This document shows positions 1 through 64,000 of a stretch of 64,000 nt of DNA, one piece after another. Location of the stretch: the NCBI RefSeq assembly GCF_006716745.1, contig NZ_VFPP01000001.1:5467386-5531385 (forward strand), given 5' to 3'. A model generated the notes under the pieces. The model did not search any database. It saw only the letters and a list, made by a program, of their open reading frames with translations, and was not told the DNA's origin. The position numbers and the translations under genes are program-made. Position 1 is the stretch's first letter, and each line of letters begins with the position of its first letter. Source of the stretch: Saccharothrix saharensis. GTDB taxonomy: Bacteria > Actinomycetota > Actinomycetes > Mycobacteriales > Pseudonocardiaceae.

Positions 1-394
1 TGACGAAGTCGGCCCCGGCACCCAGTGACGCCCACAGGCCACCGGTGGTCGGGTCACCCAGCACCGACACGTGCGGCAAGCCCGCCTCCCGGTGCGCGGC
101 GCACAGCCGCGCCACGCGCTGGAGCTGCCGCAACGACAGCATCCCCTCCTGCATCCGGCTCCCACCGGTGGCGATCCGGGACACCACGGGCAAGCGGGCG
201 GCCCGCGCCCCGGTGAACGCCTCCTCGATCAGGGCGCCGGTCGCGGTGCCGACGGAGCCGCCGAGGAACCGGAAGTCGAAGGTGATCTCCACCGCGTGCG
301 CCGACCGCTGCCACGTCACCGACTCGACGCCACCGGACCGCGCCCGCGCCCGGCCGAGCTGCTCCTCGTAACCCGGCCAGCCCAGCGGGTTCAC
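1..394 (-). CDS. Carboxyltransferase (AccD-type) subunit, partial at left edge
   Basis: This is the N-terminal part of an acyl-CoA carboxylase carboxyltransferase; the 3' end lies outside the window. The frame was read by hand from a GTG whose bases overlap the stop of the upstream gene (GTGA). The peptide contains the crotonase-fold signature ATGGSRMQEGMLSLRQ and a downstream DPTTGGLWASLGAG stretch, both typical of AccD-like subunits, which move carboxyl groups from biotin to acetyl- or propionyl-CoA. The overlap with matB suggests coupled translation and a shared role in supplying malonyl-type CoA. Which acyl-CoA it uses cannot be told from 131 residues. Confidence 0.8.
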   Translation of the reverse strand, partial: MNPLGWPGYEEQLGRARARSGGVESVTWQRSAHAVEITFDFRFLGGSVGTATGALIEEAFTGARAARLPVVSRIATGGSRMQEGMLSLRQLQRVARLCAAHREAGLPHVSVLGDPTTGGLWASLGAGADFV

Positions 395-1725
395 CGCAGC
401 TCCCGCTTCAGCACCTTGCCCATGTCGTTGCGCGGCAACGCGTCCACGTACCGCACGACCCTCGGCCGCTTGTGCGGCGACAGCAACCTGGCCACGTGGT
501 CGCCCAACGCCTCGGGCGCGGGTGGTTCGCCGTCGGCCACGACCCACGCCACCACCCGCTCGCCCAGGTCGTCGTCCGGCTCGCCGGTCACCGCGACCTC
601 GGCCACGGCCGGGTGCTCCAGCAGGGCGTTCTCGACCTCGCCCGCACCGATCTTGTACCCGCCGCTCTTGATCAGGTCCGTGGCCCGTCGCCCGACGATC
701 CGCACGTACCCGTCCGGCTCCACCACGGCCAGGTCACCGGTCCGGAACCAGCCGTCGCGGAACGCGTCACGCGTGGCGTCCGGCCGGTTCAGGTACTCCA
801 GGAACAGGTTCGGCCCGCGCACCTCGATCTCGCCCGGCTCGTCGCCGGACCCGCCGACGACCCGCAGCTCCACCCCGTCCAGCGGCAGCCCGACCGCGCC
901 GGGCCGCCGGTCGCCGTCCGCGCGGACGCTGGTGTTCATCAGCGTCTCGGTCATCCCGTAGCGCTCCACCACCCGCTGGCCGGTGAGCTGCGAGATGCGC
1001 TCGTGCACGGTGGCCGGGAGCGCCGCGGACCCGGACACGAGCAGCCGGGCCCGCCCGAACGCGGCGGCGTGCTCGGGCTCGGCCGCGATCCGGTGGTACA
1101 TCGTGGGGACGCCGAACATCATCGTGCCGCCGCCGCGCAGCGCCTCGGCCGCCTCGGCGACGCCGAACGACCCGAGGTGGTGCACCGTCCCGCCCCGCCG
1201 CAACGGCCCGAGCACCCCGACGCCCAAGCCGTGCACGTGGAACAACGGCAGGCCGTGCACCACCACGTCGTCCTCGGTCCACGCCCACGCCGCCGCCAGC
1301 GCGTCGAGGTTCGTCGCCAGCGCCCGCCTCGGCAGCACCACGCCCTTGGGCGGTCCCGTCGTGCCGCTCGTGTAGACGATCAACGCCGGCGCCTCGCCGT
1401 CCGGCTCCGGCAGGTCGACCACCGGGCCGGACGGCAGCACGTCGTCCACCACCAGGTCGGGCTCGCTGTCGGCGAGGATGTGCGCGAGCTCCCGCTCGCC
1501 GACCTTGGGGTTGAGCGGCACGACCGGCACGCCGGCCAGCAACGCGCCGACGACCACCACGCACGTCTCGGGGGTCGGCCGCGCCCACACCGCGACCCTC
1601 CGCCGCCCGACCAGCCCGCCCGCCACGGCGCGGGCCTCGCGCGCCAACTGCTCGTAGGTCAGCTCCCGCTCGGGGAACCGCAGGGCGATCTTCGGCGACG
1701 GTGAGGCCAGCGCTGGCAGCAGCAT
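391..1725 (-). CDS. matB: Malonyl-CoA synthetase (MatB-type AMP-forming ligase)
   Basis: 444 residues, an ANL-superfamily adenylating enzyme. Motifs seen: YTSGTTGPPKG at about 118-128 (phosphate loop), ERYGMTETLMNTSVRADG (A5 region) and FRTGDLAV; it ends with PRNDMGKVLKR, which carries the catalytic lysine. The whole sequence resembles the Streptomyces coelicolor malonyl-CoA synthetase MatB, which makes malonyl- or methylmalonyl-CoA from the diacid, ATP and CoA. The length fits that short family, and the ATG start gives the usual N-terminus. Its stop overlaps the GTG of the downstream carboxyltransferase gene, so the two are probably one transcript supplying extender units for fatty acid or polyketide synthesis. 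Confidence 0.88.
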   Translation of the reverse strand: MLLPALASPSPKIALRFPERELTYEQLAREARAVAGGLVGRRRVAVWARPTPETCVVVVGALLAGVPVVPLNPKVGERELAHILADSEPDLVVDDVLPSGPVVDLPEPDGEAPALIVYTSGTTGPPKGVVLPRRALATNLDALAAAWAWTEDDVVVHGLPLFHVHGLGVGVLGPLRRGGTVHHLGSFGVAEAAEALRGGGTMMFGVPTMYHRIAAEPEHAAAFGRARLLVSGSAALPATVHERISQLTGQRVVERYGMTETLMNTSVRADGDRRPGAVGLPLDGVELRVVGGSGDEPGEIEVRGPNLFLEYLNRPDATRDAFRDGWFRTGDLAVVEPDGYVRIVGRRATDLIKSGGYKIGAGEVENALLEHPAVAEVAVTGEPDDDLGERVVAWVVADGEPPAPEALGDHVARLLSPHKRPRVVRYVDALPRNDMGKVLKRELR

Positions 1726-1759
1726 CCCCTTACAGTGACCGGCCCCGCCCCCGGACGCA

Positions 1760-2065
1760 TCACAAGTGTGGTTCGAGCCACGCGATCAGGTGGATCTTCG
1801 GCCGAGCGCCGACTGTCTGTGCGACCAACCGGCCGTCCCGGTAGAGCTGGAGCGTGGGCGCGGACATGATCCCCTGGTCGCGGGCCGTGCCCGGGCTGGC
1901 GTCCATGTCGACCTTCAGCACGGTGAGGTCGTCGCGCTCCCGGTCGATCTCGTCCAGCACCGGCTCCAGCATCCGGCACGGCCCGCACCACGCGGCGCCG
2001 AACTCCACCAGCACGTTCCCGCCGGCCACCGCTCCGGTGAACTCGTCGTCGGTCAACGTCCGCAC
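1760..2065 (-). CDS. Thioredoxin
   Basis: 101 residues with the classical redox-active motif WCGPC at residues 26-30, a central ARDQGIMSAPTLQLYRDG segment carrying the cis-proline, and a thioredoxin-fold C-terminus. It would reduce protein disulfides in the cytoplasm using thioredoxin reductase. The GTG start used here lies 12 nt inside the end of the upstream merR gene. A longer reading frame exists, but its extra N-terminus is only out-of-frame MerR sequence. Location behind a MerR regulator suggests it belongs to that regulator's own operon. Confidence 0.9.
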   Translation of the reverse strand: MRTLTDDEFTGAVAGGNVLVEFGAAWCGPCRMLEPVLDEIDRERDDLTVLKVDMDASPGTARDQGIMSAPTLQLYRDGRLVAQTVGARPKIHLIAWLEPHL

Positions 2066-2424
2066 GGCCTGCTCCTCTGCTCGGCGTCCTGAAGCTGCGC
2101 GCGCACCTGGTCCCGGACGGCCCGCAACCGGGTGATGCAGTCGTCCAGCTCGGCCAGCTTGCGCCGGTACACCTCGACCGACGCCGGGCAGGCGTCGCCG
2201 GAGGTGTGGCCGTCGCGCAGGCACTGGACGAACGGCCTGGTGTCCTCCAGGGCGAACCCGATGCCGGTGAGCGAGCGGATCTCGTGCACCAGCTTCAGGT
2301 CGTCCTCGTCGTACTCCCGCTGCCCGTTCGCGGCGCGCCGCGCGGGCAGCAGTCCGAGGGACTCGTAGTAGCGCAGCGCACGGGTGGTCGTGCCACCCCG
2401 CCGCGCCAGTTCTCCGATGCGCAC
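2053..2424 (-). CDS. MerR-family regulator, Cys-containing
   Basis: 123 residues from a GTG preceded by GGAGGATGAGCGC (a good ribosome site). The N-terminus VRIGELARRGGTTTRALRYYESLGLL is a MerR winged helix. A dimerisation coiled coil (KLAELDDCITRLRAVRDQVRAQL) follows. Two cysteines in CLRDGHTSGDAC could bind a metal or act as a redox sensor, as in related MerR proteins. It overlaps thioredoxin by 13 nt, and a perfect palindrome lies in its upstream region, so autoregulation and control of the thioredoxin gene are likely. The inducer is unknown. An upstream ATG would add 16 residues read through the palindrome and is less likely. Confidence 0.85.
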   Translation of the reverse strand: MRIGELARRGGTTTRALRYYESLGLLPARRAANGQREYDEDDLKLVHEIRSLTGIGFALEDTRPFVQCLRDGHTSGDACPASVEVYRRKLAELDDCITRLRAVRDQVRAQLQDAEQRSRPCGR

Positions 2425-2440
2425 GCGCTCATCCTCCGAC

Positions 2441-2456
2441 TTGACGTGGACGTCAA
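2441..2456. promoter_or_regulatory. Probable MerR operator palindrome
   Basis: TTGACGTGGACGTCAA is a 16-bp inverted repeat with perfect 7-bp arms around a 2-bp centre. It sits 17 nt upstream of the merR GTG and in the gap shared with divergent tsaB. MerR regulators bind such dyads in their own promoters; here this is an inference from position and symmetry. Confidence 0.6.
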
Positions 2457-2481
2457 CACAAGTGTGGTGCACGCCACCCGA

Positions 2482-2487
2482 TACCCT
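2482..2487 (+). promoter_or_regulatory. -10 element of tsaB, probably leaderless
   Basis: TACCCT ends 8 nt before the GTG at 2496. With a normal 6-8 nt distance to the transcription start, the mRNA would begin at or next to the start codon. No ribosome binding site is visible, which fits a leaderless message. Confidence 0.45.
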
Positions 2488-2495
2488 TGTCAGTT

Positions 2496-3170
2496 GTGCT
2501 AGTGCTCGCCTTGGACACCGCCACCCCCGCCGTCACGGCCGGTGTGGTGGAACTGACGCCCGGCTCGCCTCCCCGGCTGCTCGCCCAGCGGGTGACGGTG
2601 AACGCGAAGGCGCACGGTGAGCTGCTCACACCGCACCTCCAGGAGGCGCTGGCGGAGGCAGGTCACCGGCTCGCCGACCTCGACGCGATCGTGTGCGGCT
2701 CGGGCCCCGGGCCGTTCACCGGGCTGCGCGTGGGCCTGGTCACCGCCGCCGCGCTCGGCCAGGCGCTCAACCGGCCGGTGTACCCGGTGCCGACGCCGGA
2801 CGCCGTCGCGCTGGACGCCGCCACCGGCAAACCGCTGCTGGTGGCCACCGACGCGCGCCGCAAGGAGGTGTACTGGGCGGCCTACGACGCGGCCGGCCGG
2901 CGCACCGACGGCCCGCACGTCGACCGGCCCGCCGACCTGGTCGTGAAGCTGCCCGCGGTGGCCGAGGCCGCCGGCGAGGGCGCCGAGCTGTACGCCGACG
3001 TGATCGGGCTGCCGGTGGTGGCGGCGCGCTACCCGTCGCCGGTGTCGCTGGTCGCGGTGGCGGCCGAGGAGCTGCTCGCGGGCGCGCGTCCGGCCGCGCT
3101 CACCCCGCTCTACCTGCGCCGTCCGGACGCGGTGGAGCCCGTCGGGCGCAAGCGGGTGACCCGGGCGTGA
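2496..3170 (+). CDS. tsaB: tRNA threonylcarbamoyladenosine biosynthesis protein TsaB
   Basis: 224 residues, an inactive paralogue of TsaD in the complex that makes the universal tRNA modification t6A at A37. It shows the ASKHA-fold start VLVLALDTATPAV, the conserved CGSGPGPFTGLRVGL loop at about 68-82 and ATDARRKEVYWAAY. I chose the GTG at 2496, which gives the usual N-terminus; an in-frame TTG at 2487 would add three residues. Its stop overlaps the rimI GTG (GTGA), so tsaB-rimI-tsaD is a translationally coupled operon, the same order as Rv3421c-Rv3419c of M. tuberculosis. Confidence 0.93.
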   Translation: MLVLALDTATPAVTAGVVELTPGSPPRLLAQRVTVNAKAHGELLTPHLQEALAEAGHRLADLDAIVCGSGPGPFTGLRVGLVTAAALGQALNRPVYPVPTPDAVALDAATGKPLLVATDARRKEVYWAAYDAAGRRTDGPHVDRPADLVVKLPAVAEAAGEGAELYADVIGLPVVAARYPSPVSLVAVAAEELLAGARPAALTPLYLRRPDAVEPVGRKRVTRA

Positions 3171-3625
3171 GTCCCGGCACCGTCACGATCGCGCCGCTGC
3201 GCCGCCGGGACGCGGCGAGGTGCGCGCAGATCGAGCAGGACCTGTTCCCGGGCGACGACCCGTGGAGCGCGGACGCGTTCCGCAGCGAGCTGGACCACGG
3301 CAACTTCTACGTCGGCGCGTACGTCGACGAGACGTTGATCGGGTACGCGGGCCTCGGCCTGACCGACTTCGAGTCGAGCGTCCACACGATCGCGGTCGTG
3401 GTGGACTACCAGGGCAGCGGTGTCGGCAAGACGCTGCTGCGCGCCCTGCTCGCCAAGGCCGACGAGCTGGGGCTCCCGGTGTTCCTGGAAGTCCGCACGG
3501 ACAACGCGCGGGCGATCGGCCTCTACCTGGCGCACGGGTTCGAGCACCTCGGCCTGCGCCGCCGCTACTACCAGCCGTCGGGCGCCGACGCGTACACGAT
3601 GGGAAGGCCCGCGAACCGTGACTGA
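3167..3625 (+). CDS. rimI: Ribosomal protein alanine N-acetyltransferase RimI
   Basis: 152 residues forming a single GNAT domain. The acetyl-CoA binding signature is [20 protein letters not shown], and the C-terminal part [21 protein letters not shown] matches the RimI motif LEVR.SN..A..LY...GF. The family acetylates the N-terminal alanine of ribosomal protein S18 and other proteins. It overlaps tsaB by 4 nt and tsaD by 8 nt, which supports translational coupling. The substrate in this organism is not shown by sequence. Confidence 0.9.
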
Positions 3626-4670
3626 CCGGCTCATCCTCGGTATCGAGAGCTCGTGCGACGAGACCGGCGTCGGCATCGTCCGGCTCGGCCCGGACGGGTC
3701 GCTGGAACTGCTCGCCGACGAGGTCGCGTCCAGCGTCGAGGAGCACGCCCGCTTCGGCGGCGTCGTGCCCGAGGTCGCGTCCCGCGCGCACCTGGAGGCC
3801 ATGGTGCCGACCATGCGCCGTGCCGTGGAGAAGGCCGGGATCGCGCTGCGGGACGTGCACTCGATCGCGGTCACCGCCGGTCCGGGGCTCGCGGGCGCGC
3901 TGCTGGTCGGCGTGTCGGCGGCCAAGGCGTACGCGGCGGCGTTGGACAAGCCGCTGTACGGCGTGAACCACCTCGCGGGCCACGTCGCGGCGGACACCCT
4001 CGAGCACGGGCCGCTGCCGAAGCGGTGCGTGGCGCTGCTCGTGTCGGGCGGGCACTCGCAGCTGCTGCTGGTCGAGGGGCTGGCGGAGAAGATCACCGAG
4101 ATCGGGTCCACGGTGGACGACGCGGCGGGCGAGGCCTACGACAAGGTGGCCCGGCTGCTCGACCTGCCGTACCCGGGCGGCCCGCCGATCGACAAGCTCG
4201 CCAAGCAGGGCAACGGCTGCGCCATCGCGTTCCCGCGCGGGCTGACCGGTCCGCGTGACGCGAAGTACGACTTCTCGTTCTCCGGCTTGAAGACGTCGGT
4301 GGCGCGGTGGGTGGAGAAGCAGGAGCGCGCGGGGGAGGAGATCCCGCTGGCCGACGTGGCCGCGTCGTTCCAGGAGGCGGTGGCCGACGTGCTGACCGCG
4401 AAGGCGATCCGGGCGTGCAAGGACCTGGCCGTGGACACGCTGGTGATCTCCGGCGGGGTGGCCGCGAACTCGCGCCTGTCCGGGCTCGCGGCGGAGCGGT
4501 GCGCCGAGGCGGGCATCGAGCTGCGCGTCCCGCGTCCCCGGCTGTGCACCGACAACGGCGCGATGATCGCCGCCCTCGGCGCGCACCTGGTGGCCGCCGG
4601 CGCGAAGCCGTCCGCCCTGGACCTCTCGACCACCCCCGGCCTGCCCGTGAGCACCATCCAGATCCTCTGA
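3618..4670 (+). CDS. tsaD: tRNA N6-adenosine threonylcarbamoyltransferase TsaD
   Basis: 350 residues from a GTG that overlaps the end of rimI. It transfers the threonylcarbamoyl group to A37 of ANN-decoding tRNAs. The metal ligands are in NHLAGH (His118 and His122). [34 protein letters not shown] and [13 protein letters not shown] are all Kae1/TsaD/Qri7 signatures. Length is normal for the family. It is the last gene of the t6A operon, and transcription probably ends in the inverted-repeat block immediately downstream. Confidence 0.95.
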
Positions 4671-4672
4671 CC

Positions 4673-4815
4673 CCCCGCGTGTCGAACGCTCAGGTCTCGT
4701 GAGTCGAACGCTCAGGTCCCCCGAGTTCCACGTTCGCGTCGGCTCCGGCCGTACCCGAGTGTTGAATTCGGGGTACCCGAGCGTTCGACACGCGGGGCCT
4801 GAGCGTTCGACTCAC
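4673..4815. repeat. Interleaved inverted repeats between tsaD and the SARP gene
   Basis: The sequence GTCGAACGCTCAGGT occurs twice on the plus strand (4681-4695 and 4703-4717). Its inverse occurs at 4775-4789 and 4798-4811. Two exact long pairs exist: 4673-4691 with 4779-4797 (19 bp) and 4699-4716 with 4798-4815 (18 bp). Their order is A1, A2, A1', A2', so the pairs cross. A degenerate inverse unit lies at 4753-4766. The last unit runs into the stop codon of the minus-strand SARP gene. It may act as a bidirectional terminator; its origin is unclear. Confidence 0.85.
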
Positions 4816-7800
4816 GGGTAGGGGACGGTCAGGCCTTCGGCGTGACCTGCGGCGAAAGCGGCGGCGTAGGCGTCGGAGCCCAAGGCGGCGCGGGCCGCGG
4901 CGGAGATCCGGTCCACGTCGTCGCGTTCCCCGACGGGCAGCGGCACGCCGACGGACGCGCGGGCCGCCGTCGCCGCACCCAGCAGCCGCGCCGCCGTCCG
5001 CGCGTCGCCCGCCAACGCCCGAGCGCCCGCCGAGCCCTCCAGCGCCAACGCGATCGCCCGCGGGTCGCCCACCTCCCGGGCCAGCGCCAACCCCTCCGAG
5101 TGCAGCTCCTCCGCCCGCGCCGCGTCACCGCGCTGCTCGGCCACGAACCCCAGCTCCGCCAGCACCAACGTCGCACCCGCCGCGAACCCGACCTGCCGGT
5201 GCCACGCCCGCAGTCGCTCCCAGTGCGCCTCCGCCTCGTCGAGCCGCCCCTCCCGCCGCGCGCCCAGCGCCAAGCCCGTCACCGCGTACACCTCACCGGG
5301 CGAGAACCCGTGCTCGGCCGCCGTCCGACGGGCCCGTTCGTGCAGCTCACGCGCCTTCGGGTAGTCACCGCGGGTCAACGCCACCCGGCCCAGCCAGGAC
5401 AGCTTGTACGACACCTCCGGCCACGACCGCAGCTCCTCCGCCACCCGCAGCCCGTCCCGGTGCACGGCCTCCGCGCGTTCGTAGTCACCGGCCAGCTGCG
5501 CGAGCATCCCCAGCCCGAACGACGCCTTGAGCTGCCCCCACCGCTCGCCCAACGCCTCGAACAGCGCCGCGCACCGCGCGGCCGACGCGCGTGCCTCCTC
5601 GACCGAGCCCCGGGCCAGCGCCTGGCTCACCCGGTCGCTGTGCGCGGCGGCCACGCCCCACCGGTCGCCCAGCTCCTCGAACGCCGCCAGCGCCCGGGAG
5701 GTCAGCCGCTCGGCCGACGGCATGTCGCCGACAGTCGACAGCACGTAGCCGAGGAACCACCGGGCCCGTGCCCTCTGCGGAACGTCGTCGACCTCCGCGG
5801 TACCGGCCACCGCCGCGGGTTCCGCCGCCTCACCCAGCAGCACCCCGAACCCGGCGCGCCACGCCGCCGTCACCGGATCGGTCGCGGTCATCAGCCGCCG
5901 ACCCTCCCGCAACCGGCCGCGCAGGAACCAGTACCAGGTCAACGCACGCGTCAACCGGGCCGAGTCGGCGGGCCCCAACGCGTCGTGCGCGGCACGCAGG
6001 TTCGCCGTGTCGGCGTCCAGCCGGTCCAGCCACGCCAACTGACCGGCCGCCCGCAGCTCCGGGTCGGCGCGTTCGGCCAGCGCCAGGTAGAACGCCGCGT
6101 GCCGCACCCGCACGTCCTCGAACTCGCCCGCCTCCCGCAACCTCTCCCGCCCGTAGTCGGCGACCGACTCCAACAACCGGAACCGCGGCTCGCCCGTGTG
6201 CTCCGGCGCGACCACCAGCGACCGGTCCACCAGCCGGGTCAGCACGTCGAGCACCTCGTCCACCGCCACCCCGCCGCCCGCGCACACGGCCTCGGCGGCG
6301 TCCAACGCGCACCCGTCCACGTGCACGGACAACCGCCGCAGCACGGTCCGCTCGGCGTCACCGAGCACGTCCCAGCTCCAGTCGATCATGGCCCGCAACG
6401 TCCGCTGCCGGGCGGGCGCGTCCCGGTGCCCGGTCGCCAGCACCCGGAACCGGTCGTCCAGCCGGTCCAGCAGCGCCGTCACGCCGAGCCCGCGCACCCG
6501 CGTCGCGGCCAGCTCCACCGCGAGCGGCAGGCCGTCGAGCCGGCGGCAGATCGCCTCGACCACCGCGGCGTTGTCCGGCGTCACGGTGAAGCCGGGGGCG
6601 GCGGCGGCAGCGCGCGCCGCGAACAACGTCACCGCATCCGACAGGTCCAACGGCGGCACGGCCCACACCGTCTCGAACGCCAACCCGAGCGGTTCCTGGC
6701 TGGTGGCCAGCACCCGCAGCCCCGGCACGGCCCGCAGCAGCCGGGACACCAGCGCGGCGACCGGCTCCACCAGCCGCTCGCAGTTGTCCAGCACCAGCAG
6801 CACCTCACGCCCGCGCAACGCCTCCACCAGCGCCGCCCCGGACGCGTCCTCGCGCACGCCGAGCACGTCGGCCACCGCGCTCACCACCTGCTCGGCCCGC
6901 CCGACACCCGCCAGCTCGACCAGCCACACCCCGTCCGCGACCGCGTCCCGCCGGGCGACCTCCAGGGCCAGGCTCGTCTTGCCGACCCCGCCCGGACCGG
7001 TGAGCGTCACCAGCCGGGCGTCCCGCGGCAGCCCGCGCAGGTCCCGCACCGCCCGTTCCCGGCCGACCAGCGCCGTCACCGCCACCGGCAGGTTCGTGCG
7101 CGCCGCCGCGACGGGCCCGAGCGCCGGGTCGTGGTCCAGGATCGCCCGGTGCAGCGCGGCCAGCGCGGGCCCCGGCTCCAGCCCCTGCTCCTCGGCCAGC
7201 GCCCGCCGCAGCTCCGCGTAGCTCGCCAGCGCCTCGACCTGCCGCCCGGCCCGGTAGAGGGCCCGCATGTGCAGCCCGCGCAAGCGTTCGCGCAACGGGT
7301 GCCGCGCCACCTCGGCCGCCAGGTCCACCTCGCCCGACCCCGAGCCCGACTCGGCGAACTCCTCCAACGCCGCCAGCCGCTCCTCCGCCCACCGCGCCGT
7401 CACCGGGGCCAGGAACGGCGCGTCGGCGAACTCCGCCAGCGGCTCGCCGCGCCACAACGCCAACGCCTCGCCGTACCGCCCGGCCGCCACCAGCTCCCGG
7501 AACCGCAACACGTCCAAAGTGGACGAGTCGACCCGCACCGCGTACCCCGCCGGCCCGTGCGCGACCAGCTCCCGCCCGCCCGGCTCCGCCGCCTCCAACG
7601 CCCGGCGCAACTGGGAGACCTTGGTCTGCAACGTGTTCACCGGGTTGCCGGGCGGCCGGTCGCCCCACAGGTCGAACGCCAACCGGTCCGCGGACACCGG
7701 GCGACCCTCGTGCGCGAGCAGGTCCGCCAGCAGCAACCGGACCTTCGCCTCCGGCACCCGCACCGCGCCGCCGCCCGCCGCCCACACGCCCAGCGGACCC

Positions 7801-7817
7801 AACACCCCGAATCTCAC
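4812..7817 (-). CDS. AfsR/SARP-family transcriptional regulator with NB-ARC and TPR domains
   Basis: 1001 residues from a GTG (MRFGVLGPLGVW). Domains in order: an OmpR-like winged helix (1-95, including DLWGDRPPGNPVNTLQTKVS), a bacterial transcriptional activation domain (about 100-235), an NB-ARC ATPase with Walker A GPGGVGKT at 274-281 and a LLVLDNCERL Walker B, then a long TPR-rich C-terminus. Such proteins activate secondary-metabolite or developmental genes. The much longer open frame upstream is out of phase with the divergent gene and not real. It is transcribed away from the imine-reductase-like gene, with three 11-bp-spaced repeats in the shared promoter, so that gene is its likely target. 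Confidence 0.9.
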   Translation of the reverse strand: MRFGVLGPLGVWAAGGGAVRVPEAKVRLLLADLLAHEGRPVSADRLAFDLWGDRPPGNPVNTLQTKVSQLRRALEAAEPGGRELVAHGPAGYAVRVDSSTLDVLRFRELVAAGRYGEALALWRGEPLAEFADAPFLAPVTARWAEERLAALEEFAESGSGSGEVDLAAEVARHPLRERLRGLHMRALYRAGRQVEALASYAELRRALAEEQGLEPGPALAALHRAILDHDPALGPVAAARTNLPVAVTALVGRERAVRDLRGLPRDARLVTLTGPGGVGKTSLALEVARRDAVADGVWLVELAGVGRAEQVVSAVADVLGVREDASGAALVEALRGREVLLVLDNCERLVEPVAALVSRLLRAVPGLRVLATSQEPLGLAFETVWAVPPLDLSDAVTLFAARAAAAAPGFTVTPDNAAVVEAICRRLDGLPLAVELAATRVRGLGVTALLDRLDDRFRVLATGHRDAPARQRTLRAMIDWSWDVLGDAERTVLRRLSVHVDGCALDAAEAVCAGGGVAVDEVLDVLTRLVDRSLVVAPEHTGEPRFRLLESVADYGRERLREAGEFEDVRVRHAAFYLALAERADPELRAAGQLAWLDRLDADTANLRAAHDALGPADSARLTRALTWYWFLRGRLREGRRLMTATDPVTAAWRAGFGVLLGEAAEPAAVAGTAEVDDVPQRARARWFLGYVLSTVGDMPSAERLTSRALAAFEELGDRWGVAAAHSDRVSQALARGSVEEARASAARCAALFEALGERWGQLKASFGLGMLAQLAGDYERAEAVHRDGLRVAEELRSWPEVSYKLSWLGRVALTRGDYPKARELHERARRTAAEHGFSPGEVYAVTGLALGARREGRLDEAEAHWERLRAWHRQVGFAAGATLVLAELGFVAEQRGDAARAEELHSEGLALAREVGDPRAIALALEGSAGARALAGDARTAARLLGAATAARASVGVPLPVGERDDVDRISAAARAALGSDAYAAAFAAGHAEGLTVPYP

Positions 7818-7847
7818 GCCCGGACCGTAACCGGGCGGCCGTGCGCC

Positions 7848-7876
7848 GACCCCCAGCAGACCCCCAGGAGACCGTG
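7848..7876. promoter_or_regulatory. Candidate SARP binding site: heptamer direct repeats at 11-bp spacing
   Basis: GACCCCC at 7848-7854 and 7859-7865, then GACCGTG at 7870-7876, form three direct repeats with an exact 11-bp period. SARP proteins typically bind direct heptamers with 4-bp spacers just upstream of a -10 element. The site is in the 105-bp gap between the SARP gene and the divergent reductase gene. Function is inferred. Confidence 0.5.
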
Positions 7877-7922
7877 CGCGGCACCGGCCACCCTCGAAGT
7901 CACACGAAGGAGTGAGGAACAC

Positions 7923-8783
7923 ATGACCGACAAGACCCCGTTGACCGTGATCGGCCTCGGCCCGATGGGCCAGGCCATGGTGACCCGGTTCCTCGAGGCC
8001 GGACACCCGACCACGGTCTGGAACCGCACCACCGCCCGTGCCGACGCCGTCGTCGCCCGGGGCGCCGTCCGGGCCGCGACCGCGGCCGACGCGGTGGCCG
8101 CGAACCGGCTGCTGGTGCTCAGCCTCACCGACTACGCCGCCATGTACGACATCCTCGACGGCACCGACCTCGCCGGCCGCGTCGTGGTCAACCTGAGCTC
8201 CGACACGCCCGACCAGACCCTCAAGGCCGCCGCCTGGCTCGCCGAACGGGGCGCGGAGCTGCTGGTCGGCGGCGTGATGGCGAACGCGGAGATGGTCGGC
8301 CACCCGGCCGCGTACGTCTTCTACAGCGGACCGCGCGAGGTGTTCGACCGGCACGCCGCCGCGCTCGCGGTGCTCGGCCGGCCCGACTACCTGGGCGAGG
8401 ACCACACCCTGGCCCAGCTGCTCTACCAGGCGCAGCTCGACGTCTTCCTCACCTCGCTGGCCGCGATGCTGCACGGCATCGCCCTGGTGAAGTCGGCGGG
8501 CTTCACGGCCGAGCGGTACGCGCCGTACCTCACCGACACCCTCAACACGCTGTCGATGTACGTCGCCGAGACCGTCCGGCACGTCGACGCCGACGAGCAC
8601 CCCGGCGACCTGGCCAACGCCACCATGATGGGCGCCACCGCGGCGCACGTCGTGGGTGCCAGCGAGGCCGCCGGCGTCGACGCCGCGCTGCCCAGGGCGG
8701 TCCGGTCCCTCTACGACCGCGCCATCGCGGCGGGGCACGGCAAGGACAGCTGGACCGCCCTGATCAACGTCCTGCGGAGCTGA
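7923..8783 (+). CDS. NADPH-dependent imine reductase-like oxidoreductase
   Basis: 286 residues. The N-terminal Rossmann domain has VIGLGPMGQAMV at 9-20 followed by the NADP-type NRT at 34-36. The C-terminal helical domain has YQAQLDVFLTSLAAMLHG with Asp173, the position of the catalytic aspartate in many imine reductases; the rest follows the 6-phosphogluconate dehydrogenase/IRED pattern. It would reduce a C=N (or related) bond. A strong ribosome site (GAAGGAG) precedes the ATG. It diverges from the SARP regulator, which suggests specialised metabolism. The natural substrate is unknown. Its stop is immediately adjacent to the stop of convergent phoD. Confidence 0.8.
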   Translation: MTDKTPLTVIGLGPMGQAMVTRFLEAGHPTTVWNRTTARADAVVARGAVRAATAADAVAANRLLVLSLTDYAAMYDILDGTDLAGRVVVNLSSDTPDQTLKAAAWLAERGAELLVGGVMANAEMVGHPAAYVFYSGPREVFDRHAAALAVLGRPDYLGEDHTLAQLLYQAQLDVFLTSLAAMLHGIALVKSAGFTAERYAPYLTDTLNTLSMYVAETVRHVDADEHPGDLANATMMGATAAHVVGASEAAGVDAALPRAVRSLYDRAIAAGHGKDSWTALINVLRS

Positions 8784-10301
8784 TCACACGGGGTTCAAGC
8801 CGGGGTTGCGGTCCTCGACCACGAACGACTTCAGCGTCGTGGCCTCGGCCCCGGCCGTCCGCACGTGCGGCAGCGCGCGGAAGTCCGCCCGCACCTCCCG
8901 CGCGGTGAACTTCGTCCGCACGTACCCGCGCCGCCTGCTGTGCAGCTTGATGTGCGGGTTCAGCCGCAGCTGCACCTCGTCGACCGTGTCGTTGCCGTCG
9001 CCGCCGGAGGTGACCGACGTGCACACCAGCTCGGTGCCCACCGTGCGCGACGACGCCGGGTCGTTCCAGTCGGCCTTGATGTCGGCCGCGTACGCCGCGT
9101 GCACGTCACCGGTCAGCACGACCGCGTTGCGGACCTTGGCGTCCACCCAGCCGCGGGTGACCCGGTCGCGGGAGGCCAGGTAGCCGTCCCAGGAGTCCAT
9201 GGACACCTCCTTCTCCGGGCCGTCCTTGCGGTCGCGCTCGGCGAAGAACACCTGCTGGCCGAGCACGTCCCACCGCGACCGGGACCGGCGGAAACCGTCG
9301 AGCAGCCACTCCTCCTGCGCCGCGCCCGTGATCGTGCGGGTGGCCAGGCCGGCGTCGGCGCAGGTCTTCCACCCGTCGCCGCACGCCTGGTCGTCGCGGT
9401 ACTGGCGGGTGTCGAGCATGTGGAAGTTGACCAGGCCGCCCCACTGGACGCGCCGGTAGAGCTGCATGTCGACGCCGTTGGGCTTCGCGCCGCGCCGCAG
9501 CGGCATGTTCTCGTAGTAGGCCTGGAACGCCGCCGCGCGCCGGGCGGCGAAGTGCGCGTCCGGCTGCTCCGGCACCTCGTCGGCCCAGTTGTTCTCGACC
9601 TCGTGGTCGTCCCAGATCACCAGCCACGGCGCCACCGAGTGCGCGAGCTGCAGGTCCTCGTCGGTCTTGTACTGGGCGTGCCGGAGCCGGTAGTCGGCCA
9701 GCGTGCGGGTCTCCGGGCCGAGCACGGTGCGCACGTCCGCCGCCTTGGCCGCGTACTCGTACTGGTAGTCGCCCAGGTGCAGGACCAGGTCCGGGTGGTC
9801 CTCGGCGAGCCGCCGGTAGGCGGTGAAGTAGCCCTCGCCGTAGTGCGAGCACGACGCGAAGCACATGGTCAGGTCCCGGCCCAGCGCCCACGGCTCGGGC
9901 GTCGTGCGGGTGCGGCCGACGGGGGACAGGTGGCCGTCGACCCGGAACCGGTAGAAGTACTCGCGGCCCGGCCGCAGGCCGAACGTCTCCACGTGCACGC
10001 TGTGCGCGGACTCGGGGCGCGCCACCTGCACCCCGCGCCGCACCACGCGCCGGAAGCGCTCGTCCTCGGCCACCTCCCAGTGCACCGGGACCACCCGGTT
10101 CGGCATGCCGCCGAGGCCGTCCTCGTTCAGCGGGGCGGGCGCCAGCCGCGTCCACAGCACCATGCCGTCCGGGCCGGGGTCGCCGGAGGCCACGCCGAGC
10201 GTGAAGGGGTCGTCGAGCTTGGGCACGCCCGCGCCGGCGGTAGCGAGCGCCACACCGGCCGCACCGCCGATGAGCAGGGAACGTCGGGTCACCGCAGTCA
10301 T
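8784..10301 (-). CDS. phoD: PhoD-type alkaline phosphatase, Tat-exported
   Basis: 505 residues from ATG at 10301 (MTAVTRRSLLIGGAAG, a twin-arginine signal followed by a hydrophobic core). The mature part shows the PhoD N-terminal domain (FTLGVASGDPGPDGMVLWTRL) and metallophosphatase motifs FASCSHYGEGYF, LHLGDYQYEY, WDDHEVENNW and LTGDVHAAY, which bind Fe/Ca in this family. It should hydrolyse phosphate mono- or diesters outside the cell. A longer upstream frame would destroy the Tat signal and is rejected. A GTTCACC-type repeat about 17-40 nt upstream of the ATG may be a PHO box. It ends directly against the convergent reductase gene with no gap. Confidence 0.9.
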   Translation of the reverse strand: MTAVTRRSLLIGGAAGVALATAGAGVPKLDDPFTLGVASGDPGPDGMVLWTRLAPAPLNEDGLGGMPNRVVPVHWEVAEDERFRRVVRRGVQVARPESAHSVHVETFGLRPGREYFYRFRVDGHLSPVGRTRTTPEPWALGRDLTMCFASCSHYGEGYFTAYRRLAEDHPDLVLHLGDYQYEYAAKAADVRTVLGPETRTLADYRLRHAQYKTDEDLQLAHSVAPWLVIWDDHEVENNWADEVPEQPDAHFAARRAAAFQAYYENMPLRRGAKPNGVDMQLYRRVQWGGLVNFHMLDTRQYRDDQACGDGWKTCADAGLATRTITGAAQEEWLLDGFRRSRSRWDVLGQQVFFAERDRKDGPEKEVSMDSWDGYLASRDRVTRGWVDAKVRNAVVLTGDVHAAYAADIKADWNDPASSRTVGTELVCTSVTSGGDGNDTVDEVQLRLNPHIKLHSRRRGYVRTKFTAREVRADFRALPHVRTAGAEATTLKSFVVEDRNPGLNPV

Positions 10302-10317
10302 GCCCGACACCGTTGCC

Positions 10318-10341
10318 GACCAGGTTGGCGACCAGGTGAAC
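10318..10341 (-). promoter_or_regulatory. Candidate PHO box upstream of phoD
   Basis: On the minus strand GTTCACCTGGTC is followed directly by GCCAACCTGGTC, an imperfect 12-bp tandem repeat. The first unit matches the GTTCACC core of Streptomyces PhoP-binding boxes, although the usual period is 11 bp. Position upstream of phoD supports phosphate control, but the assignment is tentative. Confidence 0.35.
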
Positions 10342-10392
10342 GGCGGTGTGACACGAGTGGACGACTTCACCCCACCGGTTGCGGGGGGTTCG

Positions 10393-10422
10393 TTGAAGCG
10401 TTGGCACTCGCGTGGGTAGAGT
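10393..10422 (+). promoter_or_regulatory. groESL1 promoter
   Basis: TTGAAG (10393-10398) and TAGAGT (10417-10422) are separated by 18 bp and form a plausible -35/-10 pair. The -10 lies inside the CIRCE element, so repressor binding would block RNA polymerase. Confidence 0.55.
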
Positions 10423-10427
10423 GCTAG
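10401..10427 (+). promoter_or_regulatory. CIRCE operator (HrcA binding site)
   Basis: TTGGCACTC, nine bases, then GAGTGCTAG match the CIRCE consensus TTAGCACTC-N9-GAGTGCTAA with only the ends altered. HrcA binds this element to repress chaperonin genes until heat shock. It overlaps the proposed groES promoter. Confidence 0.92.
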
Positions 10428-10528
10428 ATGCACGGCACCAGCAACCGCCCCGACCCCCGCGACGGCGGGGTGGCAGGAGCCGTAAACGCAACCTGCCAAC
10501 GCTTTCGACGACCGTGGAGGTCAGCCCG

Positions 10529-10822
10529 GTGAGCGTGAACATCAAGCCGCTCGAGGACAAGATCGTCGTCCAGGCCAGCGAGGCCGAGACCACGACCGCT
10601 TCCGGCCTCGTGATCCCGGACACCGCGAAGGAGAAGCCCCAGGAGGGCAAGGTCCTCGCGGTCGGCCCCGGCCGGATCGACGACAAGGGCAACCGCGTCC
10701 CCGTGGACGTGGCTGTCGGCGACGTCGTCATCTACTCCAAGTACGGCGGCACCGAGGTCAAGTACAACGGCGAGGAGTACCTCATCCTCTCCGCCCGCGA
10801 CGTGCTGGCCGTCATCAACTGA
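10529..10822 (+). CDS. groES: Co-chaperonin GroES
   Basis: 97 residues from GTG ([15 protein letters not shown]) with GGAGG 8 nt upstream. It forms the heptameric lid of the GroEL folding chamber. [20 protein letters not shown] is the mobile loop that docks GroEL, and [19 protein letters not shown] is near-identical to M. tuberculosis GroES. A longer upstream open frame runs through the CIRCE element and cannot be coding. Regulation by HrcA/CIRCE is strongly indicated. groEL1 follows after an 82-nt gap containing a hairpin. Confidence 0.97.
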
Positions 10823-10842
10823 CGCTCGGCTGACACGCAAGG

Positions 10843-10879
10843 CGCCCCGGCGAACCCCTCACCGGGGCTTCCCGGGGCG
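10843..10879 (+). terminator. Hairpin between groES and groEL1 (possible attenuator or processing site)
   Basis: CGCCCCGG (10843-10850) pairs with CCGGGGCG (10872-10879), and an inner CCCC/GGGG pair can extend it. A short TTT follows. In streptomycetes the groESL message is cut between the genes; whether this hairpin ends part of the transcripts or protects an mRNA end is not decidable here. Confidence 0.5.
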
Positions 10880-10901
10880 TTTCGCATCAAGAGAGGCGTA
10901 G

Positions 10902-12530
<1,629 letters not shown>

Positions 12531-12614
12531 CAGCGGCCACCGCCGGCCGACGGTCGGCGCCGGTGGCTGACGGCCGGCGCTGACCAGGCGTTATCGGTCG
12601 GTCAGAGCGCGAAC

Positions 12615-12647
12615 GGAGGGGCGGCACCCGCGTGGTGCCGTCCCTCC
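12615..12647. terminator. Bidirectional terminator between groEL1 and whiD
   Basis: GGAGGGGCGGCACC (12615-12628) pairs with GGTGCCGTCCCTCC (12634-12647), 14 bp with one G-U pair and a 5-nt loop. It lies between the 3' ends of two convergent genes. No long T tract follows, as is usual in this GC range. Confidence 0.75.
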
Positions 12648-12661
12648 CGCGCGTTGTGGCG

Positions 12662-12958
12662 TCAAGCGGGCGTCAACTGCCGCTTGCGCGCCTTGATGAT
12701 GCTGTCCCGCTCGGACTCCGAGAGGCCGCCCCAGATCCCGTAGGGCTCCTGCACCGCCAGGGCGTGCCGCCGGCACATCTCCAGCACCGGGCACGAGAGG
12801 CACACGGCCTTCGCCCGCGCCTCCCGTCGAGCCCGCGCCGGTCCGCGCTCCCCGTCCGGGTGGAAGAAGAACGCGCTGTCCATCCCGCGGCACGAGCCGC
12901 GCATCTGCCAGTCCCACAGATCCGCGTTGGGACCGGGAAGCCTTCGGGTGTCCGCCAT
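12662..12958 (-). CDS. whiD: WhiB-family [4Fe-4S] regulator, WhiD/WhiB3 type
   Basis: 98 residues. Four cysteines (C23, C53, C56, C62) in the C-x29-C-x2-C-x5-C pattern bind an iron-sulfur cluster, and GIWGG at 74-78 followed by a basic KARKRQ tail forms the DNA- and sigma-contacting part. The opening LPGPNADLWDWQ is characteristic of WhiD (Streptomyces, late spore maturation) and WhiB3 (M. tuberculosis, redox and lipid control). Its place after groEL1 matches Rv3416 and its streptomycete counterpart. It diverges from a MerR-type gene; the 187-bp gap has no clear operator that I can name. Confidence 0.9.
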   Translation of the reverse strand: MADTRRLPGPNADLWDWQMRGSCRGMDSAFFFHPDGERGPARARREARAKAVCLSCPVLEMCRRHALAVQEPYGIWGGLSESERDSIIKARKRQLTPA

Positions 12959-13145
12959 CGAGACCGCCTCCTTGGCCCATGGACGAGAACTGCTCCATTC
13001 GGCTTAATGATGATCCACCGTAGAACCGCGCCAAAACTTGTTCAAGGGGGTGCGGGGGCTTTTGCGGGCAATTCATACGATGGGTGATCGGTCGGCGTTG
13101 AAACCCGGAGTTGCCGGTGACGTCAGGTGAACGGACGATGTCAGC

Positions 13146-14153
13146 GTGATGACGCCCCCCGACCACACCGGGACCGTGCCGGAAGGCGATCGGGAAACCG
13201 TTGCGGAGGAAGACGATCCCGCGCATGCGGTGACCCTCTCGGTGGCCGCGGTCGCACGCAGGCTGGGCGTCGCGCCGGCCACCCTCCGCACCTGGGACCG
13301 GCGGTACGGCCTCGGACCCAGTGATCACACAACCGGGCGACACCGCAAGTACGCGCCACTCGACGTAGCGCGGTTGGAGCTGATGCAGCGGGCGCTGCTG
13401 CGCGGCGCGTCGTCCGCCGAGGCGGCCAAGTACGCGCTGGCCAGCCCGGTGCGCACGCCGCCGACCGCCGTGCCCGCGTCGTTGACCGGCGGTGAGCTCG
13501 ACGGCGGCGGGCCCGCCGGTGGGCGGGGTCTGAAGCTGCCGGTGGCGAACCGGCGGGCCCGGGTCGTGGGGCGGGCGGCGTTGGCGATGGACTCGGCGGC
13601 GGTGCAGACGCTGCTGGCCGACGCGATCGAGGCGGACGGCGTCATCACGACGTGGGACGAGGTGGTGCGCCCGGTGATGGCCGCGATCTCGGCCAAGTGG
13701 GAGCACTCGGGCGCCGGGGTCGAGGTGGCGCACCTGGTCGAGGAGTGCGCGCTGGCCGCGCTGGTGCGCGCGACCCCCGTCGTGACGAGCCCGCGCAACC
13801 ACCGCCCCGTGCTGCTGGCGTGCATGCCGGATGAACGGCACGACCTTCCGCTGTACCCGTTGGCGGCCGTGCTCGCGCTGCGTGGCGTCGGGGTGCGGCA
13901 ACTGGGCGCGGCCCTGCCCGCCGACGCCCTGGCCGCCGCCGTCCGCCGAACCGCACCGGCCGCCGTCGTGCTGTGGGCCCAGCTGCCGCGCTACGCCGAT
14001 CCGGGTGTCGTGACGGCCCTGCCCCGAACCCGCCAACAAGTCCGCGTGTTCGTCGGCGGCCCGGGCTGGGAACGCGGCGTCGTGCCCCAACCGGCGGACC
14101 GGATCACCACCCTCCCCTCCGCCGCCGACGCCATCGAACGAGCCGTCTGCTGA
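13146..14153 (+). CDS. MerR-type regulator with B12-binding-like domain (CarH/LitR-like)
   Basis: 335 residues from GTG; an ATG three bases later is equally possible. Residues 31-80 are a MerR helix-turn-helix (LSVAAVARRLGVAPATLRTWDRRYG). The C-terminal half resembles the cobalamin-binding part of CarH: Trp185 and His196 are spaced 11 apart as in the CarH W-x9-EH motif, though the Glu is Ala195 here, and E230-R-H232 occupies the place of the axial-ligand motif E-x-H. Such proteins sense light through adenosylcobalamin, or are degenerate relatives. It is divergent from whiD and upstream of bldM, so a link to development is possible but unproven. Confidence 0.75.
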   Translation: MMTPPDHTGTVPEGDRETVAEEDDPAHAVTLSVAAVARRLGVAPATLRTWDRRYGLGPSDHTTGRHRKYAPLDVARLELMQRALLRGASSAEAAKYALASPVRTPPTAVPASLTGGELDGGGPAGGRGLKLPVANRRARVVGRAALAMDSAAVQTLLADAIEADGVITTWDEVVRPVMAAISAKWEHSGAGVEVAHLVEECALAALVRATPVVTSPRNHRPVLLACMPDERHDLPLYPLAAVLALRGVGVRQLGAALPADALAAAVRRTAPAAVVLWAQLPRYADPGVVTALPRTRQQVRVFVGGPGWERGVVPQPADRITTLPSAADAIERAVC

Positions 14154-14202
14154 CCCGACGGCGTCGGCCCGGGTGGCGCCGGTGACCTCTTGTCCTCGCT
14201 GC

Positions 14203-14235
14203 GCAGGGGTCCCCGCCAGAGGGACCCCTGCTTTT
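14203..14235 (+). terminator. Rho-independent terminator after the MerR/B12 gene
   Basis: GCAGGGGTCCC (14203-14213) pairs perfectly with GGGACCCCTGC (14221-14231) around a 7-nt loop, and TTTT follows directly. This is a classical intrinsic terminator. Confidence 0.88.
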
Positions 14236-14280
14236 ACCCTGCCACCGAGGTCCGACGGTCCGAGGCGTCAGCACACCGCC

Positions 14281-14308
14281 TGTGGACAACTCCGGGGCCT
14301 GTGGACGA
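14281..14308. promoter_or_regulatory. Two DnaA-box-like nonamers
   Basis: TGTGGACAA (14281-14289) is an exact inverse of the actinobacterial DnaA box TTGTCCACA. TGTGGACGA (14300-14308) differs at one base and lies 19 bp away in the same orientation. They sit just upstream of the Rv3415c-like gene. A regulatory or DnaA-titrating role is only suggested. Confidence 0.4.
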
Positions 14309-14319
14309 CCAGTGAGTAG

Positions 14320-15243
14320 GTGGAGCCGGTGGACCTGCGGGAGGCGGCGTTCGGGGATCGGCCCGAGGCCGGGGTGTGGTCGGCGTCGGGTGGTGGGGCG
14401 CGGGAGCGGTGGTTGGCGGCGGTGGTGCTCGGGGGGCAGGGGCACTACGCGGCGGCGGCGGCCGTGCTGCAGGGGTTGATCGCCGGCGGGGGGTTGTTCG
14501 GGTCGTTGGCGGCTTCCACGCTGGCTTCGCACCGGCGGCAGTTGGGTGGGCACGCGGCGGCGCGGGTGCTGGACGGGCGGGCGTTGGCGATGGTGCCCGA
14601 CGAACCCGGCCGAATCGACCCCGACCCCGACCCCGACCCCGACGACGTGGACGTGGCCGGTGCGCGGGCGGACGCGATGCTCGGGCTCGCGGCCGACGCG
14701 ATCGGCGGCGGCCGGCTCGACGAGGCGCGGCGGCTGCACGCGCGGGTCGAACCGCGCGGGTGGCGCAGCCGGGTGCGGCACCGGTGGTTGGCCGCCGAGA
14801 TCGCGTTGGCCGCCGGCCACGCCGAACAGGCGGTGCACCCGGCCGAGGAGGCCGCGGCGACCGCCCGGGACGTCGGCGCGACGCGACACATCCTCAAGTC
14901 AGACCTCGTCCTGGGCGTCGCTTTGGTGGTACGGGGGACACCCGAAAGCGTCGGCCGGGGGGTCGACCTGCTACGCTGTGACCTAAATCACACTGACCGC
15001 CGAGGGCTTTTCTCGTTGGTCTGGCCGACGGCGCTTGTCCTGACAAACGCCCAGGCAGACCGCACTATTGCGGGCACGGGAAACATGAAGGAACGCGCGG
15101 AAAACGCTCTGAGCTGCGTGTTGCGCAGAGCCGACCCGTCGGGCCGCCGACTCGCGGACCGCTCGCCGTGGATCCCGACTGCGCTGCTCCGTTCCGGGGA
15201 ACCCCCGAACGCAGACGCTGAGACGAACTTCTTGACGGATTAA
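14320..15243 (+). CDS. Conserved hypothetical protein, Rv3415c-like (helical repeat)
   Basis: 307 residues, function unknown. The sequence is rich in Ala/Leu helices with TPR-like character (for example HYAAAAAVLQGLIAGGG, and LDEARRLHARVEPRGWRSR), interrupted by an Asp-Pro run (DPDPDPDPDD) encoded by a GACCCC tandem repeat near 14619-14643. The position between whiD and the bldM/sigD genes corresponds to Rv3415c of M. tuberculosis, a conserved hypothetical of similar size. The GTG at 14320 is used here; a GTG at 14329 preceded by AGGTGGAG is also plausible. No signal peptide or membrane segment is apparent. Confidence 0.75.
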   Translation: MEPVDLREAAFGDRPEAGVWSASGGGARERWLAAVVLGGQGHYAAAAAVLQGLIAGGGLFGSLAASTLASHRRQLGGHAAARVLDGRALAMVPDEPGRIDPDPDPDPDDVDVAGARADAMLGLAADAIGGGRLDEARRLHARVEPRGWRSRVRHRWLAAEIALAAGHAEQAVHPAEEAAATARDVGATRHILKSDLVLGVALVVRGTPESVGRGVDLLRCDLNHTDRRGLFSLVWPTALVLTNAQADRTIAGTGNMKERAENALSCVLRRADPSGRRLADRSPWIPTALLRSGEPPNADAETNFLTD

Positions 15244-15323
15244 GCACCGGATCGTGTCAAGGTTCGGCCTCTAGCGTCCGATAGGGGATGTGGAACGTCA
15301 CTCGGCTGCAGGAAGGAGTCCCC

Positions 15324-15920
15324 GTGACCACGGTCCTTATTTGCGACGACCGGCGCAGTGTGCGGGAGGGTCTCACCCGCGTGATGTCGGCTGTCCCAGG
15401 GGTTAGCCGCATCGACTGCGTAGCGCACGGTGACGAGTTGTTGGCTCGGTTCTCTCGGCAGCCGGTCGACGTCGTACTGGTTGGCACCCAGCGCGCCGTC
15501 CCGACCGGGGTCGAAGCGACCCGGCGACTCGTCTCGGCCAACCCGCAGGCAAACGTCATCGTCTTCGGCGCACCGGACGACGCGGGCAGCATCGCCGCCG
15601 CGATCGCCGGCGGAGCTCGCGGCTACCTGCGTTGGGACGCCTCGCGCCCCGAGCTGGTCGCCGCGCTGGCGCACACGCTCGCGAGCACCAGCGTGCCCGC
15701 GCCGCGCCAGCCGTCGGACCCGGGCGTCCAGCTCACCGAGCGCGAGCTCCAGGTGCTGCGCGGGATGAGCCAGGGCAAGAGCAACGGGCAGATCGGGCGC
15801 GAGCTCTACCTGTCCGAGGACACGGTGAAGACGCACGCCCGGCGCTTGTTCCGCAAGCTCGGCGTGCGCGACCGCGCCCAGGCCGTCGCGCACGGCTTCC
15901 GGCGTGGCCTCGTGTCCTAG
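15324..15920 (+). CDS. bldM: BldM-type atypical response regulator
   Basis: 198 residues from a GTG preceded by GGAAGGAG with a 5-nt spacer. The N-terminal receiver keeps the acidic pair D8-D9, but the phospho-acceptor position is Gly54 (VLVGTQ, where BldM has LMDVR), and the invariant Lys is replaced (GYLRWDAS). The C-terminal LuxR-type helix-turn-helix (LTERELQVLRGMSQGKSNGQ, then SEDTVKTHARRLF) matches Streptomyces BldM closely. BldM switches on aerial growth and sporulation genes as a homodimer or with WhiI. Its neighbours whiD and sigD match the streptomycete order. Activity must be independent of Asp phosphorylation. Confidence 0.85.
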   Translation: MTTVLICDDRRSVREGLTRVMSAVPGVSRIDCVAHGDELLARFSRQPVDVVLVGTQRAVPTGVEATRRLVSANPQANVIVFGAPDDAGSIAAAIAGGARGYLRWDASRPELVAALAHTLASTSVPAPRQPSDPGVQLTERELQVLRGMSQGKSNGQIGRELYLSEDTVKTHARRLFRKLGVRDRAQAVAHGFRRGLVS

Positions 15921-16020
15921 CGGTAGCGCGCACGCGGACTCCACGAGGACTCCACACGGCTCGGGGCCAGGCTCGTCGGACTCGTCAGGCGAGTCGCACC
16001 GGCACTCCTTCCTCCAGCCG

Positions 16021-16052
16021 CGGCCCGGTGACGCCCACGCGTCACCGGGCCG
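16021..16052. terminator. Terminator after bldM
   Basis: CGGCCCGGTGACGC (16021-16034) pairs perfectly over 14 bp with GCGTCACCGGGCCG (16039-16052), leaving a 4-nt loop. The remaining 15921-16242 gap holds no gene; the sigD promoter must lie in its right half, where I find no convincing -35/-10 pair. Confidence 0.82.
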
Positions 16053-16242
16053 TCGTGCGTCCACCGCGGGTACCCGGTGTGTCGGCTGGTCAGGTGAGGT
16101 CGAAAGACCCCATCTGGACCCCATTGCGGAACATCCGGCCGCGGGACCGGTACGGTGAGCATCACCAGTACGGGCGACGTCGATCGTCCCGTGCTGTTCT
16201 TTGTCGGTACGCCTACGCGTAACACCAGGGCAGTTGTCTGCG

Positions 16243-16815
16243 ATGACCAACTTGGGGGACGGACTGGACGCCGAAGTGGGCGCAGCCGTCGATGGCGACC
16301 GCCACGCGATCGAGCGGCTCCTGGCATCCATCCGACCCCTCGTGGTGCGGTACTGCCGCGCCAGAGTCGGAAGGCAGGAGAGGTCTTTCGCTTCGGCGGA
16401 CGACGTGGCCCAGGAGGTGTGTCTCGCGGTGCTGACGGCCCTGCCCAGCTATCGCGACCAGGGTCGGCCGTTCTTGGCGTTCGTCTACGGGATCGCCGCG
16501 CACAAGGTGGCCGACGCGCATCGCTCCGCAGCCCGGAACCGGTCGGAACCGGTCCCGGAGGTGCCCGACGCCCCCGAAACGGAGGCCGGTCCCGAGCAGC
16601 GCGCCATGCAGGGCGAGCTGTCGGACCGGATGGCGCTGCTCCTGAAGGTCCTTCCGGAGAAGCAGCGGGAGATCCTGCTGCTCCGAGTGGTCGTCGGCCT
16701 GTCGGCCGAGGAAACCGCCGACGCGGTCGGCTCCACCCCGGGCGCGGTTCGGGTGGCGCAGCACCGCGCCTTGGCCCGCCTTCGCAAGACGTTGGCAGCG
16801 GAGGAGGTGGTCTGA
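16243..16815 (+). CDS. sigD: ECF sigma factor SigD
   Basis: 190 residues. Region 2 (about 24-97) contains RPLVVRYCRARVG, SADDVAQEVCLAVLTALPSYR and FLAFVYGIAAHKVADAHR; region 4 (about 125-180) contains LPEKQREILLLRVVVGLSAEETADAVGSTPGAVRVAQHRAL. Both are very close to M. tuberculosis SigD, which controls stationary-phase and lipid-related genes. I start at ATG 16243; the open frame extends further upstream without homology. The anti-sigma gene begins at the next base after the stop, so the two are made together, as sigma/anti-sigma pairs usually are. Confidence 0.93.
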   Translation: MTNLGDGLDAEVGAAVDGDRHAIERLLASIRPLVVRYCRARVGRQERSFASADDVAQEVCLAVLTALPSYRDQGRPFLAFVYGIAAHKVADAHRSAARNRSEPVPEVPDAPETEAGPEQRAMQGELSDRMALLLKVLPEKQREILLLRVVVGLSAEETADAVGSTPGAVRVAQHRALARLRKTLAAEEVV

Positions 16816-17742
16816 GTGGCTGACCAGCACGAGAAGGGCAACGGAGAAGTCGTGCGCGGACGAGATGAGAGACCGCCGCAGTCTGATGACACCCTGATCG
16901 AGGACGTCGCGGTGGAACCCGGTGACGACCTCGCGGGCATCCGAGCTGACGACGCGCTGCTCGACGCGCTGGGCGGGCGCGACGGCGAGCAGCCGGACTC
17001 GCTCGTCGACGACGAGCTGAACGCGCTGCTGCTGGCCTGGCGGCGCGAGGTCGACAGCCCGCCGATGGGCGAGCTGGTCGACACCGAGACCGCGGTGGCC
17101 ACGATCGCCGCCGCCCGCCCCCAGCCGCGGGGCAGGCAACGCTTCCTGATCCCCCTCGCGAGCGCCGCCGCCGTGCTGGCGATCGCGTTCACGGGGATGA
17201 GCCTGGTCGCGCGCGACGCCCAGCCCGGCGACGCGCTCTGGGGACTGACCAGGGTCCTGTACTCCGAGCACGCGCGGTCGGTGGAAGCCGCCGTCGCCGT
17301 GCGCACCGACCTCGACACCGCTCGCGCGGCCCTGCGCGACGGCCGGTACAGCGAGGCCCGCGACGCCCTGCTCAAGGCGGGGGAGAGCCTGCCGTCGGTC
17401 TCGCCGGACGACGACAAGGACGCCCTGGTCCAGCAGCACTCGTCGTTGCTGGAGGAGCTGACCAGCACCACGCCGTCGCCGAACACGCCGACCACCGCCG
17501 GGCCGTCCACGCCGCCGGTGCTGCCGACGACCGAGCCGAGCAAGCCGTCGGCCACGGTGGTGACCACGACGACGGAACCGACCACGACGACCCAGCCGAC
17601 GACGACCACGGTGACGGTCCCGAGCACGGACGGCACGGCGCAGCCGCCGCCGCCCACCTCGGGTGAGCCGGCCGGCGGCCAGACGCGGGGCGAGTCGGAG
17701 ACCCCCGGTGCCACGGACGGCCAGACCACGTCCGAGAACTGA
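16816..17742 (+). CDS. rsdA: Anti-sigma-D factor RsdA
   Basis: 308 residues, a single-pass membrane protein. The N-terminal cytoplasmic part carries the sigma-binding region (DDLAGIRADDALLDALGG, then DDELNALLLAWRREVD, about 38-80). One transmembrane helix lies at about 109-131 (RFLIPLASAAAVLAIAF). The extracytoplasmic part has a short helical domain (151-206) and a long Thr/Pro/Ser-rich tail. In M. tuberculosis RsdA holds SigD at the membrane until it is degraded by proteolysis. The start GTG abuts the sigD stop with no gap. A strong bidirectional terminator follows. Confidence 0.88.
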   Translation: MADQHEKGNGEVVRGRDERPPQSDDTLIEDVAVEPGDDLAGIRADDALLDALGGRDGEQPDSLVDDELNALLLAWRREVDSPPMGELVDTETAVATIAAARPQPRGRQRFLIPLASAAAVLAIAFTGMSLVARDAQPGDALWGLTRVLYSEHARSVEAAVAVRTDLDTARAALRDGRYSEARDALLKAGESLPSVSPDDDKDALVQQHSSLLEELTSTTPSPNTPTTAGPSTPPVLPTTEPSKPSATVVTTTTEPTTTTQPTTTTVTVPSTDGTAQPPPPTSGEPAGGQTRGESETPGATDGQTTSEN

Positions 17743-17755
17743 CCCGCGAGCACGC

Positions 17756-17801
17756 GTGTGACGAAGCCCGCCCCGCACGAAGGGGGCGGGCTTCGTCACA
17801 C
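17756..17801. terminator. Strong bidirectional terminator between rsdA and the DUF5319 gene
   Basis: A perfect 19-bp stem: 17756-17774 (starting GTGTGACGAAGCC) pairs with 17783-17801 around an 8-nt loop. TTTC follows on the plus strand. It separates two convergent genes. Confidence 0.93.
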
Positions 17802-17803
17802 TT

Positions 17804-18193
17804 TCAGCGGGCGCTCTCGGTCGCGGTGACCCCGTCGGCGTAGCCGCGGCAGTACTCCCAGCTGACGTACGCCGCCGGATCGGGGTCGTACGCGGGCTCG
17901 TGCGGGCGCATCCGGCCGTCGGACAGCAGCTGCTCCAGGCTCGACCGCAGCAGCGCCCAGTCGTGGTAGTGCGGCTCCTGGCACTCGCCGCAGTCGACCA
18001 CGATTCCCCTGACACCACGGGGTTCCAGCAGCGCCTGGTACACCGCGAGGTCGCTGAGGTCGCCGATCAGCTCGGCCCGCTCGGCGTCGTCCATCGGCGG
18101 GTGGTCGTGGTCGTGGTCGGGCTCGCCGAGGGCCCGGGCCGGGTCCTCCGGGTCGCCCGCGAACGGGTCTGGTGGCAACGCGTCGTGCGGCAC
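17804..18193 (-). CDS. DUF5319 conserved actinobacterial protein (Rv3412-like)
   Basis: 129 residues. Matches Rv3412 of M. tuberculosis throughout: LPPDPFAGDPEDP, LSDLAVYQALLEPRGVRG, DCGECQEPHYHDW and RPHEPAYDPDPAAYVSWEYC. The CGEC pair together with HYH and later Cys could bind a metal such as zinc, but this is inferred. Function is unknown. It always lies beside guaB/sigD in these genomes. The GTG start is 8 nt from a TACCGT -10 element, so the mRNA is probably leaderless. A much longer open frame in this register overlaps guaB and is spurious. Confidence 0.85.
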   Translation of the reverse strand: MPHDALPPDPFAGDPEDPARALGEPDHDHDHPPMDDAERAELIGDLSDLAVYQALLEPRGVRGIVVDCGECQEPHYHDWALLRSSLEQLLSDGRMRPHEPAYDPDPAAYVSWEYCRGYADGVTATESAR

Positions 18194-18201
18194 GACCCCG
18201 C

Positions 18202-18207
18202 ACGGTA
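18202..18207 (-). promoter_or_regulatory. -10 element of the DUF5319 gene, probably leaderless
   Basis: On the minus strand TACCGT is followed by 8 nt and then the GTG start codon, leaving no room for a ribosome binding site. Confidence 0.45.
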
Positions 18208-18247
18208 CCGGGCGGACCCCCGACCACGTCCAGATACCATGACCTGA

Positions 18248-19831
<1,584 letters not shown>

Positions 19832-19909
19832 ACCGGGCCGCCTTGGGCTAGTGTTCCCAGGTTCCGCTGGCTTCCCCAGGATCATCAGCCCCACGGAAGG
19901 ACGACAAAG

Positions 19910-21043
19910 GTGCGCGATCTGGTCGAGATCGGCATGGGCCGGACCGCGAGGCGGGCCTACGAGCTGGACGACCTCGAAATCATCCCGTCCCGCAGGACCC
20001 GGTCCTCCAAGGACGTCTCGACGGCCTGGCAGATCGACGCCTACCGGTTCGAGATCCCGCTGATCACCCACCCGACGGACGCGATCGTGTCGCCGGGCAC
20101 GGCGGTCGCGATCGGCGAGCTCGGCGGTCTGGGCGTGCTCAACGCCGAAGGGCTGTGGGCGCGGCACGGCGACGTGGAAGAGGCGCTCTTCCGGCTGGTG
20201 CAGGCGGTGGAGGACACCGACGACCCGGCCGCGCCGGTGAAGGTGCTCCAGGAGCTGCACGCCGCGCCGGTGCGGATGGACCTGATCGCCGAGGCCGTCA
20301 AGCAGGTGCGCGAGTCGGGCGTCACGGTCGCGGTGCGGGTCAGCCCGCAGCGGGCGGCCGAGCTGACCCCGGACCTGCTGGCGGCCGGCGTGGAGATCCT
20401 GGTCGTGCAGGGCACGATCATCTCGGCCGAGCACGTCTCGCGCGACGGTGAGCCGCTGAACCTGAAGTCGTTCATCGCGGACCTCGACATCCCGGTGATC
20501 GCGGGCGGTGTCGGCGACTACCGCACCGCGATGCACCTGATGCGCACGGGCGCGGCGGGCGTGATCGTCGGCTACGGCTACACGCCGGGCGTGACCACGA
20601 CGGACGCCGTGCTCGGCATCGGCGTGCCGATGGCCACGGCCATCGCCGACGCGGCCGCGGCCCGCCGGGACTACCTGGACGAGACCGGTGGCCGGTACGT
20701 GCACGTGATCGCCGACGGTGGTGCGCTGACCAGCGGTGACATCGCCAAGTCGATCGCGTGCGGCGCGGACGCGGTGATGCTGGGCGAGCCGCTGGCGGCG
20801 GCGTCCGAGGCGCCGGGCCAGGGCCTGTACTGGACGGCGGCGTCGGCGCACCCGTCGGTGCCGCGCAGCCACGTGTCGACCGGTGTGGACCAGGTGGTCG
20901 ACCTGCGCAAGCTGCTGTTCGGCCCGTCGGTGGACCCGCGGGGCGTGACGAACCTGTTCGGTTCGCTGCGCCGGGCGATGGCGAAGACCGGCTACTCGGA
21001 CCTCAAGGAGTTCCAGAAGGTCGGCCTGACCATCCGCGGCTGA
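19910..21043 (+). CDS. guaB3: GuaB3 family IMP dehydrogenase-related protein
   Basis: 377 residues from GTG (MRDLVEIGMGRTARRAYELDD). It has the IMPDH TIM barrel but no CBS domains. In place of the IMPDH catalytic loop it has GYGYTPGVTTTDAVLGIGVP, where the active-site Cys of GuaB (GSICTT) is replaced by Thr. GDIAKSIACGADAVMLGEP resembles the phosphate-binding region. The family is universal in actinobacteria next to guaB (Rv3410c), and its reaction is uncertain. An AAGGACG-like ribosome site precedes it. The 78-nt gap after guaB allows co-transcription. Confidence 0.9.
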   Translation: MRDLVEIGMGRTARRAYELDDLEIIPSRRTRSSKDVSTAWQIDAYRFEIPLITHPTDAIVSPGTAVAIGELGGLGVLNAEGLWARHGDVEEALFRLVQAVEDTDDPAAPVKVLQELHAAPVRMDLIAEAVKQVRESGVTVAVRVSPQRAAELTPDLLAAGVEILVVQGTIISAEHVSRDGEPLNLKSFIADLDIPVIAGGVGDYRTAMHLMRTGAAGVIVGYGYTPGVTTTDAVLGIGVPMATAIADAAAARRDYLDETGGRYVHVIADGGALTSGDIAKSIACGADAVMLGEPLAAASEAPGQGLYWTAASAHPSVPRSHVSTGVDQVVDLRKLLFGPSVDPRGVTNLFGSLRRAMAKTGYSDLKEFQKVGLTIRG

Positions 21044-21058
21044 CCACGACGCGCGGAG

Positions 21059-21086
21059 AAGCCCCTGCTCCAGGCGGGGGCTTTTT
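21059..21086 (+). terminator. Intrinsic terminator after guaB3
   Basis: AAGCCCC (21059-21065) pairs with GGGGCTT (21077-21083), and a run of five T residues follows. It is a clear end for the guaB-guaB3 transcript. Confidence 0.9.
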
Positions 21087-21142
21087 CGCGCCCGCGGATG
21101 CCTGAACCGATCGAGCACTAGCCTGTTACCGGAAGTTACGCC

Positions 21143-21148
21143 TAACCT
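21143..21148 (+). promoter_or_regulatory. -10 element of the ChoD-like gene, probably leaderless
   Basis: TAACCT is followed by 8 nt and the ATG at 21157. No ribosome binding site fits in this space. Confidence 0.42.
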
Positions 21149-21156
21149 CCTGTGCC

Positions 21157-22875
21157 ATGGGTGAACTCGCCGGTAACAACACCGACTACGACGTCGTCGT
21201 GGTGGGCTCGGGCTTCGGCGGCAGCGTCGCCGCCCTCCGCCTCACCGAGAAGGGCTACCGGGTGGCGGTGGTCGAGGCCGGCCGCCGGTTCGCCGACGAC
21301 GAGTTCGCCGAGACGTCCTGGGACCTGCGGCGCTACCTGTGGGCGCCCGCGCTCGGCTGCTACGGCATCCAGCGCATCCACGCCCTGCGCAGCGTGATGA
21401 TCCTCGCCGGGTCGGGCGTCGGCGGCGGGTCGCTGGTGTACGCCAACACCCTGTACCGGCCGCTCAAGCCGTTCTACGCGGACCGGCAGTGGGCGCACAT
21501 CACCGACTGGGAGGCCGAGCTCGCCCCGTTCTACGACCAGGCGAGCCGGATGCTGGGCGTGGTGGAGAACCCGACCACCACGCCGTCGGACGTGGTGATG
21601 CAACGCGTCGCCGAGGACATGGGCGTCGCCGACACCTACCACCCGACGCCGGTCGGCGTGTTCTTCGGCGAACCGGGCGTGCCCGCCGAGGACCCGTACT
21701 TCGGCGGCGCGGGCCCGAGCCGGACCGGCTGCACGCAATGCGGCGCGTGCATGTCCGGCTGCCGGGTCGGCGCGAAGAACACGCTGGTCAAGAACTACCT
21801 CTACCTGGCCGAGCGCAACGGCGCGCAGGTGCTGCCGCTGACCACCGTGACGGACCTGCGGCAGGCGCCGGACGGCACGTGGGCGGTCGGCACCCGGCGC
21901 ACCGGCGGCAAGCTGCGCCGGGGCAGGCGCACGATCACCGCGGGCCAGGTCGTGCTGGCCGCCGGCACGTGGGGCACCCAGCAGCTGCTGCACCGGATGC
22001 GGGCCGAGGGCGCGCTGCCGAAGCTCTCGCCCAGGCTCGGCGAGCTGACCAGGACGAACTCCGAGTCGATCATCGGCGCGGCCCGCTTCACCGTGGACGA
22101 GGAGCGCAACTTCAGCCAGGGCGTGGCGATCACGTCGTCCATCCACCCGGACGAGCAGACCCACATCGAGCCGGTGCGCTACGGCAAGGGCAGCAACGCC
22201 ATGGGGCTGCTCCAGACGTTGGCCACGGACGGCGCGAAGGCCACCCCGCGCGTGCTGCAGTTCCTGGCCCAGGCGGTGCGGCACCCGCTGCGGCTGGCCC
22301 GGCTCATGTCGGTGCACCGGTGGAGCGAGCGGACCGTGATCCTGCTGGTGATGCAGAGCCTGGACAACTCCATCACCACCTTCACCAAGAAGGGCCTGTT
22401 CCGGCGCAAGCTCACCTCGAAGCAGGGGCACGGCCAACCGAACCCGACGTTCATCGAAGCCGGGCACCGGGCGAACCTGCTGGCCGCCGAGCACATCGAC
22501 GGCATCCCCGGCGGCACGTGGGGCGAGCTGTTCAACATCCCGCTGACCGCGCACTTCATCGGCGGCTGCCCGATCGGTTCGGACCCGGCCACCGGCGTCA
22601 TCGACCCCTACCACCGGGTCCACGGCTACCCGGGCCTGTCCGTGGTGGACGGGGCGGCGATCTCGGCGAACCTGGGCGTGAACCCGTCGCTCACCATCAC
22701 CGCGCAGGCCGAGCGGGCGTTCTCGGTGTGGCCGAACAAGGGTGAGCCGGACCGGCGCCCGGACCAGTCGGAGGGCTACCGGCGGATCGCGCCGGTGCCG
22801 CCGCGCCACCCCGCCGTGCCCGCCGCGGCGCCGGGCGCCCTGCGGTTGCCGATCGTGGAGGTCAAGTCGACCTGA
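21157..22875 (+). CDS. GMC-family oxidoreductase (ChoD/cholesterol oxidase-like)
   Basis: 572 residues. The FAD-binding Rossmann motif VVVVGSGFGGSVAALRL is at 13-29, and the GMC loop GSGVGGGSLVYANTLY at 85-100. The C-terminal signature LSVVDGAAISANLGVNPSLTITA carries the flavin-contacting residues. A cysteine cluster CTQCGACMSGC (C192, C195, C198, C202) is typical of the Rv3409c (ChoD) group and resembles a ferredoxin cluster site. ChoD in mycobacteria is annotated as a cholesterol oxidase, though its true substrate is debated. It follows guaB3 exactly as in M. tuberculosis. The MBL and FAD-monooxygenase genes downstream are close enough to form an operon. Confidence 0.85.
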   Translation: MGELAGNNTDYDVVVVGSGFGGSVAALRLTEKGYRVAVVEAGRRFADDEFAETSWDLRRYLWAPALGCYGIQRIHALRSVMILAGSGVGGGSLVYANTLYRPLKPFYADRQWAHITDWEAELAPFYDQASRMLGVVENPTTTPSDVVMQRVAEDMGVADTYHPTPVGVFFGEPGVPAEDPYFGGAGPSRTGCTQCGACMSGCRVGAKNTLVKNYLYLAERNGAQVLPLTTVTDLRQAPDGTWAVGTRRTGGKLRRGRRTITAGQVVLAAGTWGTQQLLHRMRAEGALPKLSPRLGELTRTNSESIIGAARFTVDEERNFSQGVAITSSIHPDEQTHIEPVRYGKGSNAMGLLQTLATDGAKATPRVLQFLAQAVRHPLRLARLMSVHRWSERTVILLVMQSLDNSITTFTKKGLFRRKLTSKQGHGQPNPTFIEAGHRANLLAAEHIDGIPGGTWGELFNIPLTAHFIGGCPIGSDPATGVIDPYHRVHGYPGLSVVDGAAISANLGVNPSLTITAQAERAFSVWPNKGEPDRRPDQSEGYRRIAPVPPRHPAVPAAAPGALRLPIVEVKST

Positions 22876-22881
22876 TCGCCC

Positions 22882-22887
22882 TATGGT
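22882..22887 (+). promoter_or_regulatory. -10 element of the MBL gene, probably leaderless
   Basis: TATGGT is followed by 7 nt and the GTG at 22895. It could give the MBL gene its own leaderless transcript in addition to read-through from the ChoD-like gene. Confidence 0.38.
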
Positions 22888-22894
22888 GGGGTGT

Positions 22895-23854
22895 GTGGCA
22901 CCGAAGCCGTTCGCGTCCAGCGCCGACCTCGACCCGAAGGACGAGCGGTTCGTCGAACTCGCCGACGGCGTCTACGCCCTGACCGCCGAAGGCGACCCGA
23001 ACGTCGGGGCGATCGAGGGCGAGGACTTCCTGGTCTGCATCGAGGCGCGGGCCACGCCGAAGGCCGCCCGGCGCTGGCTCGGCCTGCTGCGCGAGCACAC
23101 CGACAAGCCCGTGCGCCACCTGGTGCTCACCCACTACCACGCGGTCCGCACGCTCGGCGCGAGCGCGTTCGACGCGGCCGAGGTCATCACCCACGACACG
23201 ACCAGGGCGTTGATCGCCGAACGCGGCCGGGAGGACTGGCTCAGCGAGTACGGCCGCATGCCCCGGCTGTTCGAGGAACCCGCGGGCATCCCCGGCCTCA
23301 CCTGGCCCACCGTGACGTTCTCCGACCGCCTGACCATCCCGCTCGGCGGTGATCGGGGCGAGGTGGAGCTGCGGTTCTGCGGTCGCGGGCACACGGCGGG
23401 CGACATCGTGGTGTGGCTGCCGCACCAGCGGATCCTGTTCGCGGGCGACCTGGTCGAGTCCCAGGCCGCCCTCTACACCGGTGACGCGTTCCACGACGAG
23501 TGGGCCACGTCGACGTTGGACCGGGTGGCCGCGCTGGGCGCGGAGCAGCTCGTCGGCGGCCGCGGCGCGCCCGCCCGCGACCGGACCGAGGTGGACGCGG
23601 CCATCGCGCAGTCGCGGCACTTCCTGGACGAGCTGCGCCGCACGGTCGGGACCGCGCACGTCAGCGGCGGCACGGTGAAGGACGCGTTCGAGTCGGCGCG
23701 CGCCGCCCTGGCTCCGCGCTACGGGCGGTGGCCGATCTTCGAGCACTGCCTGCCGTTCAACGTGCAGCGGTACTGGGACGAGTGCGACGGCGTGGCGTGG
23801 CCCCGGATCTGGACCGCCGACCGGGACCGCGAGGTGTGGGCGGCGCTGCAATGA
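22895..23854 (+). CDS. Metallo-beta-lactamase-fold hydrolase with altered metal motif
   Basis: 319 residues. The fold is recognisable from VLTHYHAVRTLGASAF, GRGHTAGDIVVWLP (His166) and RILFAGDLVESQ (Asp185). The first metal motif reads H80-Y-H82-A-V-R instead of HxHxDH, so the second metal site is probably incomplete; this HYHAVR form recurs in a subgroup of MBL proteins of unknown function. An in-frame ATG at 22883 would add four residues. It lies 19 nt after the ChoD-like gene and 13 nt before the monooxygenase. Substrate unknown. Confidence 0.78.
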   Translation: MAPKPFASSADLDPKDERFVELADGVYALTAEGDPNVGAIEGEDFLVCIEARATPKAARRWLGLLREHTDKPVRHLVLTHYHAVRTLGASAFDAAEVITHDTTRALIAERGREDWLSEYGRMPRLFEEPAGIPGLTWPTVTFSDRLTIPLGGDRGEVELRFCGRGHTAGDIVVWLPHQRILFAGDLVESQAALYTGDAFHDEWATSTLDRVAALGAEQLVGGRGAPARDRTEVDAAIAQSRHFLDELRRTVGTAHVSGGTVKDAFESARAALAPRYGRWPIFEHCLPFNVQRYWDECDGVAWPRIWTADRDREVWAALQ

Positions 23855-23867
23855 GCCGGGACCGGCG

Positions 23868-25169
23868 ATGACGGCACCCGTGCTGGTCGTGGGCGCGGGC
23901 CCGGTGGGGTTGACCGCCGCGCTCCTGCTGGCCCGCGCGGGCGTGCCGACGGTCGTGCTGGAGGCCGAAGAACGTCACCTGGCGATCGGCAGCCGGTCGC
24001 TCTGCGTCCACCGGGACGTGCTCGACGTCCTCGACCGCGTCGGCGTCGGCCAGGCCGTCGTGGACGCCGGCGTCACCTGGTACCGCGGCCGGACCTACTT
24101 CCGGGACCGCGAGGTGCTCACCGTCGACCTGCCGCGCACCGACGGCTTCCCGCCGTTCGTCAACACGCCCCAGACCACCGTCGAACGCATCCTGCACGCC
24201 AAGGCCGCCGCCGAGCCGCTGACCGACGTCCGCTTCGGCCACCGGGTCGAACGCGTGCGGCAGCAGTCCGGCCACGTCGTGCTGCACACGCGATCCGGAA
24301 CGTTCGAGGGCACGCACTGCATCGCGGCCGACGGCGCGCACTCCACCGTCCGGCACCTGCTCGGCATCCCGTTCGAGGGGCACTCCTACGACGACCGGTT
24401 CGTCATCGCCGACGTCCGCGTCGACCTGGGCCACCCCGAGCCCGAGCGCCGCTTCTACTTCGACCCGCCGGCCAACCCCGGCCGCCAGGTCCTCGTGCAC
24501 CCCCAACCGGGCGGCGTGCACCGCATCGACTGGCAGGTCCCCGCGGACTTCACCCTCACCCCCGACCACGTCCGCGCCGTCACGGGCGACCGCCCGCACG
24601 AGGTCCTCTGGCAGTCCACCTACCGCTTCCACCAGCGCCGAGCCGCCCGCTTCCGCGTCGGCAACGTCCTGCTGGCGGGCGACGCCGCCCACGTCATGAG
24701 CCCGTTCGGCGCCCGCGGCCTCAACTCCGGCATCTGCGACGCCGACAACGCCGCGTGGAAGGTCGCCCTCGACCGCGCCGGGGAAGCGGGGCCCCACCTC
24801 CTCGACTCCTACCACCACGAACGCGCGGCCGCCGCCGACGAGAACCTGCGCGTCACCGACGCCACCATGCGCTTCCTCGTCCCCCGGACCGAGGCCGAAC
24901 GCGCCCACCGCCGCCACGTCCTGGAGCACGGCCTCACCCACGAGATCGACTCCGGCAGGCTCTTCGAGCCCTTCGCCTACCGCGACTCGCCGCTGACCAC
25001 CAACGGCGACGGCGAGCTCCGCCCCGGCAGCCGCCGCTACGGCCCCGGCTTCACGGTCGAGGGCGACGCGCTGGTCCGCCCCGACGGTCACACCGCCGCC
25101 ACCGGGACCGACCTCGCGCGAGCCCTCCACCGCGCCAAGGGCTTCACCGCCGCCGAGGCGTCACCGTGA
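23868..25169 (+). CDS. FAD-dependent aromatic monooxygenase (PHBH/MhpA-like)
   Basis: 433 residues. FAD motifs: VVGAGPVGLTAALLLARAG at 7-25, the DG motif AADGAHSTVRHLLG, and VLLAGDAAHVMSPFGARGLN (FAD ribityl/NADPH motif). The overall pattern is of the class A flavoprotein hydroxylases that act on phenols, such as 3-(3-hydroxyphenyl)propionate hydroxylase. It is shorter than the roughly 540-residue members because the C-terminal thioredoxin-like domain is nearly absent, and its last 26 nt overlap the convergent P450 gene. It is probably the last gene of the ChoD-MBL-monooxygenase group. Substrate unknown. Confidence 0.82.
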   Translation: MTAPVLVVGAGPVGLTAALLLARAGVPTVVLEAEERHLAIGSRSLCVHRDVLDVLDRVGVGQAVVDAGVTWYRGRTYFRDREVLTVDLPRTDGFPPFVNTPQTTVERILHAKAAAEPLTDVRFGHRVERVRQQSGHVVLHTRSGTFEGTHCIAADGAHSTVRHLLGIPFEGHSYDDRFVIADVRVDLGHPEPERRFYFDPPANPGRQVLVHPQPGGVHRIDWQVPADFTLTPDHVRAVTGDRPHEVLWQSTYRFHQRRAARFRVGNVLLAGDAAHVMSPFGARGLNSGICDADNAAWKVALDRAGEAGPHLLDSYHHERAAAADENLRVTDATMRFLVPRTEAERAHRRHVLEHGLTHEIDSGRLFEPFAYRDSPLTTNGDGELRPGSRRYGPGFTVEGDALVRPDGHTAATGTDLARALHRAKGFTAAEASP

Positions 25170-26481
25170 ACCCGTCCGGCTTCAACGTCAGCATCTCCGC
25201 CACCCGCAGCTCGTAGTCGCCCGTCGCCACCAGGTCGTACCGGCGCAGCAGCGTGCCCAGGGCCAACGTCGCCTCGTGCACGGCGAACTGCCGCCCGATG
25301 CACGCCCGTTCCCCCGTCCCGAACGGCTTGTAGACGTGCGCGGGCCGCGCCTTCACCCGCGCGGGCGTGAACCGGTCCGGGTCGAACGCCTCCGGCGAGT
25401 CCCACACCTCCGGGTCGCGGTGCACCAGCGGCAGCAGCACCAGCGCCCACTGGCCCGCCCGCATCGGGTACCGCCCGCCCAGCACGGTGTCGGTCCTCGC
25501 CTCCCGCGCGAACCCCGGCGCGGTCGGCCACAGCCGCAACGCCTCGTCCAGCACCCGCCGCACGTACCGCAGCTTCGTCACCTGCTCGAACTCCGGCACG
25601 TCCGCCGCACCCCACACCGCCTCGACCTCCGCGCGGGCCCGCTCGGCCACCTCGGGGTGCCGCGACAGGTAGTGCAGCGCGAACGACAGCGCGCCGGACG
25701 TCGTCTCGTGCCCCGCCACCAGGAACGTGATCACCTGGTTGCGGATGTTCACCTCGTCCAGCTCGCCGGACGACAGCATCAGCCCCAGCAGGTCCGACCC
25801 GCCCGACCCCCGCCGCGACCGGACCACCTCGTCCACCACCTGCGCCAGGTACGCGAGGTCGCGTTGGTAGCGCTCCTCCGCCTCGCGCCCGAACAGCCTG
25901 CGCAGCACGGGGATCACGAAGTTCTTGCGCTGCGCGTACCGCAACGACCCGATCATCGCCTTCACGAACGGGTGAGTGTCCGTGCGCGAGAAGGACTCGA
26001 ACGAGTACCCGAACCCGACCCGCCCGATCGTCTCCAGGGTCAGCTTCGTCATGTCGCCGGAGACGTCGACCACGCCACCCCGGTCCCACTCCTCGACGAG
26101 CTGGGCCGTGACGTCGACCATCGTCGGGTGGTAGGCGCGCATGGCGCTCTGCGTGAACGCGGGCAGCAGCACGTCGTGCGCCGCCTTCCAGTTCGGCTCG
26201 TCGTTGTAGGCGGTGAACAGCCCGTCGCCGCCGACGTCCCGCAACGCCTCCACGCCCAGCGCCAGGTGCTTCGCGAAGCGCGACTCGTCGGCCAGCTCCG
26301 CGGCCAGCCGGGCGCCACCGACGAAGACGATCTCCTGGTCCAGGAACCGCCGGGTGAAGATCGGCCCCAGCTCGCGCCCCAGCCGCATGGTGTCCTGCAC
26401 CGGCGTGTGCCGGTTGGTGCCCAGCACGTCACCCAGGAACGGCACCCGCCACTTGGGGTGCGGTATCGCGGCGGCCGTCAC
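25144..26481 (-). CDS. Cytochrome P450, CYP102 (BM3)-like heme domain without reductase
   Basis: 445 residues from a GTG that overlaps the stop of the SDR gene (GTGA). Motifs: I-helix AGHETTSG at 256-263, ExxR in LDEALRLWPTAP (E313/R316), and the heme-ligand loop KPFGTGERACIGRQFA with Cys394. Many stretches match the heme domain of Bacillus P450 BM3: GDGLFTAY, NWKAAHDVLLPAF, QVITFLVAGHETTSGALSFAL, DTVLGGRYP and ETLTLKPEG-like MLTLKPDGF. The CYP102 reductase half is absent, so it needs separate redox partners, and none is encoded nearby. Fatty-acid-like hydroxylation is inferred from the family. Co-transcribed with the SDR. Confidence 0.9.
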   Translation of the reverse strand: MTAAAIPHPKWRVPFLGDVLGTNRHTPVQDTMRLGRELGPIFTRRFLDQEIVFVGGARLAAELADESRFAKHLALGVEALRDVGGDGLFTAYNDEPNWKAAHDVLLPAFTQSAMRAYHPTMVDVTAQLVEEWDRGGVVDVSGDMTKLTLETIGRVGFGYSFESFSRTDTHPFVKAMIGSLRYAQRKNFVIPVLRRLFGREAEERYQRDLAYLAQVVDEVVRSRRGSGGSDLLGLMLSSGELDEVNIRNQVITFLVAGHETTSGALSFALHYLSRHPEVAERARAEVEAVWGAADVPEFEQVTKLRYVRRVLDEALRLWPTAPGFAREARTDTVLGGRYPMRAGQWALVLLPLVHRDPEVWDSPEAFDPDRFTPARVKARPAHVYKPFGTGERACIGRQFAVHEATLALGTLLRRYDLVATGDYELRVAEMLTLKPDGFTVTPRRR

Positions 26482-27269
26482 CGCTTGCCCCGGTTCGCCG
26501 CGCTCATCCGCCGCATCAGCTCGTCGTTCGACATCCGGCGCTGCAACCCGGACGACAGCGCCGGGAACGCCCCGCCCACCGCGCTCAGCACCCGCAGCTC
26601 GGCCGGTGCCACGTTCACCTCGGCCCGGTTCTCCTCGATCGCCCTCACCACCCCGGCCGCGACCTGCTCCGGCGACACGGTCCGCAGCCCCGCCGGCGGC
26701 TTCGCTCCCGTGTCGGCGAACATCCCCGCGTCGCGCACGAACCCGGGCTGCACGATCGACACGCCGACCCCGCTGCCGCGCAGGTCCTCCCGCAGCCCCA
26801 GCGCGAAGCCGCGCAGCCCGAACTTCGTCGCGTTGTAGAGAGAGCTGTGCGCCGACGCCACCTTGCCCGCCAACGACCCGATGAGCACCACGTGACCCCG
26901 CCGGGCCGCGACCATCGACGGCACCAACGCGCGGGCCAGCTCGACGGGGGCCTCCAGGTTCACCGCCAGCGCCCGCTTGACCTGCTCGGCGGTGAAGTCC
27001 GCCAACGCCCCGCCGGCCGGCAGTGCCGCGTTGGCGACCAGCACGTCCACCGCGCCGACCTCGGCCACCAACCGCCCGACGTCGTCCGCGTCGGCCAGGT
27101 CGGCCACCACCGCGCGCCCGCCGACCTCCCGCGCGAGCCGCTCCACCTCGGCGACCTTCCGCCCGGTCACCACCACCTCCGCGCCACGGCCGGCCAGGAC
27201 GCGGGCGATCGACCGCCCGATCCCGCCCGTCGCGCCGGTCACCAACACGGTCGATCCCGAGACCCGCAT
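26478..27269 (-). CDS. Short-chain dehydrogenase/reductase
   Basis: 263 residues. The NAD(P) motif is TGATGGIG (TGxxxGxG), followed by the NAxx motif LVANAALP, catalytic Ser in LIGSLAGKV and Tyr-x3-Lys in SLYNATKFG. It is a classical SDR that would oxidise or reduce an alcohol/ketone. The ATG has GGGAGGA just upstream. Its stop overlaps the P450 start, so the pair probably acts on the same substrate, for example oxidation of a hydroxylated product. The TetR-type operator lies directly upstream, so the divergent TetR protein is its likely repressor. Confidence 0.88.
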   Translation of the reverse strand: MRVSGSTVLVTGATGGIGRSIARVLAGRGAEVVVTGRKVAEVERLAREVGGRAVVADLADADDVGRLVAEVGAVDVLVANAALPAGGALADFTAEQVKRALAVNLEAPVELARALVPSMVAARRGHVVLIGSLAGKVASAHSSLYNATKFGLRGFALGLREDLRGSGVGVSIVQPGFVRDAGMFADTGAKPPAGLRTVSPEQVAAGVVRAIEENRAEVNVAPAELRVLSAVGGAFPALSSGLQRRMSNDELMRRMSAANRGKR

Positions 27270-27278
27270 GCGTCCTCC

Positions 27279-27308
27279 CGATACTGTTCGTTCGAACGAA
27301 CAGTATCG
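27279..27308. promoter_or_regulatory. Perfect 30-bp palindrome, TetR operator
   Basis: The half-site CGATACTGTTCGTTC (27279-27293) is followed by its exact reverse complement, so all 30 bases are symmetric. It fills the gap between the divergent SDR and tetR genes, 9 nt from the SDR ATG. Such a dyad is what a TetR-family dimer (or pair of dimers) binds to repress both genes. Confidence 0.88.
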
Positions 27309-27324
27309 CGGATCCGGTGATCCG
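27309..27324. promoter_or_regulatory. Second inverted repeat upstream of tetR
   Basis: CGGATC, a 4-nt spacer and GATCCG directly follow the large palindrome and end 14 nt before the tetR ATG. It may extend the operator or form a short hairpin in the tetR leader. Confidence 0.4.
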
Positions 27325-27338
27325 TCCCATGGCGGAGA

Positions 27339-27914
27339 ATGGACGACATGACGAAACCGGCCGGGACGAGGCAGCGGATCATCGCGGCCGTGCTGCGGAT
27401 CATCGGCGACGACGGTGTCGCGGGCGTGACCAACCGGCGCATCGCGCAGGAGGCGGGCGTCTCGCTCGGCTCCGTCACCTACCACTTCGCCACCCAGCAG
27501 GACCTGCTGCGGGAGAGCCTGCGCCACTTCGTCACCGAGGAGACGAAGCGCTTCGGCGACCTCGCCGGCCGGAACGAGGCCGCCTGCACCGACCTGGCCC
27601 AGGTCGTCGACATCGTGGGCCAGGTCGCCGAGGCCACCGGCACCGACAGCGAGCGCATCGCGCCCTACGAGCTGTACCTGCACGCCGGCCGCGACCCGGA
27701 GCTGCGCGCCGCCGCCGCCGAGTGCTTCGCCGCCTACGACAAGCTCGCCGAGACCGTCCTGGCCTCGATCGGCGTCAAGGACGCCGACCAGGTGGCCGGC
27801 GCCGTCGTCGGCATGGTCATGGGCCTCAAGCTGCGCGCCCTGGCCACGGGCACCCACACCGACGACCTGGTCAACGGCCTGCTGACGTTGGCGAAGGGGG
27901 CGCTCAGAGAGTGA
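27339..27914 (+). CDS. TetR-family transcriptional regulator
   Basis: 191 residues. The N-terminal DNA-binding domain reads GTRQRIIAAVLRIIGDDGVAGVTNRRIAQEAGVSLGSVTYHFATQQDLL. The C-terminal all-helical ligand domain ends in a dimerisation helix pair. An ATG three codons later (27348) is an alternative start. It is divergent from the SDR-P450 operon across a perfect 30-bp palindrome, so it very likely represses that operon and itself. The inducer is probably a substrate of the P450, which is inference. Its last 11 nt overlap the convergent aldehyde dehydrogenase gene. Confidence 0.9.
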   Translation: MDDMTKPAGTRQRIIAAVLRIIGDDGVAGVTNRRIAQEAGVSLGSVTYHFATQQDLLRESLRHFVTEETKRFGDLAGRNEAACTDLAQVVDIVGQVAEATGTDSERIAPYELYLHAGRDPELRAAAAECFAAYDKLAETVLASIGVKDADQVAGAVVGMVMGLKLRALATGTHTDDLVNGLLTLAKGALRE

Positions 27915-29349
27915 TGCCGGTGAGCACCATCGTGCGCTCTTCGGTGAAGTCCTCCATCGCCGACCGCACGCCCTCGCGCCCGGTGCCCGACCCCTTCACC
28001 CCGCCGTACGGCATCTGGTCGGCCCGGTAGGACGGCACGTCGCCGATGATCACCCCACCGACCTCCAGTTCCGCCGCCGCCGCGAACGCCACCGTCACGT
28101 CCTTGGTGAACACGCCCGCCTGCAACCCGTAGTCCGTCGCGTTGGCCTGCTCGAACGCCTCGTCCACCGAGTCCACCACGGCCACCGCCAACACCGGCCC
28201 GAACACCTCCTGGTGCCACAACCGGGCCTCCACGGGCACGTCCTGCACCACGGTGGGCTCCACCGACGTCCCCGACCGCCCACCGCCGACGTGCAGCACC
28301 GCCCCGCCGGTCAGGGCCTCCGCGACCCACTCCTCGACCCGCCGGGCGTTGTCCTCGTCGATCAACGGACCCACCTCGACCTCCGGGTCGTGCGGGTCAC
28401 CCGTCTTCAACCCCCGGACCGCCTCGACCAACTTCGGCACGAACTCCCCGGCCACGTCGCGGTGCACCAACACCCGCTGCACCGCGATGCACGACTGACC
28501 ACCCTGGTAATTGCCGAACGTCGCGATCCGCTCCGCCGCGAAATCCAGGTCGGTCCAATCCGGGCACACGATCGCCGCCGAGTTGGACCCCAACTCCATC
28601 ACCACGTGCTTGCGCGGCGCCGAATCCATCATCGACCACCCGACACCCGTCGACCCGGTGAACGAGATGACCGGCAACCGCTCGTCCGTCACGAGGCTCT
28701 TCATGTCCGACCCGCGCACGGGCAACACGGAGAACGCCCCTTCGGGCAAATCCGTCTCCGCCAACAACTCACCCAACAACAACGCCGACAACGGTGTCGC
28801 CGAAGCCGGCTTCACGATCACCGGAGCCCCGACCGCCAACGCGGGCGCCACCTTGTGCGCCACCAGGTTCAACGGGAAGTTGAACGGCGCGACCGCCAGC
28901 ACGGGCCCCCGCGGCACCCGTCGCACCACCGCCATCCGCCCCTCACCACCCGCATCGGTGTCCAGCCGCTGCAGGTCCCCGCTGAACCGCCGCGCCTCCT
29001 CCGCCGCGAACCGGAACGTGCTCACCGCCCGCCGCACCTCGATCTCGGCCCACTTCAGCGGCTTCCCGTTCTCGGCCGTGATCGTCTCCGCGATCTCCTC
29101 GGCCCGCTCCACCAAGGCTTCGGACACCTGGAGCAACGCCTTCGCCCGGACGTGCGCCGGCGTCCGCCTGAACTCCTTGGCCACCCCCGCCGCCGCCGCC
29201 ACGGCCCGCTCCACCTGCTCCGGCCCGGGCACCGCCACCGACGCCACCTCCGTCCCGTCGAACGGGTGGTGCACCGCAATGGCTGAAACGCCCTGCTCAG
29301 CGCGTCCAGCAATCCAACAGGGCCGTGGCTGAGGCGTAAACGCGTCCAT
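27904..29349 (-). CDS. NAD(P)-dependent aldehyde dehydrogenase
   Basis: 481 residues from ATG 29349. It shows the ALDH signature: the cofactor site VAPFNFPLNL and FTGSTGVGW, the general base Glu in VMELGSNSAAIV, the catalytic Cys in GGQSCIAVQR and the late EVFGPVLAV motif. It oxidises an aldehyde to an acid. The paralogous group includes non-phosphorylating glyceraldehyde-3-phosphate and related dehydrogenases, and the substrate is not evident. A frame extension adds 11 residues upstream, but a TACGGT -10 sits 6 nt before the chosen ATG, which fits a leaderless start. It is convergent with tetR and overlaps it. Confidence 0.9.
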   Translation of the reverse strand: MDAFTPQPRPCWIAGRAEQGVSAIAVHHPFDGTEVASVAVPGPEQVERAVAAAAGVAKEFRRTPAHVRAKALLQVSEALVERAEEIAETITAENGKPLKWAEIEVRRAVSTFRFAAEEARRFSGDLQRLDTDAGGEGRMAVVRRVPRGPVLAVAPFNFPLNLVAHKVAPALAVGAPVIVKPASATPLSALLLGELLAETDLPEGAFSVLPVRGSDMKSLVTDERLPVISFTGSTGVGWSMMDSAPRKHVVMELGSNSAAIVCPDWTDLDFAAERIATFGNYQGGQSCIAVQRVLVHRDVAGEFVPKLVEAVRGLKTGDPHDPEVEVGPLIDEDNARRVEEWVAEALTGGAVLHVGGGRSGTSVEPTVVQDVPVEARLWHQEVFGPVLAVAVVDSVDEAFEQANATDYGLQAGVFTKDVTVAFAAAAELEVGGVIIGDVPSYRADQMPYGGVKGSGTGREGVRSAMEDFTEERTMVLTGITL

Positions 29350-29355
29350 GTCGCC

Positions 29356-29361
29356 ACCGTA
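29356..29361 (-). promoter_or_regulatory. -10 element of the aldehyde dehydrogenase gene, probably leaderless
   Basis: On the minus strand TACGGT is followed by GGCGAC and the ATG. The arrangement is the same as at the LysR gene (38578-38590). Confidence 0.45.
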
Positions 29362-29455
29362 GGCCCGAGCCACCAAGCCCACAACGCGCCACCGGCCCTC
29401 GACGGACCCGAAACCACTCGACCCGTCTCAATCGAAGCCGAGCAGGGACAACGCA

Positions 29456-30187
29456 CTACATTTCCGAGAAATGCTCCCGCACGTACTCGGCGTGCCCCAG
29501 GTAGTACTGCTCGTGCCCCTCTTCCCGCTGCCGCCAGAACTCGGGCCGCTCCCGGATCATGCCCACCATGTCGGCCAACCGCGCCAACACCCGCCGCCCC
29601 ATCCCGCTCACCGGCAACCCGTACGCCTCGCAGAACAACCCCGCCCGCCGCCGCTGGTCCGCGACCTCGCCGAACTCCGGCGAGAACGGCACCAGGCAAT
29701 ACGCCGTGTACGCCACGTCCCACCACCGCGGCCCCGGCCGGGCGCCGTCGAAGTCGAACACCCCGACCGGCGCCCCATCCCGGAACACCATGTTGTACGG
29801 CGCCAGGTCGTTGTGGCAGATCACCTCAACAGGTGACATCGCCGGAAACTGCCACCCCTCCAACAGCGCCCCCTCGCCCTCCACCAACCCCACCGACGCG
29901 TCGTGCAACCGCCGCACCATCCGCGCCACCGCCACCAGCACCTCGTCCGACCGCAACCCCGCGCCCAACGGCGGGTGGCCGACCTCACCCTCCAGGTACG
30001 ACAGCACCTCCCGCCGCCGCCCACCCGACTCCTCGACCCCGTGCGCCACCGGCGAAAGGCCAAGCGGGGCAAGGTGTTCCAGCAGCCGGTGCACGTTGGG
30101 CGTCCACGGCCCGACCGGCCGCAGGACCGTCGACCCCACCCGCACGACTTCGTTGAGCCCGCCTCCGGTGAGCACTTCCTCCCGCAT
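29456..30187 (-). CDS. Aminoglycoside phosphotransferase-like kinase (APH family)
   Basis: 243 residues. The kinase-like fold is shown by the catalytic loop VICHNDLAPYNMVF (H-x-D-x4-N) and the metal-binding GVFDFDGARPGPRWWDVAY. Such enzymes phosphorylate small molecules, including aminoglycosides or macrolides, but most family members in soil actinobacteria have other or unknown substrates. The start ATG 30187 was chosen because GAAGG lies 9 nt upstream; ATG 30196 is also in frame but abuts that site. It diverges from guaA with a 51-nt gap. Confidence 0.8.
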   Translation of the reverse strand: MREEVLTGGGLNEVVRVGSTVLRPVGPWTPNVHRLLEHLAPLGLSPVAHGVEESGGRRREVLSYLEGEVGHPPLGAGLRSDEVLVAVARMVRRLHDASVGLVEGEGALLEGWQFPAMSPVEVICHNDLAPYNMVFRDGAPVGVFDFDGARPGPRWWDVAYTAYCLVPFSPEFGEVADQRRRAGLFCEAYGLPVSGMGRRVLARLADMVGMIRERPEFWRQREEGHEQYYLGHAEYVREHFSEM

Positions 30188-30238
30188 GCATGACATCCTT
30201 CACCTGCGCGGATCCGCCAGACGAGAGGTTTTTCCCCA

Positions 30239-31798
30239 GTGGCCGAGAGCAGCAACCGCCCTGTGCTGGTAGTCGACTTCGGCGCGCAGTACGCGCAGCT
30301 GATCGCCCGGCGAGTCCGGGAGGCGCAGGTCTACTCGGAAGTCGTCCCGCACACCACACCCGTGGCGGAGCTGCTGGAACGGGACCCGGCCGCGATCGTG
30401 CTGTCCGGCGGCCCGTCGAGCGTCTACGAGCCGGGCGCGCCGCAGGTCGACCCGAAGCTGTTCGAGGTGAACGTCCCGGTGTTCGGCATCTGCTACGGCT
30501 TCCAGGCCATGGCGGGCGCACTCGGCGGCACGGTCGAGCACACCGGCACCCGCGAGTACGGCCGCACCGAGCTGGGCGTCCGGCAGGCCGGTGGCCTCCT
30601 GCACGAGGAGCTGCCCGCCAACCACCCGGTGTGGATGAGCCACGGTGACTGCGTCACCAAGGCACCCGAGGGCTTCACGGTCACCGCGACCAGCGAAGGC
30701 GCGCCGGTGGCCGCGTTCGAGGACACCGAGCGCCGCTTCGCCGGCGTCCAGTACCACCCCGAGGTCGGCCACTCGCCGCACGGCCAGGAGGTGCTGCGCC
30801 GGTTCCTGCACGAGATCGCGGGCATCCGGCCGCAGTGGACGACGTCCTCGATCGTGGACGAGCAGGTGGCGCGGATCCGCGAGCAGGTCGGCGACGGCAA
30901 GGCGATCTGCGGCCTGTCCGGCGGCGTCGACTCGGCGGTGGCGGCCGCGCTCGTCCAGCGCGCCATCGGTGACCGCCTGACCTGCGTCTTCGTCGACCAC
31001 GGCCTGCTGCGCGCGGGGGAGCGGGCGCAGGTCGAGCGCGACTTCGTGGCCGCGACCGGCGTCAACCTGATCACCGTCGACGCCCGCGAGCGGTTCCTCG
31101 ACGCGCTGAAGGGCGTCACCGACCCGGAGCAGAAGCGCAAGATCATCGGCCGGGAGTTCATCCGCGTCTTCGAGCAGGCCGAACGCGACCTCAAGGCCGA
31201 GGGTGACTACGGGTTCCTCGTCCAGGGCACGCTCTACCCGGACGTGGTCGAGTCCGGCGGCGGCGCGGGCGCGGCGAACATCAAGAGCCACCACAACGTC
31301 GGCGGGCTGCCCGACGACCTCCAGTTCTCCCTGGTCGAGCCGCTCCGCGCGCTGTTCAAGGACGAGGTCCGCCGGGTCGGCACCGAGCTGGGCCTGCCGG
31401 AGACGATCGTGCAGCGCCAGCCGTTCCCCGGCCCCGGCCTGGGCATCCGGATCATCGGCGAGGTCACCGGGGAACGCCTGGACGTCCTGCGCAAGGCCGA
31501 CGCGATCGCCCGCGAGGAGCTGACCGCCGCGGGCCTCGACCGCCAGATCTGGCAGTGCCCGGTGGTCCTGCTCGCGGACGTGCGCAGCGTGGGCGTGCAG
31601 GGTGACGGCCGCACCTACGGTCACCCGATCGTGTTGCGCCCGGTGTCCAGCGAGGACGCCATGACCGCGGACTGGACCCGCCTGCCGTACGACGTGCTGG
31701 AGCGCATCTCCACCCGCATCACCAACGAGGTGGCCGAGGTCAACCGCGTGGTCCTGGACGTGACGAGCAAGCCGCCGGGCACCATCGAGTGGGAGTAG
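30239..31798 (+). CDS. guaA: GMP synthase (glutamine-hydrolysing)
   Basis: 519 residues, single-chain GMP synthase that aminates XMP to GMP. The N-terminal glutamine amidotransferase domain has the nucleophile in [12 protein letters not shown] and the His-Glu of [13 protein letters not shown]. The ATP-pyrophosphatase domain begins with [14 protein letters not shown]. The C-terminal dimerisation domain ends with [13 protein letters not shown], the usual GuaA terminus. The GTG start has no clear ribosome site. With guaB/guaB3 about 10 kb upstream it completes the GMP branch. A strong terminator follows. Confidence 0.97.
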
Positions 31799-31801
31799 CG
31801 C

Positions 31802-31833
31802 AAAGGGCCCGTCCTCCCCAGGACGGGCCCTTT
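31802..31833. terminator. Terminator after guaA
   Basis: AAAGGGCCCGTCCT (31802-31815) pairs perfectly over 14 bp with AGGACGGGCCCTTT (31820-31833) around CCCC. The A-rich and T-rich ends make it work on both strands, matching the convergent arrangement with the next gene. Confidence 0.93.
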
Positions 31834-31872
31834 CCGCTTCCCCCGACTTCCCCGATTCCTTCCCCCTCCGGC

Positions 31873-32076
31873 TTACCTCCTCCGCCGAGCCGACCCCGCC
31901 AGCAACCCCAACCCGATCACCATCGCCCCTCCGGCCAACGCCCACCTCAGGTCGAGGAAGTCGGGCCACGACGCACCGTCGGAGAGCATGTAGGCGGCCG
32001 CGACCAGGGCCGCGACCCCGAACACCAGCCCCACCACGTCGACCCCGCGCTTCTCGACCGAATCCTGGTCAGCCAC
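31873..32076 (-). CDS. Small two-helix membrane protein
   Basis: 67 residues, unknown function. Two hydrophobic segments (VVGLVFGVAALVAAAYML and LAGGAMVIGLGLLAG) are followed by an Arg-rich end (SARRRR) that should stay in the cytoplasm. The GTG start overlaps the end of the PspC-domain gene by 8 nt, so it is co-translated with it and probably belongs to the same envelope-stress unit. Confidence 0.72.
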   Translation of the reverse strand: MADQDSVEKRGVDVVGLVFGVAALVAAAYMLSDGASWPDFLDLRWALAGGAMVIGLGLLAGSARRRR

Positions 32077-33331
32077 GACTCACCTCCACCTCTCCGAGAT
32101 CCGTGCGCACGTCCAGCACGACCTCCAACCCGCCGGGCCCGTCGGTCCCGTGGTCGGTGACCTCCTCGTGCCTGCCCTCACCGTCGGACTCGCGGCCCAG
32201 GCAGCGCACCGAACCCAGGTCGGTCCGGCAGTTCACCGTCACGTCCGCGTCCGCGGGCACCCTGACCCGCGCGCTGCCCAACCCGACCTCGACCGCCGTG
32301 GTCACCGACCCGCTGTTCGGCAACGCGGTCAGGTCGAGCTCGACCTCGCCGACGCTCGCCGTGTACCGGTCCTTCACGTCGGCCACCGCGGCCGGCTTGT
32401 CCCGCGTGCTGCCCATCTGCTTCGCGTCCACGTCGAAGTCCACCGACGTCAGCACCACGCCCACCACCGACAGCGGCACCACGAGCCAGATCAGCCCGCG
32501 CCCGCCGTTGCCGCGCAACGAGCCGAGCACCATCCCCGCGCCCAGCACGGCCACCAGCAGCCCCAGCACGTGCTGGGCGTGGAACCAGTCGGAGTACGAC
32601 GACGCCACCAGCGACCCCGCCAGCACCACCAGCGACGCACCGAACGTCGCCAGCCCGACCCGCGACCCGGGCCGCCGCGCCACCACCGGCGCGGGCGACG
32701 CCGCCACCGGCTCCGGCGGACGACCCGGCTCGGGCAGGTCCCACGCGAACGGGGCCGCGCCCAGCGGGTCCCACGCCGGCGGCGTCACGCGCTCGGTCGT
32801 CTGCTCCTCCGTCGACACCTTGCCCCCCGAACCGTCACCGACACCGACTCCCTGCTCCGCGCCGTACGCCCCGGCACCGAAGGCCACCGCCGGCTCCGGC
32901 CGGTTGAGCTGCCCGCGACCGCGGTGCAGCAGGTAGATGGCGCCCACGGACAGCAGCACGCCGCCGACCATGGTGAAACCGCCGTCCACGAAGAACCCGG
33001 TCGCCGGCACCACGGCGAGCCCGAGCAGCACCGTCAACGCCGTCGGCGTCGAGCTGCGCCCCCGCCCGAGCAGCGCTTCCGCCGCCGACACCTCGTCGTC
33101 CGCCTGCGCCAGCAACAACCAGCCGAGCAGGTAGATGAGCACCCCGGCGCCGTTGCACAGCGCCATGGCCACGAACGCCACCCGGACGATCACCGGGTCG
33201 ATCTGGTACCGCTGGGCGATACCGGCGGCGACTCCGGCGATCTTGCGACCGTCGTGGGGCCGCCTGGGCCGCGTGGCCCAGAAGTCCTTCAGCGTCTCTT
33301 CGACGCTGGCTGCGCTGATGCTCCCGCTCAC
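32069..33331 (-). CDS. PspC-domain membrane protein with C-terminal adhesin-like domain
   Basis: 420 residues from GTG. The N-terminal PspC domain (DGRKIAGVAAGIAQRYQIDPVIVRVAFVA) is followed by several transmembrane helices, a Pro-rich linker (about 190-230), two more helices and an extracytoplasmic beta-rich domain (SVGEVELDLTALP, GLGSARVRVPADADVTV) of the kind found in actinobacterial PspC/DUF1707 proteins. PspC proteins sense membrane damage. It is divergent from a PspC-domain histidine kinase, so both read the same type of signal. A longer upstream frame overlaps the kinase gene and is spurious. Confidence 0.8.
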   Translation of the reverse strand: MSGSISAASVEETLKDFWATRPRRPHDGRKIAGVAAGIAQRYQIDPVIVRVAFVAMALCNGAGVLIYLLGWLLLAQADDEVSAAEALLGRGRSSTPTALTVLLGLAVVPATGFFVDGGFTMVGGVLLSVGAIYLLHRGRGQLNRPEPAVAFGAGAYGAEQGVGVGDGSGGKVSTEEQTTERVTPPAWDPLGAAPFAWDLPEPGRPPEPVAASPAPVVARRPGSRVGLATFGASLVVLAGSLVASSYSDWFHAQHVLGLLVAVLGAGMVLGSLRGNGGRGLIWLVVPLSVVGVVLTSVDFDVDAKQMGSTRDKPAAVADVKDRYTASVGEVELDLTALPNSGSVTTAVEVGLGSARVRVPADADVTVNCRTDLGSVRCLGRESDGEGRHEEVTDHGTDGPGGLEVVLDVRTDLGEVEVSRG

Positions 33332-33442
33332 GACGACAAGCTTGCGTCCCCGACCGGCCCGCGCACATCGGGGACCCACCCTGAACCGGGCATCGGGTGG
33401 AACCCTGATGACCGGCCCGGACCCGCGTGTGACCATCGAAGG

Positions 33443-34684
33443 GTGAGCGTGGAGACGAAGACCGCCGTCGAGCCGGTGCGCCGCAGGCGGACCGGCCGGG
33501 TGGTCGCGGGCGTGGCCGGCGGTGTCGCCGACCACCTCGGCATCGAGGTGTTCTGGGTGCGGGCGGCGTTCGCCGCGCTGACCGCGCTCAACGGCGTCGG
33601 CGTGATTGCGTACGGCCTGCTGTGGCTGTTCGTGCCCCAGCGGTCCGCCGGCGAGCCGGAGGAGGCGCCGAACCCGAGGGAACGCCAGCAGGCGCTGGGA
33701 CTGGTCGCCCTGGGCATCGGCGCGGCCGTGCTCGCCGGCCTGTTCTCCGGCCCGCTCAGCGGCTGGATCGCCGGACCGCTGGCCGTCGCCCTCGTCGGCG
33801 CGGCCGTGGTGTGGCGGGAGGCCGACGAGGCGCAACGCCGCCGGTGGCGTGACGGTGCGAAGTCCGGGATCCTCGGCGGCACGGGCCGCAGCACGATCGT
33901 GCGGGTCCTGGCGGGCGTGGCGCTGGTCGCCATCGGCATCGGCGTGCTGCTGGTCAACAGCTACGGCGTCGACCAGCTCCGGTTCGCGCTGCTGGCCGTG
34001 GTGGCCACCCTGGGCGGGGTGGCGGTGCTCACCGTGCCGCTGTGGATCAAGTTGATCAACGACCTGGGCGAGGAGCGCCGGGTCCGCATCCGCACCGAGG
34101 AGCGCGCCGAGATCGCCGCCCACCTGCACGACTCCGTGCTGCAAACGCTCGCCCTGATCCAGAAGCAGGCCGAGCAGCCGCGCGAGGTCAAGCGCCTGGC
34201 CCGCGGCCAGGAGCGGCAGCTGCGCGAGTGGCTGTACGGGCGGGTCGTGGAGGACAACGACCAGCCGACCACCATGTCCGCCGCCATCGCCAAGGCGGCG
34301 GGCGAGGTGGAGGACAGCTTCGCGCTGGCCGTGCAGCAGGTCGTCGTCGGCGACTGCCACCTCGACCCCAACCTGTACGCGCTGGTGCAGGCCGCCCGCG
34401 AGGCGATGGTCAACGCGGCCAAGCACGCGGGCGTGGCCGAGGTCAGCGTGTACGGCGAGGTCGAGCCGGAACGCGTCACCGTGTTCGTCCGCGACCGGGG
34501 CAAGGGCTTCGACCCGAAGACCGTGCCGGAGGACCGGCATGGCCTCGCGGACTCGATCGGGGGGAGGATGGACCGGCACGGCGGCGAAGTCCGGATCCGC
34601 ACCCGGGTGGGTGAGGGCACGGAGGTGCAGCTGATGATGCCGAGGAAGACCGCAGACAAGAGAGAGACGGGGGCCAGGACATGA
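33443..34684 (+). CDS. PspC-domain sensor histidine kinase
   Basis: 413 residues from GTG. The N-terminus is a PspC domain (RTGRVVAGVAGGVADHLGIEVFWVRAAFA) with about five membrane helices, followed by a HisKA_3 phospho-acceptor helix (EIAAHLHDSVLQTLALIQKQ) and a HATPase_c domain (AREAMVNAAKHAG, then VRDRGKGFDPKTV). The layout matches MacS-type kinases of Streptomyces. The ATGA overlap with the following response regulator indicates a coupled two-component pair. The upstream reading frame is out of register with known domains and is ignored. Confidence 0.88.
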   Translation: MSVETKTAVEPVRRRRTGRVVAGVAGGVADHLGIEVFWVRAAFAALTALNGVGVIAYGLLWLFVPQRSAGEPEEAPNPRERQQALGLVALGIGAAVLAGLFSGPLSGWIAGPLAVALVGAAVVWREADEAQRRRWRDGAKSGILGGTGRSTIVRVLAGVALVAIGIGVLLVNSYGVDQLRFALLAVVATLGGVAVLTVPLWIKLINDLGEERRVRIRTEERAEIAAHLHDSVLQTLALIQKQAEQPREVKRLARGQERQLREWLYGRVVEDNDQPTTMSAAIAKAAGEVEDSFALAVQQVVVGDCHLDPNLYALVQAAREAMVNAAKHAGVAEVSVYGEVEPERVTVFVRDRGKGFDPKTVPEDRHGLADSIGGRMDRHGGEVRIRTRVGEGTEVQLMMPRKTADKRETGART

Positions 34685-35331
34685 CCGTTCGGGTGTTCCT
34701 GGTGGACGACCACGCGTTGTTCCGCGCCGGGGTGCGGGCCGAGCTGGACTCGATCACCGACGAGATCGAGGTCGTCGGCGAGGCCGGTTCGGTCGGCGAG
34801 GCGGTGGCGGGCATCGGGCACCACCGCCCGGACGTGGTGCTGCTGGACGTGCACATGCCCGACGGCGGTGGCGCCGAGGTGCTGCGGCAGGTGCGCACCG
34901 CGCTGCCCGAGGTGGTGTTCCTGGCGCTGTCGGTGTCGGACGCGGCCGAGGACGTCATCGCGGTCATCCGCGCCGGCGCGCGCGGGTACGTGACGAAGAC
35001 CATCTCCAGCCAGGAGCTGGTGCGCGCGGTCGTGCGCGTCTCGGAGGGCGACGCGGTGTTCAGCCCGCGGCTGGCCGGGTTCGTGCTGGACGCGTTCGCC
35101 GACCGGCCGGGCGCGGCCCCGATCAGCGACCCCGAGCTGGACCTGCTGACCCCGCGCGAGCGGGACGTGCTGAGGCTGCTGGCGCGCGGGTACGCGTACA
35201 AGGAGATCGCGTCGGAGCTGTTCATCTCGGTGAAGACGGTCGAGACGCACGTGTCGAGCGTGCTGCGCAAGACCCAGCTGTCGAACCGGTACGAGCTGTC
35301 GCGCTGGGCGTCGGACCGCCGGCTGGTCTGA
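34681..35331 (+). CDS. NarL/LuxR-family response regulator
   Basis: 216 residues. The receiver has D9-D10, phospho-acceptor Asp56 (VVLLDVHMP) and the conserved Lys in GYVTKTIS. The DNA-binding domain is LTPRERDVLRLLARGYAYKE, then KTVETHVSSVLRKTQLSNRYEL. It is the output partner of the PspC kinase, whose stop overlaps its ATG. Likely targets are the divergent PspC genes and other envelope-stress functions, by analogy with MacRS. Confidence 0.92.
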   Translation: MTVRVFLVDDHALFRAGVRAELDSITDEIEVVGEAGSVGEAVAGIGHHRPDVVLLDVHMPDGGGAEVLRQVRTALPEVVFLALSVSDAAEDVIAVIRAGARGYVTKTISSQELVRAVVRVSEGDAVFSPRLAGFVLDAFADRPGAAPISDPELDLLTPRERDVLRLLARGYAYKEIASELFISVKTVETHVSSVLRKTQLSNRYELSRWASDRRLV

Positions 35332-35347
35332 CGTCGGGCGCCGGGGC

Positions 35348-36916
35348 CTACTCCAGCTGCTGGGACGAGAAGATCTGCAACCTGCCCCCGTCCGGCCACA
35401 CGCCGAGCTCGTACCGCCCGTGCGACGCGGTGCCCTCGTGCGAGAAGTTCACCCGGACCCGCACGGCGTACCTGGCCGAGGCGACCTCGACGACCTCGAT
35501 GCCGTCGACGCCCACGTCGTCGTACTGGCTCCAGAACGCCTGGTACTCCTCGAACGGCCGCTGGAACGACGCGGCCAGGTTCGCGTAGGCCGCCGCGGGG
35601 TCCTCGGGCAGCGCCTCGTAGTGCCTGCGCACGAGTTCGGCCGCGTCGCCCGCCGCGAGGCCCAGGGACGGCGACGTGGTCGGGCCGGCCTCCCCGGACG
35701 ACCAGGGCTGGAGCGCCGCCACCGCCACCGCTCCCGCGCCGAGCAGCAGCACGATCGTCGCCACCACCGGCGCCGGCCACTTCCTCCGCTGCCGGCCCGC
35801 CCCGGGCTCACCCGCTCCCGCACCGGGCAGCTCGCCGTCGCCCGGCCCCGCCTCGGCCCGCCCCGGCTCCCGCCCGGACTCCGATTCGGCCGGCTCGGGC
35901 CCGGCCGGCTCCGGCTCGACGGGCTCTGCCTCGGCGGGCTCCGGCTCGACCGGCTCGGGAGTGACCCGCTCCGACTCGGCACGCCCTGCCCCTGCACGCC
36001 CTGACTCGGCGCGGTCGACGCCAGGCTTCCGGACCGCGACCGTCTCCGCACCGGCCCGCTTCGCGCCTCGCGGCTGGAGCCCGGTCCGCTCCGGACCGGT
36101 CAGCAACACGCCCGCCTCCGCCGCCGTGGGCCGTTCCGCGGGATCGGACGCGAGCAACCTCATCAGCACACCCGTCAACGCCCCGGAGCGCCTGGGCGGC
36201 TCGATCCGCCCCGCCGCGGCCCGGTACAGCAGCCCGAAGCTGTTGTCGCTCACCCCGTGCGGCGACTGACCCTCGATCGCCGCGTACAACGTCGCACCCA
36301 GCGAGAACACGTCCGACGCGGGCGACGGCTGCTCGCCACGCGCCACCTCGGGCGCCAGGAACGCCGGGGTGCCGGTGATCATGCCGCTGTCGGTCAGCGT
36401 GCCGTCCCCCGCGGCCCGCGAGATCCCGAAGTCGGTCAGCTTGACCCTGCCGTCGTGCCCGATGAGCACGTTGGACGGCTTCACGTCCCGGTGCACGATG
36501 CCCGCCGCGTGCGCCGCGGCCAGCGCGGACGCCACCCGGCCGCCGATCCGGGCCACCTCGTCCGGGTCCAGCCCGCCCCGCTCGGCGAGCAACCCGGCCA
36601 GGCTGTGCGCGGGCAGGTACTCCATGACCAGCCACGGCCGGTCGTCCTCGACCACCACGTCGAACACGGAGATCGCGTCGGGGTGCTGCAACCGCGCCGC
36701 GTTGCGCGCCTCGCGCATGGCCCGCGCCCTGGCCACCTCGGCCGCGTCGGCCGCCAGGTCGGGCCACCGGAGCTGCTTCACCGCGACCTCGCGGTCCAGC
36801 AGCTCGTCCCGCGCCCGCCAGACGACACCCATCGCGCCGCTGCCGACCCGCTCGACCAGCGCGTACCGGCCGCCGACCGTCCCCGCTCCCGCCCCTGTCC
36901 CCCCGGACTCCGCCAC
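35348..36916 (-). CDS. Ser/Thr protein kinase with extracytoplasmic NTF2-like domain
   Basis: 522 residues. The kinase domain (about 17-275) is complete: GSGAMGVVW, AVKQL, HRDVKPSNVL, TDFGISR and GTPAFLAPE. A long acidic/Pro linker follows (EPVEPEPAEAEPVEPEP), then one transmembrane helix (WPAPVVATIVLLLGAGAVAV) and an extracellular domain starting VRRHYEALPEDPAAAYANLA. That outer domain resembles those of the kinase at 39485-41086 and two membrane proteins nearby. It is a PknA/B-type receptor kinase whose ligand is unknown. It lies next to ssgB, which may or may not be functional. Confidence 0.88.
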   Translation of the reverse strand: MAESGGTGAGAGTVGGRYALVERVGSGAMGVVWRARDELLDREVAVKQLRWPDLAADAAEVARARAMREARNAARLQHPDAISVFDVVVEDDRPWLVMEYLPAHSLAGLLAERGGLDPDEVARIGGRVASALAAAHAAGIVHRDVKPSNVLIGHDGRVKLTDFGISRAAGDGTLTDSGMITGTPAFLAPEVARGEQPSPASDVFSLGATLYAAIEGQSPHGVSDNSFGLLYRAAAGRIEPPRRSGALTGVLMRLLASDPAERPTAAEAGVLLTGPERTGLQPRGAKRAGAETVAVRKPGVDRAESGRAGAGRAESERVTPEPVEPEPAEAEPVEPEPAGPEPAESESGREPGRAEAGPGDGELPGAGAGEPGAGRQRRKWPAPVVATIVLLLGAGAVAVAALQPWSSGEAGPTTSPSLGLAAGDAAELVRRHYEALPEDPAAAYANLAASFQRPFEEYQAFWSQYDDVGVDGIEVVEVASARYAVRVRVNFSHEGTASHGRYELGVWPDGGRLQIFSSQQLE

Positions 36917-36951
36917 GCCAGCAGGTTAGGCGATGGCGTGGGTCGGAGTGG

Positions 36952-37362
36952 TCAGTTGGTCGAGACCAGCTTGGCCAGTTCGCGGTCGAAGTCGATCCAC
37001 AGGTCCTCCTCGCCGGGCTGGACCACGTCGTAGGTGAGGTCCAGGAACTCGGCGATGTCCTCGGCGTCGGCGGACAGGATGGCGAAGCCGGTGGGCGCGT
37101 TCAGCTCCACCAGTACGCGCTCCGGGTCGTCGGCGGCCGGCCGGACGAGGATGTCGCCCTCGCCGGACGAGGTCAGCAGGCCGTCCGCGAGCAGGTCGCG
37201 GGCGAAGATCCACTCGACCTTGCCCTGGCCGGTGTGGAACAGCACGGCTACCGCGTACGGGTCCTCCGGTTCGTAGTGGAGCTCGGCCTCCACCGGTGCC
37301 GGGGCCACGCCCGGGACGAGGAGGTGGAACGTCGTCGTGATGGTGATGCTGTCGTTGCTCAT
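36952..37362 (-). CDS. ssgB: SsgA-like cell-division regulator SsgB
   Basis: 136 residues from ATG 37362. It resembles Streptomyces SsgB along its length: a beta-rich N-terminus (ITITTTFHLLVPG), EPEDPYAVAVLFHTG, VEWIFARDLLADGL and GEGDILVRP. SsgB places FtsZ at future septa during sporulation, guided by SsgA. The protein is restricted to morphologically complex actinobacteria, which supports the organism assignment. The frame extends 29 codons further upstream without homology. The 194-nt gap to the next gene must hold its promoter; no clear -35/-10 pair was found. Confidence 0.9.
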   Translation of the reverse strand: MSNDSITITTTFHLLVPGVAPAPVEAELHYEPEDPYAVAVLFHTGQGKVEWIFARDLLADGLLTSSGEGDILVRPAADDPERVLVELNAPTGFAILSADAEDIAEFLDLTYDVVQPGEEDLWIDFDRELAKLVSTN

Positions 37363-37556
37363 GCCTGTGGGTTCCCTTCCGCGGTCGTCCCTCTCATGTG
37401 AGGAGACGTCCGAGAGGGCGAATCGGGACGTGGTTCGCGTGAACACCACGCGATCGGGGGAGACCTGTGTCTCAAGTCCACCCGTTTGCCCAGGACGGTC
37501 GTCTCAGTTGGCCGCGGAGCACACCGTACCGATGGGTAACACTGCGTTATCGCAGG

Positions 37557-38513
37557 TCACTTGAGCGTAGTCATCTTCGCGGCCACCGGCTCGGCGGCGG
37601 GTCCGACGACCGGCTCGGCCACCGGCACGATCGCCGTCGCGGGCTGCTTGCGGGTCAGTGCGACGCCGACGAGCACCACGACCATGCCCAGCACGACCCG
37701 GAGGTTGAGCGCCTCGCCGAGGAACAGGGCGCCCAGCAGCACCGACACCACGGGCAGCAGGTAACCGACCATCGTGGCGTTCGTCGCGCCCTCGTCCTCG
37801 ATGACGCGGTAGTTCAGCACGAACGCCACCCCCGTCCCGAACACGCCCAGGATCGCCACCGCCACCAGCGGCTGCCAGGACAGGTGCACCGGCTGCAACC
37901 CGGCCACCGGCACCACGGCGGCCGTCATGCCCGCCGCGGCCACGAGCTGCGTCGAGGAGATCTGCATCGGGGTCAGGCCGCGCCCGGACACCTTGCGGCC
38001 GATGTAGGCGTAGCTGATCGCGTAGGACGCCGCGGCGGCCAGGCACGCCAGCGCGCCCCAGCTCGCCAGCCCGGCCTTCTGCCACGGCGCGAAGATGAGC
38101 AGCACGCCCGCGAAGCCGAGCCCGAGACCCGCGAACCGGGCCGGGTTGCGCTGCCGCTCGGTGCCCAGGGCCAGTCCGATGCCCAGCGCCCACAGCGGCG
38201 TGGTGGCGTTCAGCACGCCCGCCACGCCCGAGTCCACCGTCTGCTCGCCCAGCGCGAACAGCGCGAACGGCACCACGCTGCCGAACACCGCCGCGAAGCC
38301 CAGGTGCAGCCACGACGTCCGATCGCGCGGCAGCCGCTGCTTGTTCCAGTAGACCAGCGCGACCAGCACCGCCGCGCCGAGCACCGTGCGGGTGAGCGTG
38401 ATCTGGACCGGCGAGAGCCCGGTCAGGGCGATCTTGATCCACAGGAAGCTGGAGCCCCAGAGCAGGGCCAGGACACCCATCCTGATCAGCGTGCCAGGCT
38501 TGTTCACGGCCAT
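37557..38513 (-). CDS. EamA/DMT-family transporter
   Basis: 318 residues with about ten transmembrane helices in two EamA repeats. GVLALLWGSSFLWIKIAL opens the first, and SYAISYAYIGRKVSG marks the boundary of the second, followed by GYLLPVVSVLLGALFLGE near the end. DMT proteins export amino acids or other metabolites. The ATG at 38513 (MAVNKPG) was preferred to an upstream ATG that adds five residues. It is divergent from a LysR regulator with a 76-nt gap, the usual layout of a regulator and its exporter. Confidence 0.87.
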   Translation of the reverse strand: MAVNKPGTLIRMGVLALLWGSSFLWIKIALTGLSPVQITLTRTVLGAAVLVALVYWNKQRLPRDRTSWLHLGFAAVFGSVVPFALFALGEQTVDSGVAGVLNATTPLWALGIGLALGTERQRNPARFAGLGLGFAGVLLIFAPWQKAGLASWGALACLAAAASYAISYAYIGRKVSGRGLTPMQISSTQLVAAAGMTAAVVPVAGLQPVHLSWQPLVAVAILGVFGTGVAFVLNYRVIEDEGATNATMVGYLLPVVSVLLGALFLGEALNLRVVLGMVVVLVGVALTRKQPATAIVPVAEPVVGPAAEPVAAKMTTLK

Positions 38514-38577
38514 ACTCTGCGCGAGCACGAAGTATCAGCACAAGTGAATAGAACTGCACGATTCTTAAGCAGCGCTG

Positions 38578-38583
38578 TACGGT
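38578..38583 (+). promoter_or_regulatory. -10 element of the LysR gene, probably leaderless
   Basis: TACGGT is followed by TGGGTC and the ATG at 38590. The mRNA would start at or next to the A of the ATG. Confidence 0.5.
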
Positions 38584-38589
38584 TGGGTC

Positions 38590-39483
38590 ATGTTGGACGT
38601 GCGACGCATGCAGGTGCTCCGGGCCGTGGTCACCACCGGCTCCATCACCGCCGCGGCGGTCAACCTCGGGTACACGCCCTCGGCCGTCAGCCAGCAGGTC
38701 TCGGCGCTGGAGAAGCAGGCGGGCCTGCCCCTGCTGGACCGGGTCGGGCGCGGCGTGCGGCCCACCGTGGCGGGCAAGCTCCTCACCGAGCACGCCGCCC
38801 TCATCACCGATCGGCTGGTCGAGGCCGAGGCGGCCCTGGCCGACCTGCGCGCGGGCCGCACCGGGCGGCTGCGGGTGCGCTACTTCGCCACCGCGGGCGC
38901 GGCCCTCGTGCCGCCCGCCGTGGCCCTGTTCCGGGCCGCGCACGCCGACGTCCGGCTCGACCTCAAGCTGACCGAGCCGGACGACCCGATGGTCGAGGTC
39001 GAGGCCGGGCGCGCCGACGTCGCCATCGTCGTGCACCACCGGGAGAGCGGGACCCCGCGCGGCGTGCACCTCGTGCACCTGCTCGACGACCCGTACCTGG
39101 CCGTACTGCCGCGCGGGCACGAGCTGACCCGCAAGCGCGTGGTCGACCTCGCCGACCTGGCGGACGAGCAGTGGGTGGACGCCGTGGCGCCACCCGGGCC
39201 GTGCCGCGACATCGTGCTGGACGCGTGCGCGGGCGCCGGGTTCGCGCCCAACGTCGTGGTCGAGGCCGACGACTACCCGACCGCGCAGGGTTTCGTCGCG
39301 ACCGGGCTCGGCGTGACCATCGTGCCCAAGCTCAGCCTGGGCGTCGTGCACCCCGGGGTGGTGGTCCGCAAGCTGCGCCACCCCGAGCCGACCAGGACCA
39401 TCTGCGCGGCGATCCGGGAGGACGGCGTCCGCTCACCCGCCGTGGCGAGCCTGCTGGACGCCCTCAAGGCCTCGACCCGCTAG
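38590..39483 (+). CDS. LysR-family transcriptional regulator
   Basis: 297 residues. The winged helix-turn-helix is at the N-terminus (MQVLRAVVTTGSITAAAVNLGYTPSAVSQQVSALEKQAGLPLLDR). Next comes a periplasmic-binding-like effector domain (GRLRVRYFATAGAALVPPAVALF, VEVEAGRADVAIV and GLGVTIVPKL). It is divergent from the EamA transporter gene and probably controls it in response to a metabolite. Its stop lies one base from the end of the convergent kinase gene. Confidence 0.9.
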   Translation: MLDVRRMQVLRAVVTTGSITAAAVNLGYTPSAVSQQVSALEKQAGLPLLDRVGRGVRPTVAGKLLTEHAALITDRLVEAEAALADLRAGRTGRLRVRYFATAGAALVPPAVALFRAAHADVRLDLKLTEPDDPMVEVEAGRADVAIVVHHRESGTPRGVHLVHLLDDPYLAVLPRGHELTRKRVVDLADLADEQWVDAVAPPGPCRDIVLDACAGAGFAPNVVVEADDYPTAQGFVATGLGVTIVPKLSLGVVHPGVVVRKLRHPEPTRTICAAIREDGVRSPAVASLLDALKASTR

Positions 39484-39484
39484 G

Positions 39485-41086
39485 TCAGGCCTTGCCCATC
39501 GGGTCTTCCTTGTCGATGAGCAGGTACTCGCCCTGCCACTCCAGGGCGACCAGCTTGCGCTCCCGGCTGACCGAACCGTCCTTCATGGTGTAGGTCAGGA
39601 CGACCTCGAACGCGTAGGACGAGTTGTCCTTCATCTCGTCGAGGCTGACCGACTTCACCTTGTCCCACCAGGCGCGGTAGGAGTCGATCCCGCCGGAGGT
39701 GCCCTTCATCTTCGCGCTCAGCCGGCTGAACCCGCCGTCGACGTCCTCGGGCATCGACGCGAAGTAGTCGCGGATCGCCTGTTGCTGCTGCTGGACCGTC
39801 GGCGGCGTGGTGACCTTGACCGGCGGTTCGACCGGCTTCTTCGACGGCGTCACCGACGCCTCGCCGCCCGCTTCCACCGCCGTGCTCGACGCGGGCGGGG
39901 TGGCCAGGTCATCGGGGGTGTCGTCACCGCTGGACAGCACGCTGGCCAGCAGGATGCCGACGACCGCCGCGGCCGCGATGGCCAGCGCGGTGACCACGGC
40001 GGACCGCTTGCTCCTCATCGGACCGCCCGCCGGTCTCGACGCGCCGAACGGGCGGGCCGGCGGCGGGTTGGGCCCCGCCTGGCGCGGCGGCGTCGCCGGC
40101 GGGGTCGGCGCGGGAGCCACCCTGGTCGCGGAGTGCGGCGGTGTGCTCGGCGCGGCCTGCTGGGCCGCCGGGGCCGGCGCCCGGGTCGGCTGGGCCTGCA
40201 CGGGCGCGCCCTGCCACGACGGCGGGTGCGTCTGCGGCAGCGCCACCGGGAACTCCGGCGCGGCCCGACCCGCCGCCACCGCGGCCAGCGCCTCGCGGGC
40301 CTCGGCCATGGTGGGCCGGTCCTCCGGCTCGGCGCGCAGCAGGCGCATCAGCAGCGCGGTCAGCGGACCGGCCTGCTTCGGCGGGACCACCTTGCCCGAC
40401 GCGACCTGGTGCAGCAGCGCGATGGTGTTCTCGTTCAAGCCGAACGGCGGTGCGCCCTCGATCGCCGCGTACAGCGTCGAGCCCAGCGAGAACACGTCCG
40501 ACGGCGGGCCCGGGTCGTAGCCCTTGGCCACCTCGGGCGCGAGGTAGGCGGGCGTGCCCGCGAGCATCCCGGTCGCGGTGACCGTGACGTCGCCGGTGGC
40601 CCGCGAGATGCCGAAGTCGGTGATCTTCACCGTGCCGTCGTTGCCGAGCAGGATGTTGCCCGGCTTGATGTCGCGGTGCACGATCCCGGCGTTGTGCGCG
40701 GCGGCCAGCGCGGAGGCGACCTGCGAGCCGATCGACGCCACGTCGCGCGGCGGCAGCGTGCCCCGCTCGGACAGGGCCGTGGACAGGCTCTTGGACGGCA
40801 GGTACTCCATCACCAGCCAGGGCTGGCCGTCGTCCTCCGCCACGTCGTAGACCGCGATCGCGTGCGGGTGCTGGAGGCGGGCGGCGATCCGGCCCTCGCG
40901 CATCGCGCGGCGCTTGGCCTCGTCCGTGTCGGACTCGGCCAAGCCGGGCTGGAGCAGGAGCTGCTTGACCGCGACCGTGCGGTGCAGTCGCTCGTCGTGC
41001 GCCTGCCAGACGATGCCCATCGCACCGCTGCCGATCCGCCGGCCAAGTCGGTAGCGGCCGGCAACCAGGCGGCCATCGTCGCTCAC
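39485..41086 (-). CDS. Ser/Thr protein kinase with extracytoplasmic NTF2-like domain
   Basis: 533 residues from GTG. A complete kinase domain (about 9-270): GSGAMGIVW, AVKQL, HRDIKPGNIL, TDFGISR and GTPAYLAPE. A Pro-rich juxtamembrane part follows, then one transmembrane helix (AVVTALAIAAAAVVGILLA). The outer domain starts IRDYFASMPEDVDGGFSRLS and includes SYRAWWDKVKSVSL. It resembles the outer domain of the kinase at 35348-36916. A second kinase gene lies 108 nt upstream in the same orientation, so the two are probably co-expressed. Confidence 0.9.
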   Translation of the reverse strand: MSDDGRLVAGRYRLGRRIGSGAMGIVWQAHDERLHRTVAVKQLLLQPGLAESDTDEAKRRAMREGRIAARLQHPHAIAVYDVAEDDGQPWLVMEYLPSKSLSTALSERGTLPPRDVASIGSQVASALAAAHNAGIVHRDIKPGNILLGNDGTVKITDFGISRATGDVTVTATGMLAGTPAYLAPEVAKGYDPGPPSDVFSLGSTLYAAIEGAPPFGLNENTIALLHQVASGKVVPPKQAGPLTALLMRLLRAEPEDRPTMAEAREALAAVAAGRAAPEFPVALPQTHPPSWQGAPVQAQPTRAPAPAAQQAAPSTPPHSATRVAPAPTPPATPPRQAGPNPPPARPFGASRPAGGPMRSKRSAVVTALAIAAAAVVGILLASVLSSGDDTPDDLATPPASSTAVEAGGEASVTPSKKPVEPPVKVTTPPTVQQQQQAIRDYFASMPEDVDGGFSRLSAKMKGTSGGIDSYRAWWDKVKSVSLDEMKDNSSYAFEVVLTYTMKDGSVSRERKLVALEWQGEYLLIDKEDPMGKA

Positions 41087-41194
41087 GGCGTGCTCCCAGT
41101 AGCTGCTAGGGCTTCATTCAGTGGCGAACGACCAGACGCCACTAGGACAAGAACGTTGCGTCACCCGAACGGGTTCGGCACCACCTTACGAGGT

Positions 41195-42553
41195 TCACGA
41201 TCCGCCCGGTCCCACAGTGGGGGGTGTCGTGGTCGTCGTGGTGGTGGTCGTGGTCGGCTTCACCGAACTCGGCGGCGGTGCGGTGGTGGTCGTCGGGGGT
41301 GGTGGAGTGGTCGTCGTCGTGGTCGTGGTGGTGGTCGGCTCGGTCGTCGTGGTCTGCTCGACCGTGACCGTCTGCGTCTCCACGGTCGTCGTGGGGGCCT
41401 GCGTCGTGGTCGTGGTGGTCGGCGTGGCCGACGACGAGCTCGTCCCGCCCACGGGCGGCGTGACCGGGTCCTTCCGGCCGAACCAGTCCAGCGCGACCGC
41501 CAGCGTGCCCAGCAGCAGCACGATCGCGAGCACCACCGCGGCGATCACCAGCGGGCGGTTGTTGGACCGCTGCGGCGGCGGTGGCGCGGCGACCGGCGTG
41601 GAGCCGCCCGTCGACCGCGGACCGGGTCGCACCACGCGGGTGCGGTCGGCGTCCAGCACCGCCGTGGCTCCCGCGGGCACCGGCGCGAACCCCGGCGAGC
41701 TGGCCGGCAGCAGGCCGGTCAGGCTGGGGTTGCGGCCGTGCGCGACCGCGCTGAGCATGTCGCGGGCCTGCGCCATGGTCGGCCGGTCGGCCGGGTCGTA
41801 GTTGAGCAGCCGCAGCAGCACGTCGGTCAGCGGGTGGTCGACCGTCGGCGGGTTGATCCGGCCCGCCGCGACGGCGTGCAGCACGCCCAGGGTGTTCTCC
41901 GACAGCCCGAACGGCGGCTCGCCCTCGGCCGCCGCGTACAGCGTCGAGCCGAGCGAGAACACGTCCGAGGCGGGCGTCGGGTCCTGGCCGCGCGCGATCT
42001 CCGGGGCCAGGTAGGCCGGGGTGCCCGCGATCAGGCCGGTCTTGGTGACCGTGACGTCGTCGCTGGCCCGCGAGATGCCGAAGTCGGTGATCTTGACCAG
42101 GCCGTTGTCGGCCAGCAGCACGTTGCCGGGCTTGACGTCGCGGTGCACGATCCCGGCGGCGTGCGCGGCGGCCAGCGCGGCGGCGGCCTGCATGCCGATC
42201 TGGGCCACCTCGACCGGGTCCAGCGGGCCGTGCTCGGCCATCGTGTCGGCCAGGCTGTAGGACGGCAGGTACTCCATGACCAGGCACGGAGCGCCGTTCT
42301 CCTCCACCACGTCGTAGACGGCGATGGCGTTGGGGTGGTGCAGCTTGGCGGCGATGCGGCCCTCGCGCATGGCGCGCTGGATCGCCTCGTCCTGCTCGCG
42401 CTCGTCGAGGCTCGGGGCCAGCAGCAGCTGCTTGATCGCCACGATCCGGCCGAGGCGCTCGTCCTGGGCCCGCCACACGACGCCCATCGCGCCGCTGCCG
42501 ATCCGGTCCAGGAACCGGTAGCGCTCGGCGATGACGCGACCGTCGTTGCTCAC
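41195..42553 (-). CDS. Ser/Thr protein kinase with Thr-rich extracytoplasmic tail
   Basis: 452 residues from ATG. The kinase domain (about 10-275) has GSGAMGVVW, AIKQLL, HRDVKPGNVL, TDFGISRA and GTPAYLAPE, and is close to its downstream neighbour, so the two look like a duplication. After one transmembrane helix (RPLVIAAVVLAIVLLLGTLAV) the outer part is a low-complexity tail of Thr, Pro and Val encoded by repetitive GTGGTC-like DNA at about 41220-41420. There is no folded sensor domain. Such tails are often glycosylated or cell-wall-embedded. Confidence 0.9.
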   Translation of the reverse strand: MSNDGRVIAERYRFLDRIGSGAMGVVWRAQDERLGRIVAIKQLLLAPSLDEREQDEAIQRAMREGRIAAKLHHPNAIAVYDVVEENGAPCLVMEYLPSYSLADTMAEHGPLDPVEVAQIGMQAAAALAAAHAAGIVHRDVKPGNVLLADNGLVKITDFGISRASDDVTVTKTGLIAGTPAYLAPEIARGQDPTPASDVFSLGSTLYAAAEGEPPFGLSENTLGVLHAVAAGRINPPTVDHPLTDVLLRLLNYDPADRPTMAQARDMLSAVAHGRNPSLTGLLPASSPGFAPVPAGATAVLDADRTRVVRPGPRSTGGSTPVAAPPPPQRSNNRPLVIAAVVLAIVLLLGTLAVALDWFGRKDPVTPPVGGTSSSSATPTTTTTTQAPTTTVETQTVTVEQTTTTEPTTTTTTTTTTPPPPTTTTAPPPSSVKPTTTTTTTTTTPPTVGPGGS

Positions 42554-42920
42554 CGTTCCACCTCGCTGGGGCGCTGCGTGACCGCGGCAAGGGCTGCAGG
42601 TCTCACGCTCGGGCTCCTCGTCGTGCGGATCGGTGCGCGGAACAGGCTAGGCCACCGCTCGCCCGCAGAGCCTACCCCGGCCGTGACTACGGCTTTCGAG
42701 CCGTTGCGCAGGTCACGTGAGTCGAGGGGTGACCGGGAAGGGATACCGGATACCGGCGCGTAAGGACACCCGTTCGCACGAAGATCGCCAGTTTTGCGGC
42801 CGAACGGGCTAACTGCTCGGTACGTCACTCGTTCGGATGATCCGCTCGGCCGGGACGGACAACACGGACCCACCGCTCGGGCACGCCGGGCGGTGGGGTG
42901 GGGGAACGCCGGTGCGGAGG
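42554..42920. other. Gene-free gap between kinase and membrane-protein gene
   Basis: 367 bases with no supported gene. It holds the upstream region of the kinase at its left end and a terminator at 42869-42897. A minus-strand open frame of about 107 codons spans much of it, but it has no recognisable domain and out-of-character residues; I treat it as non-coding. Confidence 0.6.
42869..42897 (-). terminator. Terminator of the Thr-rich membrane protein gene
   Basis: CCCACCGCTCGG (42869-42880) pairs with CCGGGCGGTGGG (42886-42897), 12 bp with one G-T wobble and a 5-nt loop. It lies 24 nt downstream of the stop of the minus-strand gene. Confidence 0.7.
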
Positions 42921-43841
42921 TCAGCCGGCCGGGGCGAAGAAGTCGAACCCGCCGATGGGGTTCAGGATCCCGCCCAGGTCGAGGTCCAGGCCCAGGCCCG
43001 AGCCGTCGTCGGACGGCGGGGTGCTCGGCGTGGACGAGGGCGGCGGCGTGGTGGACGACGGCGTGGAGGACGAAGACGGCTGCGAGCTGCTGCTCGGCGG
43101 CGGTGGCGTCGTGGTGGTCGTGCTCGGCGGCGGGGTCGTCGTCTGCTCGCTGCTGGAGCTCGGCGGCTGCGTCGTCGTGCTCGACGGGGTCTGCGTCTGC
43201 GCCTGCTGCTGGGCCGTGGTGGTGGTCTGCTGCTGCTGCGTGACGGGCCGCGGAGCGCGCTGGGTCGTCGTCTCCGGCGCCTGCTCGGGCGTCGTGGTGG
43301 TGGTCTCGGCCTGCGCCGGCTGTCCCTGCTGCTGGGCCGCCGCGGCGGCGAGGTCCTTGGTGAGGGTGTTGGTGGCGCGGGCCGCCGGGCGGGCGTCGAA
43401 GCGCACCTCCGCCAGCGGGCGCTCGTCCGGGGACGACATCAGGTTGGTCGCGGTGAACGCGACGGTGCCGGCGAGCACCACGCCGCCGCTGGCCATCGCG
43501 ACGAGCTTCGGCACGGAGAACCCGCCGCCGCGCTCCTCCTCACCGGCGCGCCCCTCGCGGCGCAGCAACTCGGTGACGTGCAGCTCGCGGCCCGAGAGGT
43601 TCGTCGCGGCCGCCGCGAGCGCGGCCGCCGGGAAGCGCACGGTCTCCTCGTCGTCGGCGTGCTCGGTGGCCCGCCCGGTCGCCCGGGTGCCGACCGCGGC
43701 GGGGGTGATCCGGTCCGCGGCTCCGTCGGAGGTGATCCGCGGGATCGGCTGCGTCTCCGCCTCGCGCCTGGCGAGCAGGTCGGCCACCGACAGCTTGGCT
43801 GTCGAGCCATCCTGCCGACGGCGTTTGTCGTCGTTCGACAC
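42921..43841 (-). CDS. Single-pass membrane protein with Ser/Thr/Gln-rich tail
   Basis: 306 residues from GTG, not assignable to a named family. The cytoplasmic N-terminus (about 1-115) carries two copies of a short motif, KLSVADLLARREA and ELHVTELLRREGR. One transmembrane helix (PKLVAMASGGVVLAGTVAF) follows. The outer part is low-complexity Thr/Gln/Ser/Pro ending in a Gly-rich segment (LGLDLDLGGILNPIGG). It sits between kinases and two other membrane proteins and is a possible kinase substrate because of its Thr content; that is inference. Confidence 0.7.
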   Translation of the reverse strand: MSNDDKRRRQDGSTAKLSVADLLARREAETQPIPRITSDGAADRITPAAVGTRATGRATEHADDEETVRFPAAALAAAATNLSGRELHVTELLRREGRAGEEERGGGFSVPKLVAMASGGVVLAGTVAFTATNLMSSPDERPLAEVRFDARPAARATNTLTKDLAAAAAQQQGQPAQAETTTTTPEQAPETTTQRAPRPVTQQQQTTTTAQQQAQTQTPSSTTTQPPSSSSEQTTTPPPSTTTTTPPPPSSSSQPSSSSTPSSTTPPPSSTPSTPPSDDGSGLGLDLDLGGILNPIGGFDFFAPAG

Positions 43842-43998
43842 CGATGGACACCTTTCCCGGGAGTGCAGTGCGCTACTGACCGGGACCATGGATACCGAAT
43901 CGTGACCGTCTACGTAACCCCTTTGAGTGAAGTTTCCTACGGAATCAGGGGTCTTCTGAACGCTGGGTGAACAGTTCGCGCGTGATCACTACGGAGAG

Positions 43999-44790
43999 TC
44001 AGCGTCGCTGCGCCGACAGGATCTCGGTGGCCACGATGCGCGGGACGCTCGTGTCGGTCAACCGGAAAAGCTGCTCGACGCGCAGCCAGCGACCGGTGCG
44101 CTCCTGCATCGACACCACCGCCAGCACCCCGCCGTCCGGCCGCAGCGCGGTCGACTCGATCGTGATCGCCTGCACGTGACCCCACGACTCCGCGAAGTCC
44201 CGCGCGCTGCCGCCGAGCAGCTCCGGCGACAGCATCCGGGACGCCTCCGCGGGCTTGGCGGGCAGCAGCTCGAAGAACCGCCGCACGATGTCGACCTGCG
44301 GCTGCGGCCCCACGCTCACCCGGGGCGGCGGCACCATCACGGGTGATTCCAGCGACACGTCGTTCGACGCGGCCTGCCGGGCCGCCACCGGGACGCGTGC
44401 GGGCCGCCCGCCCCCCAGCTCGGCCGAGAGCAGGTCGGGTCGCAGCGCGGACGAGCCGGTGATCGACCCGGGCGGCTCCACCCGCGGCGGCTCGGGACCG
44501 TCGGCCCGCTTGGCGGCCAGCACCGAGGCGGCCGCGATCGAGGCCAGCAGCACGACCACCCCGGTGGCCACGCCGGCGAGCTTCGCCGCGCGGGTGGGGC
44601 GTCCGGCGGGCGGCGCCGGGTCGTTCGGCACCGGGTCGTTCGGCGCCGGCCGGTCGGTGGCCGGGCCGTGGCCGGCGGCCTGCTCGCGGTGCCGGACCCG
44701 CGCCGGCGCGGGCTGCTTGCGGATCAGCTCCGCCACCGTGACCGAACCCGCGCGGTTGTGCCTGCGACCGCTCGTCGTAGGGCGCTGCAC
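43999..44790 (-). CDS. Single-pass membrane protein with NTF2-like outer domain
   Basis: 263 residues from GTG with GGGAG 6 nt upstream. The cytoplasmic N-terminus has one copy of the motif SVTVAELIRK shared with the neighbouring gene. Next are one transmembrane helix (AGVATGVVVLLASIAAASVL) and an outer domain that starts VRRFFELLPAKPAEASRMLS and continues FAESWGHVQAITIES. This domain aligns by eye with those of the two receptor kinases in the cluster. No catalytic residues are evident. It could be a non-kinase partner that shares the same ligand or polymerises with the kinases. Confidence 0.72.
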   Translation of the reverse strand: MQRPTTSGRRHNRAGSVTVAELIRKQPAPARVRHREQAAGHGPATDRPAPNDPVPNDPAPPAGRPTRAAKLAGVATGVVVLLASIAAASVLAAKRADGPEPPRVEPPGSITGSSALRPDLLSAELGGGRPARVPVAARQAASNDVSLESPVMVPPPRVSVGPQPQVDIVRRFFELLPAKPAEASRMLSPELLGGSARDFAESWGHVQAITIESTALRPDGGVLAVVSMQERTGRWLRVEQLFRLTDTSVPRIVATEILSAQRR

Positions 44791-44952
44791 TGGCGACTCC
44801 CTCGGTCGTGTCGTCGCCGAAACTCGTACCGTGGTGGACCGGCGGGAAGCCAGCTCAGCGAGGGACTTCACTCGTTCGTGGCGGCCAGTGGTCGAAACCC
44901 GTCGCTCGAACGGGCGAAGGACTACGGAACGACACCCACCCGGGGTGCGGGT

Positions 44953-45825
44953 TCAGGCCCCGGAGGCGCGCCGTTCGCCATCGATCAGCGGCACGCCGCC
45001 GGTGGTGAACACCAGCTCGCGCCTCTCCGTGCTCCGCGACCCGTCCTTGCGGGTCACCTCCAGCGTGCTCACCGTGATGCCCCGGGTCGGGTCCACGGTG
45101 ATCTCCCGCACCTCGATCAGCGACACGTCGCCGAACTCCTCGGCCAGCAGCACCTCGCCGGCCAGCCGGAACGTGTCCGACACCAGCGCCAGCGCGCTGC
45201 CGGAGTCGGCCGCGACCCCTTCGTAGAACAGCTCGGTGTTCTCCGCGATGGTCTCCGGGTCCACGATCGGCCGCGCGTCCGCGGGCACGGTGGTGACGTG
45301 CGCGGACGTCTGCGGGACCGGGGCGTCCCCGGTGCGGTCCGCCGCGGAGCCGGGCGCGGCGCGCTCACCGCTCGCGGCCACCAGGCCGTTCGCCACGGCC
45401 TCGGCGGGCTCGCGGCGCGGTGTCGGCGGCGGCGGCGCGGGCGGGGTGGTGGGGAAGCCGCTCAGCAGCGGCACGTCGGTCGGGTAGCCGGGCAGCCCGA
45501 TGCGCTCCGTCGGGCCGTTCGTGCCGACCAGGCTCGCCGCGGCGACGGCCAGGCCGACCAGCACGCCCGCCGAGGACAGCACGGCGAACCAGGCGGCGAA
45601 CCGCCAGGTCCGGGGCGGCGTCACGGACGCGGGCACGAGCCCGATGTTGAACTTGCCCAGCCCCATCGCGTCGGTGTCCACCAGCGGGTCGGGCGGAGGT
45701 GGTGGAGGTGGCGCCGGCGCGCGCCCGAGCGGTGTGTGGTCCAGCTCCCCGCCCATGGGCAGCCAGATCGCCGCCCCGTCCTCCAGCCGATGCCGACCCG
45801 ACCGTTCCGGTTCCCCGATGTCCAT
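44953..45825 (-). CDS. Single-pass membrane protein with NTF2-like outer domain
   Basis: 290 residues from ATG. The N-terminal third is cytoplasmic and Pro-rich (APAPPPPPPPDPL). A transmembrane helix (FAAWFAVLSSAGVLVGLAVA) follows, then a Pro-rich linker and an outer domain that starts TELFYEGVAADSGSALALVS, with SLIEVREITVDPTRGITVS and TRKDGSRSTERRELVFTTGG later. The pattern matches the outer domains of the cluster kinases. Function unknown; its position implies a role with them. Confidence 0.7.
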   Translation of the reverse strand: MDIGEPERSGRHRLEDGAAIWLPMGGELDHTPLGRAPAPPPPPPPDPLVDTDAMGLGKFNIGLVPASVTPPRTWRFAAWFAVLSSAGVLVGLAVAAASLVGTNGPTERIGLPGYPTDVPLLSGFPTTPPAPPPPTPRREPAEAVANGLVAASGERAAPGSAADRTGDAPVPQTSAHVTTVPADARPIVDPETIAENTELFYEGVAADSGSALALVSDTFRLAGEVLLAEEFGDVSLIEVREITVDPTRGITVSTLEVTRKDGSRSTERRELVFTTGGVPLIDGERRASGA

Positions 45826-45993
45826 GCTGTGCAGACCCCTCCCGCCCCCAGACCTGACGGCCCTCGCGGTTCTTCACCCTGATGGGTCGGACTCACCTGG
45901 TGGGTTTCCCGGTGGCGCGGGGAATTGGGGGTGGGACGCCGAGGACCCCGCCGCCACCTCAGGGTAGGTGCAGGGTGCACGTAGAGCTGCGCA

Positions 45994-46015
45994 GATCAGC
46001 CTTGTGGGGCTGATC
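45994..46015 (-). terminator. Short hairpin downstream of the minus-strand membrane gene
   Basis: GATCAGCC (45994-46001) pairs perfectly with GGCTGATC (46008-46015) around a 6-nt loop. It lies 22 nt past the stop of the gene at 46038-46352. Confidence 0.6.
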
Positions 46016-46037
46016 GACACACGTAAGAGTGAACCTT

Positions 46038-46352
46038 CTAGCTGCCGCTGTTCAGCTTCTTCCTCGTGCCCTGGAGCGCGTTGGTGGCGGCCAGGCCGGC
46101 GCCGCCCGCGATGAGCGCGCCGATGATGTCGCCCGAGACGCCCTCGCCCGACGTGATCAGCAGGCCGACGAGCGCGATGATCGTCGTCACCCCGGCGAGG
46201 GTCCACCGGCTGCGCACGTACTGGGCGATGGGCGCGCCCGCGGCGCGCTTGGACTTGGCGGCGGAACCGAGCATCGCGAGGTACCCGTCGTGCGCCAGCG
46301 CGGCGAGCACACCCAGGATCGCGATGAGGCCCGTGATGAGACCGATGACCAT
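46038..46352 (-). CDS. Small hydrophobic membrane protein
   Basis: 104 residues from ATG, unknown function. It has an N-terminal helix ([20 protein letters not shown]), a basic cytoplasmic loop ([10 protein letters not shown]) and two further hydrophobic stretches ([13 protein letters not shown] and [19 protein letters not shown]), then a basic end ([10 protein letters not shown]). It diverges from the deacetylase-family gene. The open frame extends further upstream over the neighbour's start and is not used. Confidence 0.7.
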
Positions 46353-46416
46353 GGCACCAGTGTGCCCGCGGCCAAACCCGCTGGACCATCCGTGATCGCC
46401 CTGATATCTCCCGGGG

Positions 46417-47481
46417 GTGGATGTCTTCTGGCACGACGCCTGCCTCGAGCACGACACCGGCGAGGGGCTGTGGGAGCTGCCCGGCCGGTGGGAGTGGCTC
46501 GACGCGCCCGAACCGCACCCGGAGAACGCGGCCCGGCTGCGCACGTTCCGGCACGCGCTGCGCCACGGCCCGGTCGCGCCGCACCTGTCGTGGTCGACCG
46601 GCCGGTTCGCCGACGACGAGGAGCTGGCCCGCGTCCACGCGCCGTCCTACCTGGCCGAGCTGCGCGCCGCGTGCCGGCAGCGCACCGCCGTCGAGGTGAA
46701 CACCGTCGTCGGCCCCGGCTCGTGGGACGCGATCCGCGCCGCCGCCGGCACCTCGCTGGCGGCCTACGAGGCGGTCGCGGCCGGTCGCACGCGCCTGGCG
46801 TACGCCCTGGTCCGCCCGCCCGGCCACCACGCCCAGCCGACCGCTGCGGACGGGTACTGCCTGGTCAACAACGCCGCGCTGGTCGCCGAGACGGCCCGGC
46901 GGGCGGGCCGCCGGGTCGCCGTCCTGGACTGGGACGTCCACCACGGCAACGGCACGCAGGAGGTGTTCCGCGACACCCCCGACGTGCTCACGGTGTCCGT
47001 GCACATGCGGCACGGGCCGTGGGCCGGGAACCACCCGCAGACCGGCGCGCCCGCCGAGTCGGGGACCTCGAACATCAACGTCGAGCTGTCCCTGGGCGCG
47101 GGCGACGAGGCGTACCGGCGGGCGCTGGCCGAGATCGCGTTCCCGGCGCTGGCCGAGTTCGGCGCGGACTTCCTGGTCTGCGCGTCGGGCTTCGACGGGT
47201 CGGCGTTCGACCCGAACGGCAGGCACAACCTCACCGCCGGCGGCTACCGCGACATCGGTCGGGCGGTCTCCGGCCTCGGCCTGCCGACCGTGCTCACCCA
47301 GGAGGGCGGCTACCTGCGCGGCTACGCGGCCCTGTGCCTGCACGCCCTGGTGGAGGGACTGCTCGGCCTGGAACTGCTGGACGACCCGCTGGCCTACGTC
47401 CCGGACGACACCCAGCTGGTCGGCGCGGACCTGGCCGAGGCCAAGGCCGCGCTGACCGGCTGGCAGTTCGCCGGCGGTTGA
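46417..47481 (+). CDS. Histone deacetylase-superfamily (class II) amidohydrolase
   Basis: 354 residues from GTG. It has the arginase/deacetylase fold with RPPGHHAQ (catalytic His pair at about 137-138), [13 protein letters not shown] (Zn ligands Asp173 and His175), [12 protein letters not shown] (third Zn ligand Asp) and [14 protein letters not shown]. Bacterial members remove acyl groups from polyamines or proteins, or act in acetoin utilisation. The substrate here is unknown. It ends 12 nt from the end of the convergent chorismate mutase gene, with no room for a stem-loop. Confidence 0.88.
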
Positions 47482-47493
47482 CCGCCGCCGGGC

Positions 47494-47790
47494 TCACCTG
47501 CCGAGGTGGCCGCGGCCCAGCTTGAGCAGGATCATGGCCAGGTCGCGGCCGTCCGGGCCGAGCTCCTTGTACCGGTTGATCACGTCGATCTCCCGGTTGT
47601 GCACGATCCGCGTGCCGCCGGCGGCCATCCGCGCCGCACCGATGATCTTGGAGACCTCGACCCGCCGCTTGACCAGCCGCAGCAGCTCCGCGTCCAGGTG
47701 GTCGATCTCCGCGCGCAGCGCGTCGATGTCCGGGTTGGTGTCGGTCTCCGCGTCGGTCTCGATCCCCGGGGCGGTTTCGGTGCTGTTCAT
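47494..47790 (-). CDS. AroQ-type chorismate mutase
   Basis: 98 residues. It is a single all-helical AroQ domain that turns chorismate to prephenate, the committed step to Phe and Tyr. LRAEIDHLDAELLRLVKRRVEVSKIIGAARM, then GGTRIVHNREIDVINRYKELGPDGRDLAMILLKLGRG match M. tuberculosis Rv0948c closely. That enzyme needs its C-terminus to be activated by DAHP synthase; the end here is RGHLGR. Its neighbour uvrD1 is divergent, as in M. tuberculosis. Upstream is a leader ORF rich in Phe and Tyr codons plus competing hairpins, which suggests control by attenuation. Confidence 0.94.
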   Translation of the reverse strand: MNSTETAPGIETDAETDTNPDIDALRAEIDHLDAELLRLVKRRVEVSKIIGAARMAAGGTRIVHNREIDVINRYKELGPDGRDLAMILLKLGRGHLGR

Positions 47791-47836
47791 CGTGACGACC
47801 TCTCGACTCTGGTTGGAGTCCCAGCCCTGGCAGCAG

Positions 47837-47870
47837 CGAAGCCCCGGGGTCCGAGGACTCCGGGGCTTCG
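47837..47870 (-). terminator. Terminator-like hairpin (3:4) before chorismate mutase
   Basis: The arms are 47837-47852 and 47855-47870 (on the minus strand CGAAGCCCCGGAGTCC, then GGACCCCGGGGCTTCG). They pair over up to 16 bp with one wobble at a tight turn. It lies between the leader ORF and the chorismate mutase ATG. No U tract follows, as is common in high-GC actinobacterial terminators. Confidence 0.75.
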
Positions 47871-47921
47871 TGGTGGCTTGTCGGCGCTAGCGGTCCACGG
47901 GAGCCGGAGTCCGGTTCCCGT
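47855..47921 (-). promoter_or_regulatory. Attenuator elements: 1:2 hairpin and 2:3 antiterminator
   Basis: Segment 1 (ACGGGA on the minus strand, 47916-47921) pairs with segment 2 (TCCCGT, 47897-47902), extended by CCGG/CCGG inside. Within segment 2, GGACTCCGG (47904-47912) is the exact complement of CCGGAGTCC (47855-47863), which is the 5' arm of the terminator hairpin. The 9-bp 2:3 pairing would therefore open the terminator. Segment 1 begins within the Tyr codon of the leader peptide, right after the Phe codons. Confidence 0.7.
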
Positions 47922-47943
47922 AAAAAAACTCGAAGTGGGCCAT
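47887..47943 (-). CDS. Leader peptide rich in Phe/Tyr, upstream of chorismate mutase
   Basis: 18 codons: MAHFEFFYGNRTPAPVDR. Four of the first eight residues are Phe or Tyr (FEFFY), the end-products of the pathway that the next gene serves. A GTG two codons upstream is an alternative start. It ends in TAG 17 nt before the terminator-like hairpin. Stalling at the Phe/Tyr codons would cover segment 1 and favour the antiterminator. This is inferred from sequence; no expression evidence is available. Confidence 0.7.
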   Translation of the reverse strand: MAHFEFFYGNRTPAPVDR

Positions 47944-47991
47944 GCGCACCCGCTCATCATGCCACAGCCACGGGCTGTCGGTGGTACCCGG

Positions 47992-47997
47992 TAACGT
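47992..47997 (+). promoter_or_regulatory. -10 element of uvrD1
   Basis: TAACGT is followed by 9 nt and the ATG at 48007, so the leader would be absent or only a few bases long. Confidence 0.4.
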
Positions 47998-48006
47998 GGA
48001 CAGGCG

Positions 48007-50331
48007 ATGAGCGCCTTGTTCGACTTGCCTGCAAGTCCCCCTGCCTCCCGGTCCGCGCGGCTGCTCGAAGACCTCAACCCGTCCCAGCGTCGGGCCGTCG
48101 AGCACTCGGGCGCCCCGCTGCTGGTCGTCGCGGGTGCGGGCTCGGGCAAGACGCGCGTGCTCACCCGTCGGATCGCCTACCTGCTCGCCGAGCGCGACGT
48201 GCACCCCGGTGAGGTCATGGCGATCACCTTCACCAACAAGGCCGCCGCCGAGATGAAGGAGCGCGTGGCCGACCTGGTCGGCGCGCGGGCCCGCTCGATG
48301 TGGGTGTCCACGTTCCACTCGATGTGCGTGCGGGTCATGCGCCGCGAGGCCAAGACGCTCGGCATGTCGTCGAACTTCTCCATCTACGACTCCGACGACA
48401 CCCGCCGGCTCATCACGCTGGTGGCGCGCGACCTCGACCTGGACCCCAAGCGCTACCCGGCCCGCACGCTGGCGATCCACATCTCGAACCTGAAGAACGA
48501 GCTGGTCGACGCCGCCACCGCCAAGGAGCGCGCGACCAACGACCTGGAGCGCCGCGTCGCCGAGGTCTACGAGAGCTACCAGCGCCGGCTCGGCGACTCG
48601 AACTCGCTGGACTTCGACGACCTGATCATGCGGACCGTCGAGCTGCTGCAGAACCACCCGGACGTGGCCGAGCACTACCACCGCCGGTTCCGGCACGTGC
48701 TGGTCGACGAGTACCAGGACACCAACCACGCCCAGTACACGCTGGTCCGCGAGCTGATCGGGACCGGCGCGGACGGCGTGCCGCCGGGCGAGCTGTGCGT
48801 GGTGGGCGACGCCGACCAGTCGATCTACGCCTTCCGCGGCGCGACGATCCGCAACATCGTGGAGTTCGAGCGCGACTACCCGCAGGCCACCACGATCCTG
48901 CTGGAGCAGAACTACCGGTCCACCCAGACCATCCTGACCGCGGCCAACGCGGTCATCTCGCGCAACCCGAACCGCCGGGACAAGCGGCTGTGGAGCGACC
49001 TGGGCGACGGCGAGAAGATCGTCGGCTACGTCGCGGACAACGAGCACGACGAGGCGCAGTTCGTCGCCAACGAGATCGACCGCCTGGTCGACACGGGCGA
49101 GGCGAACAACGGCGAGATCGCCGTGTTCTACCGCACCAACAACCAGTCGCGCGTGTTCGAGGAGATCTTCATCCGCCTCGGCCTGCCCTACCGGGTGGTC
49201 GGCGGCGTCCGGTTCTACGAGCGGCGCGAGGTGCGCGACGCCCTGGCCTACCTGCGGGCGCTGTCCAACCCCGACGACACGGTGTCGCTGCGGCGCATCC
49301 TCAACGTGCCCAAGCGCGGCATCGGCGAGCGCGCCGAGGCGTGCGTGTCGATGTACGCCGAGCGCGAGCGGATCGGCTTCGCGGCGGCGCTGCGCGACGC
49401 GGTCACCGGCAAGGTGCCGCTGCTCAACCCGCGCTCGCGCAACGCGATCGCCGGGTTCGTCGAGATGATGGACGAGCTGGGGCGGCTGGTCGAGCGCGGC
49501 GACGACGTGGCCGACATCCTCGAAGCGGTGCTGGAGCAGACCGCCTACCGGGCCGAGCTGGAGGCCAGCGAGGACCCGCAGGACCACACCCGGGTCGAGA
49601 ACCTGAACGAGCTGGTCACCGTGGCCCGCGAGTTCACCGACCTGGGCACGGCGGCCCCCGCGCCCGACGAGGCGGTAGCCGATTCGGAGGGCCTGCCCGC
49701 CGAGGGCTCGCTGGCCGCGTTCCTGGAGCGGGTGTCGCTGGTCGCGGACGCCGACTCGGTGCCGGACGCGGAGTCCGACGGCGTGGTCACGCTGATGACG
49801 CTGCACACCGCCAAGGGCCTGGAGTACCCGGTGGTGTTCTGCACCGGCTGGGAGGACGGCGTCTTCCCGCACATGCGGGCCCTGGGCGACCCGACGGAGC
49901 TGGCCGAGGAGCGCCGCCTGGCGTACGTGGGCATCACGCGCGCCCAGAAGCGGCTCTACCTGTCGCGGGCGCTGGTGCGCTCGGCGTGGGGCCAGCCGTC
50001 GGCGAACCCGGCGTCGCGGTTCCTCGACGAGATCCCGGCCGACCTGCTCGACTGGCGGCGGCTGGAGCCCAAGCGCACCGCGCCGTCCGCGCCGACGTCG
50101 TGGAGCCGCGGTTCGGGCCCGTCCCGCCCGGCGCCGACGAACGCGGGCTGGAAGGACACGCCCGCGCTGAAGCTGGACGTGGGTGACCGGGTGAGCCACG
50201 ACAAGTACGGGCTCGGCCGCGTGGTGGCCGTGGACGGCTCAGGGCCCCGTGCGACCGCCACGATCGACTTCGGCGGCGCGGGGACGGTGCGGCTGATGCT
50301 CATCGGCGGCGTACCCCTCGTGAAGCTCTGA
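48007..50331 (+). CDS. uvrD1: UvrD1/PcrA-type DNA helicase
   Basis: 774 residues, superfamily 1A helicase. Motif I GAGSGKT is at 43-49, Ia AITFTNKAAAEMKERV, II LVDEYQDTNHAQY, III VVGDADQSIYAFRGA, IV EQNYRSTQ, V VTLMTLHTAKGLEYP and VI EERRLAYVGITRAQ. It unwinds DNA in nucleotide-excision repair and at stalled forks, and in mycobacteria UvrD1 works with Ku. The C-terminal segment (VGDRVSHDKYGLGRVVAVDG) is the Tudor-like domain of PcrA that binds RNA polymerase. It is divergent from chorismate mutase, the same order as Rv0948c-Rv0949. Confidence 0.96.
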   Translation: MSALFDLPASPPASRSARLLEDLNPSQRRAVEHSGAPLLVVAGAGSGKTRVLTRRIAYLLAERDVHPGEVMAITFTNKAAAEMKERVADLVGARARSMWVSTFHSMCVRVMRREAKTLGMSSNFSIYDSDDTRRLITLVARDLDLDPKRYPARTLAIHISNLKNELVDAATAKERATNDLERRVAEVYESYQRRLGDSNSLDFDDLIMRTVELLQNHPDVAEHYHRRFRHVLVDEYQDTNHAQYTLVRELIGTGADGVPPGELCVVGDADQSIYAFRGATIRNIVEFERDYPQATTILLEQNYRSTQTILTAANAVISRNPNRRDKRLWSDLGDGEKIVGYVADNEHDEAQFVANEIDRLVDTGEANNGEIAVFYRTNNQSRVFEEIFIRLGLPYRVVGGVRFYERREVRDALAYLRALSNPDDTVSLRRILNVPKRGIGERAEACVSMYAERERIGFAAALRDAVTGKVPLLNPRSRNAIAGFVEMMDELGRLVERGDDVADILEAVLEQTAYRAELEASEDPQDHTRVENLNELVTVAREFTDLGTAAPAPDEAVADSEGLPAEGSLAAFLERVSLVADADSVPDAESDGVVTLMTLHTAKGLEYPVVFCTGWEDGVFPHMRALGDPTELAEERRLAYVGITRAQKRLYLSRALVRSAWGQPSANPASRFLDEIPADLLDWRRLEPKRTAPSAPTSWSRGSGPSRPAPTNAGWKDTPALKLDVGDRVSHDKYGLGRVVAVDGSGPRATATIDFGGAGTVRLMLIGGVPLVKL

Positions 50332-50380
50332 GGCGCGCTCAGCCGTAGTTCGCCGTCTTACGTGTGCACAGGTGGCCGGT

Positions 50381-50398
50381 CGACCCCCCAGGGGGTCG
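50381..50398 (+). terminator. Terminator-like hairpin after uvrD1
   Basis: CGACCCCC (50381-50388) and GGGGGTCG (50391-50398) are perfect complements with a 2-nt turn. It lies 50 nt downstream of the uvrD1 stop. Confidence 0.6.
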
Positions 50399-50401
50399 TC
50401 C

Positions 50402-50629
50402 GGTGTTCACCTGAACGTGGCGAAATTCCCGCGCAACCCGAATCGGGCCCGTGCGTCTCTAGAGGTGTCACGAGCGGGAGGGCCGGGTCGTTCGGGGTGA
50501 GCCGGTCGGAGGGACCCGCTTGACGGCAGCGGGGGGCTGCACGGGGGTGCAGCAGGTGCGGGAGCCGTGTCGGGGCGGTGACCGCGAGAGGGGATCACCT
50601 CAGGGGGCGGTTCCACGCGGGGGAGTTCC
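50402..50629. other. Unassigned GC-rich stretch between two hairpins
   Basis: About 230 bases with no coding frame I can support. It lies between the uvrD1 terminator-like hairpin and the 23-bp hairpin at 50630. The plus strand is G-rich (for example GGCAGCGGGGGGCTGCACGG and AGAGGGGATCACCTCAGGGG) and can fold into several small hairpins such as GGTGA/TCACC. A small RNA is possible but not shown. Confidence 0.4.
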
Positions 50630-50678
50630 GCACAGTGGAGGGGCCGGGCTGCTCAGCAGCCCGGCCCCTCCACTGTGC
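50630..50678. terminator. 23-bp perfect hairpin, bidirectional terminator
   Basis: The arm 50630-50652 (starting GCACAGTGGAGGGGCC) pairs without mismatch with 50656-50678 around the 3-nt loop TCA. It lies 22 nt from the stop of the M23 gene on the minus strand and also ends any plus-strand transcript. Confidence 0.92.
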
Positions 50679-50700
50679 GCCGGTGACGAGCCGGATCGGC

Positions 50701-51501
50701 TCAGACGCTGATGCCCTTGGAGTTCAGCCAGGTCAGCGGGTTGATCTTCTTGCCGTCCGGGTTCCACACCTCGAAGTGCAGGTGCGGGCCGGTGGAGAAG
50801 CCGCGGTTGCCCATGCGCGCGATCTGCTCGCCCGCCATGACCCGCTGGCCCTTGCGCACCGAGTAGGTGTCCACGTGGCCGTAGACGGTCACGGAGCCGT
50901 CGGCGTGCTCGACCTTGACCCACAGGCCAAAACCGCTTGCGGGACCGGCCTCGATCACGACACCATCCGCGGCGGACAGGATCGGCGTGCCGATGGGGCC
51001 CGCGATGTCGATGCCGTAGTGCATCTCGCCCCAGCGACCGCCGTAGCCGGACGTGAAGTCACCCGCGGCGGGGCGGGCGAACTTGGGGCGACGCGCCTCG
51101 GCCTCTTCGGCCTCGCGGGTCTCGGTGATGTGCTGGCTCTTGACGAGCTTCTGCGCCTCGGCCGCGGGGTCGACCGTCTTGGCGACGGGCAGGACCTGCG
51201 GGGACGCGGGGCCGGTGCCACCGACGCCGAACGCGGCGGCGCCGTCGGCGGCGGCGTTCGCGAGCGGGGTGACCTCGTCGGCCTGGGACGGCGAGTCGGA
51301 GCCGAGCGCGTGGAGCGTCTGCCCCGCGCCGGCGGCGGCGAAGGCGCCGACGGCGACCGCGGCGACCACGATCCGTCCGCGCAGCGCCGAGGGCGGGGGC
51401 GGGAGCCGGTGCGTGCTCACCGTGCGCGTCGAAGCGCGGTCTACCGCTTCTTCGAGCACAGCAGAACTCGTATGGCCGCCGGGGGAGCGGTGTTGAGACA
51501 A
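50701..51501 (-). CDS. M23-family (lysostaphin-type) metallopeptidase, membrane-anchored
   Basis: 266 residues. An N-terminal hydrophobic segment (about 43-60, RGRIVVAAVAVGAFAAAGAG) anchors or exports the protein. A helical linker is followed by the LytM domain with Zn ligands His161 and Asp165 (HYGIDIAG) and HxH at 240-242 (GPHLHFEVW), plus His209 in YGHVDTY. It cleaves peptidoglycan cross-bridges or activates other hydrolases. The start is TTG 51501, chosen because GGAAGG lies 7 nt upstream. It corresponds to Rv0950c, which also sits between uvrD1 and sucC. Confidence 0.9.
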   Translation of the reverse strand: MSQHRSPGGHTSSAVLEEAVDRASTRTVSTHRLPPPPSALRGRIVVAAVAVGAFAAAGAGQTLHALGSDSPSQADEVTPLANAAADGAAAFGVGGTGPASPQVLPVAKTVDPAAEAQKLVKSQHITETREAEEAEARRPKFARPAAGDFTSGYGGRWGEMHYGIDIAGPIGTPILSAADGVVIEAGPASGFGLWVKVEHADGSVTVYGHVDTYSVRKGQRVMAGEQIARMGNRGFSTGPHLHFEVWNPDGKKINPLTWLNSKGISV

Positions 51502-51710
51502 AACCTGGCCTTCCGTCTTCGGGGAGTCCGGTCGGACTGCCGGGCGGGGGATCCCGGTTGAGCCGGTCGGGGTACCGACTCGTCGTCCTGGTTGTGACCA
51601 GACCGTGACAACGGACCGGGGGAAGATAACGGCGCGGAGCCCCTAAGGGCAATCCCCGAACCTGAACATGACCGTTTAGCGGTCAGTGGGACATCCCCGC
51701 GTATGAGTCG

Positions 51711-52685
51711 TCACGCAGGGTCATAATCGCCGGCGGCAAACACGGCGGGTCCAGGCACGATGGGGTGATCCAGGTTGTCGTCCGAACGTGTGAGGGCGCT
51801 CACAATGAGGTGAAGCGTGCGCGTGTCGACCGGTAGTGAAAGGTGACCTGAATCACGTATCCGGTGCTCTTCGACGACCAACGAGGGGTGCTCCAACCGG
51901 GCGTTCCGCTGGGGCACGACCACCTGGTCCATCTCGCTCCAGACCACGACGAACCTCGTCCGGCACGGGCGGGACGGTTCGGCCAATTCGGACAGCAGGT
52001 CCGATCCGGGCCTCAACTGCCTGGTCAGCGGGGTGGGCACCAGGTAGGCGGTCATCGTGCCCAGGTGCGGGGTCCCCAGCGTCACGAGCGTGCGGACGCG
52101 GGCGTCGCCGTCCAGGCGCTGCACGTAATAGCGCGCGATCAGCCCGCCCAGCGAGTGCCCCACCACGTGCACCCGGTCGGACCCGGTCTCCGCGCAGATC
52201 CGCTCGACGTGCTCCCCGAGCAGCGCCGCCGACCGCCGGACGTCCCCCGTCAACGCGGTCAACACGCTGTAGTTCACGGCGTGCACCACGCCGAAGCCAC
52301 GCCTCCGCAGCGCCCCCGAAAGCACCGCGAAGGCGGACCGGTTGTCCCCGATGCCGTGCACCAGCACGATCGGGGTGCCCGCCGCTTCCATGGACGAAAC
52401 CACCAGGCCGCGCTGCCGGGGCGGCAGGTGGTCGGTGCGGTAGGCGCGGAAGTGGCCGTCCGGCTTCACCTGTTCTTCCAGGACGCCCCACGGGTAGAGC
52501 ACGGTGCGCGCGGCCAGCCAGGCGGCTTCGACGGCGACGCCGCGCACCCCTCCGGGTGAAGCGGCGGCCCGCAGCACACCGCCCGCGAGCCCCAGTGCCT
52601 CGCCCGCGACGGCCCGCCCGGTGTCCACGCCGGCGCCGACGCGGTCCGCCCACGACCCCACGAGACGCCGCACCGCGTCACCCAT
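51711..52685 (-). CDS. Alpha/beta hydrolase, triacylglycerol lipase-like
   Basis: 324 residues from ATG 52685. The oxyanion loop IVLVHGIGDNRSAF and the nucleophile elbow VHVVGHSLGGLIARYYVQ carry the catalytic Ser. A later VWSEMDQVVVPQRNARLEHP holds the Asp, and DSGHLSLP the His. It is a cytoplasmic or membrane-associated esterase/lipase with unknown substrate. The open frame runs much further upstream, but that part overlaps the divergent membrane-protein gene in the wrong phase. A 209-nt gap with no other gene follows before the M23 gene. Confidence 0.85.
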   Translation of the reverse strand: MGDAVRRLVGSWADRVGAGVDTGRAVAGEALGLAGGVLRAAASPGGVRGVAVEAAWLAARTVLYPWGVLEEQVKPDGHFRAYRTDHLPPRQRGLVVSSMEAAGTPIVLVHGIGDNRSAFAVLSGALRRRGFGVVHAVNYSVLTALTGDVRRSAALLGEHVERICAETGSDRVHVVGHSLGGLIARYYVQRLDGDARVRTLVTLGTPHLGTMTAYLVPTPLTRQLRPGSDLLSELAEPSRPCRTRFVVVWSEMDQVVVPQRNARLEHPSLVVEEHRIRDSGHLSLPVDTRTLHLIVSALTRSDDNLDHPIVPGPAVFAAGDYDPA

Positions 52686-52783
52686 AGGGCTGAAAGTAAG
52701 TGATGCCCCCACCAACTGCGAGTACCCGACGGTCGATGTCCACAACCGCCGCCGGCCGTCCGTCGCCACCCGCCCGGTTTTGC

Positions 52784-52789
52784 TAGCGT
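52784..52789 (+). promoter_or_regulatory. -10 element of the membrane-protein gene, probably leaderless
   Basis: TAGCGT is followed by 7 nt and the GTG start at 52797, with no ribosome site between. Confidence 0.42.
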
Positions 52790-52796
52790 CCGACCG

Positions 52797-54425
52797 GTGA
52801 TCCGAACCGCTGAACCGGTCTCCACGGCCCCCGCGAGACTCCGGACGGCGGTGGGGGTGGCCGCGGCGGGCGCGCTGCTCACCGCGGTGGCCCCGGCTGT
52901 CGGCGTGGTCGACGGCTCCGCGCCGCCCGCGTTCACCTCCTGGCCGCTGCTCGCGCCGCTTGCCCTGCTGCCCACGGCCCTGGCCGCGCTGTTCCTGGTC
53001 CGCGGCCAGGTGCTCACCGCCGCCGCGGCCCTGGTCGCGCCGGCCGTGTTCGCCGTCGGCCGCCTGCTCGACGACCTGCACCTGCTGGTCGACCCGGTGG
53101 ACGCGGCCCGGCCCGAGCTGTTCCGGCTGACCAGCCTGGAGCCCCCCGCCCCGGCGGCGGGCCTGTGGCTGCTGCTCGCCGGGCACGTCCTGCTGGTCGT
53201 CGCGGGAGTGCTGGCCACCCTCGGCGCGGAACCGGACGTGCGCAGCGAGCGGGCGAGCTTCGTGCTGCCCGCCACGGCCGGCACCCTCGCGGGTCTCGGC
53301 CTGTTCACCGCCCCGTTCACCTCGACCGACGCGCTCATCCCCGCGCGCGGCACGTTCGACTCGCCGACGCTGCCCATGCTCGGTGGCCTCGTGCTCACCC
53401 TGGCCGCGCCCGCGCTCGCCGTCCTCGCCGCCAGCGCCACCACCCACGAGGCGCGCAAGGGCGGGTTGGTCGGCCTCGCGGCCGTCGTGCTCGCCGTCGC
53501 CCTGCCGCCCGTCGTCACCGGCTTCGTCGTCGACGGCGTCGGCCCGGCGGTCGGCCCGTTCCTGGCCCTGGCCGCCGCCGTCGCGCTCGCCTGGCCGCAG
53601 CGCGCCGTCAAGGACGAGGACGTCGAGGAGCACGCCGTCGCGCTGCCGGGCGCGCGCCGGCTGCACGTCATCGCGGCCGTGCTCGGCCTGGTCGCCGCCG
53701 CGGCCGCGGCCGTCGGCGCGTCCACCGACCACCTGGTCCTGCCCGACGGCTTCCCGCCGCCGGCCGACTACGCGGCGCGCCTGCTGTGGCCCGCCGCCAT
53801 CGCCACCGGCGTGCTGGCCGCCGCGCTGCCGGTCAAGGCCGCCGTCCGGCCCGCGTTCACCGTCGTCACCGCCACCGTCGCGCTGGCGGCCGCCGTCGCG
53901 CTGGACGCCGTCTTCACCGCGACCAAGGTCGACGTCGTGCAGCCCGGCGTCGGCGTGTGGTTCACCGCGGGCGCGGTCGTCGCCGCCGCGGCTGCCGCCG
54001 CCACCGCCGCCCTGGCCGGCGCGGTCGAGCGGGACGAGGTGGGCACGAGCCCGACCGAGCCCGCGCTGCCGCTGGTCGCCGCCACCCTGATCGCGGTGCT
54101 GCTCGCGCTCGGCGCGTTCGCCCTGCCCGTGCTGCGGGCGCCGGACTACGTGCCGATCGGGGCGTTCGGGCTGCGGGTCGGCTCCTCCGGCCTCCTGGTG
54201 GCGTTGCTCGCGGTGGTGGTCGCCGGGGTGGTCGCGCTCAAGGCGCGGCCCGGTCGGGGCGCGGCGCTGCTGCTCGGCGCGGCGGTCGTGACGGCCGTCC
54301 GCGCCTGGGAGTACCCGCTCACCGCCGCCCGCGCCGCCGAGGCCGCACCCGGGCCGGGGCTCTGGCTGGCCGCCGCCGCGACCGTCGCGTTCATCGTCGC
54401 GGGCGCGCTGCGGACGGCCCGCTGA
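52797..54425 (+). CDS. Polytopic integral membrane protein, function unknown
   Basis: 542 residues, extremely rich in Ala, Val and Leu, with about a dozen predicted transmembrane helices (for example TAVGVAAAGALLTAVAPAVG, LIAVLLALGAFALPVL and LLVALLAVVVAGVVAL). Charged loops are short; the one at about 272-282 is acidic (KDEDVEEH). No catalytic or transport motif that I know is visible. It lies between the lipase gene (divergent) and sucC. The GTG follows a -10 element by only 7 nt. Actinobacterial genomes commonly carry such Ala/Val-rich membrane proteins here. Confidence 0.72.
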   Translation: MIRTAEPVSTAPARLRTAVGVAAAGALLTAVAPAVGVVDGSAPPAFTSWPLLAPLALLPTALAALFLVRGQVLTAAAALVAPAVFAVGRLLDDLHLLVDPVDAARPELFRLTSLEPPAPAAGLWLLLAGHVLLVVAGVLATLGAEPDVRSERASFVLPATAGTLAGLGLFTAPFTSTDALIPARGTFDSPTLPMLGGLVLTLAAPALAVLAASATTHEARKGGLVGLAAVVLAVALPPVVTGFVVDGVGPAVGPFLALAAAVALAWPQRAVKDEDVEEHAVALPGARRLHVIAAVLGLVAAAAAAVGASTDHLVLPDGFPPPADYAARLLWPAAIATGVLAAALPVKAAVRPAFTVVTATVALAAAVALDAVFTATKVDVVQPGVGVWFTAGAVVAAAAAAATAALAGAVERDEVGTSPTEPALPLVAATLIAVLLALGAFALPVLRAPDYVPIGAFGLRVGSSGLLVALLAVVVAGVVALKARPGRGAALLLGAAVVTAVRAWEYPLTAARAAEAAPGPGLWLAAAATVAFIVAGALRTAR

Positions 54426-54582
54426 ATCGGTCACCCGCCGGCCGGTCCCGCCGGCGCGTGGTGATCGACCTCACCACCTCTATGACGGACTTCACGGGCG
54501 TGGGGTGCGGTGGAGTCCGGCCTGGTCGATAGTGTCTTGCGAAGCCGCGTCGAGCCGGTCCCCCCACGGCTGTGCCGGCGTT

Positions 54583-54625
54583 CCAGGTGATGCCTGGTAC
54601 GTGTGGGCACCAGGCTCCAGCCTGG
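54583..54625 (+). promoter_or_regulatory. Leader of sucC with mutually exclusive hairpins
   Basis: Four segments: CCAGG (54583-54587), GCCTGGT (54592-54598), ACCAGGC (54609-54615) and GCCTGG (54620-54625). Segments 1:2 and 3:4 can pair together, or 2:3 alone (7 bp), so the RNA has two alternative folds. It lies about 70-110 nt before the sucC GTG. Role unproven. Confidence 0.4.
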
Positions 54626-54692
54626 AGCGCCGGACCTCAGAGGACCGCACGACATGACGCGGTGTCCGACACCGACGTCGCAGGAGACCCGA

Positions 54693-55862
54693 GTGGACCT
54701 GTACGAGTACCAGGCGAAGGACCTCTTCGCCGCCCACGACGTCCCGGTACTTCCGGGCGACGTGGCGACCACCCCCGCCGAGGCCAAGGCCATCGCCGAG
54801 CGCTTCGGGCAGACCGTCGTGGTCAAGGCCCAGGTCAAGACCGGCGGCCGTGGCAAGGCGGGTGGCGTCAAGCTCGCCGAGAACCCGGACGAGACCGAGG
54901 CCAAGGCGGAGGCGATCCTCGGTTTGGACATCAAGGGTCACATCGTGCACCGCGTGCTGGTGACCCCGGCGTCCGACATCGCCGAGGAGTACTACTTCTC
55001 CTTCCTCCTCGACCGCGCCAACCGCACCTTCCTGGCCATGGCCAGCGTCGAGGGCGGCATGGACATCGAAGAGGTCGCCGCGACCAAGCCCGAGGCCCTG
55101 GCCAAGGTGCCCGTGGACGCGATCAAGGGCGTCGACCGCGCCAAGGCCGACGAGATCGTGGCCGCCGCGAAGTTCCCGGCCGAGGTGGCCGACCAGGTCG
55201 CCGACGTCATCGTGAAGCTCTGGGAGACCTTCGTCTCCGAGGACGCCACGCTGGTCGAGGTCAACCCGCTGGTCCGCGACCCCGAGGGCAGGATCGTCGC
55301 GCTCGACGGCAAGGTCACCCTCGACGAGAACGCCTCGTTCCGCCACCCCGCCCACGAGGAGCTGGTGGACAAGCAGGCCGAGGACCCGCTGGAGGCCAAG
55401 GCCAAGGCCAAGGGCCTCAACTACGTCAAGCTGGACGGCCAGGTCGGCATCATCGGCAACGGCGCCGGTCTCGTGATGTCCACGCTCGACGTGGTGGCGT
55501 ACGCCGGTGAGAAGCACAACGGCGTCAAGCCCGCGAACTTCCTCGACATCGGCGGCGGCGCGTCGGCCGAGGTCATGGCCAACGGCCTGGACATCATCCT
55601 GCACGACCCCGACGTGCGTTCGGTCTTCGTGAACGTCTTCGGCGGCATCACCGCGTGCGACGCGGTCGCCAACGGCATCGTGGCCGCGCTGGGCATCCTG
55701 GGCGACGAGGCCTCCAAGCCGCTCGTGGTCCGCCTCGACGGCAACAACGTGGAGGAGGGCCGCCGGATCCTCGCCGAGGCCAACCACCCGCTGGTCACCG
55801 TGGTGGACACTATGGACAACGCGGCCGACAAGGCCGCCGAGCTCGCGGCTGCGGGGGTCTGA
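54693..55862 (+). CDS. sucC: Succinyl-CoA ligase (ADP-forming), beta subunit
   Basis: 389 residues from GTG ([20 protein letters not shown]) with AGGAGA 6 nt upstream. The ATP-grasp domain carries [42 protein letters not shown] and the C-terminal [18 protein letters not shown] complete the family pattern. With SucD it makes ATP and succinate from succinyl-CoA in the TCA cycle. The reading frame begins further upstream, but the family start and ribosome site fix this GTG. sucD follows after 2 nt. Confidence 0.96.
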
Positions 55863-55864
55863 CG

Positions 55865-56755
55865 ATGGCTATCTTCATCACCAAGGACAGCAAGGTCATC
55901 GTCCAGGGCATGACCGGTGCCGAGGGCACCAAGCACACCAAGCGGATGCTGGCCTCCGGCACGACCATCGTCGGTGGCGTGAACCCGCGCAAGGCCGGCG
56001 AGAAGGTCGACTTCGACGGCACCGTGCTGCCGGTGTTCGGCACCGTGGCCGAGGCCATGGAGGCCACCGGCGCCGACGTCACCGTGATCTTCGTGCCGCC
56101 GGCGTTCGCCAAGGCGGCCGTGATCGAGGCGATCGACGCGGGCATCGGCCTGGCCGTCGTGATCACCGAGGGCATCCCGGTGCACGACACCGCCGCGTTC
56201 TGGGCGCACGCCGTGGCGACCGGCAACAAGACCCGGATCATCGGGCCGAACTGCCCCGGTCTGATCAGCCCCGGGCAGTCCAACGCCGGCATCATCCCGG
56301 CCAACATCTCCGGCGCGGGCAAGATCGGCCTGGTGTCCAAGTCGGGCACGCTGACCTACCAGATGATGTACGAGCTGCGCGACTTCGGCTTCTCCACCGC
56401 CATCGGCATCGGCGGCGACCCGATCATCGGCACCACCCACATCGACGCGCTGGCGGCCTTCGAGGCCGACCCGGACACCGCGGCGATCGTGATGATCGGC
56501 GAGATCGGCGGCGACGCCGAGGAGCGGGCCGCGGCCTACATCAAGGACAACGTCACCAAGCCGGTCGTCGGCTACGTGGCGGGCTTCACCGCGCCCGAGG
56601 GCAAGACGATGGGCCACGCGGGCGCGATCGTGTCCGGCTCGGCCGGCACCGCGCAGGCGAAGAAGGAAGCCCTGGAGGCGGCGGGCGTCAAGGTCGGCAA
56701 GACGCCGAGCGAGACGGCCGCCATCATGCGGGAGATCATGCAGACGATCGGCTGA
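55865..56755 (+). CDS. sucD: Succinyl-CoA ligase (ADP-forming), alpha subunit
   Basis: 296 residues. The CoA-binding Rossmann domain begins [21 protein letters not shown]. The phospho-histidine motif is [37 protein letters not shown] and [14 protein letters not shown] are conserved. It forms the catalytic complex with SucC, and the two genes are separated by two bases in one operon (compare Rv0951-Rv0952). A terminator follows the stop. Confidence 0.97.
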
Positions 56756-56780
56756 CGTTGAGCCGTTCGGGCAAAGCGCC

Positions 56781-56810
56781 GAGGGCCGCCTCCACCGGGA
56801 GGTGGCCCTC
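56781..56810 (+). terminator. Terminator after sucD
   Basis: GAGGGCCGCCTCC (56781-56793) pairs with GGAGGTGGCCCTC (56798-56810), 13 bp with one wobble and a 4-nt loop, followed by TGTG. Confidence 0.82.
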
Positions 56811-56939
56811 TGTGCGCTTCCGGACCAGTCAATGCGCACATTGGGGGGAACCACGGGAGTCCGGTCGTCGTCGGAGAGTGCGCATCGGCTAGCGTTCTGT
56901 CGACCCGAGATCAGTCCCGCAGGTGGAGGAGACCGCATC

Positions 56940-57605
56940 ATGTCCCAGCCGTACGGCGCCCCTCAGCAGCCGCCGGGTCCGGCGCAGCCGGCGGTGGGTG
57001 TGAACCTGAACCTCATCCTCCCGCTGGTGGCGGCCGGTCTGGCGCTGATCGCGTTCCTGCTCGCGTTCGCCGACGACGTGCCGTCCTCGGAGTACCTGTA
57101 CGCCGCGGGCACGCTCGCCGGTCTCTCGGTGCTGCCGCAGGCGCCCAAGGGCCTGCTGTACGCCGCCGTGCCGTTCGCGCTGATCCCCACGCTGGGGCTG
57201 CTCCAGGGCCTGATCACCACCGAGGCCGACGTCCAGGGCATGCAGATCGTGCTGCTGATCGTGTCGCTGCTGCTGACCGCGGCGGTCGTGCTGAGCCTGC
57301 TGCTGGAGACCGGCATCGTGAAGCTCCAGCCGAAGACCGCGAACGTCTACGGCCAGCCGGGTGGCTGGAACCCGCACTCGGGCGCGTTCCCGCAGCAGGG
57401 TCAGCAGCCGCAGCAGTTCGGCCCGCCGTCCGGCCAGTTCGGCCAGCAGGCCCCGCCGCCGCCGCAGGGCCAGCAGCCCAACCAGCCGCAGCCGACGTCC
57501 TACATGCCGCAGCCGGGGCAGTTCGGCCAGCCCGGCCAGCAGCCCGGCCAGCAGCCGGGCCAGGGCACGCCGCCCGGCGGGTTCGGCGGCCCGCAGCAGG
57601 GCTGA
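56940..57605 (+). CDS. DUF5336-type membrane protein (Rv0954-like)
   Basis: 221 residues from ATG (MSQPYGAPQQPP). Four transmembrane helices (about 22-42, 52-68, 76-92 and 101-121) lie between a Pro/Gln-rich N-terminus and a long Gln/Pro/Gly tail (QPGQQPGQQPGQGTPPGG). It resembles M. tuberculosis Rv0954, a 34-kDa antigen homologue, and holds the same place between sucD and the PerM-like gene. A role in cell division or cell-wall growth has been suggested for this family; nothing catalytic is visible. Confidence 0.85.
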   Translation: MSQPYGAPQQPPGPAQPAVGVNLNLILPLVAAGLALIAFLLAFADDVPSSEYLYAAGTLAGLSVLPQAPKGLLYAAVPFALIPTLGLLQGLITTEADVQGMQIVLLIVSLLLTAAVVLSLLLETGIVKLQPKTANVYGQPGGWNPHSGAFPQQGQQPQQFGPPSGQFGQQAPPPPQGQQPNQPQPTSYMPQPGQFGQPGQQPGQQPGQGTPPGGFGGPQQG

Positions 57606-57616
57606 GCACGTCTCGG

Positions 57617-57650
57617 GAGGGGTGGCGCCGGTGGTCCGGCGCCACCCCTC
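57617..57650. terminator. Terminator after the Rv0954-like gene
   Basis: GAGGGGTGGCGCCGG (57617-57631) pairs perfectly over 15 bp with CCGGCGCCACCCCTC (57636-57650) around TGGT, then TTC. Confidence 0.9.
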
Positions 57651-57707
57651 TTCGCGTGTCCGGCGAGCCTCGCCCGAACGGCTCACCGCTACTGGGACAG
57701 TGGGAGG

Positions 57708-59231
57708 ATGTCGGTGCAGCAAACGACCTCGCACGGTGTCGTGACGGACTCCGTCCGACCGCCCGAGTTCTCCCGCGCCGAACGGCTGCGCGTGCTCACG
57801 ATGACCGCCGCCGGTTCGGTGGTCATCGGCTACGCCGGGGTGGCGGCGCTGCTCGCGCTGGTCTCCTCGACGGCCGCGCACGCATCCTTCTCCACGACCG
57901 GCGTGCTCACCGCCGCCGCGCCGGGCTGGCTGGTCGCCCACCACGTGCCGCTGCGCTTCGACGGCGGGCAGCTCGGCCTGCTGCCGCTGCTGCCGACCGC
58001 GCTGGTGATGCTGCTGGTGTACCGGGCGGCCGCGGCCGCGGCGGACCGGTTGGGGCTGTTCGAGCCGTTGCAGGCGCGGTCGGTGGTGTTCAGCATCGCC
58101 GGCGCGCACGCCGTGGTGGGCAGCCTGATCGCGTTCCTGATGGGTGACGAGGGGCCGGTCCGGGCGACGCCCGCGGTGGCGTTCTTCGGGTGCGCGGTGG
58201 TGTCCGGGGTGGCGGCGGTCGCGGGTGTCGCGCAGCGCTGCGGCCTGGTCGAGGTCGTGTTCGAGCGGGTCGACCCGGTGGCGCGGCGCGGGTTGCGCGC
58301 GGGCGCGTCGGCGCTGTTCGCGCTGGTGGCGGCGGGCGCCCTGGTGCTGGCGCTGGGGCTCGTGTTCTCGTGGTCCACCACGGCGTCGTTGTTCGACCAG
58401 ACCGGCGGGACGATCGGCACCGGCCTGGGCATCTGGCTGCTGTGCCTGGCGTACCTGCCGAACGCGGTGGTCGGCGCGCTGTCGTACGTGGTGGGCTCGG
58501 GGTTCTCGATCGGCTCGGTGGTGGTGACCCCGCTGGAGTTCGTCGGCGGCCCGGTGCCCGCCGTGCCGCTGCTGGCCGCGTTGCCGGAGGAGCAGGCGGC
58601 CTACCTGCCGCTGGTGCTCGTGCTGCCGGGGGTGGTCGGCGTGCTGGTCGGGTTCTCGCTGCGGGACGCGGCCGAGACGCCCCGGGCGCGGGTGCGCGCG
58701 GTGCTGGTCGCGGCGGTCACGGTGGGCGTCGGCGCGCTGGTGCTGGCGGCGGTGGCGGGTGGTGCGCTGGGCGGCGGTGCGTTCGACCCGGTCACCGTCC
58801 CGGCCGGGCTGCTGGCCGTGCTCGCGTTCGGCTGGGTGACCGCGCCGGGCGCGGTGGTGGCCTGGTTCGCCGGACCGCGGCCGCCGCGCGTGGTGGAACC
58901 CGAGCCGGAACCGGAGGTCGTCGTGGACGAAGCGGACCACGACGAAGAGGACTACGAGGACTACGACGAGGAAGCCGAGTACGACGAGGACGCCGAAGAA
59001 GTCGAAGAGGAGTTCGACGAGGAAGAGGACGACGGGATCGAGGACGGCGAGGAGTTCGACCACGACCTCGACGAGTACGACGACCTCGACGAGGAGTTGG
59101 CCGAGGACGCCGACCCCGACCTCGACGACTCCGACGACTCCGACCCCGACTCCGACGGGGACCCCGGCCCCGAGGACTCGGACGAGGCCGAGGACGCCGA
59201 GCCGGAGGACCTGGCCGACAAGCCCCGTTAG
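57708..59231 (+). CDS. DUF6350/PerM-like membrane protein with acidic tail
   Basis: 507 residues from ATG with GGGAGG just upstream. About ten transmembrane helices fill residues 20-395 (LLPLLPTALVMLLVYRAAAA, LGIWLLCLAYLPNAVVGALS, and so on). The C-terminus from about 400 is a long disordered acidic stretch of Asp and Glu (YDEDAEEVEEEFDEEEDD and similar), facing the cytoplasm if the topology holds. In M. tuberculosis the protein at this place (Rv0955, PerM) is needed for persistence and supports the divisome. The acidic tail here may bind basic partners; that is inference. Confidence 0.82.
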   Translation: MSVQQTTSHGVVTDSVRPPEFSRAERLRVLTMTAAGSVVIGYAGVAALLALVSSTAAHASFSTTGVLTAAAPGWLVAHHVPLRFDGGQLGLLPLLPTALVMLLVYRAAAAAADRLGLFEPLQARSVVFSIAGAHAVVGSLIAFLMGDEGPVRATPAVAFFGCAVVSGVAAVAGVAQRCGLVEVVFERVDPVARRGLRAGASALFALVAAGALVLALGLVFSWSTTASLFDQTGGTIGTGLGIWLLCLAYLPNAVVGALSYVVGSGFSIGSVVVTPLEFVGGPVPAVPLLAALPEEQAAYLPLVLVLPGVVGVLVGFSLRDAAETPRARVRAVLVAAVTVGVGALVLAAVAGGALGGGAFDPVTVPAGLLAVLAFGWVTAPGAVVAWFAGPRPPRVVEPEPEPEVVVDEADHDEEDYEDYDEEAEYDEDAEEVEEEFDEEEDDGIEDGEEFDHDLDEYDDLDEELAEDADPDLDDSDDSDPDSDGDPGPEDSDEAEDAEPEDLADKPR

Positions 59232-59259
59232 GCAACGCCTAGGCTGCTCTTGAGCTGCT

Positions 59260-59922
59260 GTGACAGTCCCCAGCAAGGAGAGCACGCTGAGCGCCGCGAC
59301 CACACTCCGGCTTCCCGTCCCCGCCAGGGTCGTCGTCCTCGTCTCCGGTTCCGGCACGCTGATGCAGGCGTTGCTGGACGCGGCGGCCGACCCCGGATAC
59401 CCGGTCGAGGTGGTCGCCGTCGGCGCGGACCGCGACGGCATCGAAGGCCTCAGCCGCGCCGAGCGCGCCGACGTCCCCACCTTCGCGGTGAAGCTGCGCG
59501 ACCACGCCGACCGCGACGCGTGGGACGCCGCGCTGGCCGACGCCGTCGGGGCGCACGAGCCCGACCTGGTGGTCTCCGCCGGGTTCATGAAGATCCTCGG
59601 ACCCGCCTTCCTGGCCCGCTTCGGCGGCCGGATGGTCAACACCCACCCCGCGCTGCTGCCCGCCTTCCCCGGCGCGCACGGCGTCCGCGACGCCGTCGAC
59701 TACGGCGTGAAGGTGACCGGCGCGACCGTGCACCTCGTGGACGGCGGGGTGGACACCGGGCCGATCCTGGCCCAGGAGGCGGTCGTCGTCGCCGATGACG
59801 ACGACGTCGAAAGCCTGCACGAGCGCATCAAGGTGGTGGAGCGGCGGCTGCTCGTCGACGTGGTCGCCCGCCTGGCCCGCGAGGGCTGCACCGTGAACGG
59901 ACGAAAGGTGAGCATCCCGTGA
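59260..59922 (+). CDS. purN: Phosphoribosylglycinamide formyltransferase
   Basis: 220 residues counted from GTG 59260. Conserved: [19 protein letters not shown] (GAR phosphate site), [12 protein letters not shown], then [20 protein letters not shown] with the catalytic Asn/His, and [16 protein letters not shown] with the catalytic Asp. It formylates GAR with 10-formyl-THF in purine synthesis. The start is uncertain: AAGGAG lies 6 nt before an in-frame CTG at 59287, whose reading ([15 protein letters not shown]) fits the family N-terminus better than the GTG form. Overlaps purH by GTGA. Confidence 0.92.
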
Positions 59923-61502
59923 CCACTCCTGCCGAGAGGCGACCGGTTCGCCGGGCCCTGATCGGGGTTTCCGACAAGTCGGGGCTGCTGGAACTGGCCA
60001 CCGGCCTGCACGCGGCCGGAGTCGAGATCGTCTCGACCGGCGGCACGGCGCGCGCGCTGGCCGACGCGGGCGTGCCGGTGACGCCGGTCGAGCAGGTCAC
60101 CGGGTTCCCGGAGGTGCTGGACGGCCGGGTGAAGACGCTGCACCCCGGCGTGCACGCGGGGCTGCTCGCCGACACCCGCCGCGAAGCGCACGTGGCGAAG
60201 CTGCGCGAGCTGGGCATCGAGCCGTTCGACCTGCTGGTGGTGAACCTGTACCCGTTCAGCCAGACCGTGGCGTCGGGCGCGTCGGCCGACGAGTGCGTCG
60301 AGCAGATCGACATCGGCGGGCCGGCCATGGTGCGCGCGTCGGCGAAGAACCACGCCGGCGTCGCCGTGGTGGTGGACCCGTCGCGGTACCCGTGGGTGCT
60401 GGAGCAGGTCGAGGCCGGCGGGTTCACGCAGGCCGAGCGGCAGCGGCTGGCCGTGGAGGCGTTCCGGCACACCGCGTCGTACGACGTGGCCGTGGCGTCG
60501 TGGCTGGGCAGCGTCGTCGCCCCGGACGACGAGAACTCCGGCTTCCCCGGCTGGGTCGGCGCGACGTGGAACCGCAAGCAGGTGCTGCGCTACGGCGAGA
60601 ACCCGCACCAGCGGGCCGCGCTGTACACGCAGGGCGACGGGTGTTCCGGGCTGGCGACGGCCGAGCAGCTGCACGGCAAGGAGATGTCCTACAACAACTT
60701 CGTGGACGCCGACGCGGCGTGGCGCGCGGCGTGGGACCACGAGCTGCCGTGCGTGGCGATCATCAAGCACGCCAACCCGTGCGGCATCGCGGTGTCCCGG
60801 GTGGACGGTCCGGGCGCGATCGCCGAGGCGCACCGCAACGCGCACGCGTGCGACCCGGTGAGCGCGTTCGGCGGCGTGATCGCGGTGAACCGCGAGGTGA
60901 CCGTGGAGCTGGCGGAGCAGGTCGCGGAGATCTTCACCGAGGTGATCATCGCGCCCTCGTACGCCGACGGCGCGGTGGACGTGCTCACGCGCAAGAAGAA
61001 CATCCGCATCCTGGTCGCGCCGGCGCCCGAGCGCGGTGGCGTGGAGATGCGCGCGGTGTCGGGCGGGTTGTTGGTGCAGACGGCGGACACGATCGAGGCC
61101 GAGGGCGACGACCCGGCCAAGTGGACGTTGGCGTGCGGCACGCCGTTGGACGAGGAGGGCCTGGCCGACCTGGCGTTCGTGTGGCGGGCGTGCCGGGCGG
61201 TGAAGTCGAACGCGATCCTGCTCGCGTCCGGCGGTGCGACCGTCGGCGCCGGCATGGGCCAGGTCAACCGGGTCGACGCGGCTCGGCTGGCGGTGGCGCG
61301 GGCCGGTGACCGGGCGCGGGGTTCGGTGGCCGCGTCGGACGCGTTCTTCCCGTTCCCGGACGGGCTGGAGGTGCTGCTGGAGGCCGGCGTGCGCGCGGTC
61401 GTGCAGCCCGGCGGGTCGGTGCGTGACGCGGAGGTGATCGCGGCGGCGGAGGCGGCCGGCGTGACCGTGTACCTGACCGGCACGCGGCACTTCGCGCACT
61501 AG
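59919..61502 (+). CDS. purH: Bifunctional AICAR transformylase/IMP cyclohydrolase
   Basis: 527 residues from a GTG overlapping the purN stop. The N-terminal cyclohydrolase domain has [32 protein letters not shown] [20 protein letters not shown] and [12 protein letters not shown]. The C-terminal transformylase has [28 protein letters not shown] and [13 protein letters not shown]. It performs the last two steps to IMP, feeding guaB for GMP. The purN-purH order is that of Rv0956-Rv0957. A strong terminator follows. Confidence 0.97.
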
Positions 61503-61514
61503 GCGCTGGTTGGT

Positions 61515-61551
61515 CGAGGGGGCTCTTCGCCGGGTGCGAGGAGCCCCCTCG
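61515..61551. terminator. Terminator between purH and the convergent gene
   Basis: CGAGGGGGCTCTTCGC (61515-61530) pairs with GCGAGGAGCCCCCTCG (61536-61551), 16 bp with one wobble and a 5-nt loop. It serves both convergent genes. Confidence 0.9.
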
Positions 61552-61554
61552 GCG

Positions 61555-62301
61555 TTACTTCGAGATCAGTTCCCCGGCCGCTTCGACGGCCACCGCCTCG
61601 GCGTCCTCGAGCGGGAAGCCGGAGTCGGTGAAGAAGCCCTTGTCGTGGCCCATGTAGCTGATGTTCCACACCACGGTGCCCTTGCGGACCAGCAGCTTCA
61701 CCTCGGTGAGGTCGGTCGGCGAGGACGGGATGAAGACCATCGACTCGTCGCCGAGGTCGAGCGTCTTGGCCTGGTCGCCGGTGCCGTACGACATGAAGCT
61801 CGTGTAGTTGTCGTGGGCCTGGTCGAGGTTGCGGTCCTGCTTGTCGGAGAACGTGGTGAAGTCGTAGACGAGGAAGCTGAGGCGGCGCGTGTCGCGGCCG
61901 TCCCTGCCCTTGGTCTGCTCCCACGCGCAGTGGGTCTGCTTCATGCCCTTCTCGGCGTCGGTCGGTGCCTGGATGAGGCGGAAGCTGCTCACGTGCGCCT
62001 GGGCTTTCAGGGCGTCGCTGAGCACGCACTGGGCGATGGGCTCCGCGCCGGGGCCGCCGCCGGGCTCGTCGATGTAGTCGAGGTACATCGAGCCGACCAC
62101 GCCGGCCAGGACGAGCGCGACGACGCCGATGACGATGCCGACGACCAGGCCGGTGCGCTTCTTGCGCGGCGGGCCGTAGCCGGCGGGCGGCTGCGGGAAG
62201 CCGGGGGGTGGGCCGTAGCCGGGCTGGTGGCCGGGCGGTGGCTGCTGCTGGGGCCGGTGCTGGGGTTGCTGCGGGTGTTGCGGGTGCTGCGGTGCGTTCA
62301 C
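61555..62301 (-). CDS. Single-pass membrane protein with Gln/Pro-rich N-terminus
   Basis: 248 residues from GTG with GGGGGAA upstream. The cytoplasmic N-terminus is a His/Pro/Gln-rich low-complexity stretch (for example QHPQQPQHRPQQQPPPG). One transmembrane helix (TGLVVGIVIGVVALVLAGVV) follows. The outer domain has two cysteines (IAQCVLSD and KQTHCAWEQ) that could form a disulfide, and ends SGFPLEDAEAVAVEAAGELI. It resembles actinobacterial DUF3558-like solute-exposed domains only loosely. Function unknown. It is convergent with purH. Confidence 0.72.
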   Translation of the reverse strand: MNAPQHPQHPQQPQHRPQQQPPPGHQPGYGPPPGFPQPPAGYGPPRKKRTGLVVGIVIGVVALVLAGVVGSMYLDYIDEPGGGPGAEPIAQCVLSDALKAQAHVSSFRLIQAPTDAEKGMKQTHCAWEQTKGRDGRDTRRLSFLVYDFTTFSDKQDRNLDQAHDNYTSFMSYGTGDQAKTLDLGDESMVFIPSSPTDLTEVKLLVRKGTVVWNISYMGHDKGFFTDSGFPLEDAEAVAVEAAGELISK

Positions 62302-62372
62302 GGTTCCCCCCGTGGTGCGGTCGGTGCGCGCGGAGCAGTCTGCCGGCCACCCGATCGGGGACGCGGTCGGCA

Positions 62373-62403
62373 TTGACAGCGGGTGGTCGCTTCGCGATAA
62401 GAT
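62373..62403 (+). promoter_or_regulatory. Promoter of the imuA'-imuB operon
   Basis: TTGACA (62373-62378) and TAAGAT (62398-62403) lie 19 bp apart; GATAAG at 17 bp is an alternative -10. The LexA box begins 12 bp downstream. Confidence 0.6.
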
Positions 62404-62414
62404 CACCGTGTCGT

Positions 62415-62430
62415 TCGAACAAGTGTTCGA
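62415..62430 (+). promoter_or_regulatory. LexA (SOS) box of imuA'-imuB
   Basis: TCGAACAAGTGTTCGA is an exact match to the actinobacterial/Gram-positive SOS box TCGAAC-N4-GTTCGA. It lies between the promoter and the imuA' start, so LexA binding would block transcription until DNA damage. Confidence 0.92.
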
Positions 62431-62501
62431 CAGGCAGGTCGCCGAACTTCCCACGGCGATCCGCGCACAGGGGTGCGCGCGGATCAGTGGGAGGAGGGCG
62501 G

Positions 62502-63431
62502 GTGTCCAGGTCGGCAACGGCGACGCTGACCGCGCTCGGGGTAGGCGCGGCGGGCGAGCTGACCACGGCACCGGCTCGGACCCTGCCGGTTCGCGGGGAA
62601 CTGGCAGGGCTCCTCCCGTGGGGCGGCCTGCGGCGGGGCAGCACGGTGTCGGTGCGCGGGTCGACATCGTTGCTGCTCGCGCTGATGGCCGCGGCGACAG
62701 GAGAAGGGTGCTGGGCGGCCGTGGTCGGCCTGCCGGGGTGTGGGGCACTCGCGGCGGCCGAGTTGGGCGTGGCCGTCCATCGACTCGCCCTGGTCCCCCG
62801 ACCTGGCCGGGACCAGGGCGAGGTCGAGAAGACCGTGGCCGCCCTGCTGGACGGCTTCGACCTGGTGGCCCTCGCCACCCCGGTCACCCCGGCGACCTCG
62901 CGCAAGCTCTCCGCCAGGGCCCGCCACCGCAAGGCGGTCCTGCTGCCGTTCACCGTGCCGTGGCCCGGCTCGGACGTGGAGCTGACGGCAACCTCCGGTC
63001 GGTGGACGGGCCTGTCCGCCGGCCACGGCCTGCTGACCTCCCACACCGTCACCGTGCAGGCCACCGGCCGAGGAGCCGCCGCCAGGCCACGCCGAACCAC
63101 CGTGGTGCTGCCAGGGAACACCGACGTGCCGTCCCGACGCCCGACTCTGGCCCCCGTCCCGAGCACCGACCCACCTCGGTCCCCCGCCGCCCCGTCGACC
63201 CACCCACCGTCCGCCGGTTCACCGAGCACCGATGTCCCTGCTGCCGGCCTGTCGACCGCAGGTGCGCTGAGCGCCGGTCTGCCGGCCCGTCGTCCGGTGA
63301 GCGCTGATCTGTCCGCGGTCGACCGGTCGGCGGTCGGCCCGCCGAGCGGCGTGCCCGCCGGTCCGCCCGCCGACTCGCCCATGCCCTCCGCCACCTGCCT
63401 GGCGTTCCCGACCCCCGTCGAGGCGGGGTGA
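62502..63431 (+). CDS. imuA': ImuA'-like mutasome accessory protein
   Basis: 309 residues from GTG with GGAGGAG upstream. The N-terminal half resembles the ImuA' family (LPVRGELAGLLPWGGLRRGSTVSVRGSTSLLLALMAAATG, then LPGCGALAAAELGVAVHRLALVPRPG), a degenerate RecA-like protein without a Walker A lysine. The C-terminal third is low-complexity Pro/Ser/Thr/Ala. Together with ImuB and DnaE2 it carries out damage-induced mutagenesis in mycobacteria (Rv3395c). It lies 3 nt upstream of imuB and under a LexA box. No dnaE2 is seen before the window ends. Confidence 0.82.
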   Translation: MSRSATATLTALGVGAAGELTTAPARTLPVRGELAGLLPWGGLRRGSTVSVRGSTSLLLALMAAATGEGCWAAVVGLPGCGALAAAELGVAVHRLALVPRPGRDQGEVEKTVAALLDGFDLVALATPVTPATSRKLSARARHRKAVLLPFTVPWPGSDVELTATSGRWTGLSAGHGLLTSHTVTVQATGRGAAARPRRTTVVLPGNTDVPSRRPTLAPVPSTDPPRSPAAPSTHPPSAGSPSTDVPAAGLSTAGALSAGLPARRPVSADLSAVDRSAVGPPSGVPAGPPADSPMPSATCLAFPTPVEAG

Positions 63432-63434
63432 GCC

Positions 63435-64000
63435 GTGGACGTCCCCCGGAAGAAGGTGAACCCCCTGTACACGCTTGCCGTCTGGTGCCCCGACTGGCCG
63501 GTGGCGGCGGCCGCCGCCGAGGCCTCGTTGCCGCCGCACCTGCCCGCCGCCGTCGTCCGGGCGAATGAAGTCGTCGCCTGCTCGGCGGTCGCCCGAGCCG
63601 AAGGGGTGCGGCGCGGGATGAGGCGGCGGGCGGCGCAGGGGCAGTGTCCCGAGCTGGCCGTCTTCGAGTACGACGAAGTGCGCGACGCCCGGCTCTTCGA
63701 ACCGGTCGCGGCGGCGGTGGAGGAGCTCGCGCCCGGCATCGAGGTGGTCCGGCCGGGGCTCGTGGTCGTCGCGGCCCAAGGGCCCGTCGGGTACTTCAAG
63801 TCCGCCGAGGCAGCGGCCGAGCGCCTGGTCGACCACATCGCGGTCCACGCCGGGGTCGAGGCGCAGGTCGGGTTCGGCGACGGGCTGTTCGCGGCGACCC
63901 TGGCCGCGCACCGCGGCCTGATCGTGCCGGCCGACCGGACCCGCGAGTTCCTCGCACCGCTGGGCATCCACGAGCTCGACCAACCCGCCGAACGCCGCCA
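63435..64000 (+). CDS. imuB: ImuB (catalytically inactive Y-family polymerase-like), partial
   Basis: The first 188 codons are present and the gene runs off the right edge. It was read by hand from GTG 63435 (VDVPRKKVNPLYTLAVWCPDW). It aligns with the Y-family N-terminus, but the catalytic acidic residues are missing: the place of the DxD motif reads VWCPDWPVAAA and the SIDE-like place reads LVVVAAQGP. That is the hallmark of ImuB, which is a scaffold that recruits ImuA' and DnaE2 to the beta clamp. It is 3 nt from imuA', in one SOS operon. Confidence 0.86.
   Translation, partial: MDVPRKKVNPLYTLAVWCPDWPVAAAAAEASLPPHLPAAVVRANEVVACSAVARAEGVRRGMRRRAAQGQCPELAVFEYDEVRDARLFEPVAAAVEELAPGIEVVRPGLVVVAAQGPVGYFKSAEAAAERLVDHIAVHAGVEAQVGFGDGLFAATLAAHRGLIVPADRTREFLAPLGIHELDQPAERR

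Follow-up and report, generated by a model that had tools for sequence, protein, structure and literature searches.

The closest described actinobacterial system is aroR of Corynebacterium glutamicum, which is leaderless. It lies before aroF, a gene for DAHP synthase (Neshat et al., 2014, as cited in PMC11802643 and PMC11525245), and the leader is also described in PMC4046766. In the portions of these papers that are available, aroR resembles the element analysed here in that it serves an aromatic-pathway gene of an actinobacterium, has Phe-Tyr-Phe in its leader and responds to Phe; Tyr availability was without effect (PMC11802643). It differs in controlling DAHP synthase, whereas the present element precedes chorismate mutase, and the likeness is one of description. 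A position before an aroF-type DAHP synthase gene is not that of the present element, but leaders in other families do precede genes for type I-beta DAHP synthase.

Escherichia coli has attenuators before pheA (leader pheL) and pheST (cited in PMC11802643). According to that brief citation, a Phe leader governs the chorismate mutase step by attenuation in pheA, as is proposed below; unlike the present case, the system is proteobacterial and the enzyme is a fused chorismate mutase-prephenate dehydratase. Streptomyces lividans has amino-acid attenuators that include trpL, leuL, ilvL and others (PMC8079986, Table 4). Their leader open reading frames are mostly leaderless and are followed by hairpins, several of which have no U-rich tail, and in these properties they are similar to the present element. 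They respond to other amino acids, however, and none of the eight leaders of Table 4 is for Phe/Tyr or chorismate mutase. The ilvB1 attenuator of Mycobacterium tuberculosis, as presented in the accessible part of PMC13236596, also has a translated leader open reading frame with control codons and alternative terminator and antiterminator structures, but it concerns branched-chain amino acids and has a U-tract. Extended Data Fig. 5 of the same paper has further M. tuberculosis attenuator loci, and chorismate mutase could be among them. According to its accessible text, a comparative survey of 2005 saw no RNA structure conserved upstream of actinobacterial operons for Phe or Tyr (PMC1262725). 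The sequence-only reading from which this work started knew of no attenuator for a stand-alone AroQ chorismate mutase, and in the open-licence literature, as far as its texts were accessible, no actinobacterial chorismate mutase attenuator was found described.

The window is the whole stretch of 64,000 nucleotides of Saccharothrix saharensis DNA that was analysed, and all coordinates refer to it. An element on its minus strand is very probably a ribosome-mediated transcription attenuator of a chorismate mutase gene, in which we infer ribosome stalling, termination and a response to amino acids. The mechanism so proposed is that of the trp and phe attenuators. Unusual properties are the breadth of occurrence, the conserved TTT codons and an antiterminator of two helices.

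The locus and its leader

Between a divergent uvrD-like gene and the chorismate mutase gene, the minus strand has a short open reading frame, a hairpin and then a stronger hairpin. The features are as follows.

48007..50331, plus strand: UvrD/PcrA-like helicase gene, divergent (Pfam UvrD-helicase, E 9.9e-95; PcrA_UvrD_tudor)
47956..47961, minus strand: -10-like hexamer CATGAT, 6 nt before the GTG at 47949, which predicts a leaderless transcript (motif)
47887..47949, minus strand: leader open reading frame VRMAHFEFFYGNRTPAPVDR, 20 codons and TAG, with a probable leaderless GTG start; the ATG of the sequence-only reading is at 47943
47920..47928, minus strand: putative control codons TTT TTT TAC, Phe Phe Tyr (codon counts over 160 leaders)
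47896..47922, minus strand: hairpin 1:2 (anti-antiterminator), of which segment 1 is 47922-47911 (folding, covariation)
47904..47912, minus strand: segment 2, GGACTCCGG, which pairs with segment 1 or segment 3 (covariation)
47895..47898, minus strand: segment 2b, GTGG, 5′ side of a second antiterminator helix (covariation in relatives)
47870..47873, minus strand: segment 3a, CCAC, 3′ side of the second antiterminator helix (covariation in relatives)
47855..47863, minus strand: segment 3, CCGGAGTCC, in the 5′ arm of hairpin 3:4 and exactly complementary to segment 2
47837..47870, minus strand: hairpin 3:4, terminator-like, 14 pairs with one mismatch, no U-tract in the window
47799..47804, minus strand: GAGAGG, a Shine-Dalgarno-like site for chorismate mutase, which the 3:4 hairpin does not include (sequence reading)
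47494..47790, minus strand: AroQ-type chorismate mutase, the gene proposed to be controlled (list of open reading frames; Pfam CM_2, NCBIfam PRK07857 and TIGR01808)

In the family search, the chorismate mutase product matched Pfam CM_2 and NCBIfam PRK07857 and TIGR01808, all above cut-offs. As the uvrD-like gene is divergent, the 3:4 hairpin does not end or serve an upstream gene. A small inverted repeat, GACTC...GAGTC, adjoins the chorismate mutase Shine-Dalgarno site at 47805-47820 (minus strand) and is found at Lentzea loci as well; a further control of translation by this repeat is possible. The genome has a second CM_2 gene, L001 (G000:C1:7012522-7012755), which shows no F/Y leader within 420 nt. 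An Rfam search with 47600-48200 and six related loci, at E up to 1, gave no family at gathering score. Matches to F6 and Xoo8 were below their gathering scores and were taken as chance matches on GC-rich hairpins.

Conservation was followed among 86 relatives, of which the best 80 were taken, from Saccharothrix, Lentzea, Amycolatopsis, Kibdelosporangium, Actinosynnema and others. With CTG and TTG starts allowed, 79 of these 80 relatives have an F/Y-rich in-frame leader of the FFYGxRTPAPV type, and a restriction to ATG/GTG starts leaves the same 79. The exception, L074, has the element, but one T is missing from its T-run and the frame is broken. Because 79 of 80 relatives have the leader in frame and the pairings covary, the element is more than a chance arrangement.

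A search for relatives of the chorismate mutase had hits in 149 of the 150 genomes from the family and in 195 of the 199 from the order. A further 100 upstream regions, a non-random sample hand-picked for diversity, were combined with the 80 relatives and the window to give 181 regions. A leader was accepted if it had F-x-Y-G, F-Y-G or Y-Y-G in frame with an ATG or GTG start; as the search demanded these motifs, their conservation is partly by construction. The criterion selected 161 leaders, of which L145 was judged spurious and removed. Thus a leader rich in Phe and Tyr, the end products of the gene it precedes, as the sequence-only reading described it, is kept upstream of chorismate mutase in 160 of the 181 regions, distributed over eight families of one order, and 150 of the 160 leaders are distinct over 120 nt. 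By family (families and genera are given by the codes of the search tool), the leader is found in 118/121 regions of f1, 22/37 of f2, 6/6 of f81, 5/7 of f74, 4/5 of f3, 3/3 of f80, 1/1 of f72 and 1/1 of f75. Within f2, it is present in 22 of the 25 regions fetched from genus g47 and in none of the 12 regions outside that genus.

Several loci deserve separate mention. In L074 and L238, a shortened T-run before the Tyr codon breaks the leader frame, by sequencing error, decay or slippage on the T homopolymer. The leader is decayed or lost in L151, L164 and L145 of f2 g47, a genus that mostly retains it. Four loci of f2 g48 (L163, L166, L168 and L169) have no FFY leader before chorismate mutase; their upstream sequence is partly similar, with a possible short open reading frame after a promoter-like GTGGCA..CTGG motif. 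No such leader precedes chorismate mutase in L176, from a 2.3-Mb genome of f2. L043, titled Rhodococcus rhodnii NRRL B-16535, is identical to the Kibdelosporangium locus L041 over a 146-nt leader stretch, and the leader peptide of L031, titled Nocardia sp. NRRL S-836, resembles those of Lentzea. The titles of these two genomes are probably wrong.

The leader was originally read as 18 codons, ATGGCCCACTTCGAGTTTTTTTACGGGAACCGGACTCCGGCTCCCGTGGACCGCTAG, from 47943 to 47887 on the minus strand (MAHFEFFYGNRTPAPVDR). The reading frame is indeed there, but its start is probably the in-frame GTG at 47949, two codons upstream, since the -10-like CATGAT at 47961-47956 sits 6 nt before it. An in-frame RTG with the hexamer [CT]ANNNT 6-8 nt upstream is found in 134 of 160 leaders compared with 52 of 2434 other RTGs of the same regions (2.1%), the hexamer having been picked after the alignments had been inspected. 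When the frame is left unrestricted, 135 hexamer-bearing RTGs share the frame of the Tyr codon of FFY, and two and two are in the other frames. Start and Tyr codon are 8 or 9 codons apart in 121 of 135 leaders with a hexamer start. Leaderless translation of the leader is predicted from the conserved -10 spacing. A transcription start downstream of the leader would have spoken against attenuation; from the motif, not from a mapped 5′ end, the start is predicted at the leader's own start codon. A sigma-70 promoter scan of 47750-48100 found nothing and a terminator scan of the same region was empty, and the analysis therefore relies on conservation instead.

Among the putative control codons, the position two before Tyr is occupied by TTT in 155 of 160 leaders; Phe at this position was a search criterion for most leaders, and the choice of TTT over TTC was not. 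The uvrD gene of the window has no TTT and 21 TTC codons. Nine TTYTTYTAYGG sites are present in the genome, and the eight outside the leader all read TTCTTC. The leader thus retains TTT in a genome that uses TTC. In 109 of 160 leaders the stop codon comes 33 nt downstream of the Tyr codon, just beyond the 1:2 hairpin.

Folding and the proposed mechanism

The 1:2 hairpin that had been placed right after the Phe/Tyr codons is present at 47922-47896. The exact 9-nt complement formed by GGACTCCGG (47912-47904) and CCGGAGTCC (47863-47855), the latter in the 5′ arm of the 47870-47837 hairpin, is likewise as first read. The 3:4 stem was given as 16 bp; folding yields 14 pairs and one A.C mismatch. 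A second antiterminator helix, GTGG (47898-47895) with CCAC (47873-47870), was absent from the sequence-only reading. The 150-nt leader folds more stably than all 200 dinucleotide shuffles (z = -3.38).

In the proposed mechanism, transcription would begin at or beside the leader GTG, and translation of the leader would be that of a leaderless mRNA. A shortage of charged tRNA-Phe, and perhaps of charged tRNA-Tyr, would stall the ribosome on TTT TTT TAC, where it would cover segment 1. This would leave segment 2, lengthened by 2b, to pair with segment 3 and block 3:4, and RNA polymerase would continue into the chorismate mutase gene. With both charged tRNAs plentiful, the ribosome would reach the stop codon or leave, segment 2 would be covered or held in 1:2, and 3:4 would form and stop transcription. 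Perhaps Phe is weightier than Tyr for the response, since Tyr availability has no effect in the aroR system of C. glutamicum.

A CCCC..GGGG hairpin is present downstream in 157 of 160 leaders. The choice of 3:4 by lowest energy often took a larger downstream hairpin, so 3:4 was chosen by anchoring on CCCC/GGGG. With segment 1 removed, to mimic its being covered by a ribosome at the Phe codons, the predicted fold has 2:3 in 154/157, and in the full-length, ribosome-free RNA 3:4 is predicted in 154/157. In RNA that ends after segment 3, 1:2 is predicted in only 43/157 (18/118 in f1), with another fold minimal in 114/157; 2:3 replaces 1:2 in the window and in two of four other examples. These first three expected folds are predicted all together in 40/157. 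Removal of all RNA as far as 12 nt beyond the first base of the stop codon gives 3:4 in 157/157, a result that is nearly automatic. As 1:2 is seldom predicted, termination by default would need either 1:2 to form first, co-transcriptionally, or a ribosome at the stop codon.

No T-run follows 3:4 in the window, and at least five T in the 10 nt after GGGG are found in 61 of 176 elements (0/7 in f5). This raises the question of whether the alternative helices might gate the chorismate mutase ribosome-binding site and not termination. Such translational attenuation would fit a 3:4 hairpin without a U-tract, and mycobacterial cysteine uORFs are reported to act on translation, according to the accessible part of PMC13236596. 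However, GAGAGG and the ATG start are 33 and 47 nt past 3:4, outside the covarying helices, and T-rich tails do follow 3:4 in f72 (1/1), f74 (5/5), f80 (3/3) and f3 (4/6). Control at the level of translation is therefore considered improbable, and transcription attenuation is the preferred reading.

Covariation of the alternative helices

Pairing was assessed in two alignments. Alignment A3 has 94 of the 160 leaders, 93 of them distinct, from eight families; it is made up of 13 of the 79 leaders from the best-80 set, all 80 from the hand-picked regions and the window. MAFFT placed the 3:4 3′ arm wrongly in A3, and 3:4 was therefore counted on alignment A4, whose 52 sequences include neither the window nor further sequences of the CCCCGGGG type.

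In A3, 91.8% of the 1:2 cells are paired and two-sided changes are found in 60 cells, compared with 18.3 +/- 5.6 in shuffled alignments; the score is 0.161 compared with 0.080 shuffled and 0.138 for the best slid register. For 2:3, 88.2% of the cells are paired, five of nine pairs have two-sided changes, and these amount to 52 cells compared with 14.2 +/- 5.0, a number reached by none of 500 shuffles. The 2:3 score is 0.215 compared with 0.102 shuffled, and the true register is above all slid ones, the best of which has 0.117. One 2:3 pair, 34-121, is unpaired in 27 of 93. With 1:2 and 3:4 taken together in A4, 8 of 23 pairs have two-sided changes, in 56 cells compared with 17.1 +/- 3.0 shuffled, and the score is 0.177 compared with 0.090 shuffled and 0.087 for the best slid register; the 3:4 stem shows compensatory A-U/C-G/G-C changes. 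Compensatory base changes, whose absence from relatives, with that of the short open reading frame, was to count against attenuation in the sequence-only reading, are thus seen in 1:2, 2:3 and 3:4, and these together with the conserved leader support attenuation. The bare count of pairs that changed on both sides says less and is not unusual against shuffles, being reached by 226, 93 and 36 of 500 (1:2, 2:3, and 1:2 with 3:4, respectively).

The whole antiterminator, including the five pairs of the second helix, has 83 two-sided cells compared with 25.7 +/- 5.7. In f1, GTGG goes with CCAC ahead of segment 3 in 56 of 58 leaders, and GTGAT goes with ATCAC there in 41 of 45. By swapped and shuffled energies, the second helix is supported in f1, f74, f3 and one f72, and is unsupported in f2, f81, f80 and one f75. 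Shuffles take no account of relatedness, and the structure derives from the very sequences examined, so slid registers and swaps are the safer controls. In 164 of 176 elements, own 2:3 pairs more strongly than cross-family swaps do on average (f74 2/5, f72 0/1). The corresponding number for 1:2 is 166 of 176, with 1/9 in a group of elements that precede DAHP synthase (9 of its 13 members included; see below).

The same covariation bears on what the peptide itself may do. Most of the 80 relatives keep the residues that follow FFY, as would be expected if F-F-Y-G-x-R-T-P-A-P-V stalled the ribosome as a nascent peptide and sensed a small molecule. But this stretch also encodes the 1:2 and 2:3 RNA, which covaries, and the peptide varies along with the RNA: FFYGYRSAVPV in f2, FSYGHRSPVSV in f81, FFYGSGHPAAV in f80 and FTYGTRPAGCHG in f5. 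Arrest by the peptide is thus very unlikely. Slighter still is the case for a small protein that acts in trans, with the hairpins as a plain terminator: the open reading frame is conserved and apparently translated, but its N-terminal half is unconserved between families, it keeps its place ahead of chorismate mutase, and segment 2 covaries with segment 3.

Distribution and significance

A covariance model of 103 positions, R1, was run on 344 class genomes and has a match at E <= 0.01 in 146 of them. The genome of the window has one match (E 6e-20). Among the matches listed are 24 genomes of f5, with best E values from 5e-12 to 2e-6. All seven f5 loci that were read (L271-L276 and L278) have a leader, for example MLTQTTFLFTYGNRPTGCHGRAA, followed by a chorismate mutase open reading frame, the family search having been run on that of L276 only. 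The element thus precedes chorismate mutase outside the order too, at 7/7 f5 loci read. When 296 genomes of the phylum were searched with a DNA pattern, 22 had a match. Eleven other pattern-match loci were read: three, L115-L117, all of f2 g47, are the element, and eight are not.

Twenty further regions with weaker R1 matches, from f93 and other families, were also read, and none has chorismate mutase within reach. Thirteen of the 20 have an aromatic leader followed by an open reading frame that reads as type I-beta DAHP synthase; 11 of these 13 leaders have Trp, for example MQRNFWRFYGYRPDTPVACRALR. Nine are from f93 and one each from f8, f92, f98 and f106. Pfam searches cover two of these open reading frames, and four of the leaders were read by eye. 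At these loci (L279, L281-L288, L290, L291, L292 and L295) the aromatic leaders, such as MQRNFWRFYGYRP..., are accompanied by hairpins before the DAHP synthase gene. The remaining seven regions show no such leader by eye.

Chances seem about even that these elements form one ancient, class-wide family of leaderless F-x-Y-G attenuators. Such a family would provide expression feedback by Phe/Tyr, or by all aromatic amino acids where Trp codons are present, at both actinobacterial shikimate branch points, with the module moved between genes and located before chorismate mutase or type I-beta DAHP synthase according to lineage. The 103-position model could become an RNA family.

If the element works as proposed, chorismate mutase, the entry enzyme for Phe and Tyr, would be under tRNA-charging control in many actinobacteria. 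Such actinobacteria include producers of antibiotics built from Phe or Tyr. The leader is a testable handle on the flux between Trp and Phe/Tyr.
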